64,000 nucleotides of DNA, from assembly GCA_001825665.1 (NCBI GenBank), contig MHXZ01000067.1:1-64000 (forward strand), read 5' to 3'. Of the stretch, positions 1 to 64,000 are shown in pieces; the stretch's first letter is position 1, and each line of letters opens with the position of its first letter. The notes below the pieces were generated by a model, which was not told the origin of the DNA, searched no databases, and saw nothing but the letters and a program-made list of their open reading frames with translations. Made by a program: the position numbers and the translations under genes. The DNA is from Planctomycetes bacterium GWF2_41_51. Lineage in GTDB: Bacteria; Planctomycetota; Phycisphaerae; Sedimentisphaerales; UBA12454.

Positions 1-123
1 CGTGATTTTTTAAAATTTTGTTCAAAAAAGTACAAATAAAAAGTTAATAAAAAAAATTATTGTCAAAAAGGCAATTTTTAGAGGTTGCCATAAGTTTTAA
101 ATTTTTAATTTTGGTTTTAAGCT

Positions 124-2535
124 TTAAGTTATTTTTTCAAAGGGCCACATCTCCAACCCGCCATCGAGAAACTTTACATCCCGAAATCCCTGGTGCTTCA
201 AAATTATCGCCGCCTCATACCCGCGCAGCGAATAATTACAAAACGCCACAACAGTCCGCTCCTTCTTCAATTCCACAAATCGCGACCGTAGCGACGCAAG
301 CGGAATAAACACCGCCCCCTCAAGCCGCTGCTGCCGATACTCCGCCGGCGTCCGCACATCCAATAAAATAAAATCCTTCTTTTCCGCAATCCACTGCCGC
401 ACCGTCCGCGGCCCAACCCCCTCAACTAGCCCGTCAAGTTTATTCCTCGCAACATTCGCCGCCGTAATAATATTATCGATCACCGGCGCATAAGGCGGCG
501 CATAACACAAATCAAGATTCGCAATTTTATCAACCGTCATCTTCCCCGCAATCGCCGTCGCCGCAACATCAATTCGCTTAACCGTATCGCCCGCCCCAAT
601 CGCCTGCGCACCAAGCAGCCTCCGCGACCCCGCATCCACCACCAGTTTCATCATCACAACTTCTGCCCCAGTCACAAAATGTTCCCGATCCGGCGCCGGC
701 ACAAGCACTGTAACAACATCGAACCCCGCCTGCTTCGCCATAAATTCCGTCAGACCCGTCAGCGCAACATTATAATCGAAGACCTTGCATGCAACCGACC
801 CAAGTATCGGCCCAAAAGAATCGTCCCTTCCGCAAATATTCACTGCCGCCACCCGCCCCTGTTTATTCGCCGTCGAACCAAGCGGAAAATAAATCGGCTT
901 CCCCGTTATCATCTCCACATTCTCCACGCAATCCCCAGCCGCATAAATATCTTCGTCGCTCGTCTGCATTTTCTCATTCACTTTTATCGCGCCCGTAATC
1001 CCAATCTCAAGCCCAGCTTTTTTGGCAAGCGAAACATTCGGCCGATTCCCAACAGCGATAATCACCATATCTGCCGGATAAGTCCCCTCATTTGTTACAA
1101 CAGATTTTACACTATCAGTTCCCTCAAATTTCTCAACGCACGTATTTGTCAGCACCCGCACACCATGCGCTTCAAGCTGGTTTTCCACAAGCAAACCCAT
1201 TTCAACATCAAGCAGCCGGAAAATCTGAGGCAAACATTCAACTATTGTAACCCGGCATCCCTTTCTAACCAGCGCCTCAGTCATCTCAATTCCAATAAGT
1301 CCCCCGCCGACAATCACGACATCTCGTGCCTTCCCTCTATCCAGCGCCGCCTTAATCCCTTCCGCATCCGAAACACCGTGCAGTGTAAAAATATTCCCAA
1401 GCTCAATCCCCTCAAACGCAGGCTTAATCGGCTCAGAACCCGTCGCAATCACCAGCTTATCATATTCCAAAACCGATTCCAAACCATCAACAAGCTTCCT
1501 CACCCGCACGCGCTTATTCGCCCGGTCGATTTCAAACGCCTCAGTCTGATTCAAAAGATGAACGTTCTTCACCTGCTGAAAAAATATCGGGTCTCGAACA
1601 ACCCCCGCCGGAGAACTCATCAATTCCCGCTGGTCCTTCACAGCCCCGCTTATATAATAAGGCAAACCGCACCCCGCATAAGACAGTAGCCGCCCCATCT
1701 CGACAATCGTTACATCCGCATCCGGCACGAGCCGCATTATCTTCGCCGCAGCTTTCGGCCCTGCCGCAACTCCCCCGACAATCACAACCTTCATCGGCTT
1801 TTTCTTCTCAGCCGTTTCTTCCGCTTCTGTCTTTTCCGCAGCCGCAAGCCCGACTATAACTTCCGTCCCGCCCAGATGCGATTTCTCTATATGAACATTT
1901 CCGCCGGTCGCCTCGACAATCGTCTTCACAAACGATAGCCCAAGCCCTGTCCCCGGCCGCGAAGACGCGTGCGCTCCAGCCGTCCTGAAAAATGGCAAAA
2001 ATACTTTTTCACGATTCTCTTCCGATATCCCAATCCCCGAATCCGCAATCCGAACCTCGAACATATTCGTCGGCTCGTTATATAAAAGAATCATCTCAAT
2101 CTGCCCGTTATCAGGAGTGTACTTAACCGCATTGGAAAGAATCGCTTCGAGCATTTCCGTCATTGCCGCCGCACTCCCGACGACATAAGCGGGTTCGACA
2201 TTTATCTTCGCTGTAAGATTTATATTGTGTTTGCTTGCCTTTTCGTTATAAACCGCCGATGCTTTGCGAACAATCGTCGAAAGTTCAGTTCTGCCCTGAA
2301 ATGTCGATGGCTCATTGATAGCTCGTGAAATAGTTAGCAGCCGTTGTGCGGTAACAAGAGTATCATCGCAGCTTGCGATAGCTCGTTGAATAAGGTCTTT
2401 CTGCTTTGGAGAGATGGGCCCTGCGAATTCCCCCATAAGAGTTTGCAGGATTGTCCCGATAGAGGCCATTGGTCCTTTTAGCTGATGTGCGACCAGTGCC
2501 GCAAATTTCAAAGGGTCTGATATGATATTCTTCAT
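124..2535 (-). CDS. Histidine kinase - CoA-disulfide reductase-like flavoprotein - rhodanese fusion
   Basis: One uninterrupted 803-residue frame holds three modules. Residues 1-228 form a soluble histidine kinase: phospho-acceptor His17 (HQLKGP), N box around Asn135, DSGIGI at 165-170 and GTGLGL at about 195-200. A Glu/Lys-rich linker (229-247) leads to Met248, where an FAD/NAD(P)H disulfide reductase starts (VIVGGVAAG). It carries the CoA-disulfide-reductase active-site pattern with Cys289 in CGLPYY and a second nucleotide fold (VVIVGGGLIGIE). A rhodanese domain closes the protein, with Cys766 in CNYSLRG. CoADR-rhodanese fusions are a known family; the kinase fused in front is not an arrangement I know. 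There is no membrane segment or classical sensor domain, so I infer that the redox module may be the sensor. No clear Shine-Dalgarno precedes the ATG. A separate translation start at Met248 cannot be excluded. Confidence 0.9.
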   Translation of the reverse strand: MKNIISDPLKFAALVAHQLKGPMASIGTILQTLMGEFAGPISPKQKDLIQRAIASCDDTLVTAQRLLTISRAINEPSTFQGRTELSTIVRKASAVYNEKASKHNINLTAKINVEPAYVVGSAAAMTEMLEAILSNAVKYTPDNGQIEMILLYNEPTNMFEVRIADSGIGISEENREKVFLPFFRTAGAHASSRPGTGLGLSFVKTIVEATGGNVHIEKSHLGGTEVIVGLAAAEKTEAEETAEKKKPMKVVIVGGVAAGPKAAAKIMRLVPDADVTIVEMGRLLSYAGCGLPYYISGAVKDQRELMSSPAGVVRDPIFFQQVKNVHLLNQTEAFEIDRANKRVRVRKLVDGLESVLEYDKLVIATGSEPIKPAFEGIELGNIFTLHGVSDAEGIKAALDRGKARDVVIVGGGLIGIEMTEALVRKGCRVTIVECLPQIFRLLDVEMGLLVENQLEAHGVRVLTNTCVEKFEGTDSVKSVVTNEGTYPADMVIIAVGNRPNVSLAKKAGLEIGITGAIKVNEKMQTSDEDIYAAGDCVENVEMITGKPIYFPLGSTANKQGRVAAVNICGRDDSFGPILGSVACKVFDYNVALTGLTEFMAKQAGFDVVTVLVPAPDREHFVTGAEVVMMKLVVDAGSRRLLGAQAIGAGDTVKRIDVAATAIAGKMTVDKIANLDLCYAPPYAPVIDNIITAANVARNKLDGLVEGVGPRTVRQWIAEKKDFILLDVRTPAEYRQQRLEGAVFIPLASLRSRFVELKKERTVVAFCNYSLRGYEAAIILKHQGFRDVKFLDGGLEMWPFEKIT

Positions 2536-2716
2536 GGGTAATATAATATATTATATTATAAAAAATTCAAACTTGAATTTTATTTAACCCCCTGGCATCC
2601 CGCTGCACCAAAGGCTGGCGGAATTAAGTCCAGGAGGCTAAATATATAATTGCTTTTTTGAGGCTTTTTCTGGTATTCTGTCGGAATAGAACTGATTTTG
2701 TTTGGTGCGGCATATT

Positions 2717-3355
2717 ATGATAAAGTTCGATAATGTCGATTTGGCATACAATGGCAAAAAGGTCTTTGCCGGTCTTTCGCTTGAAATAAAAGAAGGCGAA
2801 AAGGTTGCGATTTCAGGTAGGTCGGGAATCGGCAAATCATCTCTTTTTTCACTTATTCTCGGGTTTACTGAGCCGGCTAAAGGCAAAGTATTATTCAATG
2901 GTATATGTGTTGATGAAAAGACTGCGTGGAATGTTCGCAAACAGATATCATTTATCGATCAGGATGTGAGTGTCGGTGTAAATAAGGTTTCCGAGTGGAT
3001 ATCGTTTGTTGCGGGGCTGAAATCGAATTCGGCCATTGACTTCGGGGAAAAGAAAGTCAAAGAACTAATGAGCTTTTTTGAGCTTGATCACAGCTTTTTT
3101 AACAAAAATATTTCAGACCTGTCCGGAGGTGAGAGACAGAGGATTGCGATAATTCTTTCCGCTCTGCTTGGGAGAAAGATTTTTCTTCTCGATGAGGTTA
3201 CATCGGCACTGGATAAACATTTGAAGAAGAAAGCGGCGGATTTCTTCATCGGGAAAAAAGAATGGACGGTTTTGATTATATCGCACGACAGCGTGTGGGT
3301 TGAGAATACTCCTGTAAAGGTTTTTGATTTGGAGGCAGGCAAATGGAAACAGTAG
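2717..3355 (+). CDS. fetA: ABC transporter ATPase, FetA-like
   Basis: ATPase subunit of a FetAB/YbbLM-type exporter, which in E. coli is implicated in iron export. The 212-residue protein has a Walker A (GRSGIGKSSL), signature (LSGGERQR) and Walker B (IFLLDEVTSALD). I chose the ATG at 2717 because it gives the usual MIKFDNVDL beginning; an upstream in-frame TTG at 2702 would add five unconvincing residues. Its 3' end overlaps the permease gene by 13 bases, which indicates translational coupling. The pairing with a UPF0014 permease is what identifies it; the ATPase alone would be generic. The actual metal is inferred from the family. Confidence 0.85.
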   Translation: MIKFDNVDLAYNGKKVFAGLSLEIKEGEKVAISGRSGIGKSSLFSLILGFTEPAKGKVLFNGICVDEKTAWNVRKQISFIDQDVSVGVNKVSEWISFVAGLKSNSAIDFGEKKVKELMSFFELDHSFFNKNISDLSGGERQRIAIILSALLGRKIFLLDEVTSALDKHLKKKAADFFIGKKEWTVLIISHDSVWVENTPVKVFDLEAGKWKQ

Positions 3356-4140
3356 ATATTTCCACCTTTTCGCTATTGCTGGCATTTATACTGCTTTTAA
3401 TACCTGTACTTTTGAGCCGGTTTTATGGGCTGGGACTTATCGGGGACCTATTAAGTTCTGTCGCAAGGATGTCTGTTCAGCTTCTGCTTATAGGTGTGTT
3501 CTTAAAATACCTGTTTGTGTGGAACAACGGTCTAGTAAATTTATCATGGCTTGCGGTGATGATACTTGTCGCGGTATTTTCGGCGATACGCAGTTCGGCA
3601 ATGAAGCCCGTTAAGGTCCTTGTGCCAATCTTTGTCGCGTTTTCGGCTGCGACTTTTGTGATTGTATTTTATCTTAATTATTTTGTTATCAAGCTCGATG
3701 ATGTTTTCGATGCAAGATATTTAATCGTACTTGGAGGGATGCTGCTGGGCAATTCATTGCGAGGCAATATTGTGGGCATCGATCATTTTTACAGGAGCAT
3801 AAGGAAGGACACGAAAAAGTATTTATATGTGCTGTCGCTTGGAGCGACTCATCATGAGGCATTGCTTACTTATTTGCGGGAGAGTGTAAGGCTTGCACTT
3901 AAGCCAACGATTGCAGCTATGGCGACGATGGGGATCGTTTCTCTTCCGGGTATGATGACGGGCGTTATATTAGGAGGAACAAGCCCGGAAGTGGCAATCA
4001 AATATCAAATAATGATTATGATCGGTATTGCTGCCAGCACTACTATCAGCGTTGTACTTACTATTATTATGACTTTACCTGTATGTTTTACAAAATACGG
4101 CACTTTAAAGAACGATATTTTTGTGAGCGGATCTATTTAG
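3343..4140 (+). CDS. fetB: UPF0014 family permease, FetB-like
   Basis: Membrane subunit of the exporter formed with the overlapping ATPase gene. The 265-residue protein is highly hydrophobic with about seven predicted membrane segments. It carries the family hallmark region GATHHEALLTYLRESVR followed by MATMGIVSLPGMMTG and ILGGTSP, typical of UPF0014/YbbM. The start lies inside the end of the ATPase gene and has a good ribosome site (GGAGG, about 8 bases upstream). Transport of iron is known for the E. coli relative and is assumed here by homology. Confidence 0.88.
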   Translation: METVDISTFSLLLAFILLLIPVLLSRFYGLGLIGDLLSSVARMSVQLLLIGVFLKYLFVWNNGLVNLSWLAVMILVAVFSAIRSSAMKPVKVLVPIFVAFSAATFVIVFYLNYFVIKLDDVFDARYLIVLGGMLLGNSLRGNIVGIDHFYRSIRKDTKKYLYVLSLGATHHEALLTYLRESVRLALKPTIAAMATMGIVSLPGMMTGVILGGTSPEVAIKYQIMIMIGIAASTTISVVLTIIMTLPVCFTKYGTLKNDIFVSGSI

Positions 4141-4208
4141 CTGCTGCCTTGTAAAAATCAGCAATCCCCCCTATGTATTTTCAAATCTTATAGATATACA
4201 ATTATATA

Positions 4209-5426
4209 ATGGGTAAAGAAACCAGAGTAGTAAGGCTTGAGGATTTTGAGCCGCTAATCGGCGGTAAATCAATTGAGCGCATCAGGAAAAAGGCGGCGAA
4301 GTTCCAGGGATTTCATGTTGTTAATATAAATTCAACATATTACGGCGGCGGAGTTGCTGAACTGCTTTCATCAATGACGCTGCTGATGAACGGAATTGGA
4401 ATCAAAGCGGGATGGCGCGTGATGCAGGGTTCGCCGGATTATTTCAGCATAACAAAGAAAATGCACAATGCACTTCAGGGCGATGATATAAATTTAAGCA
4501 AAAGAAAAATCGAATTGTATGAAGAGATTGTTGAAGAGAATTCAATTCGTAATCATCTTGGCCATGAAATGGTGATTGTACATGACCCACAGCCTTTGCC
4601 GATGGTAAAACATTATAAGAAACATGGGCCATGGGTTTGGCGATGTCATCTTGATATGAGCAATCCGAACAAGGAATTGTGGAATTATTTAACGCCGATA
4701 ATTGAGAAATACGATGCTGTGATTTTTAGTTTGCAGGAATATCAGAAAAAACTTGAGACGCCGCAGTTGTTCTTTATGCCGGCGATAAATCCATTTTCAA
4801 TAAAAAACAAAGAAATGAGCGAGCGGGAAATACGGGAAAGGCTGGGGCATTATAATATACCGACAGATTTGCCGCTGGTAGTGCAGGTTTCGCGGTTCGA
4901 TTCTTGGAAAGACCCGCAGGGAGTAATCGAGGCGTTTAAATTAGCACAGAAGGAAGTGAAAGCAACGCTTGTACTTCTTGGTAATGTCGCAACGGACGAC
5001 CCGGAAGGTGTGGAAGTTTATCAATCGCTTTTGGATAGTCAAAATGAACGAATCATAATTTTAAGTGTGGAGGATACTGCGCTTGTAAATGCGCTGCAGA
5101 GGCACGCGGCGGTTGTTTTGCAGAAATCGATTCGAGAGGGTTTCGGGCTGACTGTAACGGAGGCGATGTGGAAAGGCGCAGCGGTTATCGGCGGGAATGC
5201 GGGCGGGATTCGGTATCAGATTAGAGATGGTGAGAACGGATTTCTTGTTTCGAGCATTGAAGAGGCAGCACGAAGAATTGTTGAACTTATTAAAGATAAA
5301 CGGCTGCGGAAGAATATGGGGAGGAAAGCGAGAGAAACGGTGAAGAGACAATTTTTGATGACACGGCTGCTGGAACAGTATCTTGATATGTTCGCATCAT
5401 TTGAGACGATTTATAGATTAAGATAA
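4209..5426 (+). CDS. treT: Trehalose synthase TreT-like glycosyltransferase (GT4)
   Basis: Predicted to join NDP-glucose and glucose into trehalose (reversible), as for archaeal and thermophile TreT. The 405-residue GT-B protein starts with the family features FHVVNINSTYYGGGVAELL and a conserved HNALQG stretch. The C-terminal nucleotide-sugar half has SRFDSWKDPQG and an EGFGLTVTEAMWKG acceptor motif with the paired Glu residues of GT4 enzymes. An ATG only a few bases after an AT-rich TATACA stretch suggests a short or absent leader. The next gene, of the GalT family, begins 2 bases after the stop, so the two are probably one operon in sugar-nucleotide metabolism. The window also encodes a separate OtsAB fusion, a second trehalose route. 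Confidence 0.85.
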   Translation: MGKETRVVRLEDFEPLIGGKSIERIRKKAAKFQGFHVVNINSTYYGGGVAELLSSMTLLMNGIGIKAGWRVMQGSPDYFSITKKMHNALQGDDINLSKRKIELYEEIVEENSIRNHLGHEMVIVHDPQPLPMVKHYKKHGPWVWRCHLDMSNPNKELWNYLTPIIEKYDAVIFSLQEYQKKLETPQLFFMPAINPFSIKNKEMSEREIRERLGHYNIPTDLPLVVQVSRFDSWKDPQGVIEAFKLAQKEVKATLVLLGNVATDDPEGVEVYQSLLDSQNERIIILSVEDTALVNALQRHAAVVLQKSIREGFGLTVTEAMWKGAAVIGGNAGGIRYQIRDGENGFLVSSIEEAARRIVELIKDKRLRKNMGRKARETVKRQFLMTRLLEQYLDMFASFETIYRLR

Positions 5427-5428
5427 AA

Positions 5429-6451
5429 ATGGCAGGGATAATAAGACAGAATATTCTGACACAGCAATGGGTTGTATATGCAATCGACCGGGCGAACAGG
5501 CCGATGCAAATGGAGGAATCAAAGACGCCGAAATCGGATGAGCTGCCGCAATTGGATGTTCGATGCCCTTTCTGTCCGGGGAATGAAGAACAGCTTCCGG
5601 GGATCCTTTATGAAAAGAAAGGTGGGAAAAACGGAGGGTGGAGTACGCGGGCGGTGCTGAATAAATATTCGGCGTTGACTGACGAGAAAGACATCGAGGA
5701 ATACAAGATGGGGATTTACAGGAGCGTAACAGCGTTTGGCAGAAATGAAGTGATAATTGAAAATCCGCTGCATAACATCGATATAACACAAATGCGGCAG
5801 GAACAAGTGGAGCAAATAATCGATACATATCTTAACCGTTATAATTATTTTTATGGCACATACAGTGATATTCAAAATGTAATAATTTTCCGCAACCACG
5901 GAACGGCATCGGGAACATCGCTGATTCATCCGCATTCGCAAATAGCGGGAATTGCTGTTATGCCAAAGTTTATCAGCGACAGAGAAATGACCTCGAAAAA
6001 TTATTATCAGGAAAACAAGCGGTGCCTGATGTGCGATATCCTTGAATTCGAGCAGGAAGACAATCAAAGACTTGTATATCAGAATAAAACTTTTTTCTGC
6101 TTTGTGCCATTCGCGGCGGAAGTGCCGTTCGAAATATGGATTGCACCAAAGACACATCAGGGAGATTTTAAAAATATCAGCAAAATTGAATGCAGCGATT
6201 TTGCGGATGCACTAAAGACAGCACTTTCGCGGCTGACCATCAGACTGGATGACCCGGATTATAATTATGTGATTTATTCGTGCTCACGGGGCGAGGATAA
6301 AGCGCATTTTCTGCATTGGTACGTACGAATCAGGCCGAGGACTGTAACTACGGCGGGATTTGAAATCGGCACGGGTATGCATATTAATCCGAACCTGCCG
6401 GAATCTGACGCGAAGATATTACGAGGAGAGGCGTCAAGACTTCCGGATTAA
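5429..6451 (+). CDS. galT: Galactose-1-phosphate uridylyltransferase family protein
   Basis: HIT-superfamily nucleotidyltransferase of the GalT family (340 residues). The catalytic motif HPHSQ is at residues 167-171, with His169 expected to be the uridylylated nucleophile. Two CxxC pairs, CPFCPGNE near residue 46 and CLMCDILEF near 190, fit the metal site of GalT enzymes. It sits 2 bases behind the treT-like gene, which suggests it supplies or recycles the sugar nucleotide used there. Related enzymes in this family act as phosphorylases on ADP- or UDP-sugars, so strict galactose specificity is not proven. Confidence 0.85.
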   Translation: MAGIIRQNILTQQWVVYAIDRANRPMQMEESKTPKSDELPQLDVRCPFCPGNEEQLPGILYEKKGGKNGGWSTRAVLNKYSALTDEKDIEEYKMGIYRSVTAFGRNEVIIENPLHNIDITQMRQEQVEQIIDTYLNRYNYFYGTYSDIQNVIIFRNHGTASGTSLIHPHSQIAGIAVMPKFISDREMTSKNYYQENKRCLMCDILEFEQEDNQRLVYQNKTFFCFVPFAAEVPFEIWIAPKTHQGDFKNISKIECSDFADALKTALSRLTIRLDDPDYNYVIYSCSRGEDKAHFLHWYVRIRPRTVTTAGFEIGTGMHINPNLPESDAKILRGEASRLPD

Positions 6452-6475
6452 AGGTTCGGCAGGTTTTCATACATA

Positions 6476-6504
6476 TTGTCATATCTATAAAGACTTTTTA
6501 TAAT
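6476..6504 (+). promoter_or_regulatory. Sigma-70-type promoter for the DUF3795 gene
   Basis: TTGTCA at 6476-6481 and TATAAT at 6499-6504 are separated by exactly 17 bases, in the gap before the DUF3795 gene. The expected transcript would start near 6511 and include the ribosome site AAAGGA just before the ATG at 6533. Confidence 0.6.
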
Positions 6505-6532
6505 GATGTAAATTTATTCTGAAAGGATTGCG

Positions 6533-6979
6533 ATGAGGAAAACAGATTTGGTCGCTTACTGCGGATTGTATTGCGCGATATGTCCGGGATATACGCAGGT
6601 TCCTGCTGACCTCGCAAAGGAATTAAAGACAGCACTGGCAAAGGGTAAATTTGAAAAGGTGTCGGATTTTCTGGCAAAGATGCCGGCGTTTGAGGGCTTC
6701 AAATTTTACAAGCAGGGAATCGAATTACTGAATTCGATAGCAAAATTGCGATGCAAAGGATGTCAACAAGGCGGCGGTTCGAGCGAATGCAAAATAAGGA
6801 TTTGCGCAAAGCAAAAGAAATACAAAGGATGCTGGGAATGCGGTGAATCAGAAAGCTGTGATAAATTTACGGTTATGCTTGAAGATAATGAAAAGACTTA
6901 CCAGAAAAATCTAAAAAAAATAAAAAGAAATGGACTGGAGAAATTTGTAAAAACAAAATCTAAAAAGATAAAAGCATAA
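6533..6979 (+). CDS. DUF3795 domain-containing Cys-rich protein
   Basis: A 148-residue protein of the DUF3795 family, function unknown. It begins with the family signature AYCGLYCAICPGY and continues with further Cys pairs (LRCKGCQQGG, CKIRICAKQKK, GCWECGESESC) that look like a metal-binding scaffold. The C-terminus is strongly basic (KKIKRNGLEKFVKTKSKKIKA). A ribosome site (AAAGGA) and a separate promoter suggest it is expressed alone. No catalytic role can be assigned from sequence. Confidence 0.85.
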   Translation: MRKTDLVAYCGLYCAICPGYTQVPADLAKELKTALAKGKFEKVSDFLAKMPAFEGFKFYKQGIELLNSIAKLRCKGCQQGGGSSECKIRICAKQKKYKGCWECGESESCDKFTVMLEDNEKTYQKNLKKIKRNGLEKFVKTKSKKIKA

Positions 6980-7061
6980 TTGATGATCATAAGTTCAAAA
7001 GTAAACGGAAACAGGGAGACTAACGAACTATAATCAGGAATTACAGCGAATAAAGATAAAG

Positions 7062-7089
7062 ATTATGCCCGCCAAACGACGGGCATAAT
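7062..7089 (-). terminator. Hairpin downstream of the CxxC microprotein gene
   Basis: A perfect 10-bp inverted repeat (ATTATGCCCG / CGGGCATAAT) with an 8-base loop lies 12 bases past the stop of the small minus-strand gene. Minus-strand sequence after it is U-rich but interrupted (CTTTATCTTTATT), so it is a probable, not ideal, intrinsic terminator. Confidence 0.5.
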
Positions 7090-7100
7090 TAGTAGGCCAA

Positions 7101-7274
7101 TTAACCGTTTTTCTTCTTCGAATAGCAGTTTTTGCAATAAACTGGTCTGCCTTCTTTTGGCTGGAATGGAACTTCACATTCTTGTGCGCATTCTGCACAG
7201 ACAGCTTTGTACATCTGGCGCGGTCCAAAACTTCTATTACTTCCGCCTTGACCGCCTCTGTTAAAATCTCTCAC
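7101..7274 (-). CDS. CxxC-x17-CxxC zinc-ribbon microprotein
   Basis: A 57-residue protein. A GTG start at 7274 preceded by GGAGAAA gives a Gly/Arg-rich leader, then a zinc ribbon: CAEC, exactly 17 residues, CKNC, ending in Lys-rich KKKNG. The spacing and the segment VPFQPKEGRPVYC match the small CxxC-x17-CxxC family (TIGR04272-like) common in environmental bacteria, proposed to bind zinc and perhaps nucleic acid. The role is unknown. An ATG at 7214 (MYKAVCAEC) could give a shorter form. Confidence 0.75.
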   Translation of the reverse strand: MRDFNRGGQGGSNRSFGPRQMYKAVCAECAQECEVPFQPKEGRPVYCKNCYSKKKNG

Positions 7275-7399
7275 GTGTTTTTCTCCGAAAAAACTAAAAC
7301 AATAAACATTTTATCCGCCCATAGCGGATATTTACAAGATGTTTTCTATACCATAATCATAAAAATTTGCAAGCAAATAAATATAAATTATTTAAAGAC

Positions 7400-8386
7400 T
7401 TACAGACTATTTGCGGCAGAGTTTCTTAGCAATAACCAGACGAAAAAGGGGCCTCCGAGCATCGAGGTTATGACGCCAACAGGAATCTCCGCGGGAGCAA
7501 TCAAAGTGCGTGCAAAAGTATCACAAAGAGCTAAAAAAGCGCCGCCAAAGAGGACGGAAGCGGCGGTTAAAATTTTGTTGTCATATCCGACGAGGAGACG
7601 GCAAATGTGCGGAGCCATCAAGCCGACAAAACCTATCGGGCCGCAATAAGCGACAACGACTGCGACCATAATTGAAGTAGCGAAGAAAATAATTTTTCTC
7701 GATTTGGCGACGTTGACACCTCGCGCAAGTGCGATCTCGTCGCTGATGCTCATTAAATTAAGATTTAGATTTTGCAGTGCAATAATTGAAACGCCGGCTG
7801 CGGTGAAAATGAAGAATATTATAGGAGTTTGAAAACCGGAAACATCGATGCTGCCCATAAGCCAGCGAATGACACGAAAAGATTGTGTAAAATCGCTGAT
7901 GTACTGGAGAAAGAGAATCAGACTTGAGAAAAAGAAATTAACGGCGACACCGGCGAGGAGCATTGTGCCGACGGAGAATCCTTTTTTTACTTTTGTGAAA
8001 CCATAGACCAGAAGCACGGCTGCGAGCGAACCTATGAATGAGAAGATAATTCCGCCGAAAGGAAGCTTCATCCAGGCTGCGAAAATCAGATACATCGCTG
8101 CGCCGAACGCGGCACCGGAAGAAATGCCGAGCGTAAAGGGTGTGGCCAGCGGATTTCTGAACATTGCCTGCAAAGCGACACCACAGCAGGCAAGAGCTGC
8201 GCCTGCGAGAAACGCGGTTAAAACACGCGGGAGACGAAGAGAATAGAATATCTGCGATTCAACCGATTCCATTTGAAAGTCGCTTAATACTTTAAATGGT
8301 ATGCGAACAGGGCCTATGAACGGCGAAATGACGATTACCGTCAATGCGAAAATACATATCAAAATAAATATAACTTTTTTTTTCAT
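7400..8386 (-). CDS. btuC: FecCD-family ABC permease, BtuC-like
   Basis: Inner-membrane permease of a class II importer for cobalamin or siderophore-type metal chelates. The 328-residue protein has about ten hydrophobic segments, the family stretch RLPRVLTAFLAGAALACCGVALQAMFRNPLATP near residue 50, and the coupling-helix region GPIGFVGLMAPHICRLLVG. Its start overlaps the stop of the ATPase gene by 4 bases (ATGA). Order of transcription is binding protein, ATPase, permease. Cobalamin is favoured over siderophores because the binding protein resembles BtuF. Confidence 0.85.
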   Translation of the reverse strand: MKKKVIFILICIFALTVIVISPFIGPVRIPFKVLSDFQMESVESQIFYSLRLPRVLTAFLAGAALACCGVALQAMFRNPLATPFTLGISSGAAFGAAMYLIFAAWMKLPFGGIIFSFIGSLAAVLLVYGFTKVKKGFSVGTMLLAGVAVNFFFSSLILFLQYISDFTQSFRVIRWLMGSIDVSGFQTPIIFFIFTAAGVSIIALQNLNLNLMSISDEIALARGVNVAKSRKIIFFATSIMVAVVVAYCGPIGFVGLMAPHICRLLVGYDNKILTAASVLFGGAFLALCDTFARTLIAPAEIPVGVITSMLGGPFFVWLLLRNSAANSL

Positions 8387-9171
8387 TCTATATAGTCTGG
8401 TACAATTAATTTCTGTCCTGTAACGGGGTGATTTGCGAAACTGAATTTTTTGGAATATATTTCTTCAAGAATTTTTTCATCCATAATTTCATCGGGACTG
8501 CCTGTAAAAACGATTCGGCCGTCGCGAAGAGCTATTATCGTATCAGCACTAAGAACAGCGGAATTTAAATCGTGGGTTACGCAGACGAGAGTCGTGCCGA
8601 AAGTTTTGTTGATTTTCATCAGCAGGGAATGGATGTCTCGCTGATGTTTGTAGTCGAGATAGGTAGCAGGTTCATCGAGCAGGAATATTTCGGCCTGCTG
8701 GGCAATCGCAGCGGCAATGCTGACCTGCTGACGCTCTCCACCGCTGAGGGTTGCCATCACCCTTTCGGCAAATCCGGTGGTTTGCGTCATTTCCATTGCA
8801 TCGGAAGCGAACTTTTCATCGCCGGGGCTTATTACGGAAAAGGGACTGAGGTGCGGGTATCTTGCCATTAAAATAAACTGGTGGACGGTAAATTGGATGT
8901 CTATCGGCAGAGACTGCGGGACGTAAGTCGCGATGGCGGCGAGTTTCTTTTGGGAATATTTTTTTATGCTCCTGTCTTTAACTTTTATTGTGCCGCTGAA
9001 GTCGTCGATGATTCGGCAAAGGCAGCGTAGAAGCGTTGTTTTGCCGGCGCCATTTGGGCCGACAATAAAAAGTCTGCGGCCGGCGGAAACTGAAAAGGAG
9101 AGATTATCCAAAATCCGTTTGCCTGATACCGTAAAAGCCAAGTTTTTAGTTTCTATTATCATCTGGAACAT
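8383..9171 (-). CDS. btuD: ABC importer ATPase, BtuD/FepC-like
   Basis: ATPase of the BtuCDF-type importer (262 residues). Walker A GPNGAGKTTLL near residue 40, signature LSGGERQQ, Walker B IFLLDEPATYLD and the switch His (VTHDLNSAV) are all present. The N-terminus overlaps the end of the binding-protein gene by 26 bases. The start may be the ATG at 9171 or the one at 9162 (MIIETKNLAF); neither has a clear ribosome site, consistent with coupled translation. Confidence 0.87.
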   Translation of the reverse strand: MFQMIIETKNLAFTVSGKRILDNLSFSVSAGRRLFIVGPNGAGKTTLLRCLCRIIDDFSGTIKVKDRSIKKYSQKKLAAIATYVPQSLPIDIQFTVHQFILMARYPHLSPFSVISPGDEKFASDAMEMTQTTGFAERVMATLSGGERQQVSIAAAIAQQAEIFLLDEPATYLDYKHQRDIHSLLMKINKTFGTTLVCVTHDLNSAVLSADTIIALRDGRIVFTGSPDEIMDEKILEEIYSKKFSFANHPVTGQKLIVPDYIE

Positions 9172-10072
9172 CGGGGTTTATTATACGCGCAATTTTTTCG
9201 AGTGTCAGTATAAATCTTGGGCCGGGGATAGCGGTGTAATCTTCAGTGAAGACATACACGGCATTGTTTTTGGCGGCGTCAGTCTGGGTGAAATTTTTCC
9301 ATTGCTGAATTGTAATGTTACTATCGGTGGGTTTTGTCTCGACGGGCGCGATATCAATGATGATTTGCGGGTTCATCGAAATGACTGATTCCCAACTTAT
9401 GACGGGGAATGGAATTTTGCCTTGATAGGCGTTTTTGCCGCCGGCGTATTCAATCATCTGGCTGTAAAAGCCGTCATTGCCGGCGATGGAAATATTCTGC
9501 GGCCTTGATGCGGGGTCCTGTGAATAGTCATGGCCGAGGCTAATTAGAACTTTGGGACGATTGCTATCCGCAGCGGCATTTTGAATCTGCTGTATTCGTT
9601 TTTTTAAGTCATTAACGATTTGCTCGGCTGCCTGAGATTTGCCGGTGCGATTGCCTATGTGGAGAATCGAATCTAGAATTTCATCAATAGTATCGTGCTG
9701 AATGATCAGCGTTTCTATTCCGAGAGATTCAAACCTCGGTTTACTATCGGACATTTCGTCGAGCAGAATTACAAGGTCAGGCTTTGAGGCGATAATCGCT
9801 TCATAATTCGGATTGAGAAGAGCGCCGACGCGGGGAATCTGCTGGGCTGCGGGCGGGAAATTACAAAATTCGGAGACTCCGACGATTTTATCGCCAACGC
9901 CAAGCTCGAATAAAATTTCAGTAATATTCGGTGCAAGTGAAACAATCCTGCTGTATGAGTTTTTTTTTGGCGATTGTTTTAAATGCTTTTTTGGCAATGA
10001 CAGGAAAAAAGCAATAAAGATAGCCGCCAGGGCAATTAATAGGAAAATATATTTTTGCGTTTTTAGATTCAT
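9146..10072 (-). CDS. btuF: Periplasmic binding protein, BtuF-like
   Basis: Substrate-binding component of the importer (308 residues). An N-terminal hydrophobic segment (residues 8-25) followed by a basic stretch suggests a membrane-anchored or signal-peptide protein facing the periplasm. The segment RIVSLAPNITEILFELGVG and SEFCNFPP is characteristic of BtuF-type class III binding proteins. No lipobox is seen. The gene starts 6 bases after the upstream hydrolase gene ends, so all four genes probably share a transcript. I found no cobalamin riboswitch upstream, so regulation by cobalamin is not supported. Confidence 0.82.
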   Translation of the reverse strand: MNLKTQKYIFLLIALAAIFIAFFLSLPKKHLKQSPKKNSYSRIVSLAPNITEILFELGVGDKIVGVSEFCNFPPAAQQIPRVGALLNPNYEAIIASKPDLVILLDEMSDSKPRFESLGIETLIIQHDTIDEILDSILHIGNRTGKSQAAEQIVNDLKKRIQQIQNAAADSNRPKVLISLGHDYSQDPASRPQNISIAGNDGFYSQMIEYAGGKNAYQGKIPFPVISWESVISMNPQIIIDIAPVETKPTDSNITIQQWKNFTQTDAAKNNAVYVFTEDYTAIPGPRFILTLEKIARIINPDVPDDNRN

Positions 10073-10078
10073 ATTCGG

Positions 10079-10936
10079 TCAGGAAACGATTCGGAGTTTC
10101 GCGGTGCTCTGCTGCTGTTTGTTTTGTTTGGTAAGAGAGCTTATCCAACTGCTCAAACCTTCACGGTAGACTTGGCCGGAGTATAAAAAACCATCGTTGT
10201 GGCTGCCGAAGATCTCGATAAAATCCTTGGGTTCGTTTGCATACAGTTCGTAAAGACGCAAGCCGAATTCGAATGGAACTATTTCATCGGTTCGGCTGTG
10301 GATGATGAGTTTTGGATAATCGACTTTTTTGAGGTATTCGCTGGTTTTAAATTCGTATCGGGCAAAGAGCCTAACAGGCATATATGGATAGAATTTTACT
10401 CCGATGTCGGCATAGGAAGTGAAAGCACTTTCGATAATAAGACCTTTTGCTTTGACTTGTGAGGCTAAATTAGCGGCGATGCTCCCGCCTAGGGAACGGC
10501 CGAAAATGATGATATCTTCGGGATGGATACCTTTTGTATGTATGAGCCAGTCATAAGCGGTTTGAGCGTCAATGTAAGTGCCCTGCTCGGTAGGAGTGCC
10601 CTGACTTGTGCCGTAGCCGCGATAATCGAAAACAAAAGTATTATATCCAAGTTCGTTGAATATATTTACGGTATCGAGGGTATATGAGATATTGCCGCCG
10701 TTGCCATGACAGAACAGGATTGTAATTTCAGCGTTATGGGCGGGGACAAACCATGCGTTCAAAATTAAACGGTCGGGAGTGCGGAGCAGCACTTTTTCAT
10801 AAGGAAGGCCAATATTGGCGGGCGTATATGGTTCATTCTTCGTAGGATTGAAAATGAAAGACGGCTGTTTAAAGAACAGCACAGTTCCCAGAATCCAGTA
10901 GGCAAGCAATATTAAGATAATGGACGATAAAAGCAT
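10079..10936 (-). CDS. Membrane-anchored alpha/beta hydrolase (Bem46-like), copy 1
   Basis: Serine hydrolase of 285 residues with an N-terminal membrane anchor (residues 2-22). Features of the fold are the oxyanion region FCHGNGGNISYTL, the nucleophile elbow GRSLGGS, an acid in HSRTDEIVPFEFG and the catalytic His in GSHNDGF. It resembles the Bem46/YqkD-type family of unknown physiological substrate. It leads the btuFDC genes with a 6-base gap. A paralogue lies directly upstream. Confidence 0.8.
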   Translation of the reverse strand: MLLSSIILILLAYWILGTVLFFKQPSFIFNPTKNEPYTPANIGLPYEKVLLRTPDRLILNAWFVPAHNAEITILFCHGNGGNISYTLDTVNIFNELGYNTFVFDYRGYGTSQGTPTEQGTYIDAQTAYDWLIHTKGIHPEDIIIFGRSLGGSIAANLASQVKAKGLIIESAFTSYADIGVKFYPYMPVRLFARYEFKTSEYLKKVDYPKLIIHSRTDEIVPFEFGLRLYELYANEPKDFIEIFGSHNDGFLYSGQVYREGLSSWISSLTKQNKQQQSTAKLRIVS

Positions 10937-10961
10937 TCAAAAGACTCATAAACAAGGTTTC

Positions 10962-11001
10962 TATTTTAATTTGCCTCCGTATATAAAACAAGTTAGAATT
11001 T
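10962..11001. repeat. Upstream region shared with the second hydrolase gene (copy 1)
   Basis: Forty bases just upstream of hydrolase copy 1 match 11946-11985 upstream of copy 2 at about 34 of 40 positions, both beginning with TATTTTAATTTGCCTC. The match lies in the same place and orientation relative to each gene, so the duplication included the leader or promoter. Confidence 0.7.
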
Positions 11002-11067
11002 ACAGCAATCCTATAGTTTACCTTTTGGGCTCAAAAAGCAATATTATGCGGCCACAAATTAGACAAA

Positions 11068-11937
11068 TCAATTAATCCGCTCATTTCCAATGTAAGTAAA
11101 CCATTTATCCAACCCCTCTATGTAGTTTCGTCCCGAAGTCAGGAAACCTTCATTATGACTGCCTGATATTTCGAGAATTTTTTTCGGCTCGTTTGCAGTT
11201 TCATAAAGTCGCCACCCAAATTCAAATGGTACAAGCTCATCCTCCAGACTATGTATAATTAATATAGGATAATTGATTAATCTTACATAATGAATTGTTT
11301 TAAAATCAAATTTTGCGAATAGCTTTACCGGTAAATAAGGATAAAACTTTTTACCCATATCAGCGAAAGATGTAAAGGCACTTTCAATAATAACTCCCCC
11401 TGCTTTTACATTGCTTGCGAGATGTGCAGCAACGCTCCCTCCAAGCGATTGACCATAAATTATAATGTTTTCGGGTAAAATATTTTTTTCACTTACCAGC
11501 CAATTATACGCAGTTTGCGCATCGATATACAAACCCTTTTCGCTTGGTTTACCCTGACTTTCACCATAGCCTCTATAATCGAAAATAAAGCAATTAATTC
11601 CAAGCTCGTTCAATATATTTATATTTTCCAATCTATGAGAAATATTTCCGCCGTTTCCATGGCAAAAAATCAACGAGAATCGCGCGTTTTTTGCAGGAAT
11701 ATACCACGCAGATAATAAAATATTATCTGAAGTTTTCAACTGAACCTTTTGGTATTCCAGATTTATGTCGGCTGGATTATTGAGAATATCTCTTGTGGGA
11801 TGAAATGTGAAGCTCGATTGCTTGAAATATAATATTAGGCTTAGCATGATGTAAACAGTAAGTAAAACTCTGATAATAGATTTCAAAAATTGATAAAACT
11901 TATGTCGATATTTAATCAGATCCATATCAGCTCTCAA
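11068..11937 (-). CDS. Membrane-anchored alpha/beta hydrolase (Bem46-like), copy 2
   Basis: A 289-residue paralogue of the neighbouring hydrolase, same layout: basic N-terminus, membrane anchor at about residues 18-38, FCHGNGGNISHRL, nucleophile elbow GQSLGGS, HSLEDELVPFEFG and GSHNEGF. It differs from copy 1 throughout but aligns over the whole length, which indicates an old tandem duplication. Met5 (11925) is an alternative start. It has its own upstream region and is separated from copy 1 by about 130 bases. Confidence 0.8.
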   Translation of the reverse strand: MRADMDLIKYRHKFYQFLKSIIRVLLTVYIMLSLILYFKQSSFTFHPTRDILNNPADINLEYQKVQLKTSDNILLSAWYIPAKNARFSLIFCHGNGGNISHRLENINILNELGINCFIFDYRGYGESQGKPSEKGLYIDAQTAYNWLVSEKNILPENIIIYGQSLGGSVAAHLASNVKAGGVIIESAFTSFADMGKKFYPYLPVKLFAKFDFKTIHYVRLINYPILIIHSLEDELVPFEFGWRLYETANEPKKILEISGSHNEGFLTSGRNYIEGLDKWFTYIGNERIN

Positions 11938-11945
11938 ATAGGCAG

Positions 11946-11985
11946 TATTTTAATTTGCCTCTTGACATAAAACAAGATACAATTT
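11946..11985. repeat. Upstream region shared with the first hydrolase gene (copy 2)
   Basis: Second member of the 40-base pair described at 10962-11001. On the minus strand it places a purine-rich AGAGG close to the gene start region. Confidence 0.7.
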
Positions 11986-12084
11986 GATTTTTATAGAATG
12001 CAATATAAGCGAACAAAATAAGGACAATCTATATATCTTAGCTAAAGTGAAAGGTTTTAAAAGCTAATAAGGATTATTTGTATA

Positions 12085-13140
12085 ATGATTTCACGACGAA
12101 AAACAACGACAGTAACGGCCGGAACGGTCAAATTGGGCAGCAAGTACCCTATAGTTATCCAGTCTATGATTAAACTGGCAACGACCGATGTTGCCGGATG
12201 CATAAAACAGATAAACGCCCTTACGGCGGCGGGCGCAGGATTGGTGCGGCTTGCGGTGCCGACAAGGCCGGACAGCCAAGCTTTTGCAAAAATTGTGCAA
12301 AAAGTACGCATTCCGCTTATTGCGGACATTCATTTCTCGGCTGAAAGAGCTATCGAGGCAATCGAGGGCGGCGCTGCAAAAATCCGGCTTAATCCCGGCA
12401 ATATTAAGAGCAGAGACGATATTTTCCGGATTATCGATTGCGCAAAGGCACACAAAATCGCAATCCGTATCGGAATCAATGAGGCAAGTATCAGGAATCT
12501 GGCAGAGGATACACCTTATAAGCAGAGAACGAATCTGATGATAAAGGAAATGAACGGCTATGTTCGCCTGTTCGAGAAAAGAGGATTTGATAATATAGTT
12601 TTGAGCGTTAAAAGTTCGGATGTTCTGCGGACTATCGAGTCGAATAAGGCAATTGCCAAGAAATTCAATTATCCGATCCATCTCGGACTTACGCACGCAG
12701 GACTTGCTGAGGATGCGATAATTCCCGCTTCGGTCGCATTAGGAACGCTTCTGGAACAAGGTATCGGTGATACAATCAGAATCAGTATCGCGGGAGAGCC
12801 TGTCGGTGAAGTTGAAATCGCAAAGAAAATTCTCGCAACGCTTGAGCTTTACAAAAGTAACGAGCCGCAATTGATTGTCTGCCCTACCTGCGGAAGATGC
12901 CAATGGGATTTAATCGGATTCGCACAGCAGGTAAAAAAATATCTTGCGGGAATTCATAAACCCATCAGAGTTGCGGTTATGGGCTGTGTTGTAAACGGAC
13001 CCGGCGAAGCGGCGGATGCTGATGTCGCGGTTTGCGCAGCGGCGGATAAGGGTTTTATTTATAAAAAAGGCAAGAAAATCGGAATGGCTAAAAAGTCGCA
13101 GCTTTTTGCGGCATTGAAAAAGGAAATCGAATCGTTCTGA
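12085..13140 (+). CDS. ispG: 4-hydroxy-3-methylbut-2-enyl diphosphate synthase IspG
   Basis: MEP-pathway enzyme that reduces methylerythritol cyclodiphosphate to HMBPP using a [4Fe-4S] cluster. The 351-residue protein has the bacterial two-domain form: a TIM barrel (IVIQSMIKLATTDVAGC, IPLIADIHFS, KIRLNPGNI) and a C-terminal cluster domain with Cys266, Cys269 and Cys301 (CPTCGRC and GCVVNGPGE). The ribosome site AAGGA precedes the ATG. It shows the cell uses the non-mevalonate route. Confidence 0.95.
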   Translation: MISRRKTTTVTAGTVKLGSKYPIVIQSMIKLATTDVAGCIKQINALTAAGAGLVRLAVPTRPDSQAFAKIVQKVRIPLIADIHFSAERAIEAIEGGAAKIRLNPGNIKSRDDIFRIIDCAKAHKIAIRIGINEASIRNLAEDTPYKQRTNLMIKEMNGYVRLFEKRGFDNIVLSVKSSDVLRTIESNKAIAKKFNYPIHLGLTHAGLAEDAIIPASVALGTLLEQGIGDTIRISIAGEPVGEVEIAKKILATLELYKSNEPQLIVCPTCGRCQWDLIGFAQQVKKYLAGIHKPIRVAVMGCVVNGPGEAADADVAVCAAADKGFIYKKGKKIGMAKKSQLFAALKKEIESF

Positions 13141-13150
13141 TTGGAATGGA

Positions 13151-13312
13151 ATGGGGTTTATAAGAATACCAGGGATACCGGGGAAAGTATTTCAGCCGGA
13201 TGAGGGCGGGCAGAGAAAGCATAACTGCAAAGACTGCTACTTTTGCCAGATGTGCAGCGATGACAGATGCGAAGCGTGCAGGAAAAGGAAAAAATGTCTT
13301 AGAAAAAAGTAA
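13151..13312 (+). CDS. Cys-rich 53-residue protein
   Basis: A small gene between ispG and the PEBP gene. The ATG at 13151 has GGA about 5 bases upstream. The product begins GFIRIPGIPGKVFQPDEGG and ends with a knot of seven cysteines in CKDCYFCQMCSDDRCEAC followed by basic residues and a final Cys. The pattern suggests a metal-binding mini-protein. I recall similar short proteins with an RIPGIPGKV start and a Cys-rich end in other bacteria, but no function is known to me. It could be cotranscribed with ispG (10-base gap). Confidence 0.65.
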   Translation: MGFIRIPGIPGKVFQPDEGGQRKHNCKDCYFCQMCSDDRCEACRKRKKCLRKK

Positions 13313-13329
13313 ATTCGAGAAGATATAAG

Positions 13330-13902
13330 ATGAATAAGAGAATTTTGATACTTATCGCAGTGTTGTTTCTCTTATACGGATTTAAGAGAGAAAATAAAAC
13401 CGTATTCGCACAAAAAGGAGATGAAAAAATGGCAACAGGAAATGGTTTAACAGTCACATCGACAGCATTCAAAGAAAGTGAAATGATACCTTCAAAATAC
13501 ACCTGCGATGGACAGAACATTTCTCCGCCTTTGAAATGGCAGAACGCACCTGAAGGGACACAAAGCTTTGCGCTAATCAGCGATGATCCCGATGCGCCGA
13601 TGGGAATATGGGTTCACTGGGTGATGTGGAATATTCCGGCCGAGACAAACGAACTGCCGGAGAATGTACCGCAGACAAAAGAAACGGCCGATGGAGGCAA
13701 GCAAGGCGTCAACAGTTCGCATTTATACGGATATACAGGCCCCTGCCCGCCAAGCGGAACGCATCGATATTATTTCAAAATTTATGCGCTGGATACGAAA
13801 CTGCAACTGCCCAACGATGTTACAAAAAGCAAACTGCTGGAAGCGATGGAAGGACATATTCTTGCGGAAGGCTTTTTGATGGGGAAATACAAGCGAAGGT
13901 AA
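13330..13902 (+). CDS. YbhB/YbcL family (PEBP/Raf kinase inhibitor-like) protein, exported
   Basis: A 190-residue protein with an N-terminal signal-like segment (ILILIAVLFLLYGF) and then a complete PEBP domain: SKYTCDGQNISPPL, ISDDPDAPMGIWVHWVMWNIP, GYTGPCPPSGTHRYYFKIYALD. Bacterial PEBP proteins are of uncertain function; the DPDAP and GP(C)PP-H ligand-binding motifs are intact. An internal ATG (MATGNGLTV) preceded by AAAAGGAGATGAAAAA could give a cytoplasmic form; that internal site is a better ribosome site than the upstream one. Confidence 0.85.
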   Translation: MNKRILILIAVLFLLYGFKRENKTVFAQKGDEKMATGNGLTVTSTAFKESEMIPSKYTCDGQNISPPLKWQNAPEGTQSFALISDDPDAPMGIWVHWVMWNIPAETNELPENVPQTKETADGGKQGVNSSHLYGYTGPCPPSGTHRYYFKIYALDTKLQLPNDVTKSKLLEAMEGHILAEGFLMGKYKRR

Positions 13903-13966
13903 AATCAAATTGTAATTTCCGGAAAAATATCATATAATACGCGTCTATCTTAGACAACGAGTTTAA

Positions 13967-15010
13967 ATGGAACTTACAGATAATCTAAATATTAAAGGTT
14001 TTAAGCCGCTGATAACACCGGAGCAGCTCAAGGAAAAACTGCCTCTTAGCGATGAAACGGCGCATTTGATCGCTCAAAGCCGCAGGACGATTCAGTCGAT
14101 TCTGACAGGTGAAGACAAAAAACGGATTGTGATTGTCGGCCCATGTTCGCTGCACGATAAGAAAGCGACTTACGAATATGCAGTGAAGCTGAAAAAACTT
14201 CAGGATGCATTCAAGGATAAACTTCATATTGTGATGCGGACGTACTTTGAGAAACCGAGGACGACGCTGGGCTGGAAAGGTATGCTGTACGACCCGGGTC
14301 TTGACGGCACCTACGATATAGAAGGCGGATTCATCAGGTCGCGCGAAATACTGCTTGAGATTGGGAAAATCGGGCTGCCTTGCGCGACGGAATTTCTTGA
14401 CCCTATCGTGCCTCAGTATCTTGCTGAACTTATATCATGGGCGTCAATCGGCGCCAGGACGGCGGAGTCGCAGATTCACAGGCAAATGGCCAGCGGACTT
14501 TCGATGCCGATTGGATTTAAAAATTCAACTGACGGGAATTTATCTTCGGCACTGGATGCAGTTAAAGCGGCGGCAAGCCCACATTCATTTTTAGGAATCG
14601 GCAGGAACGGACAAGTCATTATCGCTGAAACAAGCGGCAATAAATACGGACATATCGTAATGCGAGGCGGCGGCGACGGGCCGAACTATACGGCTGAATA
14701 CGTGGCTTTCGCGGGCGTTATGCTGCAAAAAGCGGGGATTCGAAACGGCGTTATCGTGGATTGCAGTCATGCGAATTCGAATAAGGATTTCAGATTGCAG
14801 CGAAACGCGCTTATCGATGTTGCGCTGCAGGTTAAAAGCGGGACAAAATTAATCTGCGGAGTTATGCTGGAGAGTTTCCTTGCCGAGGGGAGTCAAAAGC
14901 CGGACAAACCTGAAAAGCTGATTTACGGCAAGTCTCTGACCGATGGATGCATCGGCTGGGATGAAACGATGGAATTAGTCAGTATTTTTGCGAACGCAAT
15001 CAAGTTATAG
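13967..15010 (+). CDS. 3-deoxy-7-phosphoheptulonate synthase (class I, AroF/G/H type)
   Basis: First enzyme of the shikimate pathway, condensing PEP and erythrose 4-phosphate. The 347-residue length and motifs VGPCSLHD, RTYFEKPRTTLGWKG, GARTAESQIHRQMASGLSMPIGFKN, and DCSHANSNKD match the feedback-regulated class I-alpha enzymes. A TATAAT box lies about 35 bases upstream (13934 region). Its 3' end overlaps the convergent cysK gene by 6 bases. Which aromatic amino acid regulates it cannot be told. Confidence 0.93.
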   Translation: MELTDNLNIKGFKPLITPEQLKEKLPLSDETAHLIAQSRRTIQSILTGEDKKRIVIVGPCSLHDKKATYEYAVKLKKLQDAFKDKLHIVMRTYFEKPRTTLGWKGMLYDPGLDGTYDIEGGFIRSREILLEIGKIGLPCATEFLDPIVPQYLAELISWASIGARTAESQIHRQMASGLSMPIGFKNSTDGNLSSALDAVKAAASPHSFLGIGRNGQVIIAETSGNKYGHIVMRGGGDGPNYTAEYVAFAGVMLQKAGIRNGVIVDCSHANSNKDFRLQRNALIDVALQVKSGTKLICGVMLESFLAEGSQKPDKPEKLIYGKSLTDGCIGWDETMELVSIFANAIKL

Positions 15011-15892
15011 AAGCGCGGTGCTGAAATATCTTTCGGCTCTGTCGGGCAGGACGGTCGCAATATTTCCTTTATATTTTTTGGCAAGCTGACGTGCAGCCCA
15101 GACGTTGGCTCCCGAAGAAATTCCCACCAGCAAACCAAAAGCACTGCCTAACTGGCGGGTCGTTTCAATTGCATCTTCATCGGTAACTTCTATCACTTCA
15201 TCAACAAGCAAGACATCGAGAACGGCAGGGATAAAACCATCGCCGATACCCTGAATCTGGTGCAGGCCTGGTTCGTGGCCGAGCAAAGCACTGACGTTTT
15301 TCGGTTCTACAGCTACAATTTTCGTGTCCTTTTTATGTTCCTTTAGAAATTTGCCGATGCCCTGCAAAGTTCCTCCGCTGCCGACGCCCGCGATAAAGAA
15401 AGAAATATCACCGCTCATCTGCCGCCATAATTCGACGGCGGTCTGTTCATAATGGACTCGTGGATTGTCTGGGTTTTCAAACTGCTGGGGAATGAAGACG
15501 TTCTTATCCTCTGCGGCCATTTGTTTGGATTTTTCCACTGCACCGACGAGACTGTCTTTTGCGGAGGTGAGAACTAGTTCAGCGCCGAGGGCTTTAATCA
15601 GTTTCTTTCGCTCTTCGCTCATATTTTCGGGCATAACGATTTTGACTTTATAGCCTTTGAGCCTGCCCACGAGGGCGACTCCGATGCCGGTGTTTCCGCT
15701 GGTAGGTTCGACTATGACGGAGTTGGGTTTGAGTCTGCCGTCACGTTCGGCGCCTTCGAGCATGGCAAGCGCGACCCTGTCTTTGATGCTTCCGCCGGGG
15801 TTGAGAAATTCGGCTTTTGCGTAAACAGTTTCGCCTTTGAGTCTAATAAGCGGAGTATTACCAATTAAATCGAGAATATTGTCCGTTAGCAT
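15005..15892 (-). CDS. cysK: Cysteine synthase (O-acetylserine sulfhydrylase)
   Basis: PLP enzyme making cysteine from O-acetylserine and sulfide. I start it at 15892 (MLTDNILDLIGNTPLI), which has AGGGA 9 bases upstream and fits CysK N-termini; the open frame extends 39 residues further but that stretch is unlike the family. The 295-residue protein has the PLP lysine in GGSIKDR, the PTSGNTG substrate loop and the phosphate loop GVGSGGT. It converges with the DAHP synthase gene. Confidence 0.93.
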   Translation of the reverse strand: MLTDNILDLIGNTPLIRLKGETVYAKAEFLNPGGSIKDRVALAMLEGAERDGRLKPNSVIVEPTSGNTGIGVALVGRLKGYKVKIVMPENMSEERKKLIKALGAELVLTSAKDSLVGAVEKSKQMAAEDKNVFIPQQFENPDNPRVHYEQTAVELWRQMSGDISFFIAGVGSGGTLQGIGKFLKEHKKDTKIVAVEPKNVSALLGHEPGLHQIQGIGDGFIPAVLDVLLVDEVIEVTDEDAIETTRQLGSAFGLLVGISSGANVWAARQLAKKYKGNIATVLPDRAERYFSTALL

Positions 15893-16030
15893 AATCGTAT
15901 CCCTGAAATTGAAAACAGCAGAATATCGACTTTTTTCATAGTCGTCAAACAGATTTATTCCGTCAAACAATCCTTGCAGTAAGTTCAATTTGCTGTTATA
16001 TTTACGCACTTAATTTATAAGGATTGAATA

Positions 16031-17527
16031 ATGTCGCAACAGACAAAAAAATCGACAACCGCGGAATCAATAGCCAACACTTTCGAATGGATTATCACGG
16101 CATTTGTGCTTGCGTTCGTATTCAGGGCGTTTATTCTCGAAGCGTTCCGCATACCGACCGGCAGCATGGCCGATACTTTGATGGGCGACCATTTCCGTAT
16201 GCGATGCACGCAATGCGGATTCAAATACGAATATAATTTCAATCCTTACTTTCATAAAAGTTTCCATACATACGCAGGCAATAATTATTTCAAACTTTTG
16301 AAGCCGCCGAGATGTTCGAGCTGCGGGTATTTTGAAAAACCAAATACGACAGCGCTGCAATCCAACGGCGACAGGATACTTGTCTTTAAAAGTCTTTATC
16401 AATTCACGGAACCGAAGAGATGGGACGTTTTTGTTTTCAAGAATCCCACAGAGCCGAAGATAAATTATATAAAAAGATTAATCGGCAAGCCCGGTGAGAC
16501 ATTGGAATTAATCGATGGGGATGTATATATCGACGGCAAAATAGAGCGAAAGCCCGCGAAAGTTCAGCAGGAATTATGGATGCCTGTTTATAATAATAAT
16601 TTTCAGCCGATAGAGCCGCTGGAAGGAAGATTTAACGACCATAGCTGGCAGCAGCCTTTTACGAATGAGGACGATTCGCAATGGCAATGGGATCCTCTGC
16701 GGCCGGTAGAATTTGTGCTGCAAAGCGAAGGGCAAAACATCAATACGATGTTTTATGATACCGATAAAGGTAATGATTTTCGCGCGACGTATGCTTATGA
16801 TGATCCCGCATATTATAAATCTTTGCCGATATGCAGCGATTTAAAAATGAGCTTTAACGCAAAAAGAAACGCTGAAGGCATAATCGGTATCGGCCTTTCG
16901 AAATATGGAATTCAATATAAAGCAATTTTCTATTCAAATGGAATAATGGCTATTGAAAAAACCGGGACTGATGGGGAAACTATTGAGCTTACGAAAGGAC
17001 AAATCGATTCTTCAAAACTCGAGAAGTATTTTCCTGTCAGTTTTGCCAATGTGGACCATTTACTTGTATTCAAAGTTGACGGGGAAGAACTTATATATGA
17101 CCTTGGAACCGATGCAAATGACGCGGGACAGCGTCAAACTGAGATTGAACCCAAAGCGACAATATTCGGCAGCGGACAGGTGGTAATTAATGATGTTCAG
17201 CTTTATAGAGATATTTATTACATGAGCACAAAGACCGGTTCACAGGAACCTGTACTGCGGGCGGGAGAAGGTGATCCGTTTACGTTAGGCGAAGATGAAT
17301 ATTTTGCAATGGGCGATAACAGCCCGGACAGCCTTGATTCACGGCTTTGGTCGATGGAAGGCATTGGCAATAACGGAATAGCTTATAGGCAAGGTGTGGT
17401 ACCCAGGGACTATCTTGTAGGAAAAGCGTTCTTTGTTTATTGGCCGGGCGGATTTCGGGCGGGGAATTTCAAATTTGCTCTAATTCCAAACATCGGCAAA
17501 ATGAGGTTCATTTACGGCGGAGAATAA
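16031..17527 (+). CDS. lepB: Signal peptidase I with zinc-ribbon insertion
   Basis: Membrane-anchored protease that removes signal peptides. One N-terminal membrane segment (residues 20-38) precedes the catalytic Ser45 in PTGSM; the general base is Lys148 (NYIKRLIGKPGE). Between them lies an insertion with two CxxC pairs (Cys59/62 and Cys95/98), a probable zinc ribbon. A further insertion of more than 200 residues precedes the conserved C-terminal GDNSPDSLDSR near residue 428. At 498 residues it is far longer than the usual 200-320. Ribosome site AAGGA precedes the ATG. The insertion most resembles a beta-rich domain, perhaps lectin-like, but I cannot name it. Confidence 0.9.
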   Translation: MSQQTKKSTTAESIANTFEWIITAFVLAFVFRAFILEAFRIPTGSMADTLMGDHFRMRCTQCGFKYEYNFNPYFHKSFHTYAGNNYFKLLKPPRCSSCGYFEKPNTTALQSNGDRILVFKSLYQFTEPKRWDVFVFKNPTEPKINYIKRLIGKPGETLELIDGDVYIDGKIERKPAKVQQELWMPVYNNNFQPIEPLEGRFNDHSWQQPFTNEDDSQWQWDPLRPVEFVLQSEGQNINTMFYDTDKGNDFRATYAYDDPAYYKSLPICSDLKMSFNAKRNAEGIIGIGLSKYGIQYKAIFYSNGIMAIEKTGTDGETIELTKGQIDSSKLEKYFPVSFANVDHLLVFKVDGEELIYDLGTDANDAGQRQTEIEPKATIFGSGQVVINDVQLYRDIYYMSTKTGSQEPVLRAGEGDPFTLGEDEYFAMGDNSPDSLDSRLWSMEGIGNNGIAYRQGVVPRDYLVGKAFFVYWPGGFRAGNFKFALIPNIGKMRFIYGGE

Positions 17528-17531
17528 CCGC

Positions 17532-19166
17532 TTAAACGTTTTGAAACTGCGCGGCAGGTTTGATATACTTGCAGATAGTTTTAATCAGATAAGCACGATC
17601 TATCGGTTTTGCAACATAATCATCGCAGCCTGCCTGGCGGCACTTTTCTTCGTCCTCATTCATCAGACTCGCACTTATCGCGATAATCGGATTTTTAAAT
17701 CCGAAGGCATGCAGCCTTTTGGTTGTTTCAAAACCATTCATATTCGGCATCTGCATATCCATAAGCACCAAATCGAATTCCTGTGTATTGACGGCATCTA
17801 AAGCCTGCAAACCGTCAGATGCGATTGTTGCAGTAAAACCCAATTTTTCGAGAATACATTTTATGAAGGTCTGGTTTAAGGGTGTATCCTCAACAATAAG
17901 CACCCTGCCTGAAAATCTGCCTGTATAACCTTCTTCATCAACATCGGAATGTTTATTATCTTCAGTAATTACTATATCAGCGGGGACAATTAATGTGAAA
18001 GTGGAACCTTTTCCTACCTCGCTGAAGAGACTGATGTTTCCGCCAAGCAGTCTTACAAGCTGTCTTGTAACTGCAAGGCCGAGTCCTGTTCCGCCGTACT
18101 TGCGGGTTGTACTGCCATCGGCCTGCGTGAACACCTCAAAAATTGAGTCCTGTTTGTCGAGATGTATTCCAATACCTGTATCGGTAACCTTAAATTCGAG
18201 ATAAGGTTTTTGATCCCTCATAATGGACTGCACAGTAAAATCTATTTTGCCTTTTTCTGTAAATTTAACAGCATTGCTGACAAGATTTATAAGGCATTGC
18301 CTGAGTTTAACTGCATCAATGACAACCTTCCGAGGCACTTCAGCCGAACAAAGCACATTGAATTCGAGATTCTTTTGTTTAGAATCCGGTCTCATCAGAG
18401 ATTCGACATTCGCTATGAGTTCAGGAATATCGCATTCGACGTTTTCAACTTTTATTCTGCCTGCTTCAATTTTTGAAAAATCGAGAATATCATTAATCAA
18501 TAAAAGCAGACGTTTGGCGCTGTCGAGGATGAGCCTGACATAGCCGCTCTGCTCCTGTGTGAGATGCTCTTCTGAAAGGACTTCGCCAAAACCGATAATC
18601 GCATTCATCGGAGTTCTAATCTCGTGACTTATATTCGCGAGAAACTGGCTTTTTGCCACATTCGCTTTTTCGGCTTCGTGAGCCAGTTTGTTTGCGGTAT
18701 CCGAAGTTTGCATCAAGATCGCGTTCGTCTTTTCAAGTTCCTGTTTTGCTTCAATAAGGCTTGCTTTTGATTTTTTTCTTTCAATCGCATATCTGATTGT
18801 CTTTATGAGTGTATATTCGAGTCCGCTGCCTTTAACAAGGTAATCCTCTGCGCCTGCGCGAATCGCTTCCAACCCGGCTTCCTCATCATCAAAACCTGTG
18901 AGAACGACAATAGGGATATTAGCAGCTATAGCAAAAACTTTTTCTACGATTTCAGTCCCCCTGCAGTCCGGCAGATTAAGGTCCTGAAGGACTATATCGA
19001 AAAACCCTGTCTGGAGTTTCTGAATAGCCTCAGAAAACGTAGCGGCAGTTTCAACATTGAACCTGACCTGGCCCTGAGCCTGAATAAGAACAAGCTTCAC
19101 AAGCCGGCGGTCGAGTTCATCGTCGTCAACTAATAAAACTTTGGCTGTATTGTCTGGATGATTCAT
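17532..19166 (-). CDS. Hybrid histidine kinase (REC-HisKA-HATPase-REC)
   Basis: A soluble 544-residue phosphorelay protein. Domain order: receiver (residues about 9-125, LLVDDDE and DIVLQDLNLPD), a short coiled coil, HisKA (FLANISHEIRTPMNA), HATPase (NLVSNAVKF, DTGIGIH, GTGLGLA), then a second receiver (VLIVEDTPLNQ, DLVLMDMQMPNM, conserved Lys in YVAKP). No sensor or DNA-binding domain exists, so input likely arrives by phosphotransfer through the N-terminal receiver. The start overlaps the preceding receiver gene by 41 bases. It is last in the minus-strand signalling block and ends 4 bases from the convergent lepB gene. Confidence 0.9.
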   Translation of the reverse strand: MNHPDNTAKVLLVDDDELDRRLVKLVLIQAQGQVRFNVETAATFSEAIQKLQTGFFDIVLQDLNLPDCRGTEIVEKVFAIAANIPIVVLTGFDDEEAGLEAIRAGAEDYLVKGSGLEYTLIKTIRYAIERKKSKASLIEAKQELEKTNAILMQTSDTANKLAHEAEKANVAKSQFLANISHEIRTPMNAIIGFGEVLSEEHLTQEQSGYVRLILDSAKRLLLLINDILDFSKIEAGRIKVENVECDIPELIANVESLMRPDSKQKNLEFNVLCSAEVPRKVVIDAVKLRQCLINLVSNAVKFTEKGKIDFTVQSIMRDQKPYLEFKVTDTGIGIHLDKQDSIFEVFTQADGSTTRKYGGTGLGLAVTRQLVRLLGGNISLFSEVGKGSTFTLIVPADIVITEDNKHSDVDEEGYTGRFSGRVLIVEDTPLNQTFIKCILEKLGFTATIASDGLQALDAVNTQEFDLVLMDMQMPNMNGFETTKRLHAFGFKNPIIAISASLMNEDEEKCRQAGCDDYVAKPIDRAYLIKTICKYIKPAAQFQNV

Positions 19167-19596
19167 GAACGACTCTCTTACAGATTGTAAACCAATAATC
19201 GCTTAAAGTTTGGATAACCTCCTGGAATTCCGGCAAATTAACCGGTTTCTTAATATATCCGGCGGCCTGAAGCCTGAAACTCTCAAGGATGTCCCTGTCG
19301 GTATCGCTTGTAGTCAAAACAACAACTGGTATAACTTCAAAATCAGGGTCAGCCTTAATTTGTCTTAGAAATTCTCTTCCGCCCATTCCCGGCATATTAA
19401 GGTCGAGCAAAATCAAATCAGGAACTGCTTCATTATTAATTTTTGTTCTCTGGAGATATTCAAGTGCCTCCTCTCCGCTGCTAACAATAAGAGGCGTATT
19501 AGTAATGTGCTGTGATTTGAGGGAAGTCTTGATTAGCTTCTGATCCCCCGGGTCATCTTCGACCAGCATAATTGTTACTGCTTTGTAAATGTCCAT
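19126..19596 (-). CDS. Single-domain response regulator (Rcp1-like)
   Basis: A 156-residue receiver without an output domain. Phospho-acceptor Asp is in LILLDLNMPGMGG; acidic pair EDD at the start, Thr/Ser in TTSD and the conserved Lys in GYIKKPVN are present. The form VEDDPGDQKLIK with the C-terminal YWF is typical of receivers paired with phytochrome-type kinases (Rcp1-like). It has a clear ribosome site (AGGAG) and is a paralogue of the next upstream gene. Confidence 0.9.
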   Translation of the reverse strand: MDIYKAVTIMLVEDDPGDQKLIKTSLKSQHITNTPLIVSSGEEALEYLQRTKINNEAVPDLILLDLNMPGMGGREFLRQIKADPDFEVIPVVVLTTSDTDRDILESFRLQAAGYIKKPVNLPEFQEVIQTLSDYWFTICKRVVHESSRQYSQSFIS

Positions 19597-19632
19597 TTTG
19601 ACTCCTGATAATTATTGTTCAAACCTGTTGGA

Positions 19633-20076
19633 TTAATTGTTCAGTACGGCAGAAACCGGAAACCAGTAACGTGCAATCTTTCTTAGAATCTGCTCAAATT
19701 CAGCAGCCGACGCATTTTTCTGAATATAACCGGCAGCATGCATTTGATAACATTCATCTACGTCGCTTTGCAAGTCTGAAGAAGTAACAACCACAATCGG
19801 GATAGAACAGAAGTTTTCGTTTGCCTTAACTTCCTTAAGAAATCCTTTTCCTCCCATTCCCGGCATATTGAGGTCAAGCAGAACCAAACCTGGCCTCGGG
19901 AAATTGCGAGCATCCTCCAATCCCTTTTGCAGGAATTCAATTCCCTCCTCAGCGGACGAAACTATATTTAAATTAACGTGGTAATCAGTGCTCATAATTC
20001 CATTCTTAATCAATTTCTGGTCCCCAGGGTCATTTTCAACCATAAGAACATTCACTATTTTTCCATGATACTCCAT
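19633..20076 (-). CDS. Single-domain response regulator (Rcp1-like), paralogue
   Basis: A 147-residue receiver closely related to its downstream neighbour: VENDPGDQKLIK, LVLLDLNMPGMGG, VTSSD, and Lys in GYIQKNAS. One of the two acidic N-terminal residues is Asn (END), a change from the usual pair that may alter metal binding. A strong ribosome site (AAAGGAG) precedes the ATG. Likely receives phosphate from the CHASE8 kinase in the same block. Confidence 0.9.
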   Translation of the reverse strand: MEYHGKIVNVLMVENDPGDQKLIKNGIMSTDYHVNLNIVSSAEEGIEFLQKGLEDARNFPRPGLVLLDLNMPGMGGKGFLKEVKANENFCSIPIVVVTSSDLQSDVDECYQMHAAGYIQKNASAAEFEQILRKIARYWFPVSAVLNN

Positions 20077-20132
20077 AAAAACTCCTTTCGAATTTCAGCT
20101 TTATTTTTATAGCTGTGAATTCAGTCCGCCCG

Positions 20133-21230
20133 TTACCGTTCTTTTAAATCGGCACCGTTACTAAAACCCGTACAGTCAGTATCTGCCTGTACTACTGCGG
20201 GTATATATTCTTTTCGCTCTGAGATATTAACATCAGTTCCTCTATATCCAATCAGGCATCCTTCTTCATCAATGATTGGAGTGCCTCGCGTCATCAGCCA
20301 TACTATTTGGCCGTTTTTATGCATATTTGCATTTAGAAAATCTTCAAAAGGCAACTTTTCTGCAAAACGCTCAAAAGCAATAACTTTCATTGTTTCTCTT
20401 TCGTGAGCCAAAAACAAATCATAAAAATGTTTTTTACCCACGAGTTCAAGTGGTTTATACCCGAGAAGATTTTGCACTTCCGGACTGCTGTATGTATATA
20501 AACCATTCATATCGACTTCCCATATCCACTCAATTCCGAAATTAGAATGTGCTTTTTCAGTCGGCGATTGACTAATATCTTCATTACCGCTCTCATCGTT
20601 TTTTTTCGGGCAATCAATTGACTGTTTACTATCAACAACAAAAAAAGATAAAACCGCAAATAAAATTGCCGTGCTGATGACGGAAATCAAGATGATTATT
20701 AAAGCACAATTTTTTATTACGGACAGAATTCTTGTGTTGATAACATCGGAAGATGAACAAATCACAACAGCGTATTCATTGCTGTATCCGGGATTATCTC
20801 CGTATGGAAGAACAGCATAATAATATAGCTGGTTATCTTCTGAAACCGAAAAAACATCCTTCATGCCGGTTTGAATAGATTCTCGAATCCTGCTGTATTC
20901 AAGAGTTTTCCCTTTGTTGGAAAAAATATTATGGAAAACTATAGTCCCCTGCCTGTCAACAATCATAGCCTCCTTCAGATGTTCATTTTTTCTGACAAGC
21001 TCCATACACTGCTGGCTGAAACCTTCAATGTCTTGAGTTGCGAGTCCCAATGAAGTAATTCGCTGTAACTGGGTTTTGAGATTATCTCCAACCAGGAGAA
21101 GCTCCGAATGCAGGCCGGCATTGTAATCCTTTTTCAGAATTGAGCTGATAAAAAGCAGGTTCAGCACATTGGTAAAAACCAAAGCAGCGGCAAATATGAT
21201 AATTATTTTATTTTTTGTATTTTGCTTCAT
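20133..21230 (-). CDS. Membrane sensor with periplasmic and PAS domains, no output domain
   Basis: A 365-residue protein: membrane segment (about 8-28), periplasmic sensor region (30-175), second membrane segment (about 180-205), then one PAS domain with PAC motif (GIEWIWEVDMNGLYTYSSPEV ... GYRGTDVNISERK) and a short tail. No kinase, cyclase or methyl-accepting domain follows. The gene begins 7 bases after the ABC-type binding protein gene, so the two are probably partners, with the binding protein feeding this sensor. How the signal continues to the kinases is unknown. Confidence 0.82.
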   Translation of the reverse strand: MKQNTKNKIIIIFAAALVFTNVLNLLFISSILKKDYNAGLHSELLLVGDNLKTQLQRITSLGLATQDIEGFSQQCMELVRKNEHLKEAMIVDRQGTIVFHNIFSNKGKTLEYSRIRESIQTGMKDVFSVSEDNQLYYYAVLPYGDNPGYSNEYAVVICSSSDVINTRILSVIKNCALIIILISVISTAILFAVLSFFVVDSKQSIDCPKKNDESGNEDISQSPTEKAHSNFGIEWIWEVDMNGLYTYSSPEVQNLLGYKPLELVGKKHFYDLFLAHERETMKVIAFERFAEKLPFEDFLNANMHKNGQIVWLMTRGTPIIDEEGCLIGYRGTDVNISERKEYIPAVVQADTDCTGFSNGADLKER

Positions 21231-21237
21231 ATCATTC

Positions 21238-22389
21238 TTATTTTATTGCGATATCCTGAATGACCTTGGAAATCAAAAGCAATTCGGCTTCAGGTTTTAT
21301 ATTAAGTCTTTTTGCCGCAGCCAAATTAATTAACGGAATGCCCTTTTCCGTATGCATCATAGGAATTTCAGAAGGACTTTTACCATTCACAAGTATTTCT
21401 CTTGCATATACTCCGGCCTGATTTCCCTGTTCATACGCTGAAATAGTAACCGAACAAAGCGTTCCTTTTAAGACCCTGTCTTCCCAAAAAGAAAAATCGG
21501 GTAGGCGGCTGTTATTCTGCAGCCATTTCAAAACATCTTCCATCGGCACATTTTTTCCGTTTTCATCGACGAATTCAAAAACTCCCAAAAATCCGAGAGC
21601 ATCGACACTATCCTGGTAAGCCAATACTTTTTGTTTAAAATCATCAAATGTAGATATGATATCAAAACTTACAATCTCAATTTCTTTCTGGTGCTGCTGT
21701 TTCATTTCCTCAATCATCGGCGGCCACATCGCGCCTGTATCGCAAAGAATGGCAGCTTTTTTAACACCAGGAACGAGTTTTTTGAGCAGATGAATTGTAG
21801 CGGTATAATGGATTTTTTCCAAAACACCGGTGACGTTCTTCGCCCCGGCAAAACCATATTTTTCTGGCGATTCATTGACGGCACAGAACACTATCGGAAT
21901 CGGGGAATTAACATAATTTTTCGTAACATATTGTTGTGCGACATCATCACCCGCAAAAACAAGGTCAGGTTTGGAAACATTGATTGCATCACAAATCTCT
22001 TTCGATATCTGCATTTTCCAGAGTTCATCGCTCTTTCTTTTGGCGTCCATCTGCATCACATGATATTGAATATTTAACCCTGTCAAAGCAGATTGAAAAC
22101 CATTGAATTGATTATCAGTCCATTCCCACGGCGAATGATAACTCATAACATGAAGAATTTTAAATTGCCTGGTTGGAAGCGATTTTACAGTCTGATGCGA
22201 CCAAATGTCATTTTCAATACTATCAGAAGCTGAAACCATAATAGGTTCAAATTTTACCATTAAAAAAAGACAGCAGACAAAAACGGCTGTTAAAGCAGCG
22301 GCCGTAAATATTCTTCTGCGGCAATCATTATTACTAAACCTAAACACAGCATTCCTCCTGCAAATTCTTAATCTGCGCTGAATGAGCAT
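21238..22389 (-). CDS. ABC-type substrate-binding protein, probably membrane-anchored (PF04392-like)
   Basis: A 383-residue periplasmic protein. After a basic N-terminus there is one hydrophobic segment (about 27-47); then a two-lobed binding fold of the ABC_sub_bind type (ILHVMSYHSPWEWTDNQFNGFQ, PDLVFAGDDVAQQY, PIPIVFCAVNESPEKYGF, NVTGVLE). No permease or ATPase gene accompanies it. Its position among sensor genes suggests that it is a ligand-sensing subunit and not part of an importer. The ligand cannot be predicted. Confidence 0.8.
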   Translation of the reverse strand: MLIQRRLRICRRNAVFRFSNNDCRRRIFTAAALTAVFVCCLFLMVKFEPIMVSASDSIENDIWSHQTVKSLPTRQFKILHVMSYHSPWEWTDNQFNGFQSALTGLNIQYHVMQMDAKRKSDELWKMQISKEICDAINVSKPDLVFAGDDVAQQYVTKNYVNSPIPIVFCAVNESPEKYGFAGAKNVTGVLEKIHYTATIHLLKKLVPGVKKAAILCDTGAMWPPMIEEMKQQHQKEIEIVSFDIISTFDDFKQKVLAYQDSVDALGFLGVFEFVDENGKNVPMEDVLKWLQNNSRLPDFSFWEDRVLKGTLCSVTISAYEQGNQAGVYAREILVNGKSPSEIPMMHTEKGIPLINLAAAKRLNIKPEAELLLISKVIQDIAIK

Positions 22390-22620
22390 TGAGAAAGAAA
22401 CTCTTTAGAAATAATCTATTTTCAGTTTCTTTTAACATAATTAAACCTGTATTGGTATTTCGACAATAAAATCCAGGCACTACAATGCTATTTACCGAAT
22501 TTTGCGAAATATGGCCGCAGTTCCAAATCGTGATATTCCATTGCTTTATGCATATATTATTGGACAATAATTAAACATATAATTGCTGCTGGTAAGAATT
22601 GTGGTTTAGCCCGATAAAAT

Positions 22621-24561
22621 TTACTGAGCCACTGCGACCGTATTTTTAACGGCAGGGACGGTGAACCAGAAGGTCGAGCCGATATCGGGTTGTGATTCAA
22701 CTCCGATTTTACCGCCGTGACGTTCGACTATCTTCTTGCAGACTGAAAGGCCGATGCCTGTGCCTTCAAATTCATTTCTTGTGTGCAGACGCTTGAACAT
22801 TACAAATATCGAACTGATGTATTCCGGCTTAATGCCGATGCCATTATCCGTTACTTCGACTCTTATCATTCCATCGGCTGAAGGTTTGCTGGTTATAGTT
22901 ATTTTAGGCGTTTTGTCCTTTGGCTGATATTTAATACCGTTCGCGATAAGATTCTGCAAGAGCTGGCGTATCTGAACCGGGTCAGCTTCAATTGAAGGCA
23001 AAGACTGCGGGATTTCAACAATTGCCTGTTTTTCCTGCAGTACAACGGAAAGCTCAAGTTGCTGTAATTGTGTAATGATTTCATTAAGGTCAACTATCTG
23101 CGGAGGCTGCGTTTTGGAACTTACTCTCGAATATACAAGTAATCCTTCAATCATTTTATTCATTCTCATAGCGCCATCTATCATAAACCGCAGATTCTCA
23201 GCATCATCGCCGGAGAGCTTATCATTAAGCGATTTTTCCAATATGCTTCCGAAGGCGGTAATTTTTCTCAAAGGCTCACGTAAATCGTGCGAAGCGATAT
23301 AAACGAAATTTTTCAGTTCCTGATTGGCTTCTTCGAGCTTTGCCATTGAACTTTCAAGTTCATTATTTAAATGCTTCATACCCTCTTCAGCTTTTTTGCG
23401 TTCGGTAATATCAATAAATGCTTCGAGAAGCACTTCCTGATCGCCAAGCTTCATAGGTATAACATTTTTTATGATAGGTATTGCTGTTCTATCTTTTTTA
23501 AGAACTCTTCTTTCAGAGCAGTCTATTGACAGCCCCATATCTATAATGGGACATTTATCTTTATCTGCCGGGCATAGTGTGCAATGGCACATATTTCCAA
23601 CAAGTTCCTCTTCTGTAAAATTAGTCATTTTTTTTACGGCATCATTCACTCTTAGAATTTTCTTATCCTTGCCTACGACCATAACGCCAAATGGCATTGC
23701 GTCAATCATTGATTGTAGAATACCTTGAGATTTCCTAATTTCCTCTTCGGCCTTTTCACGTTCTGTAATTTCCTTTTTCAATTTTTCATTTGTGCTGCTG
23801 ATTTCGGCCGTACGTTCGTGGACTTTAATTTCCAAACTGGTTTTTGCCTCGATTAATTCAGAATCACGCTGTTGAATCTGCTCGAGCATTTCATTAAAAG
23901 CTTCAATGAGCGAACCAACCTCATCATTGCTCTGCTTGACGGCACGAGTTGAATAATCTTTTTTCTCAGAGACAACCTTTGCCAGCATGGCAATCGCGAG
24001 GAGCGGCTTGGAAACTACATTCTGAAGTCTTGTCGAAATCAGAAATACAGCTATTAAAGAGAGAGCTATAACAACACAAATTATTTTAATGCTGTGGTAT
24101 AAGGATTCGGTTATAGATTTCAAATCACATTGCAGGCAAATCGTACCAATTCTCTGATTATCCAGAACAACAGCGCAAGAAACGGTAAGTAAATTATCTG
24201 TAAAATAAAATTGCTCTTTAAAATTAGAAGGGAGTTTTTTGGCTATGTTGTCATTTCGATAGTAAGCGGCAAAGAGCGAATCTTTATCGTCGTAAATACC
24301 GCCGAAAACAATTGAATTATCAACGTGAAGAGCTTCAAGTATTTTCTCGGCGTCTTTGTTGTCCTGAAAGGCAAGAGAAGCTTTGCAATTTTCAGCAACC
24401 ATTTGAGCACGTGTGGATAAATTATTAACCATGCGACTGCGAAGCATGTTCTGGTTCCATCCGATAAATGCGCTGCCCGACAGGATTAAACCTGTAAGAC
24501 AAGCAAGCATAACTATCATCAGGAGCTTGTATTTAATTGTCATGTTTCGCGTTATATTCAT
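22621..24561 (-). CDS. Sensor histidine kinase with CHASE8, HAMP and PAS domains
   Basis: I start it at 24561 (MNITRNMTIK), which has AAGGA just upstream and overlaps the YfiR-like gene by 29 bases; the open frame runs 48 residues further without family support. Order: membrane helix, periplasmic CHASE8-like domain (ENCKASLAFQDNKDAEKILEAL), membrane helix, HAMP, long coiled coil, PAS with a Cys-rich loop (CHCTLCPADKDKCP), HisKA of phytochrome type (YIASHDLREPLR), HATPase (NLIANGIKYQ, DNGIGIK, GTGIGLS). CHASE8 is the sensor of YfiN, which is controlled by periplasmic YfiR; here the output is a kinase instead of a cyclase. The Cys loop may bind metal or a cluster. Confidence 0.88.
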   Translation of the reverse strand: MNITRNMTIKYKLLMIVMLACLTGLILSGSAFIGWNQNMLRSRMVNNLSTRAQMVAENCKASLAFQDNKDAEKILEALHVDNSIVFGGIYDDKDSLFAAYYRNDNIAKKLPSNFKEQFYFTDNLLTVSCAVVLDNQRIGTICLQCDLKSITESLYHSIKIICVVIALSLIAVFLISTRLQNVVSKPLLAIAMLAKVVSEKKDYSTRAVKQSNDEVGSLIEAFNEMLEQIQQRDSELIEAKTSLEIKVHERTAEISSTNEKLKKEITEREKAEEEIRKSQGILQSMIDAMPFGVMVVGKDKKILRVNDAVKKMTNFTEEELVGNMCHCTLCPADKDKCPIIDMGLSIDCSERRVLKKDRTAIPIIKNVIPMKLGDQEVLLEAFIDITERKKAEEGMKHLNNELESSMAKLEEANQELKNFVYIASHDLREPLRKITAFGSILEKSLNDKLSGDDAENLRFMIDGAMRMNKMIEGLLVYSRVSSKTQPPQIVDLNEIITQLQQLELSVVLQEKQAIVEIPQSLPSIEADPVQIRQLLQNLIANGIKYQPKDKTPKITITSKPSADGMIRVEVTDNGIGIKPEYISSIFVMFKRLHTRNEFEGTGIGLSVCKKIVERHGGKIGVESQPDIGSTFWFTVPAVKNTVAVAQ

Positions 24562-25189
24562 AGACATCCTTTTTGTAGCCTTGTGATTGTTTCTCTTCGA
24601 TAACTTTCTTTGCAAGGCGTAAAAGCTGAGAACGGATTTCGAGTTTTGACTGCAAAGCGGCAATAGCGTTAATTTCAAAACAAATTTTATCGTCTTCAAC
24701 AACAAAATTAATCACGCCACCGCCTGATTCGAGAAACCCATCCATATCACCGACCGTCAAAATATTATAACCATTCACCAGATTTATAATTTCTTGTAAA
24801 ACCGGTTTTTCAGAACTGCATATAAACAGCAAATGACATTTCCTTATCTCCTCTATTTCACTGTTCATTTTTTCAGGAGATGATTTCTTAATATCTTCCA
24901 AACCGGCGAAATATTTAACCGCTATATTTTTTTCTTTGACCTGCTTACTTTTTATAGGTTCAAAGGCATTTTCAAATGGGTTTTCCCCCATTACTCCTAT
25001 TATTATGGGCTGACCATCAGCAGGCATTTTTTCCTTCGGCCAATCAATGAACATCATAAAATTATAAATGAACGCAGCTTTAAGTTGATACTCGCGTCCG
25101 GAAAGGGAATCTGCCCGGGTTTGCGTGCAGGTAAACATTGCAAAAATTAAAATAATATAAAAGTAAATTCTTAGTTTTGCCAATCTCAT
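24533..25189 (-). CDS. YfiR-like periplasmic protein (DUF4154)
   Basis: Exported protein of the YfiR/DUF4154 family. A start at 25189 (MRLAKLRIYFYIILIFAMF) gives a proper signal peptide ending near TQTRA. Family features are YQLKAAFIYNFMMFIDWP, the CHLLFICSSEK segment and the end region NILTVGDMDGFLESGGGVINFVVEDDKICFEIN. In Pseudomonas YfiR represses the CHASE8 cyclase YfiN in response to redox or envelope stress. Here it overlaps a CHASE8 kinase gene, so I infer it regulates that kinase. It is the first gene of the signalling block. Confidence 0.88.
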   Translation of the reverse strand: MRLAKLRIYFYIILIFAMFTCTQTRADSLSGREYQLKAAFIYNFMMFIDWPKEKMPADGQPIIIGVMGENPFENAFEPIKSKQVKEKNIAVKYFAGLEDIKKSSPEKMNSEIEEIRKCHLLFICSSEKPVLQEIINLVNGYNILTVGDMDGFLESGGGVINFVVEDDKICFEINAIAALQSKLEIRSQLLRLAKKVIEEKQSQGYKKDVYEYNAKHDN

Positions 25190-25353
25190 ATCAGGGGTCC
25201 AGAATACACTGAACAAACATAGTAGATAAAATCGGCATAAAATTGCGATGTGTTTATAAAAATTTTCAAAATATAAATAAATGCTGCAAATAATAGCTTA
25301 ATTTGGATCATTTATAGGGCGTTGAAAAAAAGTTAAAAAAATTATCTTATCGC

Positions 25354-25381
25354 TTGTCAAAACTAATTTCGTGTTTATATT
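25354..25381 (+). promoter_or_regulatory. Promoter giving a probable leaderless transcript
   Basis: TTGTCA at 25354-25359 and TATATT at 25376-25381 are spaced by 16 bases. The -10 box ends 6 bases before the ATG at 25388, so transcription would begin at about the A of the start codon. No ribosome site exists in that gap. Confidence 0.5.
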
Positions 25382-25387
25382 CCTGTT

Positions 25388-26542
25388 ATGTTAGTCAATT
25401 CCAAACCAGACACTTTCGAAAAACTCCAGCTTTTGAGCAGAGACTCGCAATATGACCTCGCTTGTGCCTGCGGTACAGATAAATTCGGACATCGCACAAG
25501 GGGCGGCCAAGGCAAATGGATATACCCCATCACCCTGCCGGATGGCGGCAGAAGCGTACTTTTTAAAACATTGATTTCCAACGCCTGCTCGAGTGACTGC
25601 AAATACTGCCCTCTTAATAAAAACAACGATGTCAGACGATGCACCCTTACCAATGAAGAAATAGTCAATTCATTTCTTGATTATTACAACAGGGGCGAAG
25701 TTTTCGGTTTGTTCCTGTCAAGCGGCATAATTGGAACAGCCGAAGCGACTATGGACAAACTTATCACTTGCACAGAGATACTTCGAAAGAAACATCAATT
25801 TAAAGGTTATATTCATCTTAAAATACTTCCCGGTTCAAGCCCTGCTGCGATTGCAAAAGCAGTATCATTGGCAACCGCTGTTTCTTTAAATATCGAAACG
25901 CCGGGCAAAGAATTTTTATCAAAATTATCAACCAAAAAAGATTTTTTGAAGGATATAGTAGAACCAATAAAACTTATCAGCAGTCTTGCAAAACAAAACC
26001 GCAGGAGAGTTAAGCAAACCACCCAATTTATCGTGGGTGCGGCGGGGGAAAACGACAGGCAAATCGTAGATTACACCTCGGCTCTATATAATAGGATGGG
26101 CTTAAACAGGGTTTATTTCTCAGCTTACCAGCATATACACGCAGAAAACCAGCAATCGGCTAATCAGAATCAGGAAGGATTTATTCGCGAACATCGTCTT
26201 TATCAGGTAGATTTTCTGCTGAGGAAATATGGATTTAAGCAGACCGAATTTATATACGATAATTCAGGTCGTCTGTCTATCGAAAAAGACCCGAAAGAGA
26301 TATGGGCACAAAATCATCCAGAATTCTTCCCCGTAAATATAAATACGGCGAACAAATATAACCTCTTGCGTGTACCTGGCTTAGGCCCGAATACAGTTGA
26401 AATGATAATAAATAAAAGAAATGTGGCAAAAATCAGCTCAATTGACGATATTGGTAGTATGAATAAAAGGACCTTAAAAGCGGCAAAGTACCTCGATTTT
26501 GGTGCCCAGCAGAAAAATAAGGTATTTTTATTTAATTTTTAG
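25388..26542 (+). CDS. Putative DNA modification/repair radical SAM protein with HhH domain
   Basis: Radical SAM enzyme of 384 residues with Cys67, Cys71 and Cys74 (CSSDCKYC) as the [4Fe-4S] ligands, a preceding CACGTDKFGHR motif, and a C-terminal helix-hairpin-helix region (VNINTANKYNLLRVPGLGPNTVEMI, residues about 317-345) typical of DNA-binding proteins. It matches the family annotated as putative DNA modification/repair (TIGR03916-like). The usual partner, a DUF4130-type protein, is not adjacent here. The ATG probably starts a leaderless message. The substrate is unknown. Confidence 0.85.
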   Translation: MLVNSKPDTFEKLQLLSRDSQYDLACACGTDKFGHRTRGGQGKWIYPITLPDGGRSVLFKTLISNACSSDCKYCPLNKNNDVRRCTLTNEEIVNSFLDYYNRGEVFGLFLSSGIIGTAEATMDKLITCTEILRKKHQFKGYIHLKILPGSSPAAIAKAVSLATAVSLNIETPGKEFLSKLSTKKDFLKDIVEPIKLISSLAKQNRRRVKQTTQFIVGAAGENDRQIVDYTSALYNRMGLNRVYFSAYQHIHAENQQSANQNQEGFIREHRLYQVDFLLRKYGFKQTEFIYDNSGRLSIEKDPKEIWAQNHPEFFPVNINTANKYNLLRVPGLGPNTVEMIINKRNVAKISSIDDIGSMNKRTLKAAKYLDFGAQQKNKVFLFNF

Positions 26543-26630
26543 CTTGAAAAAGACAGAGAACTTACTAATATCTCTAATTCTATTCGTTTATAAGAAATCC
26601 AGTATTTTACGAGAAAAGGTTCAGTATTAT

Positions 26631-26819
26631 ATGATTAAAGTCAAATCTCGCGCAGGCGAGTCAGTCGAACAGATGGTAAAGCGGTTTAAAAAAATGTGCG
26701 AAAAAGAAGGCATTATTCGCGACATTAAGAGAATCAGTTATTATGAGAAACCTTCTGAAAAGAACCGCAGAAGAAGACGCAAAGCCGCAAGGTCTGCGAA
26801 GTTCTCGAGCAGATACTAA
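26631..26819 (+). CDS. rpsU: Ribosomal protein bS21
   Basis: Small-subunit ribosomal protein of 62 residues. It has the family core VEQMVKRFKKMCEKEGIIRDIKRISYYEKPSEKNRRR and a basic tail. The ATG at 26631 gives the usual N-terminus (MIKVKSRAGES); the frame is open further upstream but that is not conserved sequence. AAGG lies about 10 bases before the start. An intrinsic terminator follows 28 bases after the stop. Confidence 0.93.
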   Translation: MIKVKSRAGESVEQMVKRFKKMCEKEGIIRDIKRISYYEKPSEKNRRRRRKAARSAKFSSRY

Positions 26820-26847
26820 CCTCTCCGTATTTTGAAGATTCCAAAAG

Positions 26848-26877
26848 CCGGATGTTTAAAAGGCATCCGGTTTTTTT
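26848..26877 (+). terminator. Intrinsic terminator of rpsU
   Basis: CCGGATG at 26848-26854 pairs with CATCCGG at 26864-26870 and is followed by seven T. It lies just before the 3' end of the convergent otsAB gene. Confidence 0.85.
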
Positions 26878-26879
26878 AT

Positions 26880-29048
26880 TTACTTCATTCTTGCAATAAC
26901 CTTCAGGAGGATATTCAGGAATTCTTTGGGACTGTCAATCGTATATTGAGCTTCTGTCGGTCCCTGCCCTACCTTAATCTTAAACAATCTTTCGTCGTTA
27001 ACCTTGAACATATTTTCATCCGTCTGGTCGTCGCCTGCGCAAAGCACAAAATCATATTTGCTTTTTCCGTCTGCGAATTTCATTAGAGCCGAACCTTTGT
27101 TGGCGTGCATCGATTTTACTTCGACGATTTTTTTGCCGTGATGAACTTCGACCGGCATATTCGAAAGCATTTCCATAAAAAGTGACATAAGCTGCTGCGC
27201 ATTAATCAATCCGAATTCAGGATCTGCCTTTCTGTAATGCCACGTCAAAGACGAAACTTTTTCCTCAACAAAACTGCCCTGCGTCGTGCCGACATGCTGC
27301 TGCAATATTTCTTTCACAGGATTTTTCCATGAAAGATCTGCGTGCCTTACGATTCTCGACCATCTATGCGTTTCGGGACTGCGGTAACTGAAACCATGCT
27401 CTGCAATAAGCGTTATGTGATACTTACCTAACCATTTTTCAAGGTCTTTTTCAGTTCTGCCGCTGATTAGATAAGTATCTATGCTCTTCTTTTTTTCAAG
27501 CTGCTCAAGCAGATATTTTAAATTTTTATCAGGCGCCGCTTTGTCGGGGTCATCCTGTATGCCGCAAAGTGTTCCATCATAATCAAGAAAGAATGCGGCT
27601 TTGCGGGACTTTTTTATTTTCCTGAAAAGCTCATTGTAAACATTAATTTTCTTCGGTGCGATTGAAGAAATAACTTCAATTTTATTAAGCTCGTTTATGA
27701 ATGACTTCGCCCAATATTTCGCATCGAATTGCACTACTCTTTCATACAATCCATTCATTCGCCTTTTAACGTCGTCGGCAGGTATCTCAAGCGCAAGCTC
27801 CAAAGCCTGAACCATAGATTCCACATCGTAGGGATTCACTATAAAGGCTTGAAACAATTCATTTGCTGCGCCGGCAAATTCGCTAAGCAAAAGCACGCCA
27901 TCGTAATCGGGTTTGCAGGCTACGTATTCCTTGGCGACAAGATTCATTCCGTCTATCAAGGGTGTAACCATCGCAATATCCGCTATATTATAGAGAGCGC
28001 ATAACTCTGTGAATTCGAGCGACTGATAAATGAAATGAATCGGCGTATTTTTGACTGTTGCGTGTTTGCCGTTCAGTCTGCCGACAAAGCTCTCAATTTC
28101 CTGCCTTAGCTGATGGTATTCCGGAACCTGCTCTCTGCTTGGAATATTAATGAAAATAAAAACAATATTGTTCTTATTCTTGCGTTTTTCCAGGAATCCG
28201 TCAATAGCCTTGAGCTTTTGCATAATACCTTTTGAATAATCCAGCCTTTCGACGCTCAAAACTATCTTTTTGCCTTTAAAAATATTTCTAAATTCGTTTA
28301 GTTTCTTTTCAAACCGCTCTGTTTTCATCTCCGTGCTGAAAGATTGAACATCTGCGCCAATGGGAAAAACACCAAGCCTGCATTTTCTTCCCTCATTATT
28401 AACCACCATTGTATCGCATTCGACGCCGAGAAGACGTATCGCAGAACTTCGGAAATGCCGCACATAACCGAAAGTATGAAAACCCACTAAATCGGCTCCG
28501 AGCATTCCTGTAAGCAATTCTTTTCGCTGAGGATGACATCTGAAAACTTCATAAGACGGAAATGGCGTGTGCAGGAAAAATCCAATTTTCAGATTCATCC
28601 CGCTTTGTTTCAGCATTTCAGGCACCAGCATTAATTGATAATCGTGTACCCATACAAGATCGCCTTTTTTCGCGATTTTTAAAATCGCATGTGCGAATTT
28701 CCGGTTCACAATCTTATACTGCTCCCACCACTGGCTTTGATAATTAATAAAATAAGGACGATAATGCATAATAGGCCAAAGAGTGGAATTTGAAAAACCG
28801 TGATAATAACCTTCGATTTCCTGATTGCTGAGAAATACCGGTTGGCAGCCGTGCTTTTCAAAGAGCAGATTCTTGATATGCTGCTGATTTTTTCTTCCCT
28901 CTATGACATCGCCCGGCCAGCCGAGCCAAATCATTTCATAATCTTGTCTGACGCCTTCGAGCGCCGAAACTATGCCGCCGCTGGAAACAGTTATTTTATC
29001 ACCGATGGTTATCGGCAGCCTGTTCGCCGCATTTATTATTCGTTCCAT
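26880..29048 (-). CDS. otsAB: Bifunctional trehalose-6-phosphate synthase/phosphatase
   Basis: Fusion of OtsA and OtsB making trehalose from UDP-glucose and glucose 6-phosphate. I start it at 29048 (MERIINAANRLPITI), which aligns with OtsA N-termini; a start 9 residues upstream is possible. The GT20 domain spans about 1-470 (GGIVSALEG, VWVHDYQLMLVP, GFFLHTPFPS, SVERLDYSKGI, DGMNLVAKEYVA). The HAD phosphatase spans about 490-720 (FFLDYDGTLCG, TYLISGRTEKD, HGFSYRSPE, CAGDDQTDENMF). Together with treT it gives the cell two trehalose routes. Confidence 0.93.
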   Translation of the reverse strand: MERIINAANRLPITIGDKITVSSGGIVSALEGVRQDYEMIWLGWPGDVIEGRKNQQHIKNLLFEKHGCQPVFLSNQEIEGYYHGFSNSTLWPIMHYRPYFINYQSQWWEQYKIVNRKFAHAILKIAKKGDLVWVHDYQLMLVPEMLKQSGMNLKIGFFLHTPFPSYEVFRCHPQRKELLTGMLGADLVGFHTFGYVRHFRSSAIRLLGVECDTMVVNNEGRKCRLGVFPIGADVQSFSTEMKTERFEKKLNEFRNIFKGKKIVLSVERLDYSKGIMQKLKAIDGFLEKRKNKNNIVFIFINIPSREQVPEYHQLRQEIESFVGRLNGKHATVKNTPIHFIYQSLEFTELCALYNIADIAMVTPLIDGMNLVAKEYVACKPDYDGVLLLSEFAGAANELFQAFIVNPYDVESMVQALELALEIPADDVKRRMNGLYERVVQFDAKYWAKSFINELNKIEVISSIAPKKINVYNELFRKIKKSRKAAFFLDYDGTLCGIQDDPDKAAPDKNLKYLLEQLEKKKSIDTYLISGRTEKDLEKWLGKYHITLIAEHGFSYRSPETHRWSRIVRHADLSWKNPVKEILQQHVGTTQGSFVEEKVSSLTWHYRKADPEFGLINAQQLMSLFMEMLSNMPVEVHHGKKIVEVKSMHANKGSALMKFADGKSKYDFVLCAGDDQTDENMFKVNDERLFKIKVGQGPTEAQYTIDSPKEFLNILLKVIARMK

Positions 29049-29117
29049 TTCTATCAGTATATACTTTAAGAACATGACGTCAAATAAGGATTTATCTTAA
29101 ATTATTTATATCCGGTA

Positions 29118-29146
29118 TTGACAATTGGACGCTGTTTGAATAATAT
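29118..29146 (+). promoter_or_regulatory. Promoter of the kdsB-pyrG operon
   Basis: TTGACA at 29118-29123 is followed after 17 bases by TAATAT (29141-29146); an overlapping TATAAT sits at 29144-29149 with 20-base spacing. It lies about 55 bases before the kdsB start, in the divergent gap to otsAB. Confidence 0.55.
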
Positions 29147-29202
29147 AATCGGGCAGTGTTAATGAAATTTATTATAAAATTACTTATCGCTGCGGAAAAA
29201 AT

Positions 29203-29946
29203 GTGAAAATCTTAGCTGTTATACCTGCCCGCTATGAATCTACCAGATTTCCAGGGAAAGTTCTCGCTAAACAAACCGGCAAATACCTTATCCAGCATAC
29301 CTGGGAGCAAGTCCGTAAGGTGTCAATGCTTGAACGTATTATTATCGCGACAGACAGCGAAATAGTTCGGGATGCCTGCGATTCTTTCGGAGCCGAATGC
29401 GTAATGACCTCTGCTTCTCATCAAAGCGGAACTGACCGTATCGCCGAGGCTGTCGCAAAAATTAACGCGGATATAGTGATTAATGTTCAGGGCGATGAAC
29501 CGGAAATCGAGCCGGCAAATGTCGAACTTCTGGCTAAATTGATGATTGATAATCCAAGAGCCAAAATGGCAACGCTTATCGCAAAATTCGACAATAAAGA
29601 GCAGGTTGAAAATCCAAATATAGTAAAAGTTGTGCTCGATAAAGATAAATACGCGATTTATTTCTCACGTTCTGTTATCCCGTATTGCAGAAAAAACCCG
29701 CCCGTTGGCGACTTAAATGACTATTACAGGCATTTAGGTATTTATGCGTATACAAAAGACTTTCTTTTACAGATAACAAAGCTGCCGCCGGGCAAACTCG
29801 AACAAATCGAACAACTGGAACAGCTTCGCGTAATTGAAAACGGGATTCCGATTCTCACCGGCATTGTAGAACACATTGCGCCGGGCATTGATACTCCGCA
29901 GCAATATGATGATTTTGTGAAAAGGATTAAAAATCAGAAGGTATAA
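29203..29946 (+). CDS. kdsB: CMP-Kdo synthetase KdsB
   Basis: Activates Kdo with CTP for LPS inner-core synthesis (3-deoxy-manno-octulosonate cytidylyltransferase). The 247-residue protein has VIPARYESTRFPGK, the VQGDEPEI metal/nucleotide motif and the YYRHLGIYAYTKDFL region. Translation begins at GTG (29203), giving MKILAVIPARYES. Its gene is 2 bases from pyrG, whose product supplies the CTP substrate. It is the clearest sign in the window that the organism makes lipopolysaccharide. Confidence 0.95.
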   Translation: MKILAVIPARYESTRFPGKVLAKQTGKYLIQHTWEQVRKVSMLERIIIATDSEIVRDACDSFGAECVMTSASHQSGTDRIAEAVAKINADIVINVQGDEPEIEPANVELLAKLMIDNPRAKMATLIAKFDNKEQVENPNIVKVVLDKDKYAIYFSRSVIPYCRKNPPVGDLNDYYRHLGIYAYTKDFLLQITKLPPGKLEQIEQLEQLRVIENGIPILTGIVEHIAPGIDTPQQYDDFVKRIKNQKV

Positions 29947-29948
29947 TA

Positions 29949-31658
29949 ATGATAGATAAAAACGAATTATTAGCAGGCCTTAGCGAAACTTCAGCCGAAA
30001 GCGAATATTTTTCACCGATACCGAAAGGCTACGTCAAAGGAAAGACCAAATATGTCGTTGTGATGGGAACCGTCATGAGCGGCCTTGGAAAAGGGATTTT
30101 CTCCTCATGTCTTGCGAAATTAATGCAGGACAAAGGTCTGAAAGTCGCACCAATTAAGCTCGAAGGTTATCTAAATATAGATTCAGGCACATTAAATCCT
30201 TTCCGTCATGGTGAAGTGTTCGTTCTCGATGACGGCATGGAATGCGATATGGATTTAGGCACTTATGAGCGTATGCTCGACCAGAATCTCAGTAAAAACA
30301 ACTTTTCAACAAGCGGCCAGATTTACCGTTCAATTCTCGATAAAGAACGTCATGGTGATTATCTCGGCCGTGATGTCCAGATGATTCCGCATGTTACAGG
30401 AGAAGTCAAATATAGATTGCGAACTTTGGCGCATAATACAGGCGCTGATATTGTGTTCGTTGAAATCGGCGGCACTGTAGGCGACTTGGAAAATGCGTTT
30501 TATATCGAGGCAATGCGCGAGCTTGCCTATGAAGAAGGCCCGAATAGCTGCTGTTTTGTTGCTCTGACATATATTCTCGAACCGCGAATTCTCGGCGAGC
30601 AAAAATCAAAAGCCGCTCAACTCGGTATCAAGCAGCTTATGCAAAGCGGCATTCAGCCGGACATTATCGCTTGCCGTGCGGCAAGTCAGGTCAATGAAAA
30701 AGCACGTCAAAAAATCAGCGTTTACAGCAACGTGCCAATTGGCAGAGTCGTCAGCCTTGCCGATTCGGCAAGCATTTACCAAATACCCGCTATGCTGCGT
30801 GAATGCAGTATGGATTTTGAAGTTTTAAGACTGCTGCATATCGAAGACAGGATCGATTTACGCAAAGAACGTCAGGAATGGGCAAAATGGTGCGACTTCA
30901 CTGATAAAATAGGCAAAGAAAAACACGAAACAACCATTGGTATCACTGGCAAATACACTTCTGTTCGCGACAGTTATGCTTCAATTATAAACGCTCTCGA
31001 ACATTCCGGTATTGCACTTGGCAGCCATATAAAAATCGAATGGATCGATACGAGCGAAATTACAGACAAAAACGTTGCCGAGCATTTGAAAAACGTTGAC
31101 GGCATAATCGTGCCGGGCGGATTTGGTATTCGCGGCACCGAAGGTAAAATATCTTGTATCAAATACGCAAGAATGAACAATATTCCATTTCTTGGCTTGT
31201 GTTTCGGTTTCCAGATGGCAGTAATTGAATTTGCTCGTAACGTTTGCGGTTTGAAAAAAGCTAACAGCACTGAAATTGAACCAAATTGCAGTGAAGCTGT
31301 TATTGATATTTTGCCCGAACAGAAAAAAATCGAAAAGCTCGGCGGAAATATGCGGCTGGGCGGTCACGATATAGACATTAAACCCGGCAGTCTTGCTTAT
31401 AAACTCTTTGGAAACACTGATTCAATTAGAATGCGATTCAGACATCGTTATGAAGTTGACCCTCGTTTTATAGAGCAGATAGAAAAAGGCGGCCTTATAT
31501 TCTCAGGCAAGGCTCCGAATCAGCCTATTATGCAGATATTGGAATTGAAAGACCATCCATATTTCATTGCCACACAGGCCCATCCGTGTCTGACATCCCG
31601 CCCCTTGCGTCCTCAGCCGATGTTCACTGGCCTTGTCGCAGCCTCAATGAAAAAATAA
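29949..31658 (+). CDS. pyrG: CTP synthase, divergent, glutaminase triad Glu replaced by Cys
   Basis: Converts UTP to CTP. The synthetase half has a P-loop (GTVMSGLGKGIFSS) and the region TLNPFRHGEVFVLDDG, and the C-terminal class I glutaminase has its nucleophile at Cys418 (LGLCFGFQ). Several hallmarks differ from the usual enzyme: KLEGYLN where KLDPYIN is normal, and the His-Glu motif HPE reads HPC (His545, Cys547), so the expected triad Glu is missing. At 569 residues it is slightly long, with an N-terminal extension of about 30. It is cotranscribed with kdsB. It may still work, perhaps with free ammonia or another acid; this needs biochemical support. Confidence 0.9.
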   Translation: MIDKNELLAGLSETSAESEYFSPIPKGYVKGKTKYVVVMGTVMSGLGKGIFSSCLAKLMQDKGLKVAPIKLEGYLNIDSGTLNPFRHGEVFVLDDGMECDMDLGTYERMLDQNLSKNNFSTSGQIYRSILDKERHGDYLGRDVQMIPHVTGEVKYRLRTLAHNTGADIVFVEIGGTVGDLENAFYIEAMRELAYEEGPNSCCFVALTYILEPRILGEQKSKAAQLGIKQLMQSGIQPDIIACRAASQVNEKARQKISVYSNVPIGRVVSLADSASIYQIPAMLRECSMDFEVLRLLHIEDRIDLRKERQEWAKWCDFTDKIGKEKHETTIGITGKYTSVRDSYASIINALEHSGIALGSHIKIEWIDTSEITDKNVAEHLKNVDGIIVPGGFGIRGTEGKISCIKYARMNNIPFLGLCFGFQMAVIEFARNVCGLKKANSTEIEPNCSEAVIDILPEQKKIEKLGGNMRLGGHDIDIKPGSLAYKLFGNTDSIRMRFRHRYEVDPRFIEQIEKGGLIFSGKAPNQPIMQILELKDHPYFIATQAHPCLTSRPLRPQPMFTGLVAASMKK

Positions 31659-31664
31659 AAAGAA

Positions 31665-31690
31665 AACCTCTTGATTTTATTCAAGAGGTT
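31665..31690 (+). terminator. Hairpin after pyrG
   Basis: AACCTCTTGA at 31665-31674 and TCAAGAGGTT at 31681-31690 form a perfect 10-bp stem with a 6-base loop, 6 bases after the pyrG stop. The following T tract is short (TTTAT on one view), so it may act in both directions with modest strength. Confidence 0.6.
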
Positions 31691-31706
31691 TATTGCGTAT
31701 GTTTAG

Positions 31707-31750
31707 CCCCGTCATCTTAGGTTTGCCGTAAGGCAAAGCTGATGACGGGG
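31707..31750. repeat. Perfect nested hairpin between pyrG and the lipoprotein gene
   Basis: CCCCGTCATC (31707-31716) pairs perfectly with GATGACGGGG (31741-31750), and inside it TTTGCC (31722-31727) pairs with GGCAAA (31732-31737) around a GTAA loop. It could be a terminator for the plus strand (TTTACTTGTTTT follows) or a REP-like palindrome. Confidence 0.6.
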
Positions 31751-31770
31751 TTTACTTGTTTTATTTATTC

Positions 31771-32325
31771 TTATTTACTCTTTTCAAGTTCTTCGATTTT
31801 TGCTTTAAGCTGCTCGTTTTCTGCATTGAGTCGTTCTGTTTCCTTTAAAAGCTCTGTCGGAAGCTGTTCCATAAGAAATGATGCGCTGTCTCCGGCCGCT
31901 TTCTCGATATCTGCTTTTTCTTTTTGACATTCCTCAAGCAATTTCTGTTGTCTTTCTATCCTGTCTTTGCACAAAGCGGGAGAATCTTTTGCATCCAGCA
32001 TGTTCTCGCAGTTTTCAAGTTGTTTTCGATTTTCATCCAAACTTGCTCTTGTTTGCGAAAGAGCTGTTTTCAAATTATTTATCTCATTAGTCTGGGCGGC
32101 AGTTTTAGAAGTTAATTTTTCATTATTCTGTTTGCATTGTTCAAGAAGCGTGCCCTGTTTTTCAATCTCTTTCTTATTTTGAGCAAGTTCCGCTTTTAAA
32201 TTCATCATCGCAGCAGCTATTAATTTTTCTTTTCTCGCGATGTTTGTCGATGTTTGCTGCGATTGCTGACAGCCTGAAGCTAATAGAGCCGTTAAAACGA
32301 TTAAGATTGTGGTGATATTTTTCAT
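31771..32325 (-). CDS. Coiled-coil lipoprotein
   Basis: A 184-residue exported lipoprotein. The signal peptide ends in the lipobox LLASGC (Cys19). From about residue 35 to the end the sequence is almost entirely charged heptad-like coiled coil (KEIEKQGTLLEQCKQ, LNAENEQLKAKIEELEKSK) with several regularly placed Cys residues (EQC, ENC, ALC, EEC) that could form inter-chain disulfides. Likely sits in the outer or inner membrane and spans periplasm. No family could be named. Confidence 0.8.
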   Translation of the reverse strand: MKNITTILIVLTALLASGCQQSQQTSTNIARKEKLIAAAMMNLKAELAQNKKEIEKQGTLLEQCKQNNEKLTSKTAAQTNEINNLKTALSQTRASLDENRKQLENCENMLDAKDSPALCKDRIERQQKLLEECQKEKADIEKAAGDSASFLMEQLPTELLKETERLNAENEQLKAKIEELEKSK

Positions 32326-32413
32326 AACCTATCCTTCTATAAAAAGTTATAAACCGCAGTAATTATATCAGTTACTAAAATCAGGTCAATAAGATATGGA
32401 CATATAAAGGCAT

Positions 32414-32455
32414 AAAAAAAACGGAAGATTCTGCCGTGGCGATAGAACCTTCCGT
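32414..32455 (-). terminator. Strong intrinsic terminator of the lysine microORF transcript
   Basis: On the minus strand ACGGAAG and TTCT pair with AGAA and CTTCCGT around one mismatch, then eight T follow. It ends a minus-strand transcript that has no gene other than the 18-codon ORF at 32559-32615. Confidence 0.85.
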
Positions 32456-32494
32456 TACATTGTAAGCTAAACTCAAATTTGAATTACAGCTCAC

Positions 32495-32560
32495 AGTTCT
32501 GTATGTCGTCGTTTGACTTTGTCGTGACACGAGAAAGTTTGACGACTCACTCACAGAACT
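32495..32560 (-). ncRNA. Structured RNA segment following the lysine microORF
   Basis: An imperfect but long hairpin folds immediately at and after the microORF stop: AGTTCTGT/ACAGAACT at the outside (32495-32502 with 32553-32560), GTCGTC/GACGAC inside (32505-32510 with 32541-32546), CTTT/AAAG (32517-32520 with 32534-32537) and a small TCGT/ACGA tip. It may be a 3' regulatory structure or the main product of the transcript, with the ORF secondary. Confidence 0.5.
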
Positions 32561-32615
32561 ATTTCTTTTTCTTTTTTGCTACTTTCTTTTTTGCTGCTTT
32601 TTTCTTCTTAGCCAT
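32559..32615 (-). CDS. Lysine-rich 18-residue microprotein
   Basis: Reading from an ATG at 32615 gives MAKKKKAAKKKVAKKKKK and a TAG stop. The ribosome site is AGGAGGTGA ending 6 bases before the ATG, close to a full anti-Shine-Dalgarno match and by far the strongest seen in this window. A promoter-like TTGACA lies upstream (32680-32685) and a strong terminator downstream, so this is a discrete transcription unit. The sequence resembles a histone H1-like or nucleic-acid-binding tail. Function is unknown; it could bind RNA or DNA, or serve as a leader peptide sensing lysine supply. Confidence 0.6.
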   Translation of the reverse strand: MAKKKKAAKKKVAKKKKK

Positions 32616-32657
32616 TTGCGTTCACCTCCTTTCGGAAATAGGTTTGAACGACTTGTA

Positions 32658-32685
32658 CTTTTACATAATTATCAGTTTGTGTCAA
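32658..32685 (-). promoter_or_regulatory. Possible promoter of the lysine microORF
   Basis: On the minus strand TTGACA (32685-32680) is followed after 16 bases by TAAAAG (32663-32658), a poor -10 match. It would start transcription about 20-25 bases before the ribosome site. The rest of the AT-rich gap up to 33114 (about 430 bases) shows no other gene or repeated iteron to me. Confidence 0.35.
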
Positions 32686-33114
32686 TCAAATTCGTCATAA
32701 GTATATCTATTTAACAAGTTTATCGACAAATCTACAGAAATTTCTTTACAAATTCCGGATATTCACACACATCTGTATCTATCTTGAGTTGGTTAACTTT
32801 GAAAATTTCTTAACAGTGAATAATGTTTTCGTATTTAAAAATTTATTTTATTCGCTTGCAAAATAAAAAAATCGTTAATTTTCGCACAAAATTAAGGTTT
32901 TTTGCATACATCGCAATCGCATTTCATTAATGCCTGGCAAAATATAAATCGTGTGATTACAATTCATTGCAATTAAAACCAATATAAAATTTTTTAGTAA
33001 ATTTTTTAAAAAAAATCGTGTAAAATTCCTTTATTAAAATAAATTTTGCAATTATTTTATAATTCGCAACAGTTTGTTTGTTAAATCTTATTGTTTTTTT
33101 GATGTTTAAATTTT

Positions 33115-33738
33115 ATGAACGAAAAAATTATATTATTCGGCGGAACATTTGACCCGATACACAAAGGTCATATTGAAGTAGCGCAATCTGCATTAGAAAA
33201 AATAGGCGCTGGTAAAATCATATTAATACCCGCAAGGCGTTCTCCTCATAAAAACAAACAGCCTGTAGCCGCTGATATAGACAGAATCGCGATGCTTCAG
33301 CTCGCTGTAAACAGCAATAAAGCATTTCAAATCAGCAACATTGAACTGAATCGCGCAGAACCGAGCTACACAATTGACACTATTCATCAATTGCGTGAAA
33401 AATTCGGAGATGATTGCGATTTTTATTGGCTCATCGGCGCAGATATGCTCAAAGACCTGCCTCTTTGGCATAAAATCAATGACCTGCTGGATGAATGCAA
33501 TATCTGCGTTATGAATCGCGGCGGATACGAAAAACCGGATTTTAATAGCTTAAGACGCAAACTTAGCCCTGAAAAAACTGAAAAGCTTCGGCAAAATATG
33601 ATTGAGACTCCGTTAATTGAAATCAACAGCACAGAAATACGTCAAAGATTATTCAATGAACAGGATGTCAGCCAATTTCTGCATCCTGATGTTTTGGATT
33701 ATATCAAAAGAAGAAAACTTTATATCGCAAAAGATTAG
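33115..33738 (+). CDS. nadD: Nicotinate-nucleotide adenylyltransferase
   Basis: NAD biosynthesis enzyme adenylating nicotinate mononucleotide. The 207-residue protein has the nucleotidyltransferase motif GGTFDPIHKGHIEVA, the PSYTIDTI segment, WLIGADML and the C-terminal ISSTEIR-like stretch (INSTEIRQRL). Its stop overlaps the convergent RACo-like gene by 4 bases. Upstream is a long AT-rich gap with no other recognised signal. Confidence 0.93.
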   Translation: MNEKIILFGGTFDPIHKGHIEVAQSALEKIGAGKIILIPARRSPHKNKQPVAADIDRIAMLQLAVNSNKAFQISNIELNRAEPSYTIDTIHQLREKFGDDCDFYWLIGADMLKDLPLWHKINDLLDECNICVMNRGGYEKPDFNSLRRKLSPEKTEKLRQNMIETPLIEINSTEIRQRLFNEQDVSQFLHPDVLDYIKRRKLYIAKD

Positions 33739-35306
33739 CCGGGAAAAATCATCGCGTTAGCGAATTCATTTTGGAAATCAAAATCCGCTGATAATTCTAT
33801 ATGTTCGCTCTGCGCAGCAAGAGTTTCTGCCTTTTTCATTGCTGCTGTTGAAAGCAGCGTCATCTTAGCTCCTGCCAGAGACGTATTACCGATGAATGAT
33901 ATTTTTTCGTGATGTATATCCGCAGGCAGCAGACCGATACGCTGAGCATGATTTCGACGAATGAAACTGCCGAATCCGCCTGCAACGAGCACACGCTGCA
34001 AATCAGACGATTGAACACCCGCTTTTTTAAGCATTATAGTTATTCCCGCCCGTATAGCGCCGACCGCAAGCTGAATCTGACGAACATCTCTTTGCGTTAT
34101 TACAACTTTTTTATCTATATAAAACGCGGGCTGGTCATTTACATCAGTTATAATTCGCGCAGCAATTTTCGGCGGAAGATTTTCCGGTTTTACTATTCTT
34201 CCGGTAATGTCAACAATCCCGGCACTAAGCAATTCTGAAGCGATATCAATAAGCGCGCTTCCGCATATACCGGAAGGTTTGGCATTTCCAAGCACCGAAT
34301 ATATACAGTCATCCTCGAACTTTATCTTTTCAACAGCACCGGCCATCGCGCGCATTCCGCATGATATTCCTGCGCCTTCGAATGCCGGCCCTGCCGCTGT
34401 CGAAGCTGCAAAAATTTTGCCATCCTTCACTACAACAATTTCACCATTGGTGCCGATATCAATCATTAGCACAGGTTGCGGCTGATTCAGTAAATCGACA
34501 GCCAGCATTCCAGCCGAGATATCGCCGCCGACAAATCCGCCGATAACAGGAAAAACATAAATTATGCCATTCGGATTTATTTCGATATTAAGTTCCGATG
34601 CCTTTATTTTTACTGCGCCATGCCACACCGGTTCGAAAGGCAGCTGTCCAAGCGGCGATGGGTCAATCCCGCACAGCAAATGCTCCATAGCAGTATTGCC
34701 TGCGATGGAAATTTCATAAATCGATTTTCTTTCGATGACCGCCAGCCTGCAAAGATTATCAATCATCTCTTTGACTTTCTTGATAATCGCTTTTTGCAGA
34801 TGGTCGAGTCCTTTGGGACTGTCGGATGCAAGCTTTATTCTGCTGATTACATCGTCGCCGTAAGAAATTTGCGGATTATGGCCGCCCAGAACTGCAATTT
34901 CATTTCCATTTTTAAGATTAACCAGCGATGCCGCGATCGTCGTAGTGCCGACATCGACCGCAACGCCGAAACACAAATCGCTTTCAACGTATTTTTCATC
35001 AGGCACGATATTGTGAATAATATCGGAATCGACCACAACTTTACCAAGCCCCGCAAGCAGTGAATTTTTAGGCACTTCAACGATGGTATCTTCAGAAATC
35101 GCCTGCTGGCAAGCAAGGCACTCGCCTTTCTTCTCTTCAGGCTGAATAATCGTTACTTTGCATTTTCCGCAGGTTCCCAACCCGCCGCAAGGTGTATCGA
35201 TAATCACACCTGCAAGCGCCGCCGCTTCGATAATCTTCGTGCCCGGCAAAACGTAAACTGTTCTGCCCTGCGGCTGAAACGTTACTTTAATTTGATGTCC
35301 ATCCAT
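33735..35306 (-). CDS. RACo-like corrinoid reactivation protein (2Fe-2S ferredoxin + ASKHA ATPase, DUF4445)
   Basis: A 523-residue protein. The N-terminal 2Fe-2S ferredoxin has Cys in PCGGLGTCGKC and later CLAC. After a linker comes an ASKHA ATPase domain (CFGVAVDVGTTTIAASLV, ISIAGNTAMEHLL, LMIDIGTNGEIVV, VLVAGGFGSFI) of the DUF4445/RACo type. Known relatives reduce oxidised Co(II) corrinoid proteins in an ATP-dependent way to restart methyl transfer. No methyltransferase or corrinoid protein gene is nearby. It is the last gene of an operon with the radical SAM and MBL genes (3-base gap). Corrinoid uptake by the BtuCDF-like importer elsewhere in the window would fit. Confidence 0.88.
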   Translation of the reverse strand: MDGHQIKVTFQPQGRTVYVLPGTKIIEAAALAGVIIDTPCGGLGTCGKCKVTIIQPEEKKGECLACQQAISEDTIVEVPKNSLLAGLGKVVVDSDIIHNIVPDEKYVESDLCFGVAVDVGTTTIAASLVNLKNGNEIAVLGGHNPQISYGDDVISRIKLASDSPKGLDHLQKAIIKKVKEMIDNLCRLAVIERKSIYEISIAGNTAMEHLLCGIDPSPLGQLPFEPVWHGAVKIKASELNIEINPNGIIYVFPVIGGFVGGDISAGMLAVDLLNQPQPVLMIDIGTNGEIVVVKDGKIFAASTAAGPAFEGAGISCGMRAMAGAVEKIKFEDDCIYSVLGNAKPSGICGSALIDIASELLSAGIVDITGRIVKPENLPPKIAARIITDVNDQPAFYIDKKVVITQRDVRQIQLAVGAIRAGITIMLKKAGVQSSDLQRVLVAGGFGSFIRRNHAQRIGLLPADIHHEKISFIGNTSLAGAKMTLLSTAAMKKAETLAAQSEHIELSADFDFQNEFANAMIFPG

Positions 35307-35309
35307 GAT

Positions 35310-36242
35310 TTAAATAGCCTTATAATATATTTTATTATTTTGTGTCGTGGGTATGATTTTCCCGGATTTAACAAGATCCTCGATATGTTTAAGAACTTCA
35401 AGGTTCGATATTTTAAGTCCTGCCGCAATATCATCCGCGCTGCAGGGTCTGCGTTTGAGCATTTCAATAATATCATCGTCTTTAGCCGTGAAATCTTCAG
35501 TTACAGTGCCTTTGAAATCGGCGATTACTTCGGCATATTTATTGAGTTTCTTTTCAATCTGCTCAAGTCTTTGTGGAGTCAGCGGTTTAACATCTTCTGC
35601 CGGAGGTCTGCTTACCGTATTAAGCTGTACCTTATCAGGCTGAATTCTTTCAATGCACCTGGAAATTTTCTCAATCTGTTCGTCGCTGTCATTCAAACCG
35701 GCAATTAGAAAAACTTCCAGCCAGTATTTTCCTTTATATTCCGTTCTAAAATCTATCAGCCCCTGCACCATCTTCTCGAACGTAATCCCTGCAACCGGCC
35801 TGTTTATCTTTTGAAATGTTTCTTCATCACCCGCGTCCAGCGACGGCATTACCAAATCTGCTCCGAGCAGTTCCTTGCGAACCTCCGGCAAAAACAGCAG
35901 CGAACCATTTGTAATTACCGCAACGGAAACAGATGTAATTTTTTTTATCTCCGCGATTAATCTTCCGCACTCACTATAAAGCGTCGGCTCACCCGAACCG
36001 GAAAGCGTAATATAATCCGGCTTCAAGGAAAGTTTATCTTTAAGTTCAGCGATTATTTCATCGACTGAAATCCAGCTTTTCCGCTGCATTGTCTTTTCTG
36101 TAGTAAGACCTACCTGGCAATACAGACAATCGTATGTACAGGTCTTTGCCGGTATTAAATCGATTCCCAAAGAACGTCCGAGCCTCCTGGAAGGTACCGG
36201 CCCGAAAATATGCCCTGCTTTCAATGGCGATTTTTCTTTCAT
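35310..36242 (-). CDS. Radical SAM protein (COG0731 family) with C-terminal winged helix
   Basis: Start chosen at 36242 (MKEKSPLKAGHIFGPVPSRRLGRS), giving the family's GPVPSRRLG opening; it overlaps the MBL gene by 4 bases. Cluster ligands are in CTYDCLYCQ. Further motifs are YITLSGSGEPTLY and FLIAGLND. The last 75 residues look like a winged helix (IEMLKRRPCSADDIAAGLKISNLEVLKHIEDLV). COG0731 contains the wyosine-forming enzymes, but bacterial members are mostly uncharacterised, so the reaction is unknown. Confidence 0.87.
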   Translation of the reverse strand: MKEKSPLKAGHIFGPVPSRRLGRSLGIDLIPAKTCTYDCLYCQVGLTTEKTMQRKSWISVDEIIAELKDKLSLKPDYITLSGSGEPTLYSECGRLIAEIKKITSVSVAVITNGSLLFLPEVRKELLGADLVMPSLDAGDEETFQKINRPVAGITFEKMVQGLIDFRTEYKGKYWLEVFLIAGLNDSDEQIEKISRCIERIQPDKVQLNTVSRPPAEDVKPLTPQRLEQIEKKLNKYAEVIADFKGTVTEDFTAKDDDIIEMLKRRPCSADDIAAGLKISNLEVLKHIEDLVKSGKIIPTTQNNKIYYKAI

Positions 36243-37087
36243 ATCACCTCGAACTGACAGCTTGTACCAGCAGAGCACATAAAGCATCGTCTCGGAAATT
36301 GTTTTCTGAATTCAAGTTCCGCTTCCACTCCTGTGCAATGTCCCGGTCCGATTCGCTGAATGCCGAAGCGTTCGATATTATCGATTACTTTTGAAACTCT
36401 TTCTTTGCTGCTGCCGATAAGATGAAAACCGCCCATTATCGTATGAACATGGTCAACGCCGCTGATTTTCGTAATGTAATCGAGCGTGTTAATCAATCCC
36501 GCGTGAGCACAGCCGAAAATTGAAACAAGCCCGTGTTCTGTATTGAAGTAAATCGATTGGTCGTCGGTCAATACGTCAGGCTCTTTTGCATTTTCATCAA
36601 GAAAGAATTCCTGCTCATCGACTTCAAAATTATTAGTTCGCGGTATCTCTCCGCTGACGAAAAGACCCGGTAAAACTTCGGTAGGTCCTTTTGTCCAGAC
36701 GATTTTATTTGTATCTGCGTGCGATTCGATAATCTTTTTAGAGCCGTTGGATATTCCAATCGACCTGCTCGAACCGCCGTGAATGCTGTACCTTTTGTCC
36801 AAAGCTCCGGGATGCATATATATTTTCGCTTTATGAGCAAAATTGAGTACCGCTTCCAACCCGCCCGTATGATCCGAATGTCCGTGGCTTATAACAATCG
36901 CGTCAGTATCCGCTAAATTTATGCCGAGTATTTCAGCATTGCGTACGACAATCCCGGATTGTCCGGTATCGAACAGTACTTTATGTTCGCCAAATTCTAT
37001 CCAAAAGCTTATTCCATGCTCTGAAAGAAGGCCGTCGCCTTCGGCTGTATTCTCGACAAGTGTAGTTATTTTAACTTTTTGTGCCAT
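36239..37087 (-). CDS. MBL-fold metallohydrolase (COG1237 family)
   Basis: Metallo-beta-lactamase fold enzyme, 282 residues from the ATG at 37087 (MAQKVKITTLVEN). Metal ligands appear in SHGHSDHTGG, a His in GCAHAGLINT, and the C-terminal His in GPGHCTG. COG1237 members are linked to 7,8-dihydropterin-6-methyl-4-aminobenzene-5'-phosphate synthase activity in methanopterin-type pathways. First gene of the operon with radical SAM and RACo-like genes. A one-carbon or corrinoid-linked role is inference. Confidence 0.87.
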   Translation of the reverse strand: MAQKVKITTLVENTAEGDGLLSEHGISFWIEFGEHKVLFDTGQSGIVVRNAEILGINLADTDAIVISHGHSDHTGGLEAVLNFAHKAKIYMHPGALDKRYSIHGGSSRSIGISNGSKKIIESHADTNKIVWTKGPTEVLPGLFVSGEIPRTNNFEVDEQEFFLDENAKEPDVLTDDQSIYFNTEHGLVSIFGCAHAGLINTLDYITKISGVDHVHTIMGGFHLIGSSKERVSKVIDNIERFGIQRIGPGHCTGVEAELEFRKQFPRRCFMCSAGTSCQFEVI

Positions 37088-37129
37088 AATTAACCTTTTA
37101 TAATTCAATTGCCGCCATTTTTCAAGTTA

Positions 37130-38044
37130 TTACCATTTAAAATAGCATGCGAAGTGTCTGTAAAACAACCCTGCCGCCCGCATCGACACTATCGCTGGAA
37201 TTTGTATCGCTATAGCCGCCAAAATGTTCGCATAAATCACTCCTGTATTCCTGTTTATTACATCCTTGTAAATCGGGCTGATATCATGAAGAAATAAGGC
37301 AAATAGAAAAAGAGCGGTAAGAAAAAGATAATGGCGAAAAGCTTTTTTTATCGGCGTGAAAAAATATACCGGCCTTGCAAGCAGCATCAAGTCCCTGCTT
37401 ATTGTAACTATCATCAGCGCCATCGGAAACAGAAACGCCGCAAGCACATAGAAAGGTATAATCGCAAATTTATTATGAATCCCCGCGACTCTGAAAATAT
37501 ATATAAAAACAATCGCCGGCAGCAGCACAATAAAAAGAGCCATTGCAAACGAATATAAAGTTTTGAAAGCAGTTGCGATATACCCGATTATGCCTTCGCC
37601 GAAACTGATTTCTGGCAAAGCCTCGACATCGAAAGCAGTCGCGCAGACAATTTCCGCATAGCACCAGAAAAGTCCGCCATAAACAAAAAACGCGATTATC
37701 CAGCCGATTGGCAGATAAATTACAATGCTGAAAAATGGGATCGCATAATTCATGTGAAATGTGTAGAACTTTACGACTGTTAAAAAAACGATAAAAATGA
37801 GCACCGGCAGACTTTGAAAGTTGAAAATTGCACGCCATGAGTTTTTTAGAACCGCTTCATAATAACCCGGCAGCGGCTCATCATATTCTTTCGGCGGTAT
37901 TACTTTCTTCGCCTTCTGACCGTCACTATCAGGAATGACAAATACCTGATTACATCGAAGGCATTTAGCACGTCTCCCCGCGTAAACATCCTTAAACGCA
38001 CACAAATATCCGCAACTCGGACAATTGAAAGTTATCGTGGTCAT
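37130..38044 (-). CDS. DUF4013-like membrane protein with N-terminal zinc ribbon
   Basis: A 304-residue membrane protein starting at 38044 (MTTITFNCPSCGYLC). The first 50 residues hold a zinc ribbon (CPSC and CLRC), the rest about six hydrophobic segments, with conserved-looking stretches such as GGLFWCYAEIV and MALMIVTISRDLMLLARP. This layout is frequent in planctomycetes. Function unknown. A repeat array in the upstream gap separates it from the four-helix-bundle gene. Confidence 0.75.
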   Translation of the reverse strand: MTTITFNCPSCGYLCAFKDVYAGRRAKCLRCNQVFVIPDSDGQKAKKVIPPKEYDEPLPGYYEAVLKNSWRAIFNFQSLPVLIFIVFLTVVKFYTFHMNYAIPFFSIVIYLPIGWIIAFFVYGGLFWCYAEIVCATAFDVEALPEISFGEGIIGYIATAFKTLYSFAMALFIVLLPAIVFIYIFRVAGIHNKFAIIPFYVLAAFLFPMALMIVTISRDLMLLARPVYFFTPIKKAFRHYLFLTALFLFALFLHDISPIYKDVINRNTGVIYANILAAIAIQIPAIVSMRAAGLFYRHFACYFKW

Positions 38045-38049
38045 ATGAA

Positions 38050-38080
38050 GTGAATAGTTAAGAGTGAAAAGTGAATAGTT
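38050..38080. repeat. Dispersed GTGAATAG-type repeat, left flank of the four-helix gene
   Basis: Two copies of GTGAATAGTT separated by AAGAGTGAAAA. The reverse complement resembles the TACTCTTCACTATTC-type sequence found at 38439-38470, 46986-47010 and 58161-58190. Confidence 0.65.
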
Positions 38081-38084
38081 GATT

Positions 38085-38432
38085 TCATTTTTTGCTTGTT
38101 TTGACGGTGGATACAAGCAACGCAATTAATTCATTACAATCTGTCGCCAAACTTCCAAAAAGCTTGGTATTGATGTATTTTGTATCTTTCAACAAACAAA
38201 GCCAATAATCGGTTTCATTAGCTTCTTTTAATGCGACACTCATTTTATTGGTAAAGTCACCTTTACTTTGACCGAATTGAGCTTCTCTAACCAAGGCCCC
38301 TATTGAAGTACCGCATCGTAATATTTGTTTGCTCAATACGAATTCTCTTTTTTCGGATTGCAAATATTGCGACAATTTCACAATCCTAATGGCAAAAGCA
38401 TAACTTTTATTCTTTAATATTGATTCTGGCAC
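38085..38432 (-). CDS. Four-helix-bundle protein (23S rRNA intervening-sequence family)
   Basis: A 115-residue helical protein of the TIGR02436/IVS-protein family: SYAFAIRIVKLSQYL, QILRCGTSIGALVREAQFGQSKGDFTNKMSVALKEANETDYWL. The start appears to be GTG at 38432. Relatives are encoded in 23S rRNA intervening sequences and as stand-alone genes with unknown role. It is flanked by inverted copies of a short repeat (38050-38080 and 38439-38470), suggesting cassette-like insertion between pilT and the DUF4013 gene. Confidence 0.85.
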   Translation of the reverse strand: MPESILKNKSYAFAIRIVKLSQYLQSEKREFVLSKQILRCGTSIGALVREAQFGQSKGDFTNKMSVALKEANETDYWLCLLKDTKYINTKLFGSLATDCNELIALLVSTVKTSKK

Positions 38433-38438
38433 TTTCGG

Positions 38439-38470
38439 TACTCTTCACTATTCGCTATTAGTTATTCACT
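38439..38470. repeat. Dispersed ACTCTTCACTATTC-type repeat, right flank of the four-helix gene
   Basis: Shares the 15-mer TACTCTTCACTATTC with 58161-58175 and lies in opposite orientation to the copy at 38050-38080. Confidence 0.65.
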
Positions 38471-39612
38471 TACACCGTTACCGTGTTCATCGCATCGATA
38501 AAGCTTTGATAATCATTCACCCATTTTTTCGCTTCAAGCAAATCAACTTTGCCGGTCTTTACTAGCCGGGCAAGATGTATTTCGAATGTCAGCATTTTTT
38601 CATCTGGCTTATCGCGCGTTTTAGTTTGTAGCTGCGAATAAAGCTGCTCAATTTTGCCGATTCTGATAAGATTCGCGCAGGCATAATTATTGTTCATTAT
38701 TTCCATACAGATAAGTCTGCCTGTGCCGTCTTTCTTCGGAATAAGTTTTTGACATACGACATAAGCTAATCCTAATGAAAGCTGGTTTCTTACTTCATCC
38801 TGTCTCGATGATGGGAAATAATCGAGGATTCTTGTGATAGTCCCCGTGATATCCCGCGTGTGCAGAGTCGAAAAAACAAGGTGTCCTGTCTCTGCCGCCA
38901 TCAGTGTCATCGCGACAGTCTCGGCATCTCTCATTTCGCCGACAAAAATCACATCGGGGTCTTCACGCAGCATATATTTCAAACCTTCCGCAAACGAAGG
39001 CACATCCCTGCCGACTTCGCGCTGCGAAATTACCGAATTTTTCTGCTTTAGGATGTATTCAATAGGGTCTTCAACGGAGATAACTCGGCAGGCGCGCATA
39101 TCGCTTATCCTGTCCAGAAAAGAGGCTATCGTCGTTGATTTGCCCGCGCCGGTAATGCCTGTAAGCAGAACAAGCCCATTTTGCAAATGAGTTATATCTT
39201 TATAAACACTGTTTGGAAAACCTATTTCCTCAAGCTGCGGAACATCGCTGCCAAGCGCCCTGATTGCCGCCGCCGGCCCCTCATTATCCATAAAAACGTT
39301 TATTCTAAACTGCAAGCCGCTGTAGCTGTACGAACAGTCAACGTTATTTTTCGCTTTAAATTCCGCGACTTTCGCTTCACCAAGCAGCGGAAAAATCAAA
39401 TCCTCAGCCACTTTTCGCGTTACAATTTCGCCTTTAAGCTTCATTAAATTGCCGTCGAACCTGTACGCAGGCTGAACACCAACCTTTATATGCAGGTCCG
39501 ATACTCTCATCACACCGTGCCGTTTGAAATAGGCAAGCATATCCTCGATGCTCCAGTTGCCAAACTCAGCATTTTTATATACTTTTGCCCCAATCATGTA
39601 ATTTTCATTCAT
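38470..39612 (-). CDS. pilT: Type IV pilus retraction ATPase PilT
   Basis: Hexameric ATPase that retracts type IV pili. I start it at 39612 (MNENYMIGAKVYK), preceded by AAAGGG; the longer frame adds six residues. The 380-residue protein has the N-terminal PAS-like region (SDLHIKVGVQPAYRFDG), Walker A GITGAGKSTTI, the Asp box, Walker B (DPDVIFVGEMRDAETVAMT) and the His box STLHTRD. No other pilus genes lie in the window. Confidence 0.92.
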   Translation of the reverse strand: MNENYMIGAKVYKNAEFGNWSIEDMLAYFKRHGVMRVSDLHIKVGVQPAYRFDGNLMKLKGEIVTRKVAEDLIFPLLGEAKVAEFKAKNNVDCSYSYSGLQFRINVFMDNEGPAAAIRALGSDVPQLEEIGFPNSVYKDITHLQNGLVLLTGITGAGKSTTIASFLDRISDMRACRVISVEDPIEYILKQKNSVISQREVGRDVPSFAEGLKYMLREDPDVIFVGEMRDAETVAMTLMAAETGHLVFSTLHTRDITGTITRILDYFPSSRQDEVRNQLSLGLAYVVCQKLIPKKDGTGRLICMEIMNNNYACANLIRIGKIEQLYSQLQTKTRDKPDEKMLTFEIHLARLVKTGKVDLLEAKKWVNDYQSFIDAMNTVTV

Positions 39613-39747
39613 AAATTGCCCTTTCAACAAAGGATACGAATAATTTTATGCTTTTGGACGATTAAAATCAATTATAAACCTCTTGCCTCAATCTCTTTGC
39701 ATTATTTAGGATAATTGGTATGATGTTTCCGTAAAAGAAGGGCATAA

Positions 39748-40485
39748 ATGGCTGAAGATAACAGACAAAATTTTGTTGAAATGTCGCTTGGCGACCACCT
39801 TGAAGAACTGCGGATAAGGCTGATACTCGCAATAATTGGTCTCGCGGTAGGCCTGACCGTTTGCCTGTTCTTTTCAAAATTCTTCCTGATGCTTTTAACA
39901 AAGCCCTACTTCGACGTTCAGGTGCAAACCGGTCTGCCCGCGACCCTACAGGCAATCACATTATCCGAAAAATTTATGGTATATATGAAGACCGCCCTGC
40001 TTTTCGGCCTTATATTTTCCTCGCCATGGGTCTTTTATCAGTTGTGGAAATTTGTCTCCGCCGGCCTTTACGCAAACGAAAAAAAGTTCATACACATCGT
40101 CTCTCCTATATGCGCACTTTTATTCTCGTCCGGTGCATTATTTTTCCTTCTTATAATCTCTCCCCTGATGATACGGTTTTTCATCGCTTTCGACCCCGGC
40201 ATAAAATCCGTCGAAACGCAGGTAACTATTTCAAGTTATATTAGTTTTATGCTTTTGATGATGCTGGTTTTCGGCTTGTGCTTTCAGATGCCGATTGCCA
40301 TTGTCGCCGCGAACAAGATTGGCATCGTTTCTGTCAAGAATCTGAAGAATACAAGAAAATACGTTTTGATCGGTATTTTCATTGTCGCCGCTGTTATTAC
40401 ACCTTCTGCCGATATGATTAGTCAGGTCGCACTTGCGGTGCCGATGTATATACTATATGAAATAGGAATCCTCTTTTGCCGTTAA
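39748..40485 (+). CDS. tatC: Sec-independent translocase subunit TatC
   Basis: Core receptor of the twin-arginine translocase (245 residues). It begins with the cytoplasmic motif MSLGDHLEELRIRL, has six membrane segments, and contains the conserved periplasmic F-E-like and PSADMISQ regions (AAVITPSADMISQVALAVPMYILYEIG). AAGGGC precedes the ATG. It converges with tatA, overlapping by 4 bases. Two Tat-signal proteins and an internal Tat motif occur within the next 6 kb. Confidence 0.93.
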   Translation: MAEDNRQNFVEMSLGDHLEELRIRLILAIIGLAVGLTVCLFFSKFFLMLLTKPYFDVQVQTGLPATLQAITLSEKFMVYMKTALLFGLIFSSPWVFYQLWKFVSAGLYANEKKFIHIVSPICALLFSSGALFFLLIISPLMIRFFIAFDPGIKSVETQVTISSYISFMLLMMLVFGLCFQMPIAIVAANKIGIVSVKNLKNTRKYVLIGIFIVAAVITPSADMISQVALAVPMYILYEIGILFCR

Positions 40486-40700
40486 AGCTTATTTTCTTCG
40501 TCTTTGCTGGTAGTATTCTTTTCAATCTCGTCTTTTGTATCATTCAGTCCCTTTTTGAATTCTGTCAGACTTTTTCCCAGGGAACGCGCGATTTCAGGCA
40601 GTCTTCTGCCGAATATCAGCAGCGCGATAATCAATACCACCAGGATCTCAACCCATCCGACAGATCCCCATCCTAAAACGCTTTTTACAGCTTCTATCAT
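40482..40700 (-). CDS. tatA: Sec-independent translocase subunit TatA
   Basis: Pore-forming Tat subunit (72 residues from the ATG at 40700, which has GGAG 7 bases upstream; a start at 40712 would add four). The single N-terminal membrane helix (WVEILVVLIIALLIFG) ends in the FGRRLPEIARSLGKSLTEFKKG amphipathic helix, followed by an acidic tail, as usual. Encoded opposite to tatC, which is uncommon. Confidence 0.9.
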   Translation of the reverse strand: MIEAVKSVLGWGSVGWVEILVVLIIALLIFGRRLPEIARSLGKSLTEFKKGLNDTKDEIEKNTTSKDEENKL

Positions 40701-40767
40701 ATTTTGCTCCATTTAATGTAATCAAATTGACTGCTTATACGTATATTAGTATAATTATTAACCATTA

Positions 40768-41712
40768 ATGTTGCAAGCAGTTAATAAATATATGGCGGTA
40801 AGTCGAAAACAATCATTAATCAGCTATTCTATCATAATATTGCTGTTTTTCATCGCAGTTGCGGTTGGAATCAAACAGCAGCATTACGGATCCGCCTCTG
40901 ATGATACAGTTTTAAAAGATTCTCTGTTCGGCGATAAATTTCTGCCCGCAGGCGATATCGAACACTATATGCCCGCAAATCTGTACGAAAAAATCAACGG
41001 CAAAGCCGATTTATACCTCGATAACGGCTTTGTTTCTCTTCAATCCCGCAGATTTGCCGATAAGTCCGCTTCTGATAAATGGGCCGAGGTATATATCTAC
41101 GATATGGCAAATAACGAAAACGCCTTCGCGATTTACAGTGTGCAAAAACGCTCAGAAAGCACTCCTCTCGATTCCGTACAATTCGGCTATTCCACATCGG
41201 ACGCTTTTTATGCCGCAGCGAGTCAATATTATATCGAAGTTGCTCTTTCCGCAGACGACACTGACCTTTTTAACTCGACTATGACAGCCGTTAAAAATCT
41301 CATTTCCACTATTTCAACAGGCAAAACAGAAATTCCATTCTTAAATCTTTTCCCCAAAGAAAATCTCAATATTGAGACATTCAAGTTCATCAGTGCCGAC
41401 GCCTTCGGCAGCGATTTGAAAAATATCTTCGCCGCTGAATATACTATTAACGGAAATAATGTAACAGCTTACTTAACAAAAGACCCAAAGGGCGAAGCTT
41501 ATAAAAATTATCACCGTTTCCTCGTAGATAATGGTGGAACCGAATTACAGCTTGATATAAAACAGGCAGAGTGCAAAGCGGTTGAACTCTTCGGCACAAC
41601 AGATATTATTTTCAAATCGGGCGATTACTTCGCAGGTGTCCGCGGCTCCGCCCCGATTAATGATTTAAAACAAATTACCCTTAACCTTATCGAAAATCTT
41701 AAAAAACATTAA
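40768..41712 (+). CDS. DUF6599 family exported protein
   Basis: A 314-residue protein with an N-terminal membrane segment (residues about 18-34) and a periplasmic domain of the DUF6599 type (GDIEHYMPANLYEKINGKADLYLDNGFVSLQ, AEVYIYDMANNENAFAIYS). Function is unknown. It is often found in my recollection beside DUF362 and ferredoxin-type genes, as here. An ATG at 40792 is an alternative start. Confidence 0.78.
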   Translation: MLQAVNKYMAVSRKQSLISYSIIILLFFIAVAVGIKQQHYGSASDDTVLKDSLFGDKFLPAGDIEHYMPANLYEKINGKADLYLDNGFVSLQSRRFADKSASDKWAEVYIYDMANNENAFAIYSVQKRSESTPLDSVQFGYSTSDAFYAAASQYYIEVALSADDTDLFNSTMTAVKNLISTISTGKTEIPFLNLFPKENLNIETFKFISADAFGSDLKNIFAAEYTINGNNVTAYLTKDPKGEAYKNYHRFLVDNGGTELQLDIKQAECKAVELFGTTDIIFKSGDYFAGVRGSAPINDLKQITLNLIENLKKH

Positions 41713-41713
41713 C

Positions 41714-41770
41714 TGTCATTGCGCGGAGTCCCGCTGAGCGCAAGCGAATCGGGGCGACAAAGCAATCTCA
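41714..41770. repeat. Dispersed repeat TGTCATTGCG...AAGCAATCTCA, copy A
   Basis: Element in the DUF6599-DUF362 gap. It opens with TGTCATTGCG and closes with AAGCAATCTCA, like the copies at 42842-42871 and 45616-45663; the middle is variable. Confidence 0.8.
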
Positions 41771-41781
41771 ATTGTTGTGAT

Positions 41782-42789
41782 ATGAAAATGAACCAAAATA
41801 ACGAAAACAAAATTTCCCGACGTGAATTTTTCGCACGCTCCGCAAAGGCCGGTTTATCAATCGCCGCTGTCGCAGGCGCTGCGGGTTTACTTTACGAATC
41901 CGATGTAACAAAAATGTTTTCAGCCGAAAACGTAATCACCGGCCTGAAAGATTTTTCTGTTGCCCCTCTTGCGGGACAAACAATGACAGTCGTCAGCGGC
42001 TCTAATCGCACAATGACCGTCAACAAAGCGATTGAACTTCTCGGCGGCATCGACCGTTTCGTCAAACCCGGCGAATCGGTTCTCATAAAGCCCAACGTCG
42101 GCTTTTCGCGTCCGCCGCGCATTTGCGCAACCAGCCATCCCGATATTATCGCTGAAGTAGTCCGCCTTTGTTATGAGCACGGCAAAGCAAGAAAAGTTTA
42201 TATCACCGACAATCCAATTTATGATGCCAAAAGCTGTTTCGAGATTAGTCAAATCGCCGCTGCCGCCGAAAAAAACGGTGCTGAAATAATTATGCCCAAG
42301 TCGAAATTGTTTAGCCCAATGTCGCTCAAAGACGGCAAACTCATCCAGAAGACGCCTTTCCTTTATGACCCTATTTCAAAAGTCGACAAAGTCATCGGCA
42401 TAGCTGTCATAAAAGACCACGCCAGAAGCGGCGCAACCATGACGATGAAAAATTGGTACGGCCTTCTCGGCGATGGCAGGAATTATTTCCACACTAACAT
42501 CAATACCATCATTACAGAACTGGCAATGCTCGTTAAACCGACGTTTGTAATTCTCGATGCGACTGAAATAATGGTCTCAAACGGCCCAACCGGCGGCTCA
42601 ACTTCAGACCTCAAAAGAACAAATATGATGATTGCGAGCTGTGACCAGGTCGCCGCTGATACCTTCGGCGCAGGCTTACTCGATTTGAAGCCGAACGACT
42701 TGCCCTATCTTTTAAAAGCACACGAACTCAAAATTGGAACGACTGATTATCAGTCTTTAAAACCTGTTTTCGCTAATATGGAAGGATAA
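41782..42789 (+). CDS. DUF362 domain protein with Tat signal
   Basis: I start it at 41782 (MKMNQNNENKISRREFF) since the upstream codons overlap the dispersed repeat. The Tat signal is SRREFFARSAKAGLSIAAVAGAAG. The mature protein is a DUF362 domain (SVLIKPNVGFSRPPRICATSHPDIIAEVVRLC, VIGIAVIKDHARSGATMTMKNW). DUF362 proteins often carry or serve iron-sulfur redox centres but have no settled function. A 4-base gap to the PHP gene indicates cotranscription. Confidence 0.87.
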   Translation: MKMNQNNENKISRREFFARSAKAGLSIAAVAGAAGLLYESDVTKMFSAENVITGLKDFSVAPLAGQTMTVVSGSNRTMTVNKAIELLGGIDRFVKPGESVLIKPNVGFSRPPRICATSHPDIIAEVVRLCYEHGKARKVYITDNPIYDAKSCFEISQIAAAAEKNGAEIIMPKSKLFSPMSLKDGKLIQKTPFLYDPISKVDKVIGIAVIKDHARSGATMTMKNWYGLLGDGRNYFHTNINTIITELAMLVKPTFVILDATEIMVSNGPTGGSTSDLKRTNMMIASCDQVAADTFGAGLLDLKPNDLPYLLKAHELKIGTTDYQSLKPVFANMEG

Positions 42790-42793
42790 AATT

Positions 42794-43819
42794 ATGAAAA
42801 GGAATTTATTAGTTACATTTTACAGCTTTAACGCAAAAAAATGTCATTGCGAGCGCAGCGAAGCAATCTCAGGCTCTCGTCTTTTAAAAACCTCATTGAT
42901 TATTTTCTTAATATCCATTTCATCTTCTTTTGCCGCAGAATTGATTAATCCATTCACAACCGACGGCAACTGGTACAAAACAAATCTGCACACGCATACC
43001 ACGCGTTCCGACGGCGATGTGAATCTGCCGGTAAGGGTCAAACAGTATCGCGATAAAGGCTATCAGGTGCTTGTAGTCACTGACCACGAAAAAACCAACA
43101 AAGTCGATGGTTATTCCGATGCAAATTTCCTCCTGCTCAACGGTATGGAAACGCATCCGAAAAGCAATTCCCAAATTAATTACCATTTCGTTTGCATTAA
43201 TATCCCCGAAAGTCTTTCTTTCGCAAAGAATGTAAATGCGATGGAGCGTATCCGCCAGGTCAAAGCCTCCGGCGGAGAAGTAATTTTCGCTCATCCATAT
43301 TGGTCAGGCCATAATATTAACGATATGCTCGCTGTCGATGGCTACATCGCGATGGAAGTGCATAATTCATACGATGGCATCTATTATATTGGCAAGGGTT
43401 ATAGTTCTGTCCAGTGGGACCAGTTGCTCAATACTGGCAAAATCATTCCGGCCGTCGCTGCCGATGATGTGCATAGAAGCAAATTTGTCGGCCTTAGCTG
43501 GATTATGATAAAAGCAAAGGAACTGACGCCGACTGCAATTATGGATTCCCTGCGAGCAGGTAGTTTCTATGCTTCCTGCGGCCCGGTTTTCGAAAATTTC
43601 CGTATCGATGGCGATTCTGTAGTTGTAAAATGTTCCCCCGCAGTTGAAATCTGTTTTATGGGCCAAAATAATATCAGCCATAACGTAACCGCTGATAAAA
43701 ATAATCTCATAACTTCCGCAAAATACAAACTCCCCGATAAAATTAAATGGGTTCGTGCCGAAATCATCGATGCCAATGGCAGACACGCTTGGACAAACCC
43801 AATCATAATCAAAGAATAA
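42794..43819 (+). CDS. PHP-domain metallophosphoesterase, exported
   Basis: A 341-residue protein with PHP metal motifs LHTHTTRSDGD, VVTDHE, VIFAHPYW and AADDVHRSK, resembling CehA-type phosphoesterases. A hydrophobic signal-like segment ending in SSSFAA precedes the catalytic part. Upstream of the signal the frame runs through the dispersed repeat at 42842-42871, read as CHCERSEAIS. If the ATG at 42794 is used, the precursor has a 34-residue repeat-derived extension; a later start would remove it. The substrate is unknown. Confidence 0.85.
   Translation: MKRNLLVTFYSFNAKKCHCERSEAISGSRLLKTSLIIFLISISSSFAAELINPFTTDGNWYKTNLHTHTTRSDGDVNLPVRVKQYRDKGYQVLVVTDHEKTNKVDGYSDANFLLLNGMETHPKSNSQINYHFVCINIPESLSFAKNVNAMERIRQVKASGGEVIFAHPYWSGHNINDMLAVDGYIAMEVHNSYDGIYYIGKGYSSVQWDQLLNTGKIIPAVAADDVHRSKFVGLSWIMIKAKELTPTAIMDSLRAGSFYASCGPVFENFRIDGDSVVVKCSPAVEICFMGQNNISHNVTADKNNLITSAKYKLPDKIKWVRAEIIDANGRHAWTNPIIIKE
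42842..42871. repeat. Dispersed repeat copy B inside the PHP gene
   Basis: Thirty bases beginning TGTCATTGCG and ending AAGCAATCTCA, in frame within the 5' end of the PHP gene and read as CHCERSEAIS. Confidence 0.85.
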
Positions 43820-43885
43820 TGAATAATGGGGTCAGGAGCTATTTAATTTGGATAATTCAGAAAAAATAGGAAAGAAATATTGTCA

Positions 43886-45601
43886 ATGAGAATCACAACC
43901 GCAAGAAAAATAAGTCAGGCTTCCTTTTTTGCACTGTTCATCTGGTTCTGCATCGTAACAGCAGTCGGTGTCAGTTTCTGGCAGCTTCGAGGCTGGCCTG
44001 TAAATCTTTTCTTGCATCTCGACCCGCTTGTCGCAATCGGCACAGTCCTTTCGACACACAAACTTTATGCGCCGCTTCTCTGGGCCGTTTTGACTATTGT
44101 ACTTACAATCATTATCGGCAGGTTTTTCTGCGGCTGGCTCTGCCCGTTCGGCACTCTTCATCAATTCGTATCATATTTATCACACCGAAACAAGAAAAAC
44201 GTCGAGCTTCTCGCCGTCCGCAAATATCGCAAAGCCCAGAATATCAAATATTATGTCCTTATCGTTTTCCTTGTTATGGCCGCCCTGCCAAGCCTGCAAA
44301 ATCTCCAGACCGGCCTGCTCGACCCAATTCCATTATTCACGCGTACTGTAAATCTGCTCCTTTTACCGATTATCGATAATTCCGTAAACATTCTTTCATC
44401 CGCAGACAGGTTTTACAGAACAGCGATACCAATACTCGCGGTCTTTATGACTTTCGTTATTTTAAATTTCTTCATCCCACGATTTTTCTGTTTATTTATT
44501 TGTCCGCTCGGTGCGCTTTTCGGATTCTTAAACAGGTTCGCGATTTGGCGAATAAAACGTAATTCCAATTGCACCGATTGCAAACTCTGCAACAAAAACT
44601 GCCAGGGCAATTGCCAGCCCTCCGAAACTCTCAAACAAAGCGAATGTTTAATGTGTATGAACTGCCTCGACGACTGCAAATTCAGCGCGGTCGATTACAC
44701 CACCGCCTCCAGTCCCGCGATTCAAACCACCCCTGACATATCTCGCCGCGGTTTTATCGCCGCAGGCTTCACTGGCTTGCTCTCTATGCCCGCGTTTAAA
44801 TTACTCAATGCCGGCGCAGATTCCACCGGCCTTATCCGTCCGCCCGGCGCTTTACCCGAAAAAGAATTCATCAAACGCTGCATCAAATGCGGCCAGTGTA
44901 TGCGTCTTTGCCCCACAAACGTAATTCAGCCCGCCGGACTCGAAGCAGGCCTTACAAACCTCTGGACTCCGACATTGAACAATCGCATCGGAACCAGCGG
45001 CTGCCAGCTCGATTGCGTCGCCTGCGGTTTCGTATGTCCGACCGCCGCAATAAGACCATTAACGCTCGCCGAAAAAATCGGCAAAGGAAAATTCTCAAAC
45101 AACGGCCCTATCAAAATCGGCACCGCCGCATTCGACCGCACAAGATGCCTGCCTTGGGCATTCAACACCCCATGCATAGTCTGCCAGGAAAACTGCCCCG
45201 TCAGCCCCAAAGCGATTTACACCCGCACAATTTTCTCGCCGGCATATTTCGATTCCCTTAAAATCAATAATATAATAAATAACGAAATTTCTCTCACCGG
45301 CTCTGCTTTGACTCCCGGCAAATTCGCTTCAGGCGATCATTACTGCCGGTTCAGCGCCGATGGCAAAACCATCCGTGAAAAGATTATTTCCAATACAGCC
45401 GAAACTATTAAAATCGCGCCCGAAAATTCCTTATCTTCGCTTTCTGCCCAAGGCGCCGATATCCAGATTCAGATAAAACTCCAGCAGCCTTACGTTAATT
45501 CCACTCTTTGCATCGGCTGCGGCATTTGCCAGCACGAATGCCCGCTCTCCGGTCAAGGCGCCGTAATCGTATCAGCCTATGGACAATCCCGTGAAAAATG
45601 A
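43886..45601 (+). CDS. NapH-NapG-like fusion: membrane quinol/ferredoxin protein with internal Tat motif
   Basis: A 571-residue protein from the ATG at 43886 (a TTG at 43880 with AGGAAAG upstream is also possible). Residues 1-270 are NapH-like: four membrane segments, FFCGWLCPFG and FFCLFICPLGALFG motifs, and 4Fe-4S ligands. At about residue 288 a Tat motif SRRGFIAAGFTGLLSMPAF appears inside the chain, followed by a NapG/MauM-like region with RPPGALPEKEFIKRCIKCGQCMRLCP and further CxxCxxCxxxCP-type clusters up to CIGCGICQHECP. In Nap systems these are two proteins. Quinol-linked electron transfer to the periplasm is the likely job. Confidence 0.85.
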   Translation: MRITTARKISQASFFALFIWFCIVTAVGVSFWQLRGWPVNLFLHLDPLVAIGTVLSTHKLYAPLLWAVLTIVLTIIIGRFFCGWLCPFGTLHQFVSYLSHRNKKNVELLAVRKYRKAQNIKYYVLIVFLVMAALPSLQNLQTGLLDPIPLFTRTVNLLLLPIIDNSVNILSSADRFYRTAIPILAVFMTFVILNFFIPRFFCLFICPLGALFGFLNRFAIWRIKRNSNCTDCKLCNKNCQGNCQPSETLKQSECLMCMNCLDDCKFSAVDYTTASSPAIQTTPDISRRGFIAAGFTGLLSMPAFKLLNAGADSTGLIRPPGALPEKEFIKRCIKCGQCMRLCPTNVIQPAGLEAGLTNLWTPTLNNRIGTSGCQLDCVACGFVCPTAAIRPLTLAEKIGKGKFSNNGPIKIGTAAFDRTRCLPWAFNTPCIVCQENCPVSPKAIYTRTIFSPAYFDSLKINNIINNEISLTGSALTPGKFASGDHYCRFSADGKTIREKIISNTAETIKIAPENSLSSLSAQGADIQIQIKLQQPYVNSTLCIGCGICQHECPLSGQGAVIVSAYGQSREK

Positions 45602-45615
45602 TATAGTTAGTTATC

Positions 45616-45663
45616 TGACATTGCGAGGAGTCCCAATGTAATGGGGCGAACGAAGCAATCTCA
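45616..45663. repeat. Dispersed repeat copy C
   Basis: In the gap before the aldo/keto reductase gene; opens TGACATTGCGAGG and closes AAGCAATCTCA, same family as copies A and B. Confidence 0.8.
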
Positions 45664-45690
45664 GTTTTTTTTAATTGAAGGGTATTCAAA

Positions 45691-46923
45691 ATGTCGAATA
45701 AACCAATGAACAGACGTGACTTTTTCAAAAACGTCGCAGGTGCAGGCATTGCCGCCGCAGTTGCTTCAGGCTATTCTCTCGCTTCTGCGATGGATGCCAA
45801 CACGCCTTCAGATTCTAACAAACCCGCCGAAACTTCGTATCCGCAGGTTCCCACAAGAAAATTGGGCCGAGCCGACATTAACGTTCCAGTTTTAGGCATC
45901 GGCATGATGTACGATACATCCGAAACCCAAATCGTCCTTCACAAAGCCCTTCAATGGGGCGTTAGCCTGTGGGATACATCGCACGGCTACGCCAACGGAA
46001 AAAGTGAAGAAGGTCTTGGCATATTTTTCGCAAAAAATCCTGAAAAACGAAAAGACGTTTTCCTCGTCAGCAAAGCCTCCGGCGCCCGCGATTCCGCATC
46101 ACGCACCGACCGCCTGCAAACTTCTTTCAAAAGAATGAACACAAACTACATCGATTTGTATTACGGCGTTCACGGATTGGACAATCCCGCTGACCTCAAT
46201 GATGAACTGAAACAATGGGCCGCCGACGCAAAAGCCAAAGGCCAGATTAAATATTTCGGTTTCAGCACACATAAAAATATGACCGCCTGTCTCAATGCCG
46301 CCGCAAAGTGCGACTGGATCGATGCGATTATGACAAGCTATAATTTCAGATTGATGCAGGATGCCGAATTTATGGCCGCTGTCGATGCGTGCAGAGCCGC
46401 CGGAATCGCAATTATCGCGATGAAAGTCCAGGCCGGCCGCTCCGACAAAGAAGATGAAAAACCGCTCGACAGGCATTTCCTCGACAAAGGCTTCACCGAA
46501 GGCCAGGCAAAAATTAAAACCGTCCTCCAGGACGATAGAGTCGCTTCAGCCTGCCTCGGCATGAAGAACATCGCGATGTTAACCTCTAATGTCGCCGCAG
46601 TCCTCGACAAAACCGAGCTTACACAAAATGATTTGGAATATATGAGCACATACGCCAAACAAACCTGTACAGGCTATTGCACCGCTTGCGGTTTATGCAA
46701 TGCAGCGATTCCCCAGATGCCTTATATCAGTGACGTTATGCGTTCATTGATGTACAATAATAAGTATGGCGATGTGAAATTGGCAAAACAGCTTTTCGCC
46801 GAAGTTCGCTCAAAGACAAATGTAAAAATCGGTTCGCTTGATTATACCGCCGCCGAAAATGTTTGTCCCAACGGCAACAAAATCGGAAAACTTATGCTCG
46901 AAGCCGAAAAATTTTTAGCCTGA
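45691..46923 (+). CDS. Aldo/keto reductase with Tat signal and Cys-rich C-terminus
   Basis: A 410-residue protein. The Tat signal NRRDFFKNVAGAGIAAAVASG starts the chain. The aldo/keto reductase barrel has the catalytic set Asp/Tyr in DTSHGYANG, Lys in LVSKAS and His in YYGVHGLD. The C-terminal region CTGYCTACGLCNAAIPQMPY and a later NVCPNGN suggest an iron-sulfur cluster. Ribosome site AAGGG precedes the ATG. It lies behind the ferredoxin fusion, which could supply electrons in the periplasm. Substrate unknown. Confidence 0.88.
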   Translation: MSNKPMNRRDFFKNVAGAGIAAAVASGYSLASAMDANTPSDSNKPAETSYPQVPTRKLGRADINVPVLGIGMMYDTSETQIVLHKALQWGVSLWDTSHGYANGKSEEGLGIFFAKNPEKRKDVFLVSKASGARDSASRTDRLQTSFKRMNTNYIDLYYGVHGLDNPADLNDELKQWAADAKAKGQIKYFGFSTHKNMTACLNAAAKCDWIDAIMTSYNFRLMQDAEFMAAVDACRAAGIAIIAMKVQAGRSDKEDEKPLDRHFLDKGFTEGQAKIKTVLQDDRVASACLGMKNIAMLTSNVAAVLDKTELTQNDLEYMSTYAKQTCTGYCTACGLCNAAIPQMPYISDVMRSLMYNNKYGDVKLAKQLFAEVRSKTNVKIGSLDYTAAENVCPNGNKIGKLMLEAEKFLA

Positions 46924-46982
46924 GTTTATAATTTGGCATAATAGTACATACAGTGAAGCTAAAATTCCACGCGCACTGTTTC

Positions 46983-47010
46983 TTTACTATTAGTTTTTCA
47001 CTATTCACTT
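46983..47010. repeat. TTCACTATTCAC-type dispersed repeat
   Basis: Contains TTTTTCACTATTCACTTTT, a member of the short repeat group seen at 38050-38080, 38439-38470 and 58161-58190. It overlaps the end of the convergent MauE-thioredoxin gene. Confidence 0.55.
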
Positions 47011-47916
47011 TTAGTTGTTAAACGCCGCTTCAATTATCTCGTCAAAGTTCGGCGCATATCCCACCCATGCCTTAAGCACAACTCCATCTCGCAAAATAAC
47101 AACAACCGGAGTCTCGACAAGCCACTTCTTCGCACCGATCAATTGTCCGCGATTTACTTTGCTTTCCGCAGGAACCAATTGCTTTTCACCTTCCTCATAA
47201 GGCGGCATCTCAATAAACGCCATCTCGACATTATTCCCCTTCAGATCGTCATACATCTTTTCATATCCCGGCAGCGCCTCTCGACACGTCGGACAATCAT
47301 TATGATACATCAGCAAAACCCATTCGCCGCTTTGCAGTTGCTCATTTATATCAACATAATCCAGCAAAGGCCATTGCTGCCCAGCCCACTGCTCGACAGC
47401 AAGCACTTCATATTTTTCGCTCACCATTGGCGGCTTATTGGTGATCAGAACATACTCAATCGTCGGCAGCAAAATAAAAGTGGGTATCGCGACAGCCAAA
47501 AAGTGCCTTGCATTTGGCCACGGTGGGGGAAGCAGCTTTTCACCTTTCGGCCGAAATATCGCAAACGCCAAAAACAAAGGCACATCAACTGCGAAAAGCG
47601 TTATCCAAGGATTAACCGTAACAGTCCCGAAGCACCCGCACGATTCTGCGCCGACAATCCCTTTCTGTAATGTAACCCCGATAAACCCCGCAAAAGCAAT
47701 AAGCCCCAGCAGCCACGCCGCCTTCCTGAACAGCCCGCTGACAAGCCATATCCCAAGCCCAAGTTCAAGCGGGATTTGAATCACAAAGAACTCCCACGAT
47801 TCCCAGAACCCCTTGCTCATTATCGGCTCGGTCAGTAATTGATGGATTTTCAGTATGGTCGCGATTATCAAAACCATACCGCCGATAAACATCACTATCT
47901 TATTCGCTTTTTTCAT
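47011..47916 (-). CDS. MauE/DoxX-like membrane protein fused to a thioredoxin-like domain
   Basis: A 301-residue protein. Residues 1-125 form four membrane segments with GAESCGCFGTV, the Cys-containing motif of MauE-type redox membrane proteins. A further membrane helix near 140-158 leads to a periplasmic thioredoxin-like domain with active site CPTC (YHNDCPTCREALPGYEKM). The layout implies exchange of disulfides across the membrane, in the manner of VKOR- or DsbD-like systems. It converges on the Tat aldo/keto reductase gene. Confidence 0.8.
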   Translation of the reverse strand: MKKANKIVMFIGGMVLIIATILKIHQLLTEPIMSKGFWESWEFFVIQIPLELGLGIWLVSGLFRKAAWLLGLIAFAGFIGVTLQKGIVGAESCGCFGTVTVNPWITLFAVDVPLFLAFAIFRPKGEKLLPPPWPNARHFLAVAIPTFILLPTIEYVLITNKPPMVSEKYEVLAVEQWAGQQWPLLDYVDINEQLQSGEWVLLMYHNDCPTCREALPGYEKMYDDLKGNNVEMAFIEMPPYEEGEKQLVPAESKVNRGQLIGAKKWLVETPVVVILRDGVVLKAWVGYAPNFDEIIEAAFNN

Positions 47917-47940
47917 ATTTTATTTTCGTTTAAATCATGG

Positions 47941-48324
47941 TTAATTCATTATCAATCTTTTATAAGTAAATTTTGGATTGCCGAAATTTAAAATCAATCC
48001 TAATTTTATTCCAGTTGCTCGCAGATAATTTAAGACCTGTGCTGTATGCACATTAGTAATTGCATCCACTGTTTTCAATTCTAATATTATTTTATTATCA
48101 ACCAGAATATCCGCAAAATACTGTCCTATTACTTTCTCATGAAAATAAACATCTGCAGGAGCCTGCTGTCTCGCAGATATTTTTTCTCTTTCAAAAAGCA
48201 TCATCATTGCATTTTCATAAACTTTTTCAAGAAAACCGCACCCAAGCTCATTATGCACTTCAAGGGCCAATCCCGTTATCTTATAAGACAACTCTTTATA
48301 AATTATATTCTCTTCATCACACAT
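47941..48324 (-). CDS. GxxExxY family protein
   Basis: A 127-residue protein of the GxxExxY family: the name motif is GFLEKVYENAM, followed by ISARQQAPADVYFHEKVIGQYFADILVDNKIILELK, which fits a PD-(D/E)xK nuclease-like fold. Function unknown; such genes often appear in repeat-rich spacers. Downstream on the plus side, 48340-48417 has several TTCGTG-type repeats. Confidence 0.85.
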   Translation of the reverse strand: MCDEENIIYKELSYKITGLALEVHNELGCGFLEKVYENAMMMLFEREKISARQQAPADVYFHEKVIGQYFADILVDNKIILELKTVDAITNVHTAQVLNYLRATGIKLGLILNFGNPKFTYKRLIMN

Positions 48325-48339
48325 TTAAGGCCAAATAAA

Positions 48340-48417
48340 AATTATTTGTGTCTATTCGTGTTCATTCGTGGTTAATTCATAGTTAAACATTTTATCTATT
48401 TAATTCGTGGTTTCTAT
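48340..48417. repeat. TTCGTG-type repeat cluster
   Basis: ATTCGTG/TTCGTGGT units recur at about 48351-48374 and again near 48405 (AATTCGTGGTTTC). A related motif (CCGTG repeats ending CCGTGGTTAATT) occurs at 57891-57918. Confidence 0.5.
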
Positions 48418-48421
48418 TAAC

Positions 48422-49186
48422 TTACGCTCTCATATGCAGTCCGCCATTGACCGCAAGATATTCACCCGTAATAAATCCCGACGCTTCGCCGCTGGCCAGG
48501 AACAATATCGCTTTCGCCACATCTTCCGCGGTTCCATTCCTGCCCATCGGAGTCTCTTTTGCTACTTTAGCTCTACGTTCTGCGGTACTGAACAGTTCAT
48601 GAAACCGTGTCTCGATCAGCCCCGGCAGGACCGAATTAACCCGAATCCCGAAAGTCGCAAATTCTTTCGCCATTGCGATAGTCATCGTCGCAACCGCCGC
48701 CTTGGCCGCAGCGTAAATTCCGCCGCCGCCCGCCCCTCCGACATGCCCTGCGATAGAGCCGATATTCACGATACATCCTTTAGTTTTTTTCAATCCCTCG
48801 AGCGCCGCCTGTGTCGCAAGAAAAGTGCTTTTAACATTCGTCGCGAAAGCATCATCGAAATATTCTTCCGTAGCATCTGCGAAAAACTGCCGCGCGATAA
48901 GCGACCCTGCGTTATTGACAAGCACATCGATTCCGCCAGTAGCCTTTTGAAAGTCTTCTATCATTTTAAAGACTTGTGTTTTGTCTCGCATATCAGCTTT
49001 GAGCAGACATCCGTTCGAGATTTTCTTTACTTCAGCTAAAGTTTTTTCGCCGCCTTCGGGTGTTCTGAAATAATGAACACCGACAAAGCATCCCTGCTCT
49101 GCGAACATCTTTGCCGTAGCCGCCCCGATTCCGCTGCTCGAACCGGTAACTAAAACTTTCTTACCTTTCAAATCTTCAAATATCAT
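48422..49186 (-). CDS. Short-chain dehydrogenase/reductase (FabG-like)
   Basis: NAD(P)-dependent oxidoreductase of 254 residues. It has the cofactor motif VTGSSSGIGAATA, NNAG, the catalytic Ser in NIGSIAG and the YxxxK motif in GIYAAAKAA, plus the ASGEASGFITGEYLAVNGG C-terminus of FabG-like proteins. The ATG at 49186 has GGAT upstream. Substrate is not predictable. Confidence 0.9.
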   Translation of the reverse strand: MIFEDLKGKKVLVTGSSSGIGAATAKMFAEQGCFVGVHYFRTPEGGEKTLAEVKKISNGCLLKADMRDKTQVFKMIEDFQKATGGIDVLVNNAGSLIARQFFADATEEYFDDAFATNVKSTFLATQAALEGLKKTKGCIVNIGSIAGHVGGAGGGGIYAAAKAAVATMTIAMAKEFATFGIRVNSVLPGLIETRFHELFSTAERRAKVAKETPMGRNGTAEDVAKAILFLASGEASGFITGEYLAVNGGLHMRA

Positions 49187-49207
49187 TATCTAATCCTTAC
49201 CATCATT

Positions 49208-49237
49208 TGTCATTTTGAAACGAAGTGAACAATCTCG
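49208..49237. repeat. Degenerate dispersed repeat copy D
   Basis: TGTCATTTTG followed by AACAATCTCG, a weaker relative of the TGTCATTGCG...CAATCTCA family, in the gap before rmuC. Confidence 0.4.
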
Positions 49238-49341
49238 TTATCGCAACCGAAAAAACGATTGACGAAACGAGCCGCGTCACCTCAGCCCATCGACGCAACC
49301 ACATTCTTCAATCCCTCCCCTGTAAGATGGCTTCCATCATA

Positions 49342-50325
49342 TCAGGGTTCAATCTTCAATTTTTCTTCTTTTATTTGCTCCAATTGCATTACAAACCTGT
49401 CTAATTTCTTCTGCCCTTCATCATGCTTGCACTGGGCGTTTCGCAAATGCGTTCCGAGCGTATCCCACATCGAAATAAAGTCACCGAACGAATTATTCAG
49501 CGTTTTAAGATTCTGCCGAATCTCCGCCGCCTGTTTTTCGATCTGCATACCGTGCAGGCCCATCACAATCGTCATAAGATAAATATAAAGCAGATTAGGC
49601 GAAACTGGAAACACTTTTCTCTCCAGCGCATAATCCTGAACGCTCAACCCATCATCCGAATTTTTCACCATCGCCTCATAATAAACATTTTCCGCCGGCA
49701 GAAACATAATCGCAAAGTCCAGCGTTCCCTCATCAGGCTTGATATAGCTTGTCGAAATTTTATCGATATGGATCCGTACATCTTTAAGAAAATCTTTCCT
49801 CGCCCTAAGCCTGTCTCCATCGCCGTTAGTCTGTTGAAGTTTTTCAAAATTGCTCAGTGGAAATTTCGCGTCGATTGGAACCGAATACTTCGGCATTTGT
49901 ACAAGTCCGTCAACTTTTTTACCATCCCGAAACGAATACTGAAGACTGAAGCTCTCCGCCGGAAGTACAGACGCCAGGATATTTCCAAGCGACCATTCGC
50001 CGAGATTTCCCCGCAGTTTCGGACTTGCCAGTATCTGCTGCAAACTTTTCAAATCCGAGCTTAGCTCGATGATTCTCTGCCCCGTCCCCTGAAGCTGGCC
50101 GAGCTGATTATTTACTTTTTCGAGGGTCTGCGAATTGAATTGCAGATTTTTATTAACTGTCTCCTGGCTGCAGATAAGCGATTGTTGAAGGCTTTGCGTC
50201 AGATTTTCCTGCCCCGCTTTTAAATCTTTCAACTCCTGCGTCAAATTTTTCGCCTGCGCCACCCACAGGTAAACCGCAATCCCCGCCAAAACAATTATGA
50301 TAAGTACAATTACAAACGTTTCCAT
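49342..50325 (-). CDS. rmuC: DNA recombination protein RmuC
   Basis: A 327-residue protein: N-terminal membrane segment (residues 3-22), a coiled coil to about residue 100, then the RmuC nuclease-like domain (LRGNLGEWSLGNILASVLP, VPIDAKFPLSNFEKL, DFAIMFLPAENVYYEA). E. coli RmuC limits recombination between inverted repeats. AAGGAAG precedes the ATG. It is shorter than the E. coli protein at the C-terminus. Confidence 0.9.
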   Translation of the reverse strand: METFVIVLIIIVLAGIAVYLWVAQAKNLTQELKDLKAGQENLTQSLQQSLICSQETVNKNLQFNSQTLEKVNNQLGQLQGTGQRIIELSSDLKSLQQILASPKLRGNLGEWSLGNILASVLPAESFSLQYSFRDGKKVDGLVQMPKYSVPIDAKFPLSNFEKLQQTNGDGDRLRARKDFLKDVRIHIDKISTSYIKPDEGTLDFAIMFLPAENVYYEAMVKNSDDGLSVQDYALERKVFPVSPNLLYIYLMTIVMGLHGMQIEKQAAEIRQNLKTLNNSFGDFISMWDTLGTHLRNAQCKHDEGQKKLDRFVMQLEQIKEEKLKIEP

Positions 50326-50423
50326 ATTCTTCCTTGTCTATTCTCTGAATATCTTGGATTATTCAATTGGCGACTCATCATTATTAATACGGATTCAAAA
50401 TAATGCTGCGATTTTAAATGTAG

Positions 50424-50471
50424 GGGCGAACCTATGTGTTCGCCCTTTGTCATTCCCGCAGAGGCGGGAAT
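50424..50471. repeat. Two adjacent short palindromes
   Basis: GGGCGAAC (50424-50431) / GTTCGCCC (50438-50445), and ATTCCCGC (50452-50459) / GCGGGAAT (50464-50471). Both are perfect 8-bp stems with 6- and 4-base loops, common REP-like units in environmental genomes. Confidence 0.75.
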
Positions 50472-50788
50472 CAAGATATTCTAATTATATAAACGCTATC
50501 TATTTAATTGTATAATATATTCTTTGGACCCTCGAAATTCCAACCATTAATTTTAAACTTCTACCGCTGAGAAGATTTCGCAACTCTTCAATTTTTAGCC
50601 GTCATTTTCACTGGTTAAATTTGTAGATAAGATTTTTAAAATATAAATAACAGTTTAATTTAACACATAATATTTTGATTCTATTATATTTTTTCCAAAC
50701 GTACCAATTTTTTAAGGATGTATCTAATCGGGTTTTCTTTTGGTTTTTTACCCTTTATCTTCAAATAACTTACGTATCTTTAGCTGTG

Positions 50789-50871
50789 TTTTTTACATTT
50801 TTGTAAAGTGAACCCTTTTTTCGCTTTTTTAAACTTTTTTGCACTTTTTCGTGCGTGCTTTACGTATTTTT
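50789..50871. other. Phased T-tracts, probable curved DNA
   Basis: Runs of five or six T start at 50789, 50798, 50816, 50825, 50835, 50845 and 50867, that is mostly at 9-10 base steps. Phased tracts of this type bend DNA. They lie in a 600-base gap between rmuC and the DUF11 gene, which I otherwise find without genes. Confidence 0.6.
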
Positions 50872-50920
50872 CGTTCGCATTTAGGACACAAAATTGCACA
50901 ATCGCGAATGAATTGCAAAT

Positions 50921-50945
50921 TCTGCGCTTGCGCAGATTTTTCTAT
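50921..50945 (+). terminator. Intrinsic terminator-like hairpin before the DUF11 gene
   Basis: TCTGCG / CGCAGA with a CTTG loop (50921-50936) followed by TTTTTCT. No ORF ends upstream on the plus strand, so it could end an unannotated short RNA or the leader of the DUF11 message. Confidence 0.5.
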
Positions 50946-51085
50946 GCATTATTGTTCTATATTAATTTCATTATGTTAATATCATTTTTCAAAAATTACT
51001 TTTTTTATCTATCTTGCCATGTTATAATTCCCACATCATTTTACCGGTGAATTTAAAATATCAAACTACTATGGATGGATTACTT

Positions 51086-52591
51086 ATGTGCACAAAAACT
51101 CTGTCACTACTTTTATGTATTTGTTTATTAGTAATTTCAGGATGCCAGGAAAGCGAGCAAACAGCCCCTCCTCAGCAGGCTCCTTTAGCACAACCTGTTG
51201 TCCAGCCTAATCTTACATCCAAAATTTACACTTGCGAAGCTTGTCCCGTAGTTCGTCTCGATACAACAATGCCCGTGCAGGTCCAGGCCGGCACAGAGTT
51301 TGGATACACGATTCAGGTCACAAATCTAACAGACGAAGTTGTTACAAATGTGATAGTAACCGATGTTTCTGCCAGCAATTTTCAACCTGTCAGGTCTAAC
51401 CCTCCGCATGTGATTGACCAGAACAAAATCAAATGGATATTCCCTGAAATCGGCCCCCGCCAAACAGTTCAAATCGACGGTGTCGGCATGGCGTCAGCAG
51501 GTGGCGAAGTCGTTAATTACATTGATGTTACGTACACCGCACCTGTTCGTCTTAGAACCATAAGTTTGCAGCCGAAAATTGTAATTACAAAAAGCGCACC
51601 GGCCGAAATTTCCGCTTGTGCACCAATCCTTTATATTTTCAAAGTTGAAAACATCGGCACAGGCCCCGCAAATAATTTAAGAATGTATGACACTCTGCCG
51701 CAGGGACTTACAACATCTGACGGAAATTCGAGCATCGATATTACAATCGGCTCTCTCCCCGCAGGCAAGTCAAGAACATATTCAGTTGCTTTAACAGCTG
51801 CAAGAACAGGTACTTACGTCAACAACGTTGTCGCGATTGCCGATGGCGAAGTTACAGCCGAATCAGGCGAAGTTATTACAATTGTAAGAAAACCTGTCCT
51901 TCAAATTACAAACACTGGCCCTGAAACAGATTATGTAAATATGGAAACAACTTACAACATTTCTGTTACAAACACAGGCGATTGGCCCGCCATTGATACA
52001 GTAATCGAAAACATCTTACCGCAGGGCATGAGATTTGTGCGTTCACAGGGTGGTAACTTGACTGATAACAGAGTTTTATGGAAAGTTGCCCGACTCAACC
52101 CCGGTGAAACTGTCAATACATCTGTAACCTTATCAGCCGCCGCTCTTGGCACAATTCAAAATACAGTAACCGCTTCAGCCGTTTGTGCTGATACCGTAAC
52201 TGCGATAGCCAGTACCGAAATTAAAGGCGCTCCTGGAATTCTCTTCGAAGTCGGCGACACAACTGACCCGGTAAGACTCGACAATGCAACAACTTACAGA
52301 ATCGTCGTAACAAATCAGGGTTCCGTACCGGTAACGAATATTGTCATTAAAGCAACACTTGATACTGCAATGAATCTTGTTTCAAATGTCGGCGCGACAA
52401 AGGGCCAGGTTGCCGAAAACGGAATAATCACTTTTGAACCTTTAACCTGGCTTGCTCCGAGAACACAGGCTATATGGGAAGTAACAGTAAAATCAATAAA
52501 TGAAGGCGATATTCGCTTTGAAACAGAAATGACCGCTGACCAGCTTACAAGTCCTGTAATGGAAACCGAGTCGACACACTTCTTTAAATAA
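51086..52591 (+). CDS. DUF11-repeat lipoprotein
   Basis: A 501-residue surface protein from the ATG at 51086. The signal peptide ends in a lipobox (LVISGC, Cys20). Then come about four DUF11-type repeats of 90-110 residues (FGYTIQVTNLTDEVVTNVIVTD; ILYIFKVENIGTGPANN; TTYNISVTNTGDWPAID; TTYRIVVTNQGSVPVTN), each a beta-sandwich with N-terminal VTN motif. Chlamydial Cys-rich OmcB and many planctomycete surface proteins use such repeats. Terminator follows at 52621. Confidence 0.87.
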   Translation: MCTKTLSLLLCICLLVISGCQESEQTAPPQQAPLAQPVVQPNLTSKIYTCEACPVVRLDTTMPVQVQAGTEFGYTIQVTNLTDEVVTNVIVTDVSASNFQPVRSNPPHVIDQNKIKWIFPEIGPRQTVQIDGVGMASAGGEVVNYIDVTYTAPVRLRTISLQPKIVITKSAPAEISACAPILYIFKVENIGTGPANNLRMYDTLPQGLTTSDGNSSIDITIGSLPAGKSRTYSVALTAARTGTYVNNVVAIADGEVTAESGEVITIVRKPVLQITNTGPETDYVNMETTYNISVTNTGDWPAIDTVIENILPQGMRFVRSQGGNLTDNRVLWKVARLNPGETVNTSVTLSAAALGTIQNTVTASAVCADTVTAIASTEIKGAPGILFEVGDTTDPVRLDNATTYRIVVTNQGSVPVTNIVIKATLDTAMNLVSNVGATKGQVAENGIITFEPLTWLAPRTQAIWEVTVKSINEGDIRFETEMTADQLTSPVMETESTHFFK

Positions 52592-52620
52592 TTATTTTTA
52601 AAGAACTTATAGAAACTAAA

Positions 52621-52648
52621 AACCCCGGTTTACGCCGGGGTTTTTTTA
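52621..52648 (+). terminator. Bidirectional terminator
   Basis: AACCCCGG (52621-52628) pairs with CCGGGGTT (52635-52642) and is followed by seven T. The minus strand also has a U-rich tail, so it can serve the convergent DUF11 and DegT genes. Confidence 0.85.
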
Positions 52649-52668
52649 TTTGATTAGTGTGATTTTAG

Positions 52669-53790
52669 TTATGCGTTATCTAAGCACTTCTTGAGTGTTT
52701 CACAAACCAACTGAGCATCCTCTTTTGACAAATTATTATGAAACGGCAGCGCTATCGTGCATTTGCATACACTGTCGCTGACTGGAAAATCGCCGTCTTT
52801 AAACCCAAACTTTTCAACCATAAAGGACTGCTGTGTTACTGGCGGGAAATAATTGCTAACTTGTATTCCCTCATTGAGCATTGCATTTAGAATAGCATTT
52901 CGCTTTGCCGCATAAGGTTCTTTTAACCTTATTACAAACACAAACCAGCTCATTCTGCAATTCTCCGGTGCCTTCGGCACAATAATCCTGTTTTCATCGG
53001 CCAGAAGCTGCTGATAAAAACTTGCGACATTTTGACGTTTCGCCACAAATTCTTCAATTCTATCTAATTGGCTGACCCCCAGAGCCGCGTTTATATCGCT
53101 CATTCTGAAATTATAACCCATTCTGTCGTGTGCAAGCCAACCGCCGCCTTTGCCGCGGCCTTGATTTCTCAGCGATTGACAAATATCCGCAAGTTTTTCA
53201 TCATCTGTAAGGATCATCCCACCCTCACCGGTCGTCATCTGTTTATTAGGATAAAAAGCAAAATTGCTCATTGTGCTGAAATTTCCGACTTTTTTGCCGT
53301 TAATCTCTGCCCCCAAACCTTCGCAGCTATCCTCAATCACAGGCAAATTGTGTTTTTTAGCAATCTCCCATACAACATCCATCCCGCTTGGATTACCAAA
53401 AACGACAACCGGCATAATCGCTTTAGTTTTAGATGTGATTTTCGCCTCGATTTTGATCGGGTCTATATTAAGGCTGACCGGGTCGATATCCACAAAAACC
53501 GGCTTCGCATCGACCATCATTATTGAGTTTGTAGTTGCAATAAACGTGAAAGGCGTTGTGATTACCTCGTCGTCTGCTCCGATTCCCAAAGCTTTCAGAC
53601 ATAAATAAAGCCCGCTTGTACCTGAAGTTACAGCAATTGCGTATTTTCTGCCGATGTACTTTGCCAGCTTCTTTTCAAATTCTGGAATTTTTGGGCCGAG
53701 CGAAAGATTGGGAGTTTTAAGAACCTCAATCACAGCTTTAATATCATTTTCGTTAATGTCCGGCCGGGAAAGGTGAACCTTCATATTCAT
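52669..53790 (-). CDS. DegT/DnrJ/EryC1/StrS-family sugar aminotransferase
   Basis: PLP-dependent aminotransferase acting on keto sugars linked to nucleotides (373 residues). It has VTSGTSGLYLCLKALG, TPFTFIATTNSI, EDSCEGLGAE, the PLP lysine in YPNKQMTTGEGG and RNQGRGKGG. AGGGA lies upstream of the ATG at 53790, which follows the tRNA terminator. Used in surface polysaccharide or amino-sugar synthesis; the exact sugar is unknown. Confidence 0.92.
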   Translation of the reverse strand: MNMKVHLSRPDINENDIKAVIEVLKTPNLSLGPKIPEFEKKLAKYIGRKYAIAVTSGTSGLYLCLKALGIGADDEVITTPFTFIATTNSIMMVDAKPVFVDIDPVSLNIDPIKIEAKITSKTKAIMPVVVFGNPSGMDVVWEIAKKHNLPVIEDSCEGLGAEINGKKVGNFSTMSNFAFYPNKQMTTGEGGMILTDDEKLADICQSLRNQGRGKGGGWLAHDRMGYNFRMSDINAALGVSQLDRIEEFVAKRQNVASFYQQLLADENRIIVPKAPENCRMSWFVFVIRLKEPYAAKRNAILNAMLNEGIQVSNYFPPVTQQSFMVEKFGFKDGDFPVSDSVCKCTIALPFHNNLSKEDAQLVCETLKKCLDNA

Positions 53791-53804
53791 AAGATCGAGT
53801 CCCT

Positions 53805-53840
53805 AAAAAAACAATTGGGCAACCATCATAGATTGCCCCA
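53805..53840 (-). terminator. Terminator of the tRNA-Pro transcript
   Basis: On the minus strand GGGCAA and TTGCCC pair (53833-53838 with 53817-53822) and are followed by AATTG and seven T. It separates the tRNA from the aminotransferase gene. Confidence 0.75.
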
Positions 53841-53861
53841 TTAATTCGCCTTTAAAGGCAA

Positions 53862-53936
53862 TCGGGGAAACAGGATTTGAACCTGCGACCTCTGCGTCCC
53901 GAACGCAGCGCTCTAGCCAAGCTGAGCTACTCCCCG
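53862..53936 (-). tRNA. tRNA-Pro (anticodon CGG)
   Basis: Minus-strand cloverleaf: acceptor stem CGGGGAG with the 3' TTCCCCG, D arm with AGCTCAGCTTGG, anticodon stem CTGCG/CGCAG around loop TTCGGGA (anticodon CGG, reading CCG) and T arm GCAGG TTCAAAT CCTGT. The CCA end is not encoded. One G-T pair sits at the acceptor base. Confidence 0.93.
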
Positions 53937-53977
53937 GGAAAAACCAAGATTATAATTAATTTTGAAAGTAATTCAAG

Positions 53978-56311
53978 CTATAATAAATTAATCGGGTCAA
54001 CATCGACCTGCACCTGCACCGCTGAAGACGGCGGCTTCAATTTACGGAATCTGCTTAATAATTCGCTAAGTTGAGCAGGCTTTTGTGTCTGCAGAATAAT
54101 TTGTTTCCTGTGATACCTCTGGATTCTCGCAATTGCTGAATCCGCAGGTCCGTTCATTTTAATATCAAACCTGCATGATGAAATAATGCCGCTTATCTGC
54201 TCGGCTATTTTCTGGGAAATATTGGTTAGTCTGTCAAATTTAGTATCACGTATTCTCACAATCGCAAGTCTGCCATACGGAGGCAGCAGACACATCTGCC
54301 TGTGCTTCAATTCTTCTTTAACAAAACCTTCAAAATTATCTTCAACAGCGAATTTAATCGCAGGCTGCTGCGGCATAAACGTTTGAATATAAACCGTGCC
54401 GCCTTTACTGCTCCTGCCCGCTCTGCCCGCAACCTGACAGATTAGCTGGTATGTCCGTTCATTTGCCCTGAAATCAGGCAGTTGAAGCGATGTATCGGCA
54501 TTTATTATCCCTACCAGCGTAACATTCGGAAAGTGAAGCCCCTTTGCAAGAATCTGAGTGCCGGCCAGAATATCAATTTCGCCCGCATCGAAACTGCCAA
54601 GCAATTTATAATAATCGTGCTTCTGCATTGAATCGCTGTCGACCCTGACAACCTTCACGGAAGGTATTTTTTGTATAAGTTCATCTTCGAGCCGCTGTGT
54701 TCCAAGGCCTATCATTGAAACATTTTGGCCGCAAACAGGGCAATTTTTGGGTATAAGCGTTTGAGATAAGCAATAATGGCAAACGGCAAAGCCCCCTCCG
54801 ATTCTGTTCTTTAAATTCGGCTGATGCTGATGTTTTTCTGATTTGTGAAACGTAAGTGTTACATCGCAGTTGCGGCACTTTAGCGAATATCGGCAGCTCG
54901 GGCAGAATATAAAATTGCTGTATCCCCTGCGATTAAGCATTAGAATTATCTGTTCTTTTTTTTGTATGGTTTTTTTAATCGCGTCTTCAAGTTCAGGACT
55001 TAAAATATTTACGGTGCCTTTTTCATGCCTGCACTGTGTCATATCGATGATTTTCATCTGCGGCTTGGGCAAATTCATCACGCGATTCGGCAGAGAAAGT
55101 TTCACAAAATGGCTTTTTGCCGCACAATTATTTAAGGTTTCAAGCGAAGGCGTCGCGCTTCCCAAAATACAAACAGCATCTGTCATCTGGGCAAGCTTTA
55201 CAGCAACATCTCTTCCATTATATCTGGGGACTGTATCTTGTTTATAACTCGGTTCGTGCTCTTCATCGACAACAACTATTCCGAGTTTAGAAACAGGAGC
55301 AAAAATTGCGCTTCTTGCGCCGATTACGACAATTGGCGAAGTGCTTTTGATTTTCTGCCATTGCGCGTTTCTCTGCGATGCGGTAAGCTGCGAATGCATT
55401 ACTGCCAGATTTTCAAACCTGCTGCTGAACCGCTGAATCGTCTGAGCGGTAAGCGCGATTTCAGGAAGTAATACTATCGCACTTTTGCCTGCTGCTATCG
55501 CTTTTTCGATCGACTTTATATAGACTTCAGTTTTGCCGCTGTCGGTAACACCGTGAAGAAGCACAACCGAAAATTTCTCTGCGTCAATCCGGCTTTCAAT
55601 TTCAGCCCGAGCTTTTTTCTGATCGTCATTTAATACAACATTTTTTGTTTTTAAAACAAGCCCCTTAGGCATAAGAGGCAAATCAGAATAAACTGCCCTG
55701 CTTGTCAATTTCACAATTCCTGATTGCAGAAGCTTTTTCAACGGAGCCATTGTTGCGCCGCTTTGCTCAAGAAGTTTTTCAGTCTCAACAGCAGTTTCAG
55801 CATCAAATGCTTTTAACTGCATTAGCGTTTCTATTATTTGTTTTTGTTTCTTGCCGCGAATTGTTTCAATATCAGTCTGCGAGTTAATAAATGCCGATTT
55901 AAGGCTTTTTGTACCGGTATTTTTTTTCACTGCCGCAGGCAGCATTGAGCCTAAAACTTCACCGAGCGGACAAATATAATATTCACTGATCCATTTTCCG
56001 AGCTTCAAAAGTCTCTCATCAAGAAGCGGAACGGCATCGACTGCCTTTTTTACATGTTTTAATTTATATGGAAGGTTTGCGGTTTTTGCATCCTTGATTT
56101 CGATACAAAAAACGGTTGAAAGTTTGTTCGATTTGCCAAATGGGACTTCAAGCCTTTGTCCAGGTTCAATCGGAAGCAAAGAATCCGGCAGAAGATAGCT
56201 GAATACTTCATCGACGCCAGTATCAATCGCGACAGTTACAATATTGCTGCATTCGATTTTTTTATTTTCGCCGGTGTCGAATAAGCTATTCTCTAAATTT
56301 GGGACGGTCAC
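53978..56311 (-). CDS. priA: Primosomal replication restart helicase PriA
   Basis: Restarts stalled replication forks. The 777-residue protein begins at GTG (56311), with GAGG upstream. Order: N-terminal DNA-binding region, helicase with Walker A GVTDSGKTEVYIK and DEEH box (VVDEEHEPSYKQD), two zinc-binding CxxC groups (CPSCRYSLKCRNCD and CHYCLSQTLIPKNCPVC) and helicase C (NVTLVGIINADTSLQLPDFRANERTYQLICQVAGRAGR). Length and order match the family. Confidence 0.94.
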   Translation of the reverse strand: MTVPNLENSLFDTGENKKIECSNIVTVAIDTGVDEVFSYLLPDSLLPIEPGQRLEVPFGKSNKLSTVFCIEIKDAKTANLPYKLKHVKKAVDAVPLLDERLLKLGKWISEYYICPLGEVLGSMLPAAVKKNTGTKSLKSAFINSQTDIETIRGKKQKQIIETLMQLKAFDAETAVETEKLLEQSGATMAPLKKLLQSGIVKLTSRAVYSDLPLMPKGLVLKTKNVVLNDDQKKARAEIESRIDAEKFSVVLLHGVTDSGKTEVYIKSIEKAIAAGKSAIVLLPEIALTAQTIQRFSSRFENLAVMHSQLTASQRNAQWQKIKSTSPIVVIGARSAIFAPVSKLGIVVVDEEHEPSYKQDTVPRYNGRDVAVKLAQMTDAVCILGSATPSLETLNNCAAKSHFVKLSLPNRVMNLPKPQMKIIDMTQCRHEKGTVNILSPELEDAIKKTIQKKEQIILMLNRRGYSNFIFCPSCRYSLKCRNCDVTLTFHKSEKHQHQPNLKNRIGGGFAVCHYCLSQTLIPKNCPVCGQNVSMIGLGTQRLEDELIQKIPSVKVVRVDSDSMQKHDYYKLLGSFDAGEIDILAGTQILAKGLHFPNVTLVGIINADTSLQLPDFRANERTYQLICQVAGRAGRSSKGGTVYIQTFMPQQPAIKFAVEDNFEGFVKEELKHRQMCLLPPYGRLAIVRIRDTKFDRLTNISQKIAEQISGIISSCRFDIKMNGPADSAIARIQRYHRKQIILQTQKPAQLSELLSRFRKLKPPSSAVQVQVDVDPINLL

Positions 56312-56413
56312 TTTTTACAGCCTCGCCGGGTAATGTGATGTGTAAAGTCCTGCATAACTATTCTATCCCTGGAATTTCAAATATGATATACCCTTCAGGG
56401 TAGAAAACTCCCG

Positions 56414-56476
56414 CGATTGAAAGGTAAGTTGTTATTTATAAGCACTTACCCGCGGATTTGCGGGAAAATTCAATCG
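56414..56476. ncRNA. Branched RNA-like fold upstream of the IS110 remnant
   Basis: CGATTGAA (56414-56421) pairs with TTCAATCG (56469-56476). Inside, GGTAAGT (56423-56429) pairs with ACTTACC (56444-56450), and CGC/GCG pairing around 56451-56462 makes a second hairpin, giving a three-way junction. A palindrome TACCCTTCAGGGTA (56389-56402) lies just before it. Strand and role are unknown. Confidence 0.4.
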
Positions 56477-56837
56477 AGAACAGTATACATGGATAACCGG
56501 ATATATCAATCAAAAATTTACAGAAGCAGTACCCTGAAGCCGGAACCGGAGAAGAAATAAACCCGCAAGCAAAAACTTGCGCAAGAGAAAAAAACATAAA
56601 AATTTTCTCCTTGTCAAATCAAGACTTACAAAAGATTCTTCAAAATTTTTTATAAAGAACTAATCAAATTCGCGCAAGGTTTCTCTTAATTATAGAAGGA
56701 CAAAAAAAACGCAAGGTTTTTTTTAAGAAAAATAACAAAAAAAAGTGTGAAAAAAGTGAAATAAAGCGAATAAAAACATCAAAGAAGACGAGAAAGGTAT
56801 TAAAAAAGCATAAAAAAGTTGTCATAGATTTTGTCCC

Positions 56838-56924
56838 TGAGGTGCTAAGTAAAAGCCGGTTAATCCAACGGGGATTGGCCGCTGGCAAATTAAGTCTATT
56901 ATTGAGGTGCTAAACAAACGACGG
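56838..56924. repeat. Imperfect direct repeat TGAGGTGCTAA
   Basis: The unit TGAGGTGCTAA followed by a GCCGG/GACGG-type end occurs at 56838 and 56903, 65 bases apart. It lies just past the 3' end of the IS110 transposase remnant and may be part of the element's end. The preceding 56480-56830 stretch is A-rich with no gene I can support; CGCAAG hairpins occur at 56564-56581. Confidence 0.45.
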
Positions 56925-56978
56925 ACACTCGGATTGCAAATTTATGCTACCTGTTTCCGTTCTTTTTCGCTAATTTCC

Positions 56979-57631
56979 TCATATTCCGCCTGGCTTATTT
57001 GACAAGTATTTGTCCAGATATTCTGTTATGCTTTCGAGTTGCTTTTCCAAAAGCTCAAGTTCGTCAAGCAGATTTACTGAACGCACCATAAATCCATACC
57101 GCTGCGACAAAGAATTTTCATCCATATCCTATTTGATATTTTCCACCATCTGCCTTTATTTGCAGGCTTATTATATCCCTGTGATTTCAATATTGCTCTG
57201 ATTCTATTTTTTACCTGCCCAACTTTGCCGACAATATTTTTTCGATGAAGTATCATCTGCCGCCATTGCCTGACTTCCTTATTTGGCATATAAACTGTTG
57301 GCAATTCATTTATGCTCATCAGCACCGCCATCTTTCGCGCATCAATCCTGTCATTCTTTTTGGCCGTGCGATATATCCAAGTCATCTTTGATGGATTTGC
57401 AACGTTGATACTGTCGACACAATCAATCAGCGAATCGTAAATAAAGCCTGCCTGTCCGCTTATTTCAAAAGCAAGATGTACTTTGCATCCCGGCTGTTTT
57501 TGACTGAGTAGAAATTGTCTCATAGACTGCACATCCGGACCAAAAGTTTGATAAAGATCGTTTTTTCCATTTTCGACAACACAGGCAACAGTTTTGTTGC
57601 TATCCAAATCAAAGCCGATATACTTATTCAT
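56979..57631 (-). pseudogene. IS110-family transposase, frameshifted and truncated
   Basis: The first 150 or so residues form the DEDD domain of IS110 transposases (MNKYIGFDLDSNKTVACVVENG, KVHLAFEISGQAGFIYDSL, KNDRIDARKMAVLM). After GRWWKISNRIW the frame stops making sense, but a neighbouring frame from about 57128 reads MDENSLSQRYGFMVRSVNLLDELELLEKQLESITEYLDKYL, the typical coiled coil that follows in these enzymes, ending at 56979. So there is a frameshift near 57120-57130. The C-terminal Transposase_20 domain is missing, so the copy is dead. Confidence 0.8.
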
Positions 57632-57633
57632 TA

Positions 57634-57736
57634 GAGCCTCCGAATAAAAGGGTTATTGTGCGGCGCCACGAGCGTCAGCACGTAAATTTTTGGGACGTTA
57701 AACGATCCCGTATTATAACCGAAGTTTGGAGGCTCC
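57634..57736 (-). ncRNA. Possible bridge-RNA relic upstream of the IS110 transposase
   Basis: The 100 bases between the transposase start and an outer inverted pair GAGCCTCC/GGAGGCTC (57634-57641 with 57728-57735) hold two hairpins: GGGACGTT-AACGATCCC (57692-57709, one bulge) and GTGC...GCAC (57658-57681) with a CGC/GCG inner stem and internal loops GG and TCA. IS110-group elements encode a guide ('bridge') RNA in this position. Since the transposase is broken, only a relic is proposed. Confidence 0.4.
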
Positions 57737-57890
57737 GGTTTCATAGCTTATCCGCGTAATCCACGATTAAAATTCTAAATTTTTACACTGCGCAATCTGC
57801 GTCAAAAGCAGACCATTAAAGACCCTGAACCTCTATAGAAAACGCTTCATTTTAATATACTTTTCTCACCATTTTTTATTAAAATTCCGT

Positions 57891-57918
57891 GAAAATCCGT
57901 GCAATCCGTGGTTAATTT
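57891..57918. repeat. CCGTG-type repeat
   Basis: Three CCGTG units ending CCGTGGTTAATT, similar to the TTCGTG cluster near 48340. The surrounding gap from the IS110 remnant to the HAD gene (57737-58156) shows no gene to me. Confidence 0.4.
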
Positions 57919-58156
57919 TTCTATTTTTAGCAAATTCGTCCTAACTGCGTAATTCTCAACGAGTTATTGTTTTAAAATCGCTCATAACTCCTTATTTTAC
58001 GTGTAAAACCACACGCGGAACTAACCCCTGAAAGTTGCCAAAAATCTTTGTTTTCAGCTCAAAAACAAGCCTCAAAACTTGCGCATCCTTTTCTAAAATC
58101 GCAATTTCCGCGCAAGTCGCAGCGAAGTGTTGGAGCCGCGCGAAACCCCATTTACA

Positions 58157-58816
58157 TTAATACTCTTCACTATTCACTATTAACTTTATAAGTTCACTTG
58201 GCTCATTACTGATGAAGTCCGCCCCCGCTTCCCTTAATTCTGCTTCACCTCTAAAGCCCCAGCTTACACCGATGGACTTCATATTAGCTGCTTTAGCCGT
58301 TTTGATATCGACATTGCTGTCCCCGACAAAGACCGCTTCATTTGGCTTAACTCCAAGTTTATCAAGTATTTGCAGCGCAGCGGTTGGCTCGGGTTTTACC
58401 GGAGCACCATTGTTTCCGCCTTTGACGATTTCAAACATGTCTGGAAAAAAGTGTCTTACAACTTTCTCTGACATTTTCTGGTCTTTGTTTGTAAGCACTG
58501 CCATCTTAATGCCCTGCTTTTTCAACGCCGGAAGCACATTTTCAAACCCTTTATATGGCAATGATTTATCAAGACAGATTTCTATGTATTTTTCCCGCAT
58601 TTTAACAAGCACCTGTTCGATAAGTTCCTGTTTATCCCCCGCCAGTGCCCTGCTGATTAGCGTTCTGGTTCCGTCCCCAATCATTTTCATAAATGCTTCT
58701 GTGCTATGTACTTGCTGATCATAAAAGTGTAAGGCAAAGTTTGTCGCATCGGCTAAGTCTTGCAGCGAATTTACAAGAGTCCCATCAAGGTCGAAAATTA
58801 CAGCTTTGTAAGTCAT
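58157..58816 (-). CDS. gph: HAD-family phosphatase (phosphoglycolate phosphatase-like)
   Basis: A 219-residue HAD hydrolase with motif I FDLDGTLVNS, motif II VLTNKD, Lys in KPEPTAALQ and motif IV GDSNVDIKTAKAA, plus a helical cap after motif I. It best resembles Gph/phosphoglycolate phosphatase, though substrate choice within HAD proteins is not settled by sequence. GGAAAC precedes the ATG. The TTCACTATTCAC-type repeat lies at its 3' end (58161-58190). Confidence 0.85.
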   Translation of the reverse strand: MTYKAVIFDLDGTLVNSLQDLADATNFALHFYDQQVHSTEAFMKMIGDGTRTLISRALAGDKQELIEQVLVKMREKYIEICLDKSLPYKGFENVLPALKKQGIKMAVLTNKDQKMSEKVVRHFFPDMFEIVKGGNNGAPVKPEPTAALQILDKLGVKPNEAVFVGDSNVDIKTAKAANMKSIGVSWGFRGEAELREAGADFISNEPSELIKLIVNSEEY

Positions 58817-58989
58817 TTTGTTTCCATAGCTTAAATAAAGGCGGAAGTTTATTAAAATTCAGCATCAAAGTCAATTGTTAAAATACTAATTAAATTGTGT
58901 TCTTTTTACATAAATGCTTGCAAACCAATAACAAAGGAGTTATAATACTTTCGTTAAATGCTCCACTACTGCAGCCTGAAAGGGAGCTT

Positions 58990-59391
58990 ATGAATGTATC
59001 GTTAATTTTGCACAAAAAAAACGGTTCAAAAAAAGTATTGCCAATCCGCAATAAAGCCACAATTCTTGGCCGCCGAAATGATTGCGACCTTTGTATTCCA
59101 TTACAGGTTGTTTCACGCCGGCATTGCCAGTTAAGTCAGGAATCTAACTCTTTGAAAATCCGTGACTTAAAATCCAGCAATGGCACATTTGTCAATGGCA
59201 GTAAGATCGATAAAGAAGCACAGGCCGGCCCCGGCGACCGAATCCAGATTGGCCCCTTGACTTTCACCGTCCAGATTGACGGCCAGCCAACTGAGGTTTC
59301 CGCTTCGGACACTGCAATTATGCAGCCGATGCCGGACGTCTCAAAAGCCAAACCGGATGCTTTAAACGGAAGCGCAACTTTTACCGGCTAA
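58990..59391 (+). CDS. FHA-domain protein
   Basis: A 133-residue phosphothreonine-binding FHA protein. The start at 58990 (MNVSLILHKKNGS) has AGGGAG 5 bases upstream; the longer frame is not supported. The FHA core is RNKATILGRRNDCDLCIP ... VSRRHCQLS ... IRDLKSSNGTFVNGSKI, with the conserved Arg, Ser, His and Asn. The C-terminal tail is Thr/Ala rich. No kinase is nearby, so its partner is unknown. Confidence 0.88.
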   Translation: MNVSLILHKKNGSKKVLPIRNKATILGRRNDCDLCIPLQVVSRRHCQLSQESNSLKIRDLKSSNGTFVNGSKIDKEAQAGPGDRIQIGPLTFTVQIDGQPTEVSASDTAIMQPMPDVSKAKPDALNGSATFTG

Positions 59392-59486
59392 AATTGAGAA
59401 ACAAATGGATTTGTAAGTTACTTGACTAACAGGACTTATCTTAGGATTTCCTGCGCAATTAGCTTGATAGACTAACAATTCCTTTT

Positions 59487-60587
59487 TTATCCCGCCAGGC
59501 TTTTCAGAAATTCTTCGTTAGTTGGGTATTTTTTCAACAGCTTATCCATCGATTCAATCGCCTCTCTGGGTTTATAACTCGACAACACCCGCCTCATCGT
59601 TGTAAGTCCTTTCATATCCTGCTCATTGTATAAAATTTCTTCTTTTCGCGTCCCGCTGGCAGGTATATTTATCGCCGGAAATATCCTCTGTTCGGCAAGC
59701 GAACGGTCAAGCACTATTTCGCTGTTGCCTGTGCCTTTAAATTCTTCATAAATCAACTGATCCATCCGCGAGCCGGTATCGACCAGTATGGTTGCGATAA
59801 TCGTAACCGACCCTCCATTTTCGATATTCCTTGCCATCCCGAAAAATCTTCGTGGTGTCTCCAATGCTCCGACTTCCACTCCGCCCGACATAACCCTTCC
59901 GGTTCCCGACCCTTTGCGGTTAAATGACCTGCCCATCCGCGTCAGACTATCCACCAGAATCACCACATCTCTGCCGCATTCGAGTTCAACCCTGATATTC
60001 GCCAGCATCAATTCCGCCAGCGCGATATGTTCCTCCATCGTTCCATCTATAGTGCTTGCAAGAACTTCTGCTCCTTTTACTTTCCGCCGAAAACTCGTAA
60101 CCTCTTCAGGTCTCTCGTCTATCAATAACACAATTACATGTGCTTTTGGGTCATCATAAAGAATAGCTTCTGCTATTTGTCCAAGCAGCACCGTCTTGCC
60201 CGCCTTTGGGGGCGATATTATCAATCCCCGCGTTCCTTTTCCTATCGGCGCAACCAGGTCGATTATCCGCATACTCCGTTCTCCGCATTTCGCCAGATTA
60301 AACCGCTTATTAGGATTGACCGCGACAAGGTCATTAAAAAGCTTGCGCTTTTGAAACTCCTGCGGCTTTAATCCGCATACCGACTCCACTGCCAACAATT
60401 CTTTCCTGCCCCTGACCACACTGAACGGCCCGGCCATTACAGCCCCTTCGGCAAGTCTATATTGCCGAATAATTTGCGGCGGCACAAAACAGTCGCTGGG
60501 ACTTGACCGCAGCGATCTTTCAACACTGACTAAACGTCCGGTTCCATTTTTATCAAACTTTAAAATTCCACTGGCAATATCCGGCAT
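59487..60587 (-). CDS. rho: Transcription termination factor Rho, short form
   Basis: RNA-dependent ATPase of 366 residues, starting at 60587 (ATG, with GGAG upstream); E. coli Rho has 419. The first helical N-terminal domain is absent. In the cold-shock domain the RNP1-like GFGFLR is replaced by GTGRLV, so the primary RNA-binding aromatics are lost. The motor part is intact: SPPKAGKTVLL Walker A, LLIDERPEEV, VILVDSLTRM, and the R-loop region GSGTGRVMSGG. It may be a second, altered Rho or the only one. Confidence 0.9.
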   Translation of the reverse strand: MPDIASGILKFDKNGTGRLVSVERSLRSSPSDCFVPPQIIRQYRLAEGAVMAGPFSVVRGRKELLAVESVCGLKPQEFQKRKLFNDLVAVNPNKRFNLAKCGERSMRIIDLVAPIGKGTRGLIISPPKAGKTVLLGQIAEAILYDDPKAHVIVLLIDERPEEVTSFRRKVKGAEVLASTIDGTMEEHIALAELMLANIRVELECGRDVVILVDSLTRMGRSFNRKGSGTGRVMSGGVEVGALETPRRFFGMARNIENGGSVTIIATILVDTGSRMDQLIYEEFKGTGNSEIVLDRSLAEQRIFPAINIPASGTRKEEILYNEQDMKGLTTMRRVLSSYKPREAIESMDKLLKKYPTNEEFLKSLAG

Positions 60588-60691
60588 CAAATCATTTCTC
60601 CAAATGTTTTTTTAGGAAGGATTAGAATACATTATACAGCAAATTATGATTTGTTAAAAACAGTAATCGTAGATTTTACGTAAAAATTCAG

Positions 60692-60697
60692 TATAAT
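60692..60697 (+). promoter_or_regulatory. TATAAT box close to the ABC-F start
   Basis: A perfect TATAAT ends 6 bases before the ATG at 60704, leaving no room for a ribosome site. No strong -35 is visible. A leaderless message is the simplest reading. Confidence 0.4.
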
Positions 60698-60703
60698 GTC
60701 CCA

Positions 60704-62650
60704 ATGCCAATAGTAACTTTAAAAAATATACATACTTCATTCGAATCGCAGGTGATTTTCGACCAGCTCGATTTGAAGATATACCCCGCCGAAAAAATCG
60801 GCCTTGTTGGAAGCAATGGATGCGGAAAAACCACACTGCTGAAATTAATTCTCGGAATTATGCCGGTCGATGCCGGACATGTCCAGCAAAGAAAGGGTCT
60901 GCGAATCGGATACCTGCCGCAGGAGCCGGTGTTTTCCGGTGAAAAAACAGTTTTCGAAGAATTGCACAGCAGCGCGCAAGAAATACTCGACCTGCAAAAA
61001 AGGATGCACGACTCTGCGGAGGCTTTAAGTCACTTTTCCGGAGAAGAATTGAAATCCGCAATGCAGCAATACGACCGGCTAAGCAGCGAATTTGAAATTG
61101 CAGGCGGCTACAGGTATGAAACAAGAATAAAAGAAATCGCCGCCGGGCTGGGTCTTCAGGAAAAGCATTATTCATTAAAAACAACGCAGCTTAGCGGCGG
61201 GCAATTATCCCGGCTGGGACTGGCAAAAGTTCTGCTGGCCGACGCGAGCTTGCTGCTGCTCGATGAGCCGACAAACCATCTCGACTGGGATGCAACTTTG
61301 TGGCTCGAAAAATACTTAAAAAGTTTTGGCGGCGCTGCGCTGATTGTCAGCCATGACAGGTTTATGCTCGACAGACTGGTTTGTAAAATCGTGGAAATCA
61401 GGGACCACAAGGCGAATGTTTTCCCGGGCAATTACAGTAATTACAGGCAGGAAAAGGAAAAACGAGACCTTGAACTTGGCCGTCAGTACGAACAACGGAT
61501 GGAGTTCGTCGAAAAAACCCGCGACTTCATTGTGCGCAACATAAATCGCAAGGGAACCAAAAAAGTCGCGCAAGGCAGACAAACGCGCCTCAATAATCTT
61601 CTCAAAGCCAATCCTGACTATCTCGAAAAACAAAGGCATACGAGGGAACTGAGTTTTAAATTTGCTGAGGTGGAAAACAGGGGCAAGCGAGTGGATACCG
61701 CTGTAAACTGTAAAAATCTTACGAAAAGTTTTGGTGATTTGAAGCTGTTTGAAAATTTAAGTTTTGAGCTTTTCACCGGCCAGCGGACAGGCATCATCGG
61801 CCCAAACGGCATGGGCAAAACAACTCTGCTGAAACTTGCGCTTAAACAAATAGAGCCGACATCCGGAACAATCACGATTAAACCATCGCTTTCCATTGGT
61901 TATCTTGACCAGGCAGGAGCGGAACTCAATTCAGAAAATACCGTGCTTGAAGAGGCATCTTCGGTTATTCCAGGAATACTCCCCGAACAGATGCGCAGGC
62001 ATCTCGGGGCATTTTTGTTTATCAAAGATGATGTGTTTAAGAAGGTCTCTGACCTTAGCGGCGGAGAGCGAAATCGGCTGGCGCTTTGCAAATTGGTTTT
62101 GTCCGAGCCGGAAGTTCTTATACTCGATGAGCCGACAAATCACCTTGATATTCCAAGCATCGAGGCTCTCGAGAATGCGCTTGCGGAATATACGGGGACA
62201 ATTATCATTATAAGTCACGACAGATTTTTTCTCGACAGAACAGTTCAGCGGCTTATTGTGCTCGGCGCCGATGAATTGGGAAAAATGGCACATGGCAGAT
62301 TTGAGTTTATAGATGGTTCATTTCGCCGATATGCCGAACTTTTAGAGCAACGAGCATTAGAACAGGAAACAGAAAAGCAGACTGCAAGGCCGAAAGGGTC
62401 AAAGCAGGATAAGCCGAGAAAGACAACACCGCCTGAACTAAAACAGTTTAACGGCTGGCCGCCCGAGAAAATTGAGCAGAAAATTGAAGAAACCGAGGCA
62501 AAGATTAAAGAACTGCACGAAAGTTTCGGTGATGAAAAAGTTTATAAAGATTACAAACTGCTCGCCCAGCTGCAAGCCCAGCTCAAAGAAAAAGAGCAAT
62601 ATCTTGCACTGCTTTACAGGGCATACGAACTGAAAACAAGCAGCAGTTAA
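60704..62650 (+). CDS. ABC-F family ATPase (Uup/YdiF-like)
   Basis: A 648-residue soluble tandem ATPase that acts on ribosomes. Domain 1 has GSNGCGKTTLL, LSGGQLSRLGLAK and LLLLDEPTNHLD; domain 2 has GPNGMGKTTLL, LSGGERNRLALCK and VLILDEPTNHLD. The interdomain linker (about residues 260-310, basic and helical) is the tRNA-interaction segment. The C-terminal coiled coil (PPEKIEQKIEETEAKIKEL) fits Uup/YdiF-type members. Likely leaderless (TATAAT 6 bases before the ATG). Confidence 0.9.
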   Translation: MPIVTLKNIHTSFESQVIFDQLDLKIYPAEKIGLVGSNGCGKTTLLKLILGIMPVDAGHVQQRKGLRIGYLPQEPVFSGEKTVFEELHSSAQEILDLQKRMHDSAEALSHFSGEELKSAMQQYDRLSSEFEIAGGYRYETRIKEIAAGLGLQEKHYSLKTTQLSGGQLSRLGLAKVLLADASLLLLDEPTNHLDWDATLWLEKYLKSFGGAALIVSHDRFMLDRLVCKIVEIRDHKANVFPGNYSNYRQEKEKRDLELGRQYEQRMEFVEKTRDFIVRNINRKGTKKVAQGRQTRLNNLLKANPDYLEKQRHTRELSFKFAEVENRGKRVDTAVNCKNLTKSFGDLKLFENLSFELFTGQRTGIIGPNGMGKTTLLKLALKQIEPTSGTITIKPSLSIGYLDQAGAELNSENTVLEEASSVIPGILPEQMRRHLGAFLFIKDDVFKKVSDLSGGERNRLALCKLVLSEPEVLILDEPTNHLDIPSIEALENALAEYTGTIIIISHDRFFLDRTVQRLIVLGADELGKMAHGRFEFIDGSFRRYAELLEQRALEQETEKQTARPKGSKQDKPRKTTPPELKQFNGWPPEKIEQKIEETEAKIKELHESFGDEKVYKDYKLLAQLQAQLKEKEQYLALLYRAYELKTSSS

Positions 62651-62695
62651 TCATCTAAAAATAGACTGCCAGAACACTACCTCATTACTAAAAGT

Positions 62696-62839
62696 GGGGT
62701 GACGCCGGACGCTACCGGTATATCATCAGACCTCACATCGGGTGCCATCCGCTTGGCTTATCTTTGGGATTTCCAAAAGCTAATACACCTCTCCACAACG
62801 GGACAGTGACAATTTCCAAAGATAATCGATAGCCACCCC
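62696..62839. other. Long nested inverted repeats in the ABC-F/symporter gap
   Basis: GGGGTG (62696-62701) pairs with CACCCC (62834-62839), and TATCTTTGG (62759-62767) pairs perfectly with CCAAAGATA (62816-62824); GGCT/AGCC lies between them. Palindromic CCGG hairpins occur inside (62705-62718). The fold could be an RNA, or a decayed mobile element; the base composition differs from the surrounding AT-rich gaps. Confidence 0.4.
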
Positions 62840-62907
62840 AACGGAGCTAACATGGAAAAAGTTTCTACCATTCTTTTGGTTGTTTCGTCCCACCAAGATA
62901 AACACAT
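62758..62907 (-). CDS. Possible small protein after the symporter
   Basis: A frame from the ATG at 62907 codes for 49 residues (MCLSWWDETTKRMVETFSM...). The same frame is open further upstream with a membrane-helix-like stretch (ISIFLVVVGVLLMCLSWW) but has no start codon before it, overlapping the symporter end. It could be an accessory membrane peptide or a frameshift-detached tail of the symporter. Low support. Confidence 0.25.
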   Translation of the reverse strand: MCLSWWDETTKRMVETFSMLAPLGWLSIIFGNCHCPVVERCISFWKSQR

Positions 62908-62945
62908 CAACAAAACACCAACTACGACAAGGAAGATTGATATCT

Positions 62946-64000
62946 CTATTTCCAGATAGTAAGTGATGATTCCAAAACGGTTTTACGCCTTAACACAACA
63001 CCTGCTAGCAAAGACATGAAAAGCATAATCAAGTTGCCAACTATGGTTGTATAATATAAGTCGAACGAAATTCGCAGATATTGCGGTAATAAACTATATT
63101 GTGACAAAATCGCCCAAATTGCAAAACATATTGTAAAAAATATACCTACTCCAATTGACCGCCAATCGCAAATATTCGTAAAAAAGCCAATTAAATATAT
63201 AGCAGCAAGTCCGGAGCTTAATACTGAAGCTATGGCAAGGCCGGTATCCTGAAGCGTTCTTGTCTCTGCTTTCAAAAATAATATTGCACCAATAACCATC
63301 AAAATCGATGCTGTTGTCGCCAGTACCCTTGAACAATACAAATAATATTTATCATTTCGCCCTTTAACTAAATATTTTTTGTATATGTCAACAATAGATA
63401 CAGTCGCTATGCTGTTTATTCCGCTACTAAGAGATGACATAGCAGCCGCCAGAGCTGCTGCTATGATAAATCCCACCACTCCTGCTGGAAGATAATTTAA
63501 TATGAAAAAGGGCAATATCTGCTCCGCTTTTTGCTGCCCATTAAGAATGTTCGTTGCCTGCTGAGCCGGAAAATGAAGGAAGAATACATAGAGTGAAGTG
63601 CCTACAAACATATAAAACGCCCATATCGGCAAAGAAGAGCCTACAGTTATCCATAAGGCTTTTTTGGCCTCTTTCATACTTTTAACTGCGAAGTATTTTT
63701 GCACAACCGTCTGATTACCGCTAAATTCTGTAAGCCATGTAACAAGTCCGAGGAAAAATAGCATAATTACAGTCTTATGGCTGAGCGAAAAACCCAATGG
63801 CAGAGGTGAATATTGCCCGTTGTTAAACTCCGAAAAAGACAATTTACCGCTTTCCCAGCCCGTAGAAAATATTTCTATTAATCCTCCGGGCACTTTCAAA
63901 ATTACTGCAACCACACAAACAACCCCGCCGCCGGCCAGCAGTATCGTTTGAATTACATCGGTCCAGAGCACCGCATCAATTCCGCCCATTACAGTATATA
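62946..64000 (-). CDS. Sodium:solute symporter (SSS family), 3' part
   Basis: Membrane transporter of the SSS/SLC5 family, cut by the window edge. The visible 351 residues include the family stretch YTVMGGIDAVLWTDVIQT, about nine membrane helices, GSSLPIWAFYMFVGTSLYVFF, and AAALAAAMSSLSSGINSIATVSIVDIYK, the SSS signature region. It ends ESSLTIWK. The frame stays open to position 64000, so the true start lies outside. Sugar, sialic acid or an organic acid may be the substrate. Confidence 0.9.
   Translation of the reverse strand, partial: YTVMGGIDAVLWTDVIQTILLAGGGVVCVVAVILKVPGGLIEIFSTGWESGKLSFSEFNNGQYSPLPLGFSLSHKTVIMLFFLGLVTWLTEFSGNQTVVQKYFAVKSMKEAKKALWITVGSSLPIWAFYMFVGTSLYVFFLHFPAQQATNILNGQQKAEQILPFFILNYLPAGVVGFIIAAALAAAMSSLSSGINSIATVSIVDIYKKYLVKGRNDKYYLYCSRVLATTASILMVIGAILFLKAETRTLQDTGLAIASVLSSGLAAIYLIGFFTNICDWRSIGVGIFFTICFAIWAILSQYSLLPQYLRISFDLYYTTIVGNLIMLFMSLLAGVVLRRKTVLESSLTIWK

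Follow-up and report, generated by a model that had tools for sequence, protein, structure and literature searches.

A histidine kinase fused to a persulfide-reductase-type flavoenzyme in Planctomycetes: a probable one-protein redox sensor with a genomic association to [NiFe] hydrogenases

The window, the whole 64,000-nucleotide stretch of Planctomycetes bacterium GWF2_41_51 analyzed here, opens with the first base of C67, one of the 138 contigs of its genome. Close to that end, a single open frame on the minus strand (124–2535) runs from an ATG start through 803 amino acids without an internal stop, joining kinase, flavoenzyme and rhodanese parts as a preliminary description of this DNA had proposed. 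Pfam assigned HATPase_c to residues 123–230 (1.3e-20), Pyr_redox_2 to 248–541 (5.7e-67), Pyr_redox_dim to 582–685 (1.2e-16), and Rhodanese to 713–797 (1.1e-15), while the HisKA match at residues 10–72 (1.1e-4, 22.6 bits) fell slightly below its 26.9-bit cut-off. The features of the gene are as follows.

124..2535, minus strand: whole fusion gene, 803 aa, HisKA-HATPase-Pyr_redox_2-Pyr_redox_dim-Rhodanese (single open frame; Pfam; 30 full-length fusions aligned)
2311..2535, minus strand: DHp (HisKA) domain, aa 1–75, helices 8–34 and 43–74 (Pfam; AlphaFold secondary structure)
2485..2487, minus strand: His17, phospho-acceptor, in the HQLxxP box (invariant in 30/30 fusions)
2368..2370, minus strand: Cys56, DHp helix 2, candidate redox/persulfide switch (invariant in 30/30; hydrophobic helix face)
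1846..2310, minus strand: HATPase_c catalytic (CA) domain, aa 76–230, N/D/F/G boxes intact (Pfam; invariant motif residues)
1795..1845, minus strand: charged variable linker, 17 aa, aa 231–247 (alignment; AlphaFold pLDDT)
445..1794, minus strand: Npsr/CoADR-type FAD-NADH pyridine nucleotide disulfide oxidoreductase, aa 248–697 (Pfam; Foldseek best match 6pfz)
1669..1671, minus strand: Cys289, flavin-side active-site cysteine (invariant in 30 fusions and 27 free-standing relatives)
127..444, minus strand: rhodanese domain, aa 698–803 (Pfam)
238..240, minus strand: Cys766, rhodanese active-site cysteine, present in the window protein (lost in 9/30 fusions)

Both active-site cysteines lie where they had been placed before. 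The AlphaFold model of the fusion has a mean pLDDT of 87 and a pTM of 0.68; residues 237–244 of the linker fall below a pLDDT of 50, and linker identity averages 19.5% over pairs of the 30 fusions. Because the window begins at the contig start, the 3′ flank of the gene lies outside the data and its neighbor on that side cannot be assessed in this genome; the visible flank carries a divergent ABC-transporter-type gene.

A scan of GTDB contigs recovered six full-length fusions, every one from Planctomycetes records, and genome searches raised the total to 30 (the window's included), which share 53–82% identity with the window protein and are spread over many of the families in the class, with one from a different class. 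One of them (G370) sits in a 4.28-Mb single-contig record. Its occurrence in 30 genomes, including that one, excludes an assembly chimaera or frameshift, and the homologs are not always separate genes, which is what the preliminary description had named as refuting its reading. A match in Clostridium tetanomorphum (L017), in which an intervening gene separates the kinase gene from that of CoADR, was set aside as a different architecture. Pairwise dN/dS over the DHp and CA domains ranged from 0.0 to 0.2, comparable to the enzyme part though with saturated dS in distant pairs, which indicates that the kinase part is under purifying selection.

Free-standing relatives of the enzyme also occur in Planctomycetes, at 55–64% identity to the enzyme part of the fusion, and no kinase gene was found hidden beside them in the available flanks (short for a few). 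Two candidates cut by contig ends (fG218 and fG339) were excluded from this set; for G218 a matching kinase fragment lies at the end of another contig (L201). In a tree of fused and free-standing forms the fusions clustered, with four label changes vs. a shuffled mean of 21, but G761 and fG419 break the fusion clade in this partly unresolved tree, so a strict single origin cannot be claimed. A second, more distant CoADR-rhodanese family (∼40% identity) occurs class-wide (e.g., G093, G070, G111) in open frames of 820–870 aa, which extend beyond the matched region on one side or the other.

The kinase part retains its signature motifs throughout: H17, N135, DSGxG, the F-box, and GxGxGL are invariant in all 30 aligned fusions. 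Within the DHp domain only six positions are invariant (H17, Q18, P22, G39, Q45, and Cys56). The last of these lies on the hydrophobic face of helix 2, and its equivalent is Ala or Thr in the six closest stand-alone kinases, which resemble membrane or FHA-type kinases; on this pattern of conservation we regard Cys56 as a candidate redox switch of the kinase. The input module of a histidine kinase, be it PAS, GAF, transmembrane, or HAMP, normally precedes the kinase core. Here the frame begins only 16 residues ahead of the phospho-acceptor His17 and the chain holds no other sensor domain, in agreement with the earlier remark that a transmembrane or PAS sensor is missing. What could serve as input is instead the redox enzyme that follows the kinase core; it looks intact and is the sole candidate.

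The core of that enzyme is intact, as first described: Cys289, Tyr678, Glu433, and the GDC motif are kept in all 30 fusions, and Glu433, the acidic residue at the NAD site, predicts a preference for NADH. In a Foldseek comparison, residues 248–797 matched 6PFZ, the persulfide reductase of Archaeoglobus fulgidus, at 46% identity and with a TM score of 0.97 on the target. The initial name of CoA-disulfide reductase proved too specific, since the protein misses both NCBIfam equivalog cut-offs for CoADR (414.5 vs. 578.8 bits for TIGR03385 and 387.8 vs. 458 bits for NF007123), and its nearest characterized relative, the A. fulgidus Npsr, is NADH-specific and reduces persulfides and polysulfide but not CoA disulfide (PMC7969121). 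Nor did the emphasis once placed on the rhodanese cysteine hold up. All 27 free-standing relatives keep this residue vs. 21 of the 30 fusions, the other nine, on several separate branches, having Ser or Gly in its place, so loss is confined to fusions, and sulfur transfer by the rhodanese is ruled out as a signal path shared by all of them. It is as if the enzyme were partway to becoming a sensor.

The genomes in which neighborhoods and co-occurrence were counted are related to one another. Genes for hydrogenases, their maturation, or electron transfer lie within 6 kb at seven of 31 fusion loci, compared with none of 30 free-standing loci (p = 0.011, which shared ancestry of the counted genomes makes too small); the other 24 fusion loci have no adjoining hydrogenase gene. 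An Mbh operon adjoins the fusion in G116, G158, and G238. In G116, Rex and then a long operon come after the fusion on its strand; the operon encodes a membrane-bound [NiFe] hydrogenase of the Mbh type, including electron-transfer subunits like AsrA and AsrB, Mrp-like subunits, and a large subunit that has both cysteine pairs (RICGIC and DPCYSC). The order in G158 is fusion, stand-alone receiver, and a G116-like Mbh-type operon, and in G238 it is Rex, another kinase, receiver, and fusion, with the Mbh-type operon divergent. The Rex-type repressor of G116 and G238 is presumably an NADH sensor, as is typical of its family. Elsewhere, the fusion is convergent with a receiver, a maturation protease, and HoxH of an NAD-linked Hox operon (G020), lies near an AsrA-like subunit in a genome with a second, contig-cut fusion copy beside Hox (G262), is directly followed by HypC and HypD (G164), or is preceded with a 4-base overlap by a [NiFe] large subunit and HycI protease (G292). 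These hydrogenases resemble ordinary Hox and Mbh enzymes.

The preliminary description had stated that no response regulator lies next to the gene, which agrees with the one visible flank in the window and does not extend to the relatives, three of which (G158, G238, and G020) have a stand-alone receiver directly adjoining the fusion. The search for conserved neighbors that it suggested gave these receivers and the seven hydrogenase-type loci; in G105, G128, G190, and G202 the genes after the fusion look like housekeeping genes of a carbamoyl-phosphate synthase region (read by eye). These four are uninformative on function, and a conserved functional neighbor in the window's genus was rejected. 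The AsrA-like subunit of the Mbh operons was not found in the window's genome (G000). Loci L122 and L123 carry Mbh-type operons with Mrp-like and added AsrA/AsrB-like (4Fe-4S and FAD/NAD) subunits, in L123 also with a Rex gene, and possibly encode an NAD(P)H-linked membrane hydrogenase.

At the level of whole genomes, HypD was present in 25 of 26 fusion genomes and in 198 of 371 others in the class sample. A Hox operon (HoxH ortholog) with a terminal receiver was found in 21 of 30 fusion genomes vs. five of 50 non-fusion genomes, the latter nearly all picked as HypD-positive (p = 4e-8, again too small for reasons of ancestry). The window's genome has such an operon on another contig (G000:C66; L209:5643-11163), comprising fused HoxEF, HoxU, HoxY, HoxH, a protease, and a stand-alone CheY-like receiver that has no DNA-binding domain (L209:10789-11163). 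This gene order with its terminal receiver recurs in most Hox-bearing relatives; an output-less receiver within a hydrogenase operon is unusual, and literature searches on single-domain regulators in such operons gave nothing relevant. Nine of the 30 fusion genomes have no Hox receiver, and the five non-fusion genomes with Hox and receiver indicate that the receiver follows the operon rather than the kinase alone; a tie between receiver and fusion beyond the Hox operon was therefore rejected, and their pairing is a prediction. A kinase other than the fusion comes after the Hox receiver in G263, and the receiver of G238 is likewise preceded by a different kinase.

The gene counts thus show a genomic association of the fusion with [NiFe] hydrogenases and stand-alone CheY-like receivers, and within this one uncultured Planctomycetes lineage the fusion is probably a redox sensor contained in a single protein and tied to hydrogen metabolism. 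We assign a probability of about one half to the more specific reading that it is a cytosolic two-component kinase whose sensing module is the C-terminal NADH-dependent persulfide-reductase-type flavoenzyme, and that it couples the NADH and thiol-persulfide state to H2 metabolism. In such a scheme the NADH and sulfane-sulfur/thiol state of the cell would set the FAD-Cys289 center, whose redox or ligand state would reach the DHp bundle through Cys56 (as a disulfide, persulfide, or mixed disulfide) or, alternatively, through a rearrangement of the dimer by way of the linker. Because the linker is variable and modeled with low confidence, no rigid coupling path is visible. The change in DHp would switch autophosphorylation of His17, and the phosphate could pass to a stand-alone receiver such as that of the Hox operon or of an Mbh-type operon, which might then tune how much hydrogenase is expressed or how active it is, keeping NADH/H2 metabolism in step with redox state. 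The most detailed version, a persulfide/NADH-to-hydrogenase phosphorelay in which the reductase reads or writes the state of the invariant DHp cysteine and the phosphorylated hydrogenase-operon receiver acts on H2 metabolism, is tentative and on balance doubtful.

The main rival of a thiol switch is purely allosteric NADH/flavin sensing, in which the flavoenzyme dimer rearranges once NADH binds and FAD is reduced and thereby repositions DHp and CA, with Cys56 a mere packing residue. This is a serious possibility even if we do not favor it: the flavoenzyme core and Glu433 are invariant, the hydrogenase partners interconvert NAD(H) and H2, a Rex-type repressor adjoins two of the fusions, the rhodanese cysteine is dispensable in 9/30 fusions, and Cys56 does occupy a hydrophobic helix face. 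Packing alone, on the other hand, sits poorly with a cysteine invariant in every fusion at a position where the nearest stand-alone kinases pack Ala or Thr.

Conservation of Cys289 and the enzyme core, together with retention of the rhodanese cysteine in most fusions, would also be expected of a bifunctional enzyme with the kinase as sensor or regulator and the persulfide reductase as its output, the two co-regulated on one chain. We consider this unlikely, as there is neither a sensory domain upstream of DHp nor a receiver in the chain, and the disappearance of the rhodanese cysteine from several lineages speaks against full catalysis having been maintained. Still less probable is a fusion of convenience, with kinase and enzyme independent and the hydrogenase neighbors accidents of anaerobic, fermentative genomes. 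Most loci indeed have no such neighbor and HypD is common in the order anyway, but the fusion is still present in homologs only 53% identical, where the kinase motifs are conserved along with it and a new cysteine has become invariant, and several different hydrogenase gene sets are linked to it.

Known systems offer partial parallels. RegB is a thiol/quinone redox-sensing kinase. In the quinone-responsive AccS of Azoarcus, three kinase-core cysteines take part in autokinase switching (PMC6456745). Such cysteines, proposed or shown to switch the autokinase in these two proteins, are a putative parallel to Cys56, but neither has a fused enzyme, whereas the fusion pairs a single DHp helix-2 cysteine with a dedicated flavoenzyme on the same chain. 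In the H2-sensing HoxBC/HoxJ/HoxA system, hydrogenase is under the control of a histidine kinase whose signal is sensed by an enzyme (PMC6978683), a likeness that extends to the target proposed here; its sensor, however, is a separate regulatory [NiFe] hydrogenase rather than an attached persulfide-reductase flavoenzyme, and the receiver linked to the fusion, where there is one, differs in having no DNA-binding domain. The Npsr/CoADR-RHD enzymes (A. fulgidus, PDB 6PFZ, PMC7969121; Bacillus anthracis CoADR-RHD; Shewanella Npsr) align end-to-end with residues 248–797 (518 bits) and share the flavin-side cysteine and C-terminal rhodanese, but have no kinase attached; the fusions differ further in that 9/30 have lost the rhodanese cysteine. 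Sulfane-sulfur and sulfide regulators such as the YrkD/NreB cluster of Bacillus licheniformis control sulfur metabolism in response to sulfide or sulfane sulfur, and no CoADR/Npsr enzyme is described there in the role of a histidine kinase sensor domain (PMC9918477). There are thus precedents both for cysteine-switched kinases and for an enzyme that senses on behalf of a hydrogenase-controlling kinase; literature searches for the present architecture turned up no persulfide reductase joined to the C-terminal side of a kinase core.

If the preferred sensor reading is right, an enzyme has been converted into the sensor of its own fused kinase, members without the sulfur-loading cysteine may have been caught midway through that change, and anaerobic Planctomycetes would possess a genetically encoded link from sulfane sulfur or NADH state to hydrogenase control.

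The window holds several other features, all read by eye. Two minus-strand frames (17532–19166 and 22621–24705) encode further histidine kinases, a REC-HisKA-HATPase-REC hybrid and a HAMP/PAS-type membrane kinase. Further along, a minus-strand frame at 33735–35306 combines an N-terminal 2Fe-2S ferredoxin-like stretch with an ASKHA-type (RACo-like) body and adjoins a radical-SAM-like gene at 35310–36287.
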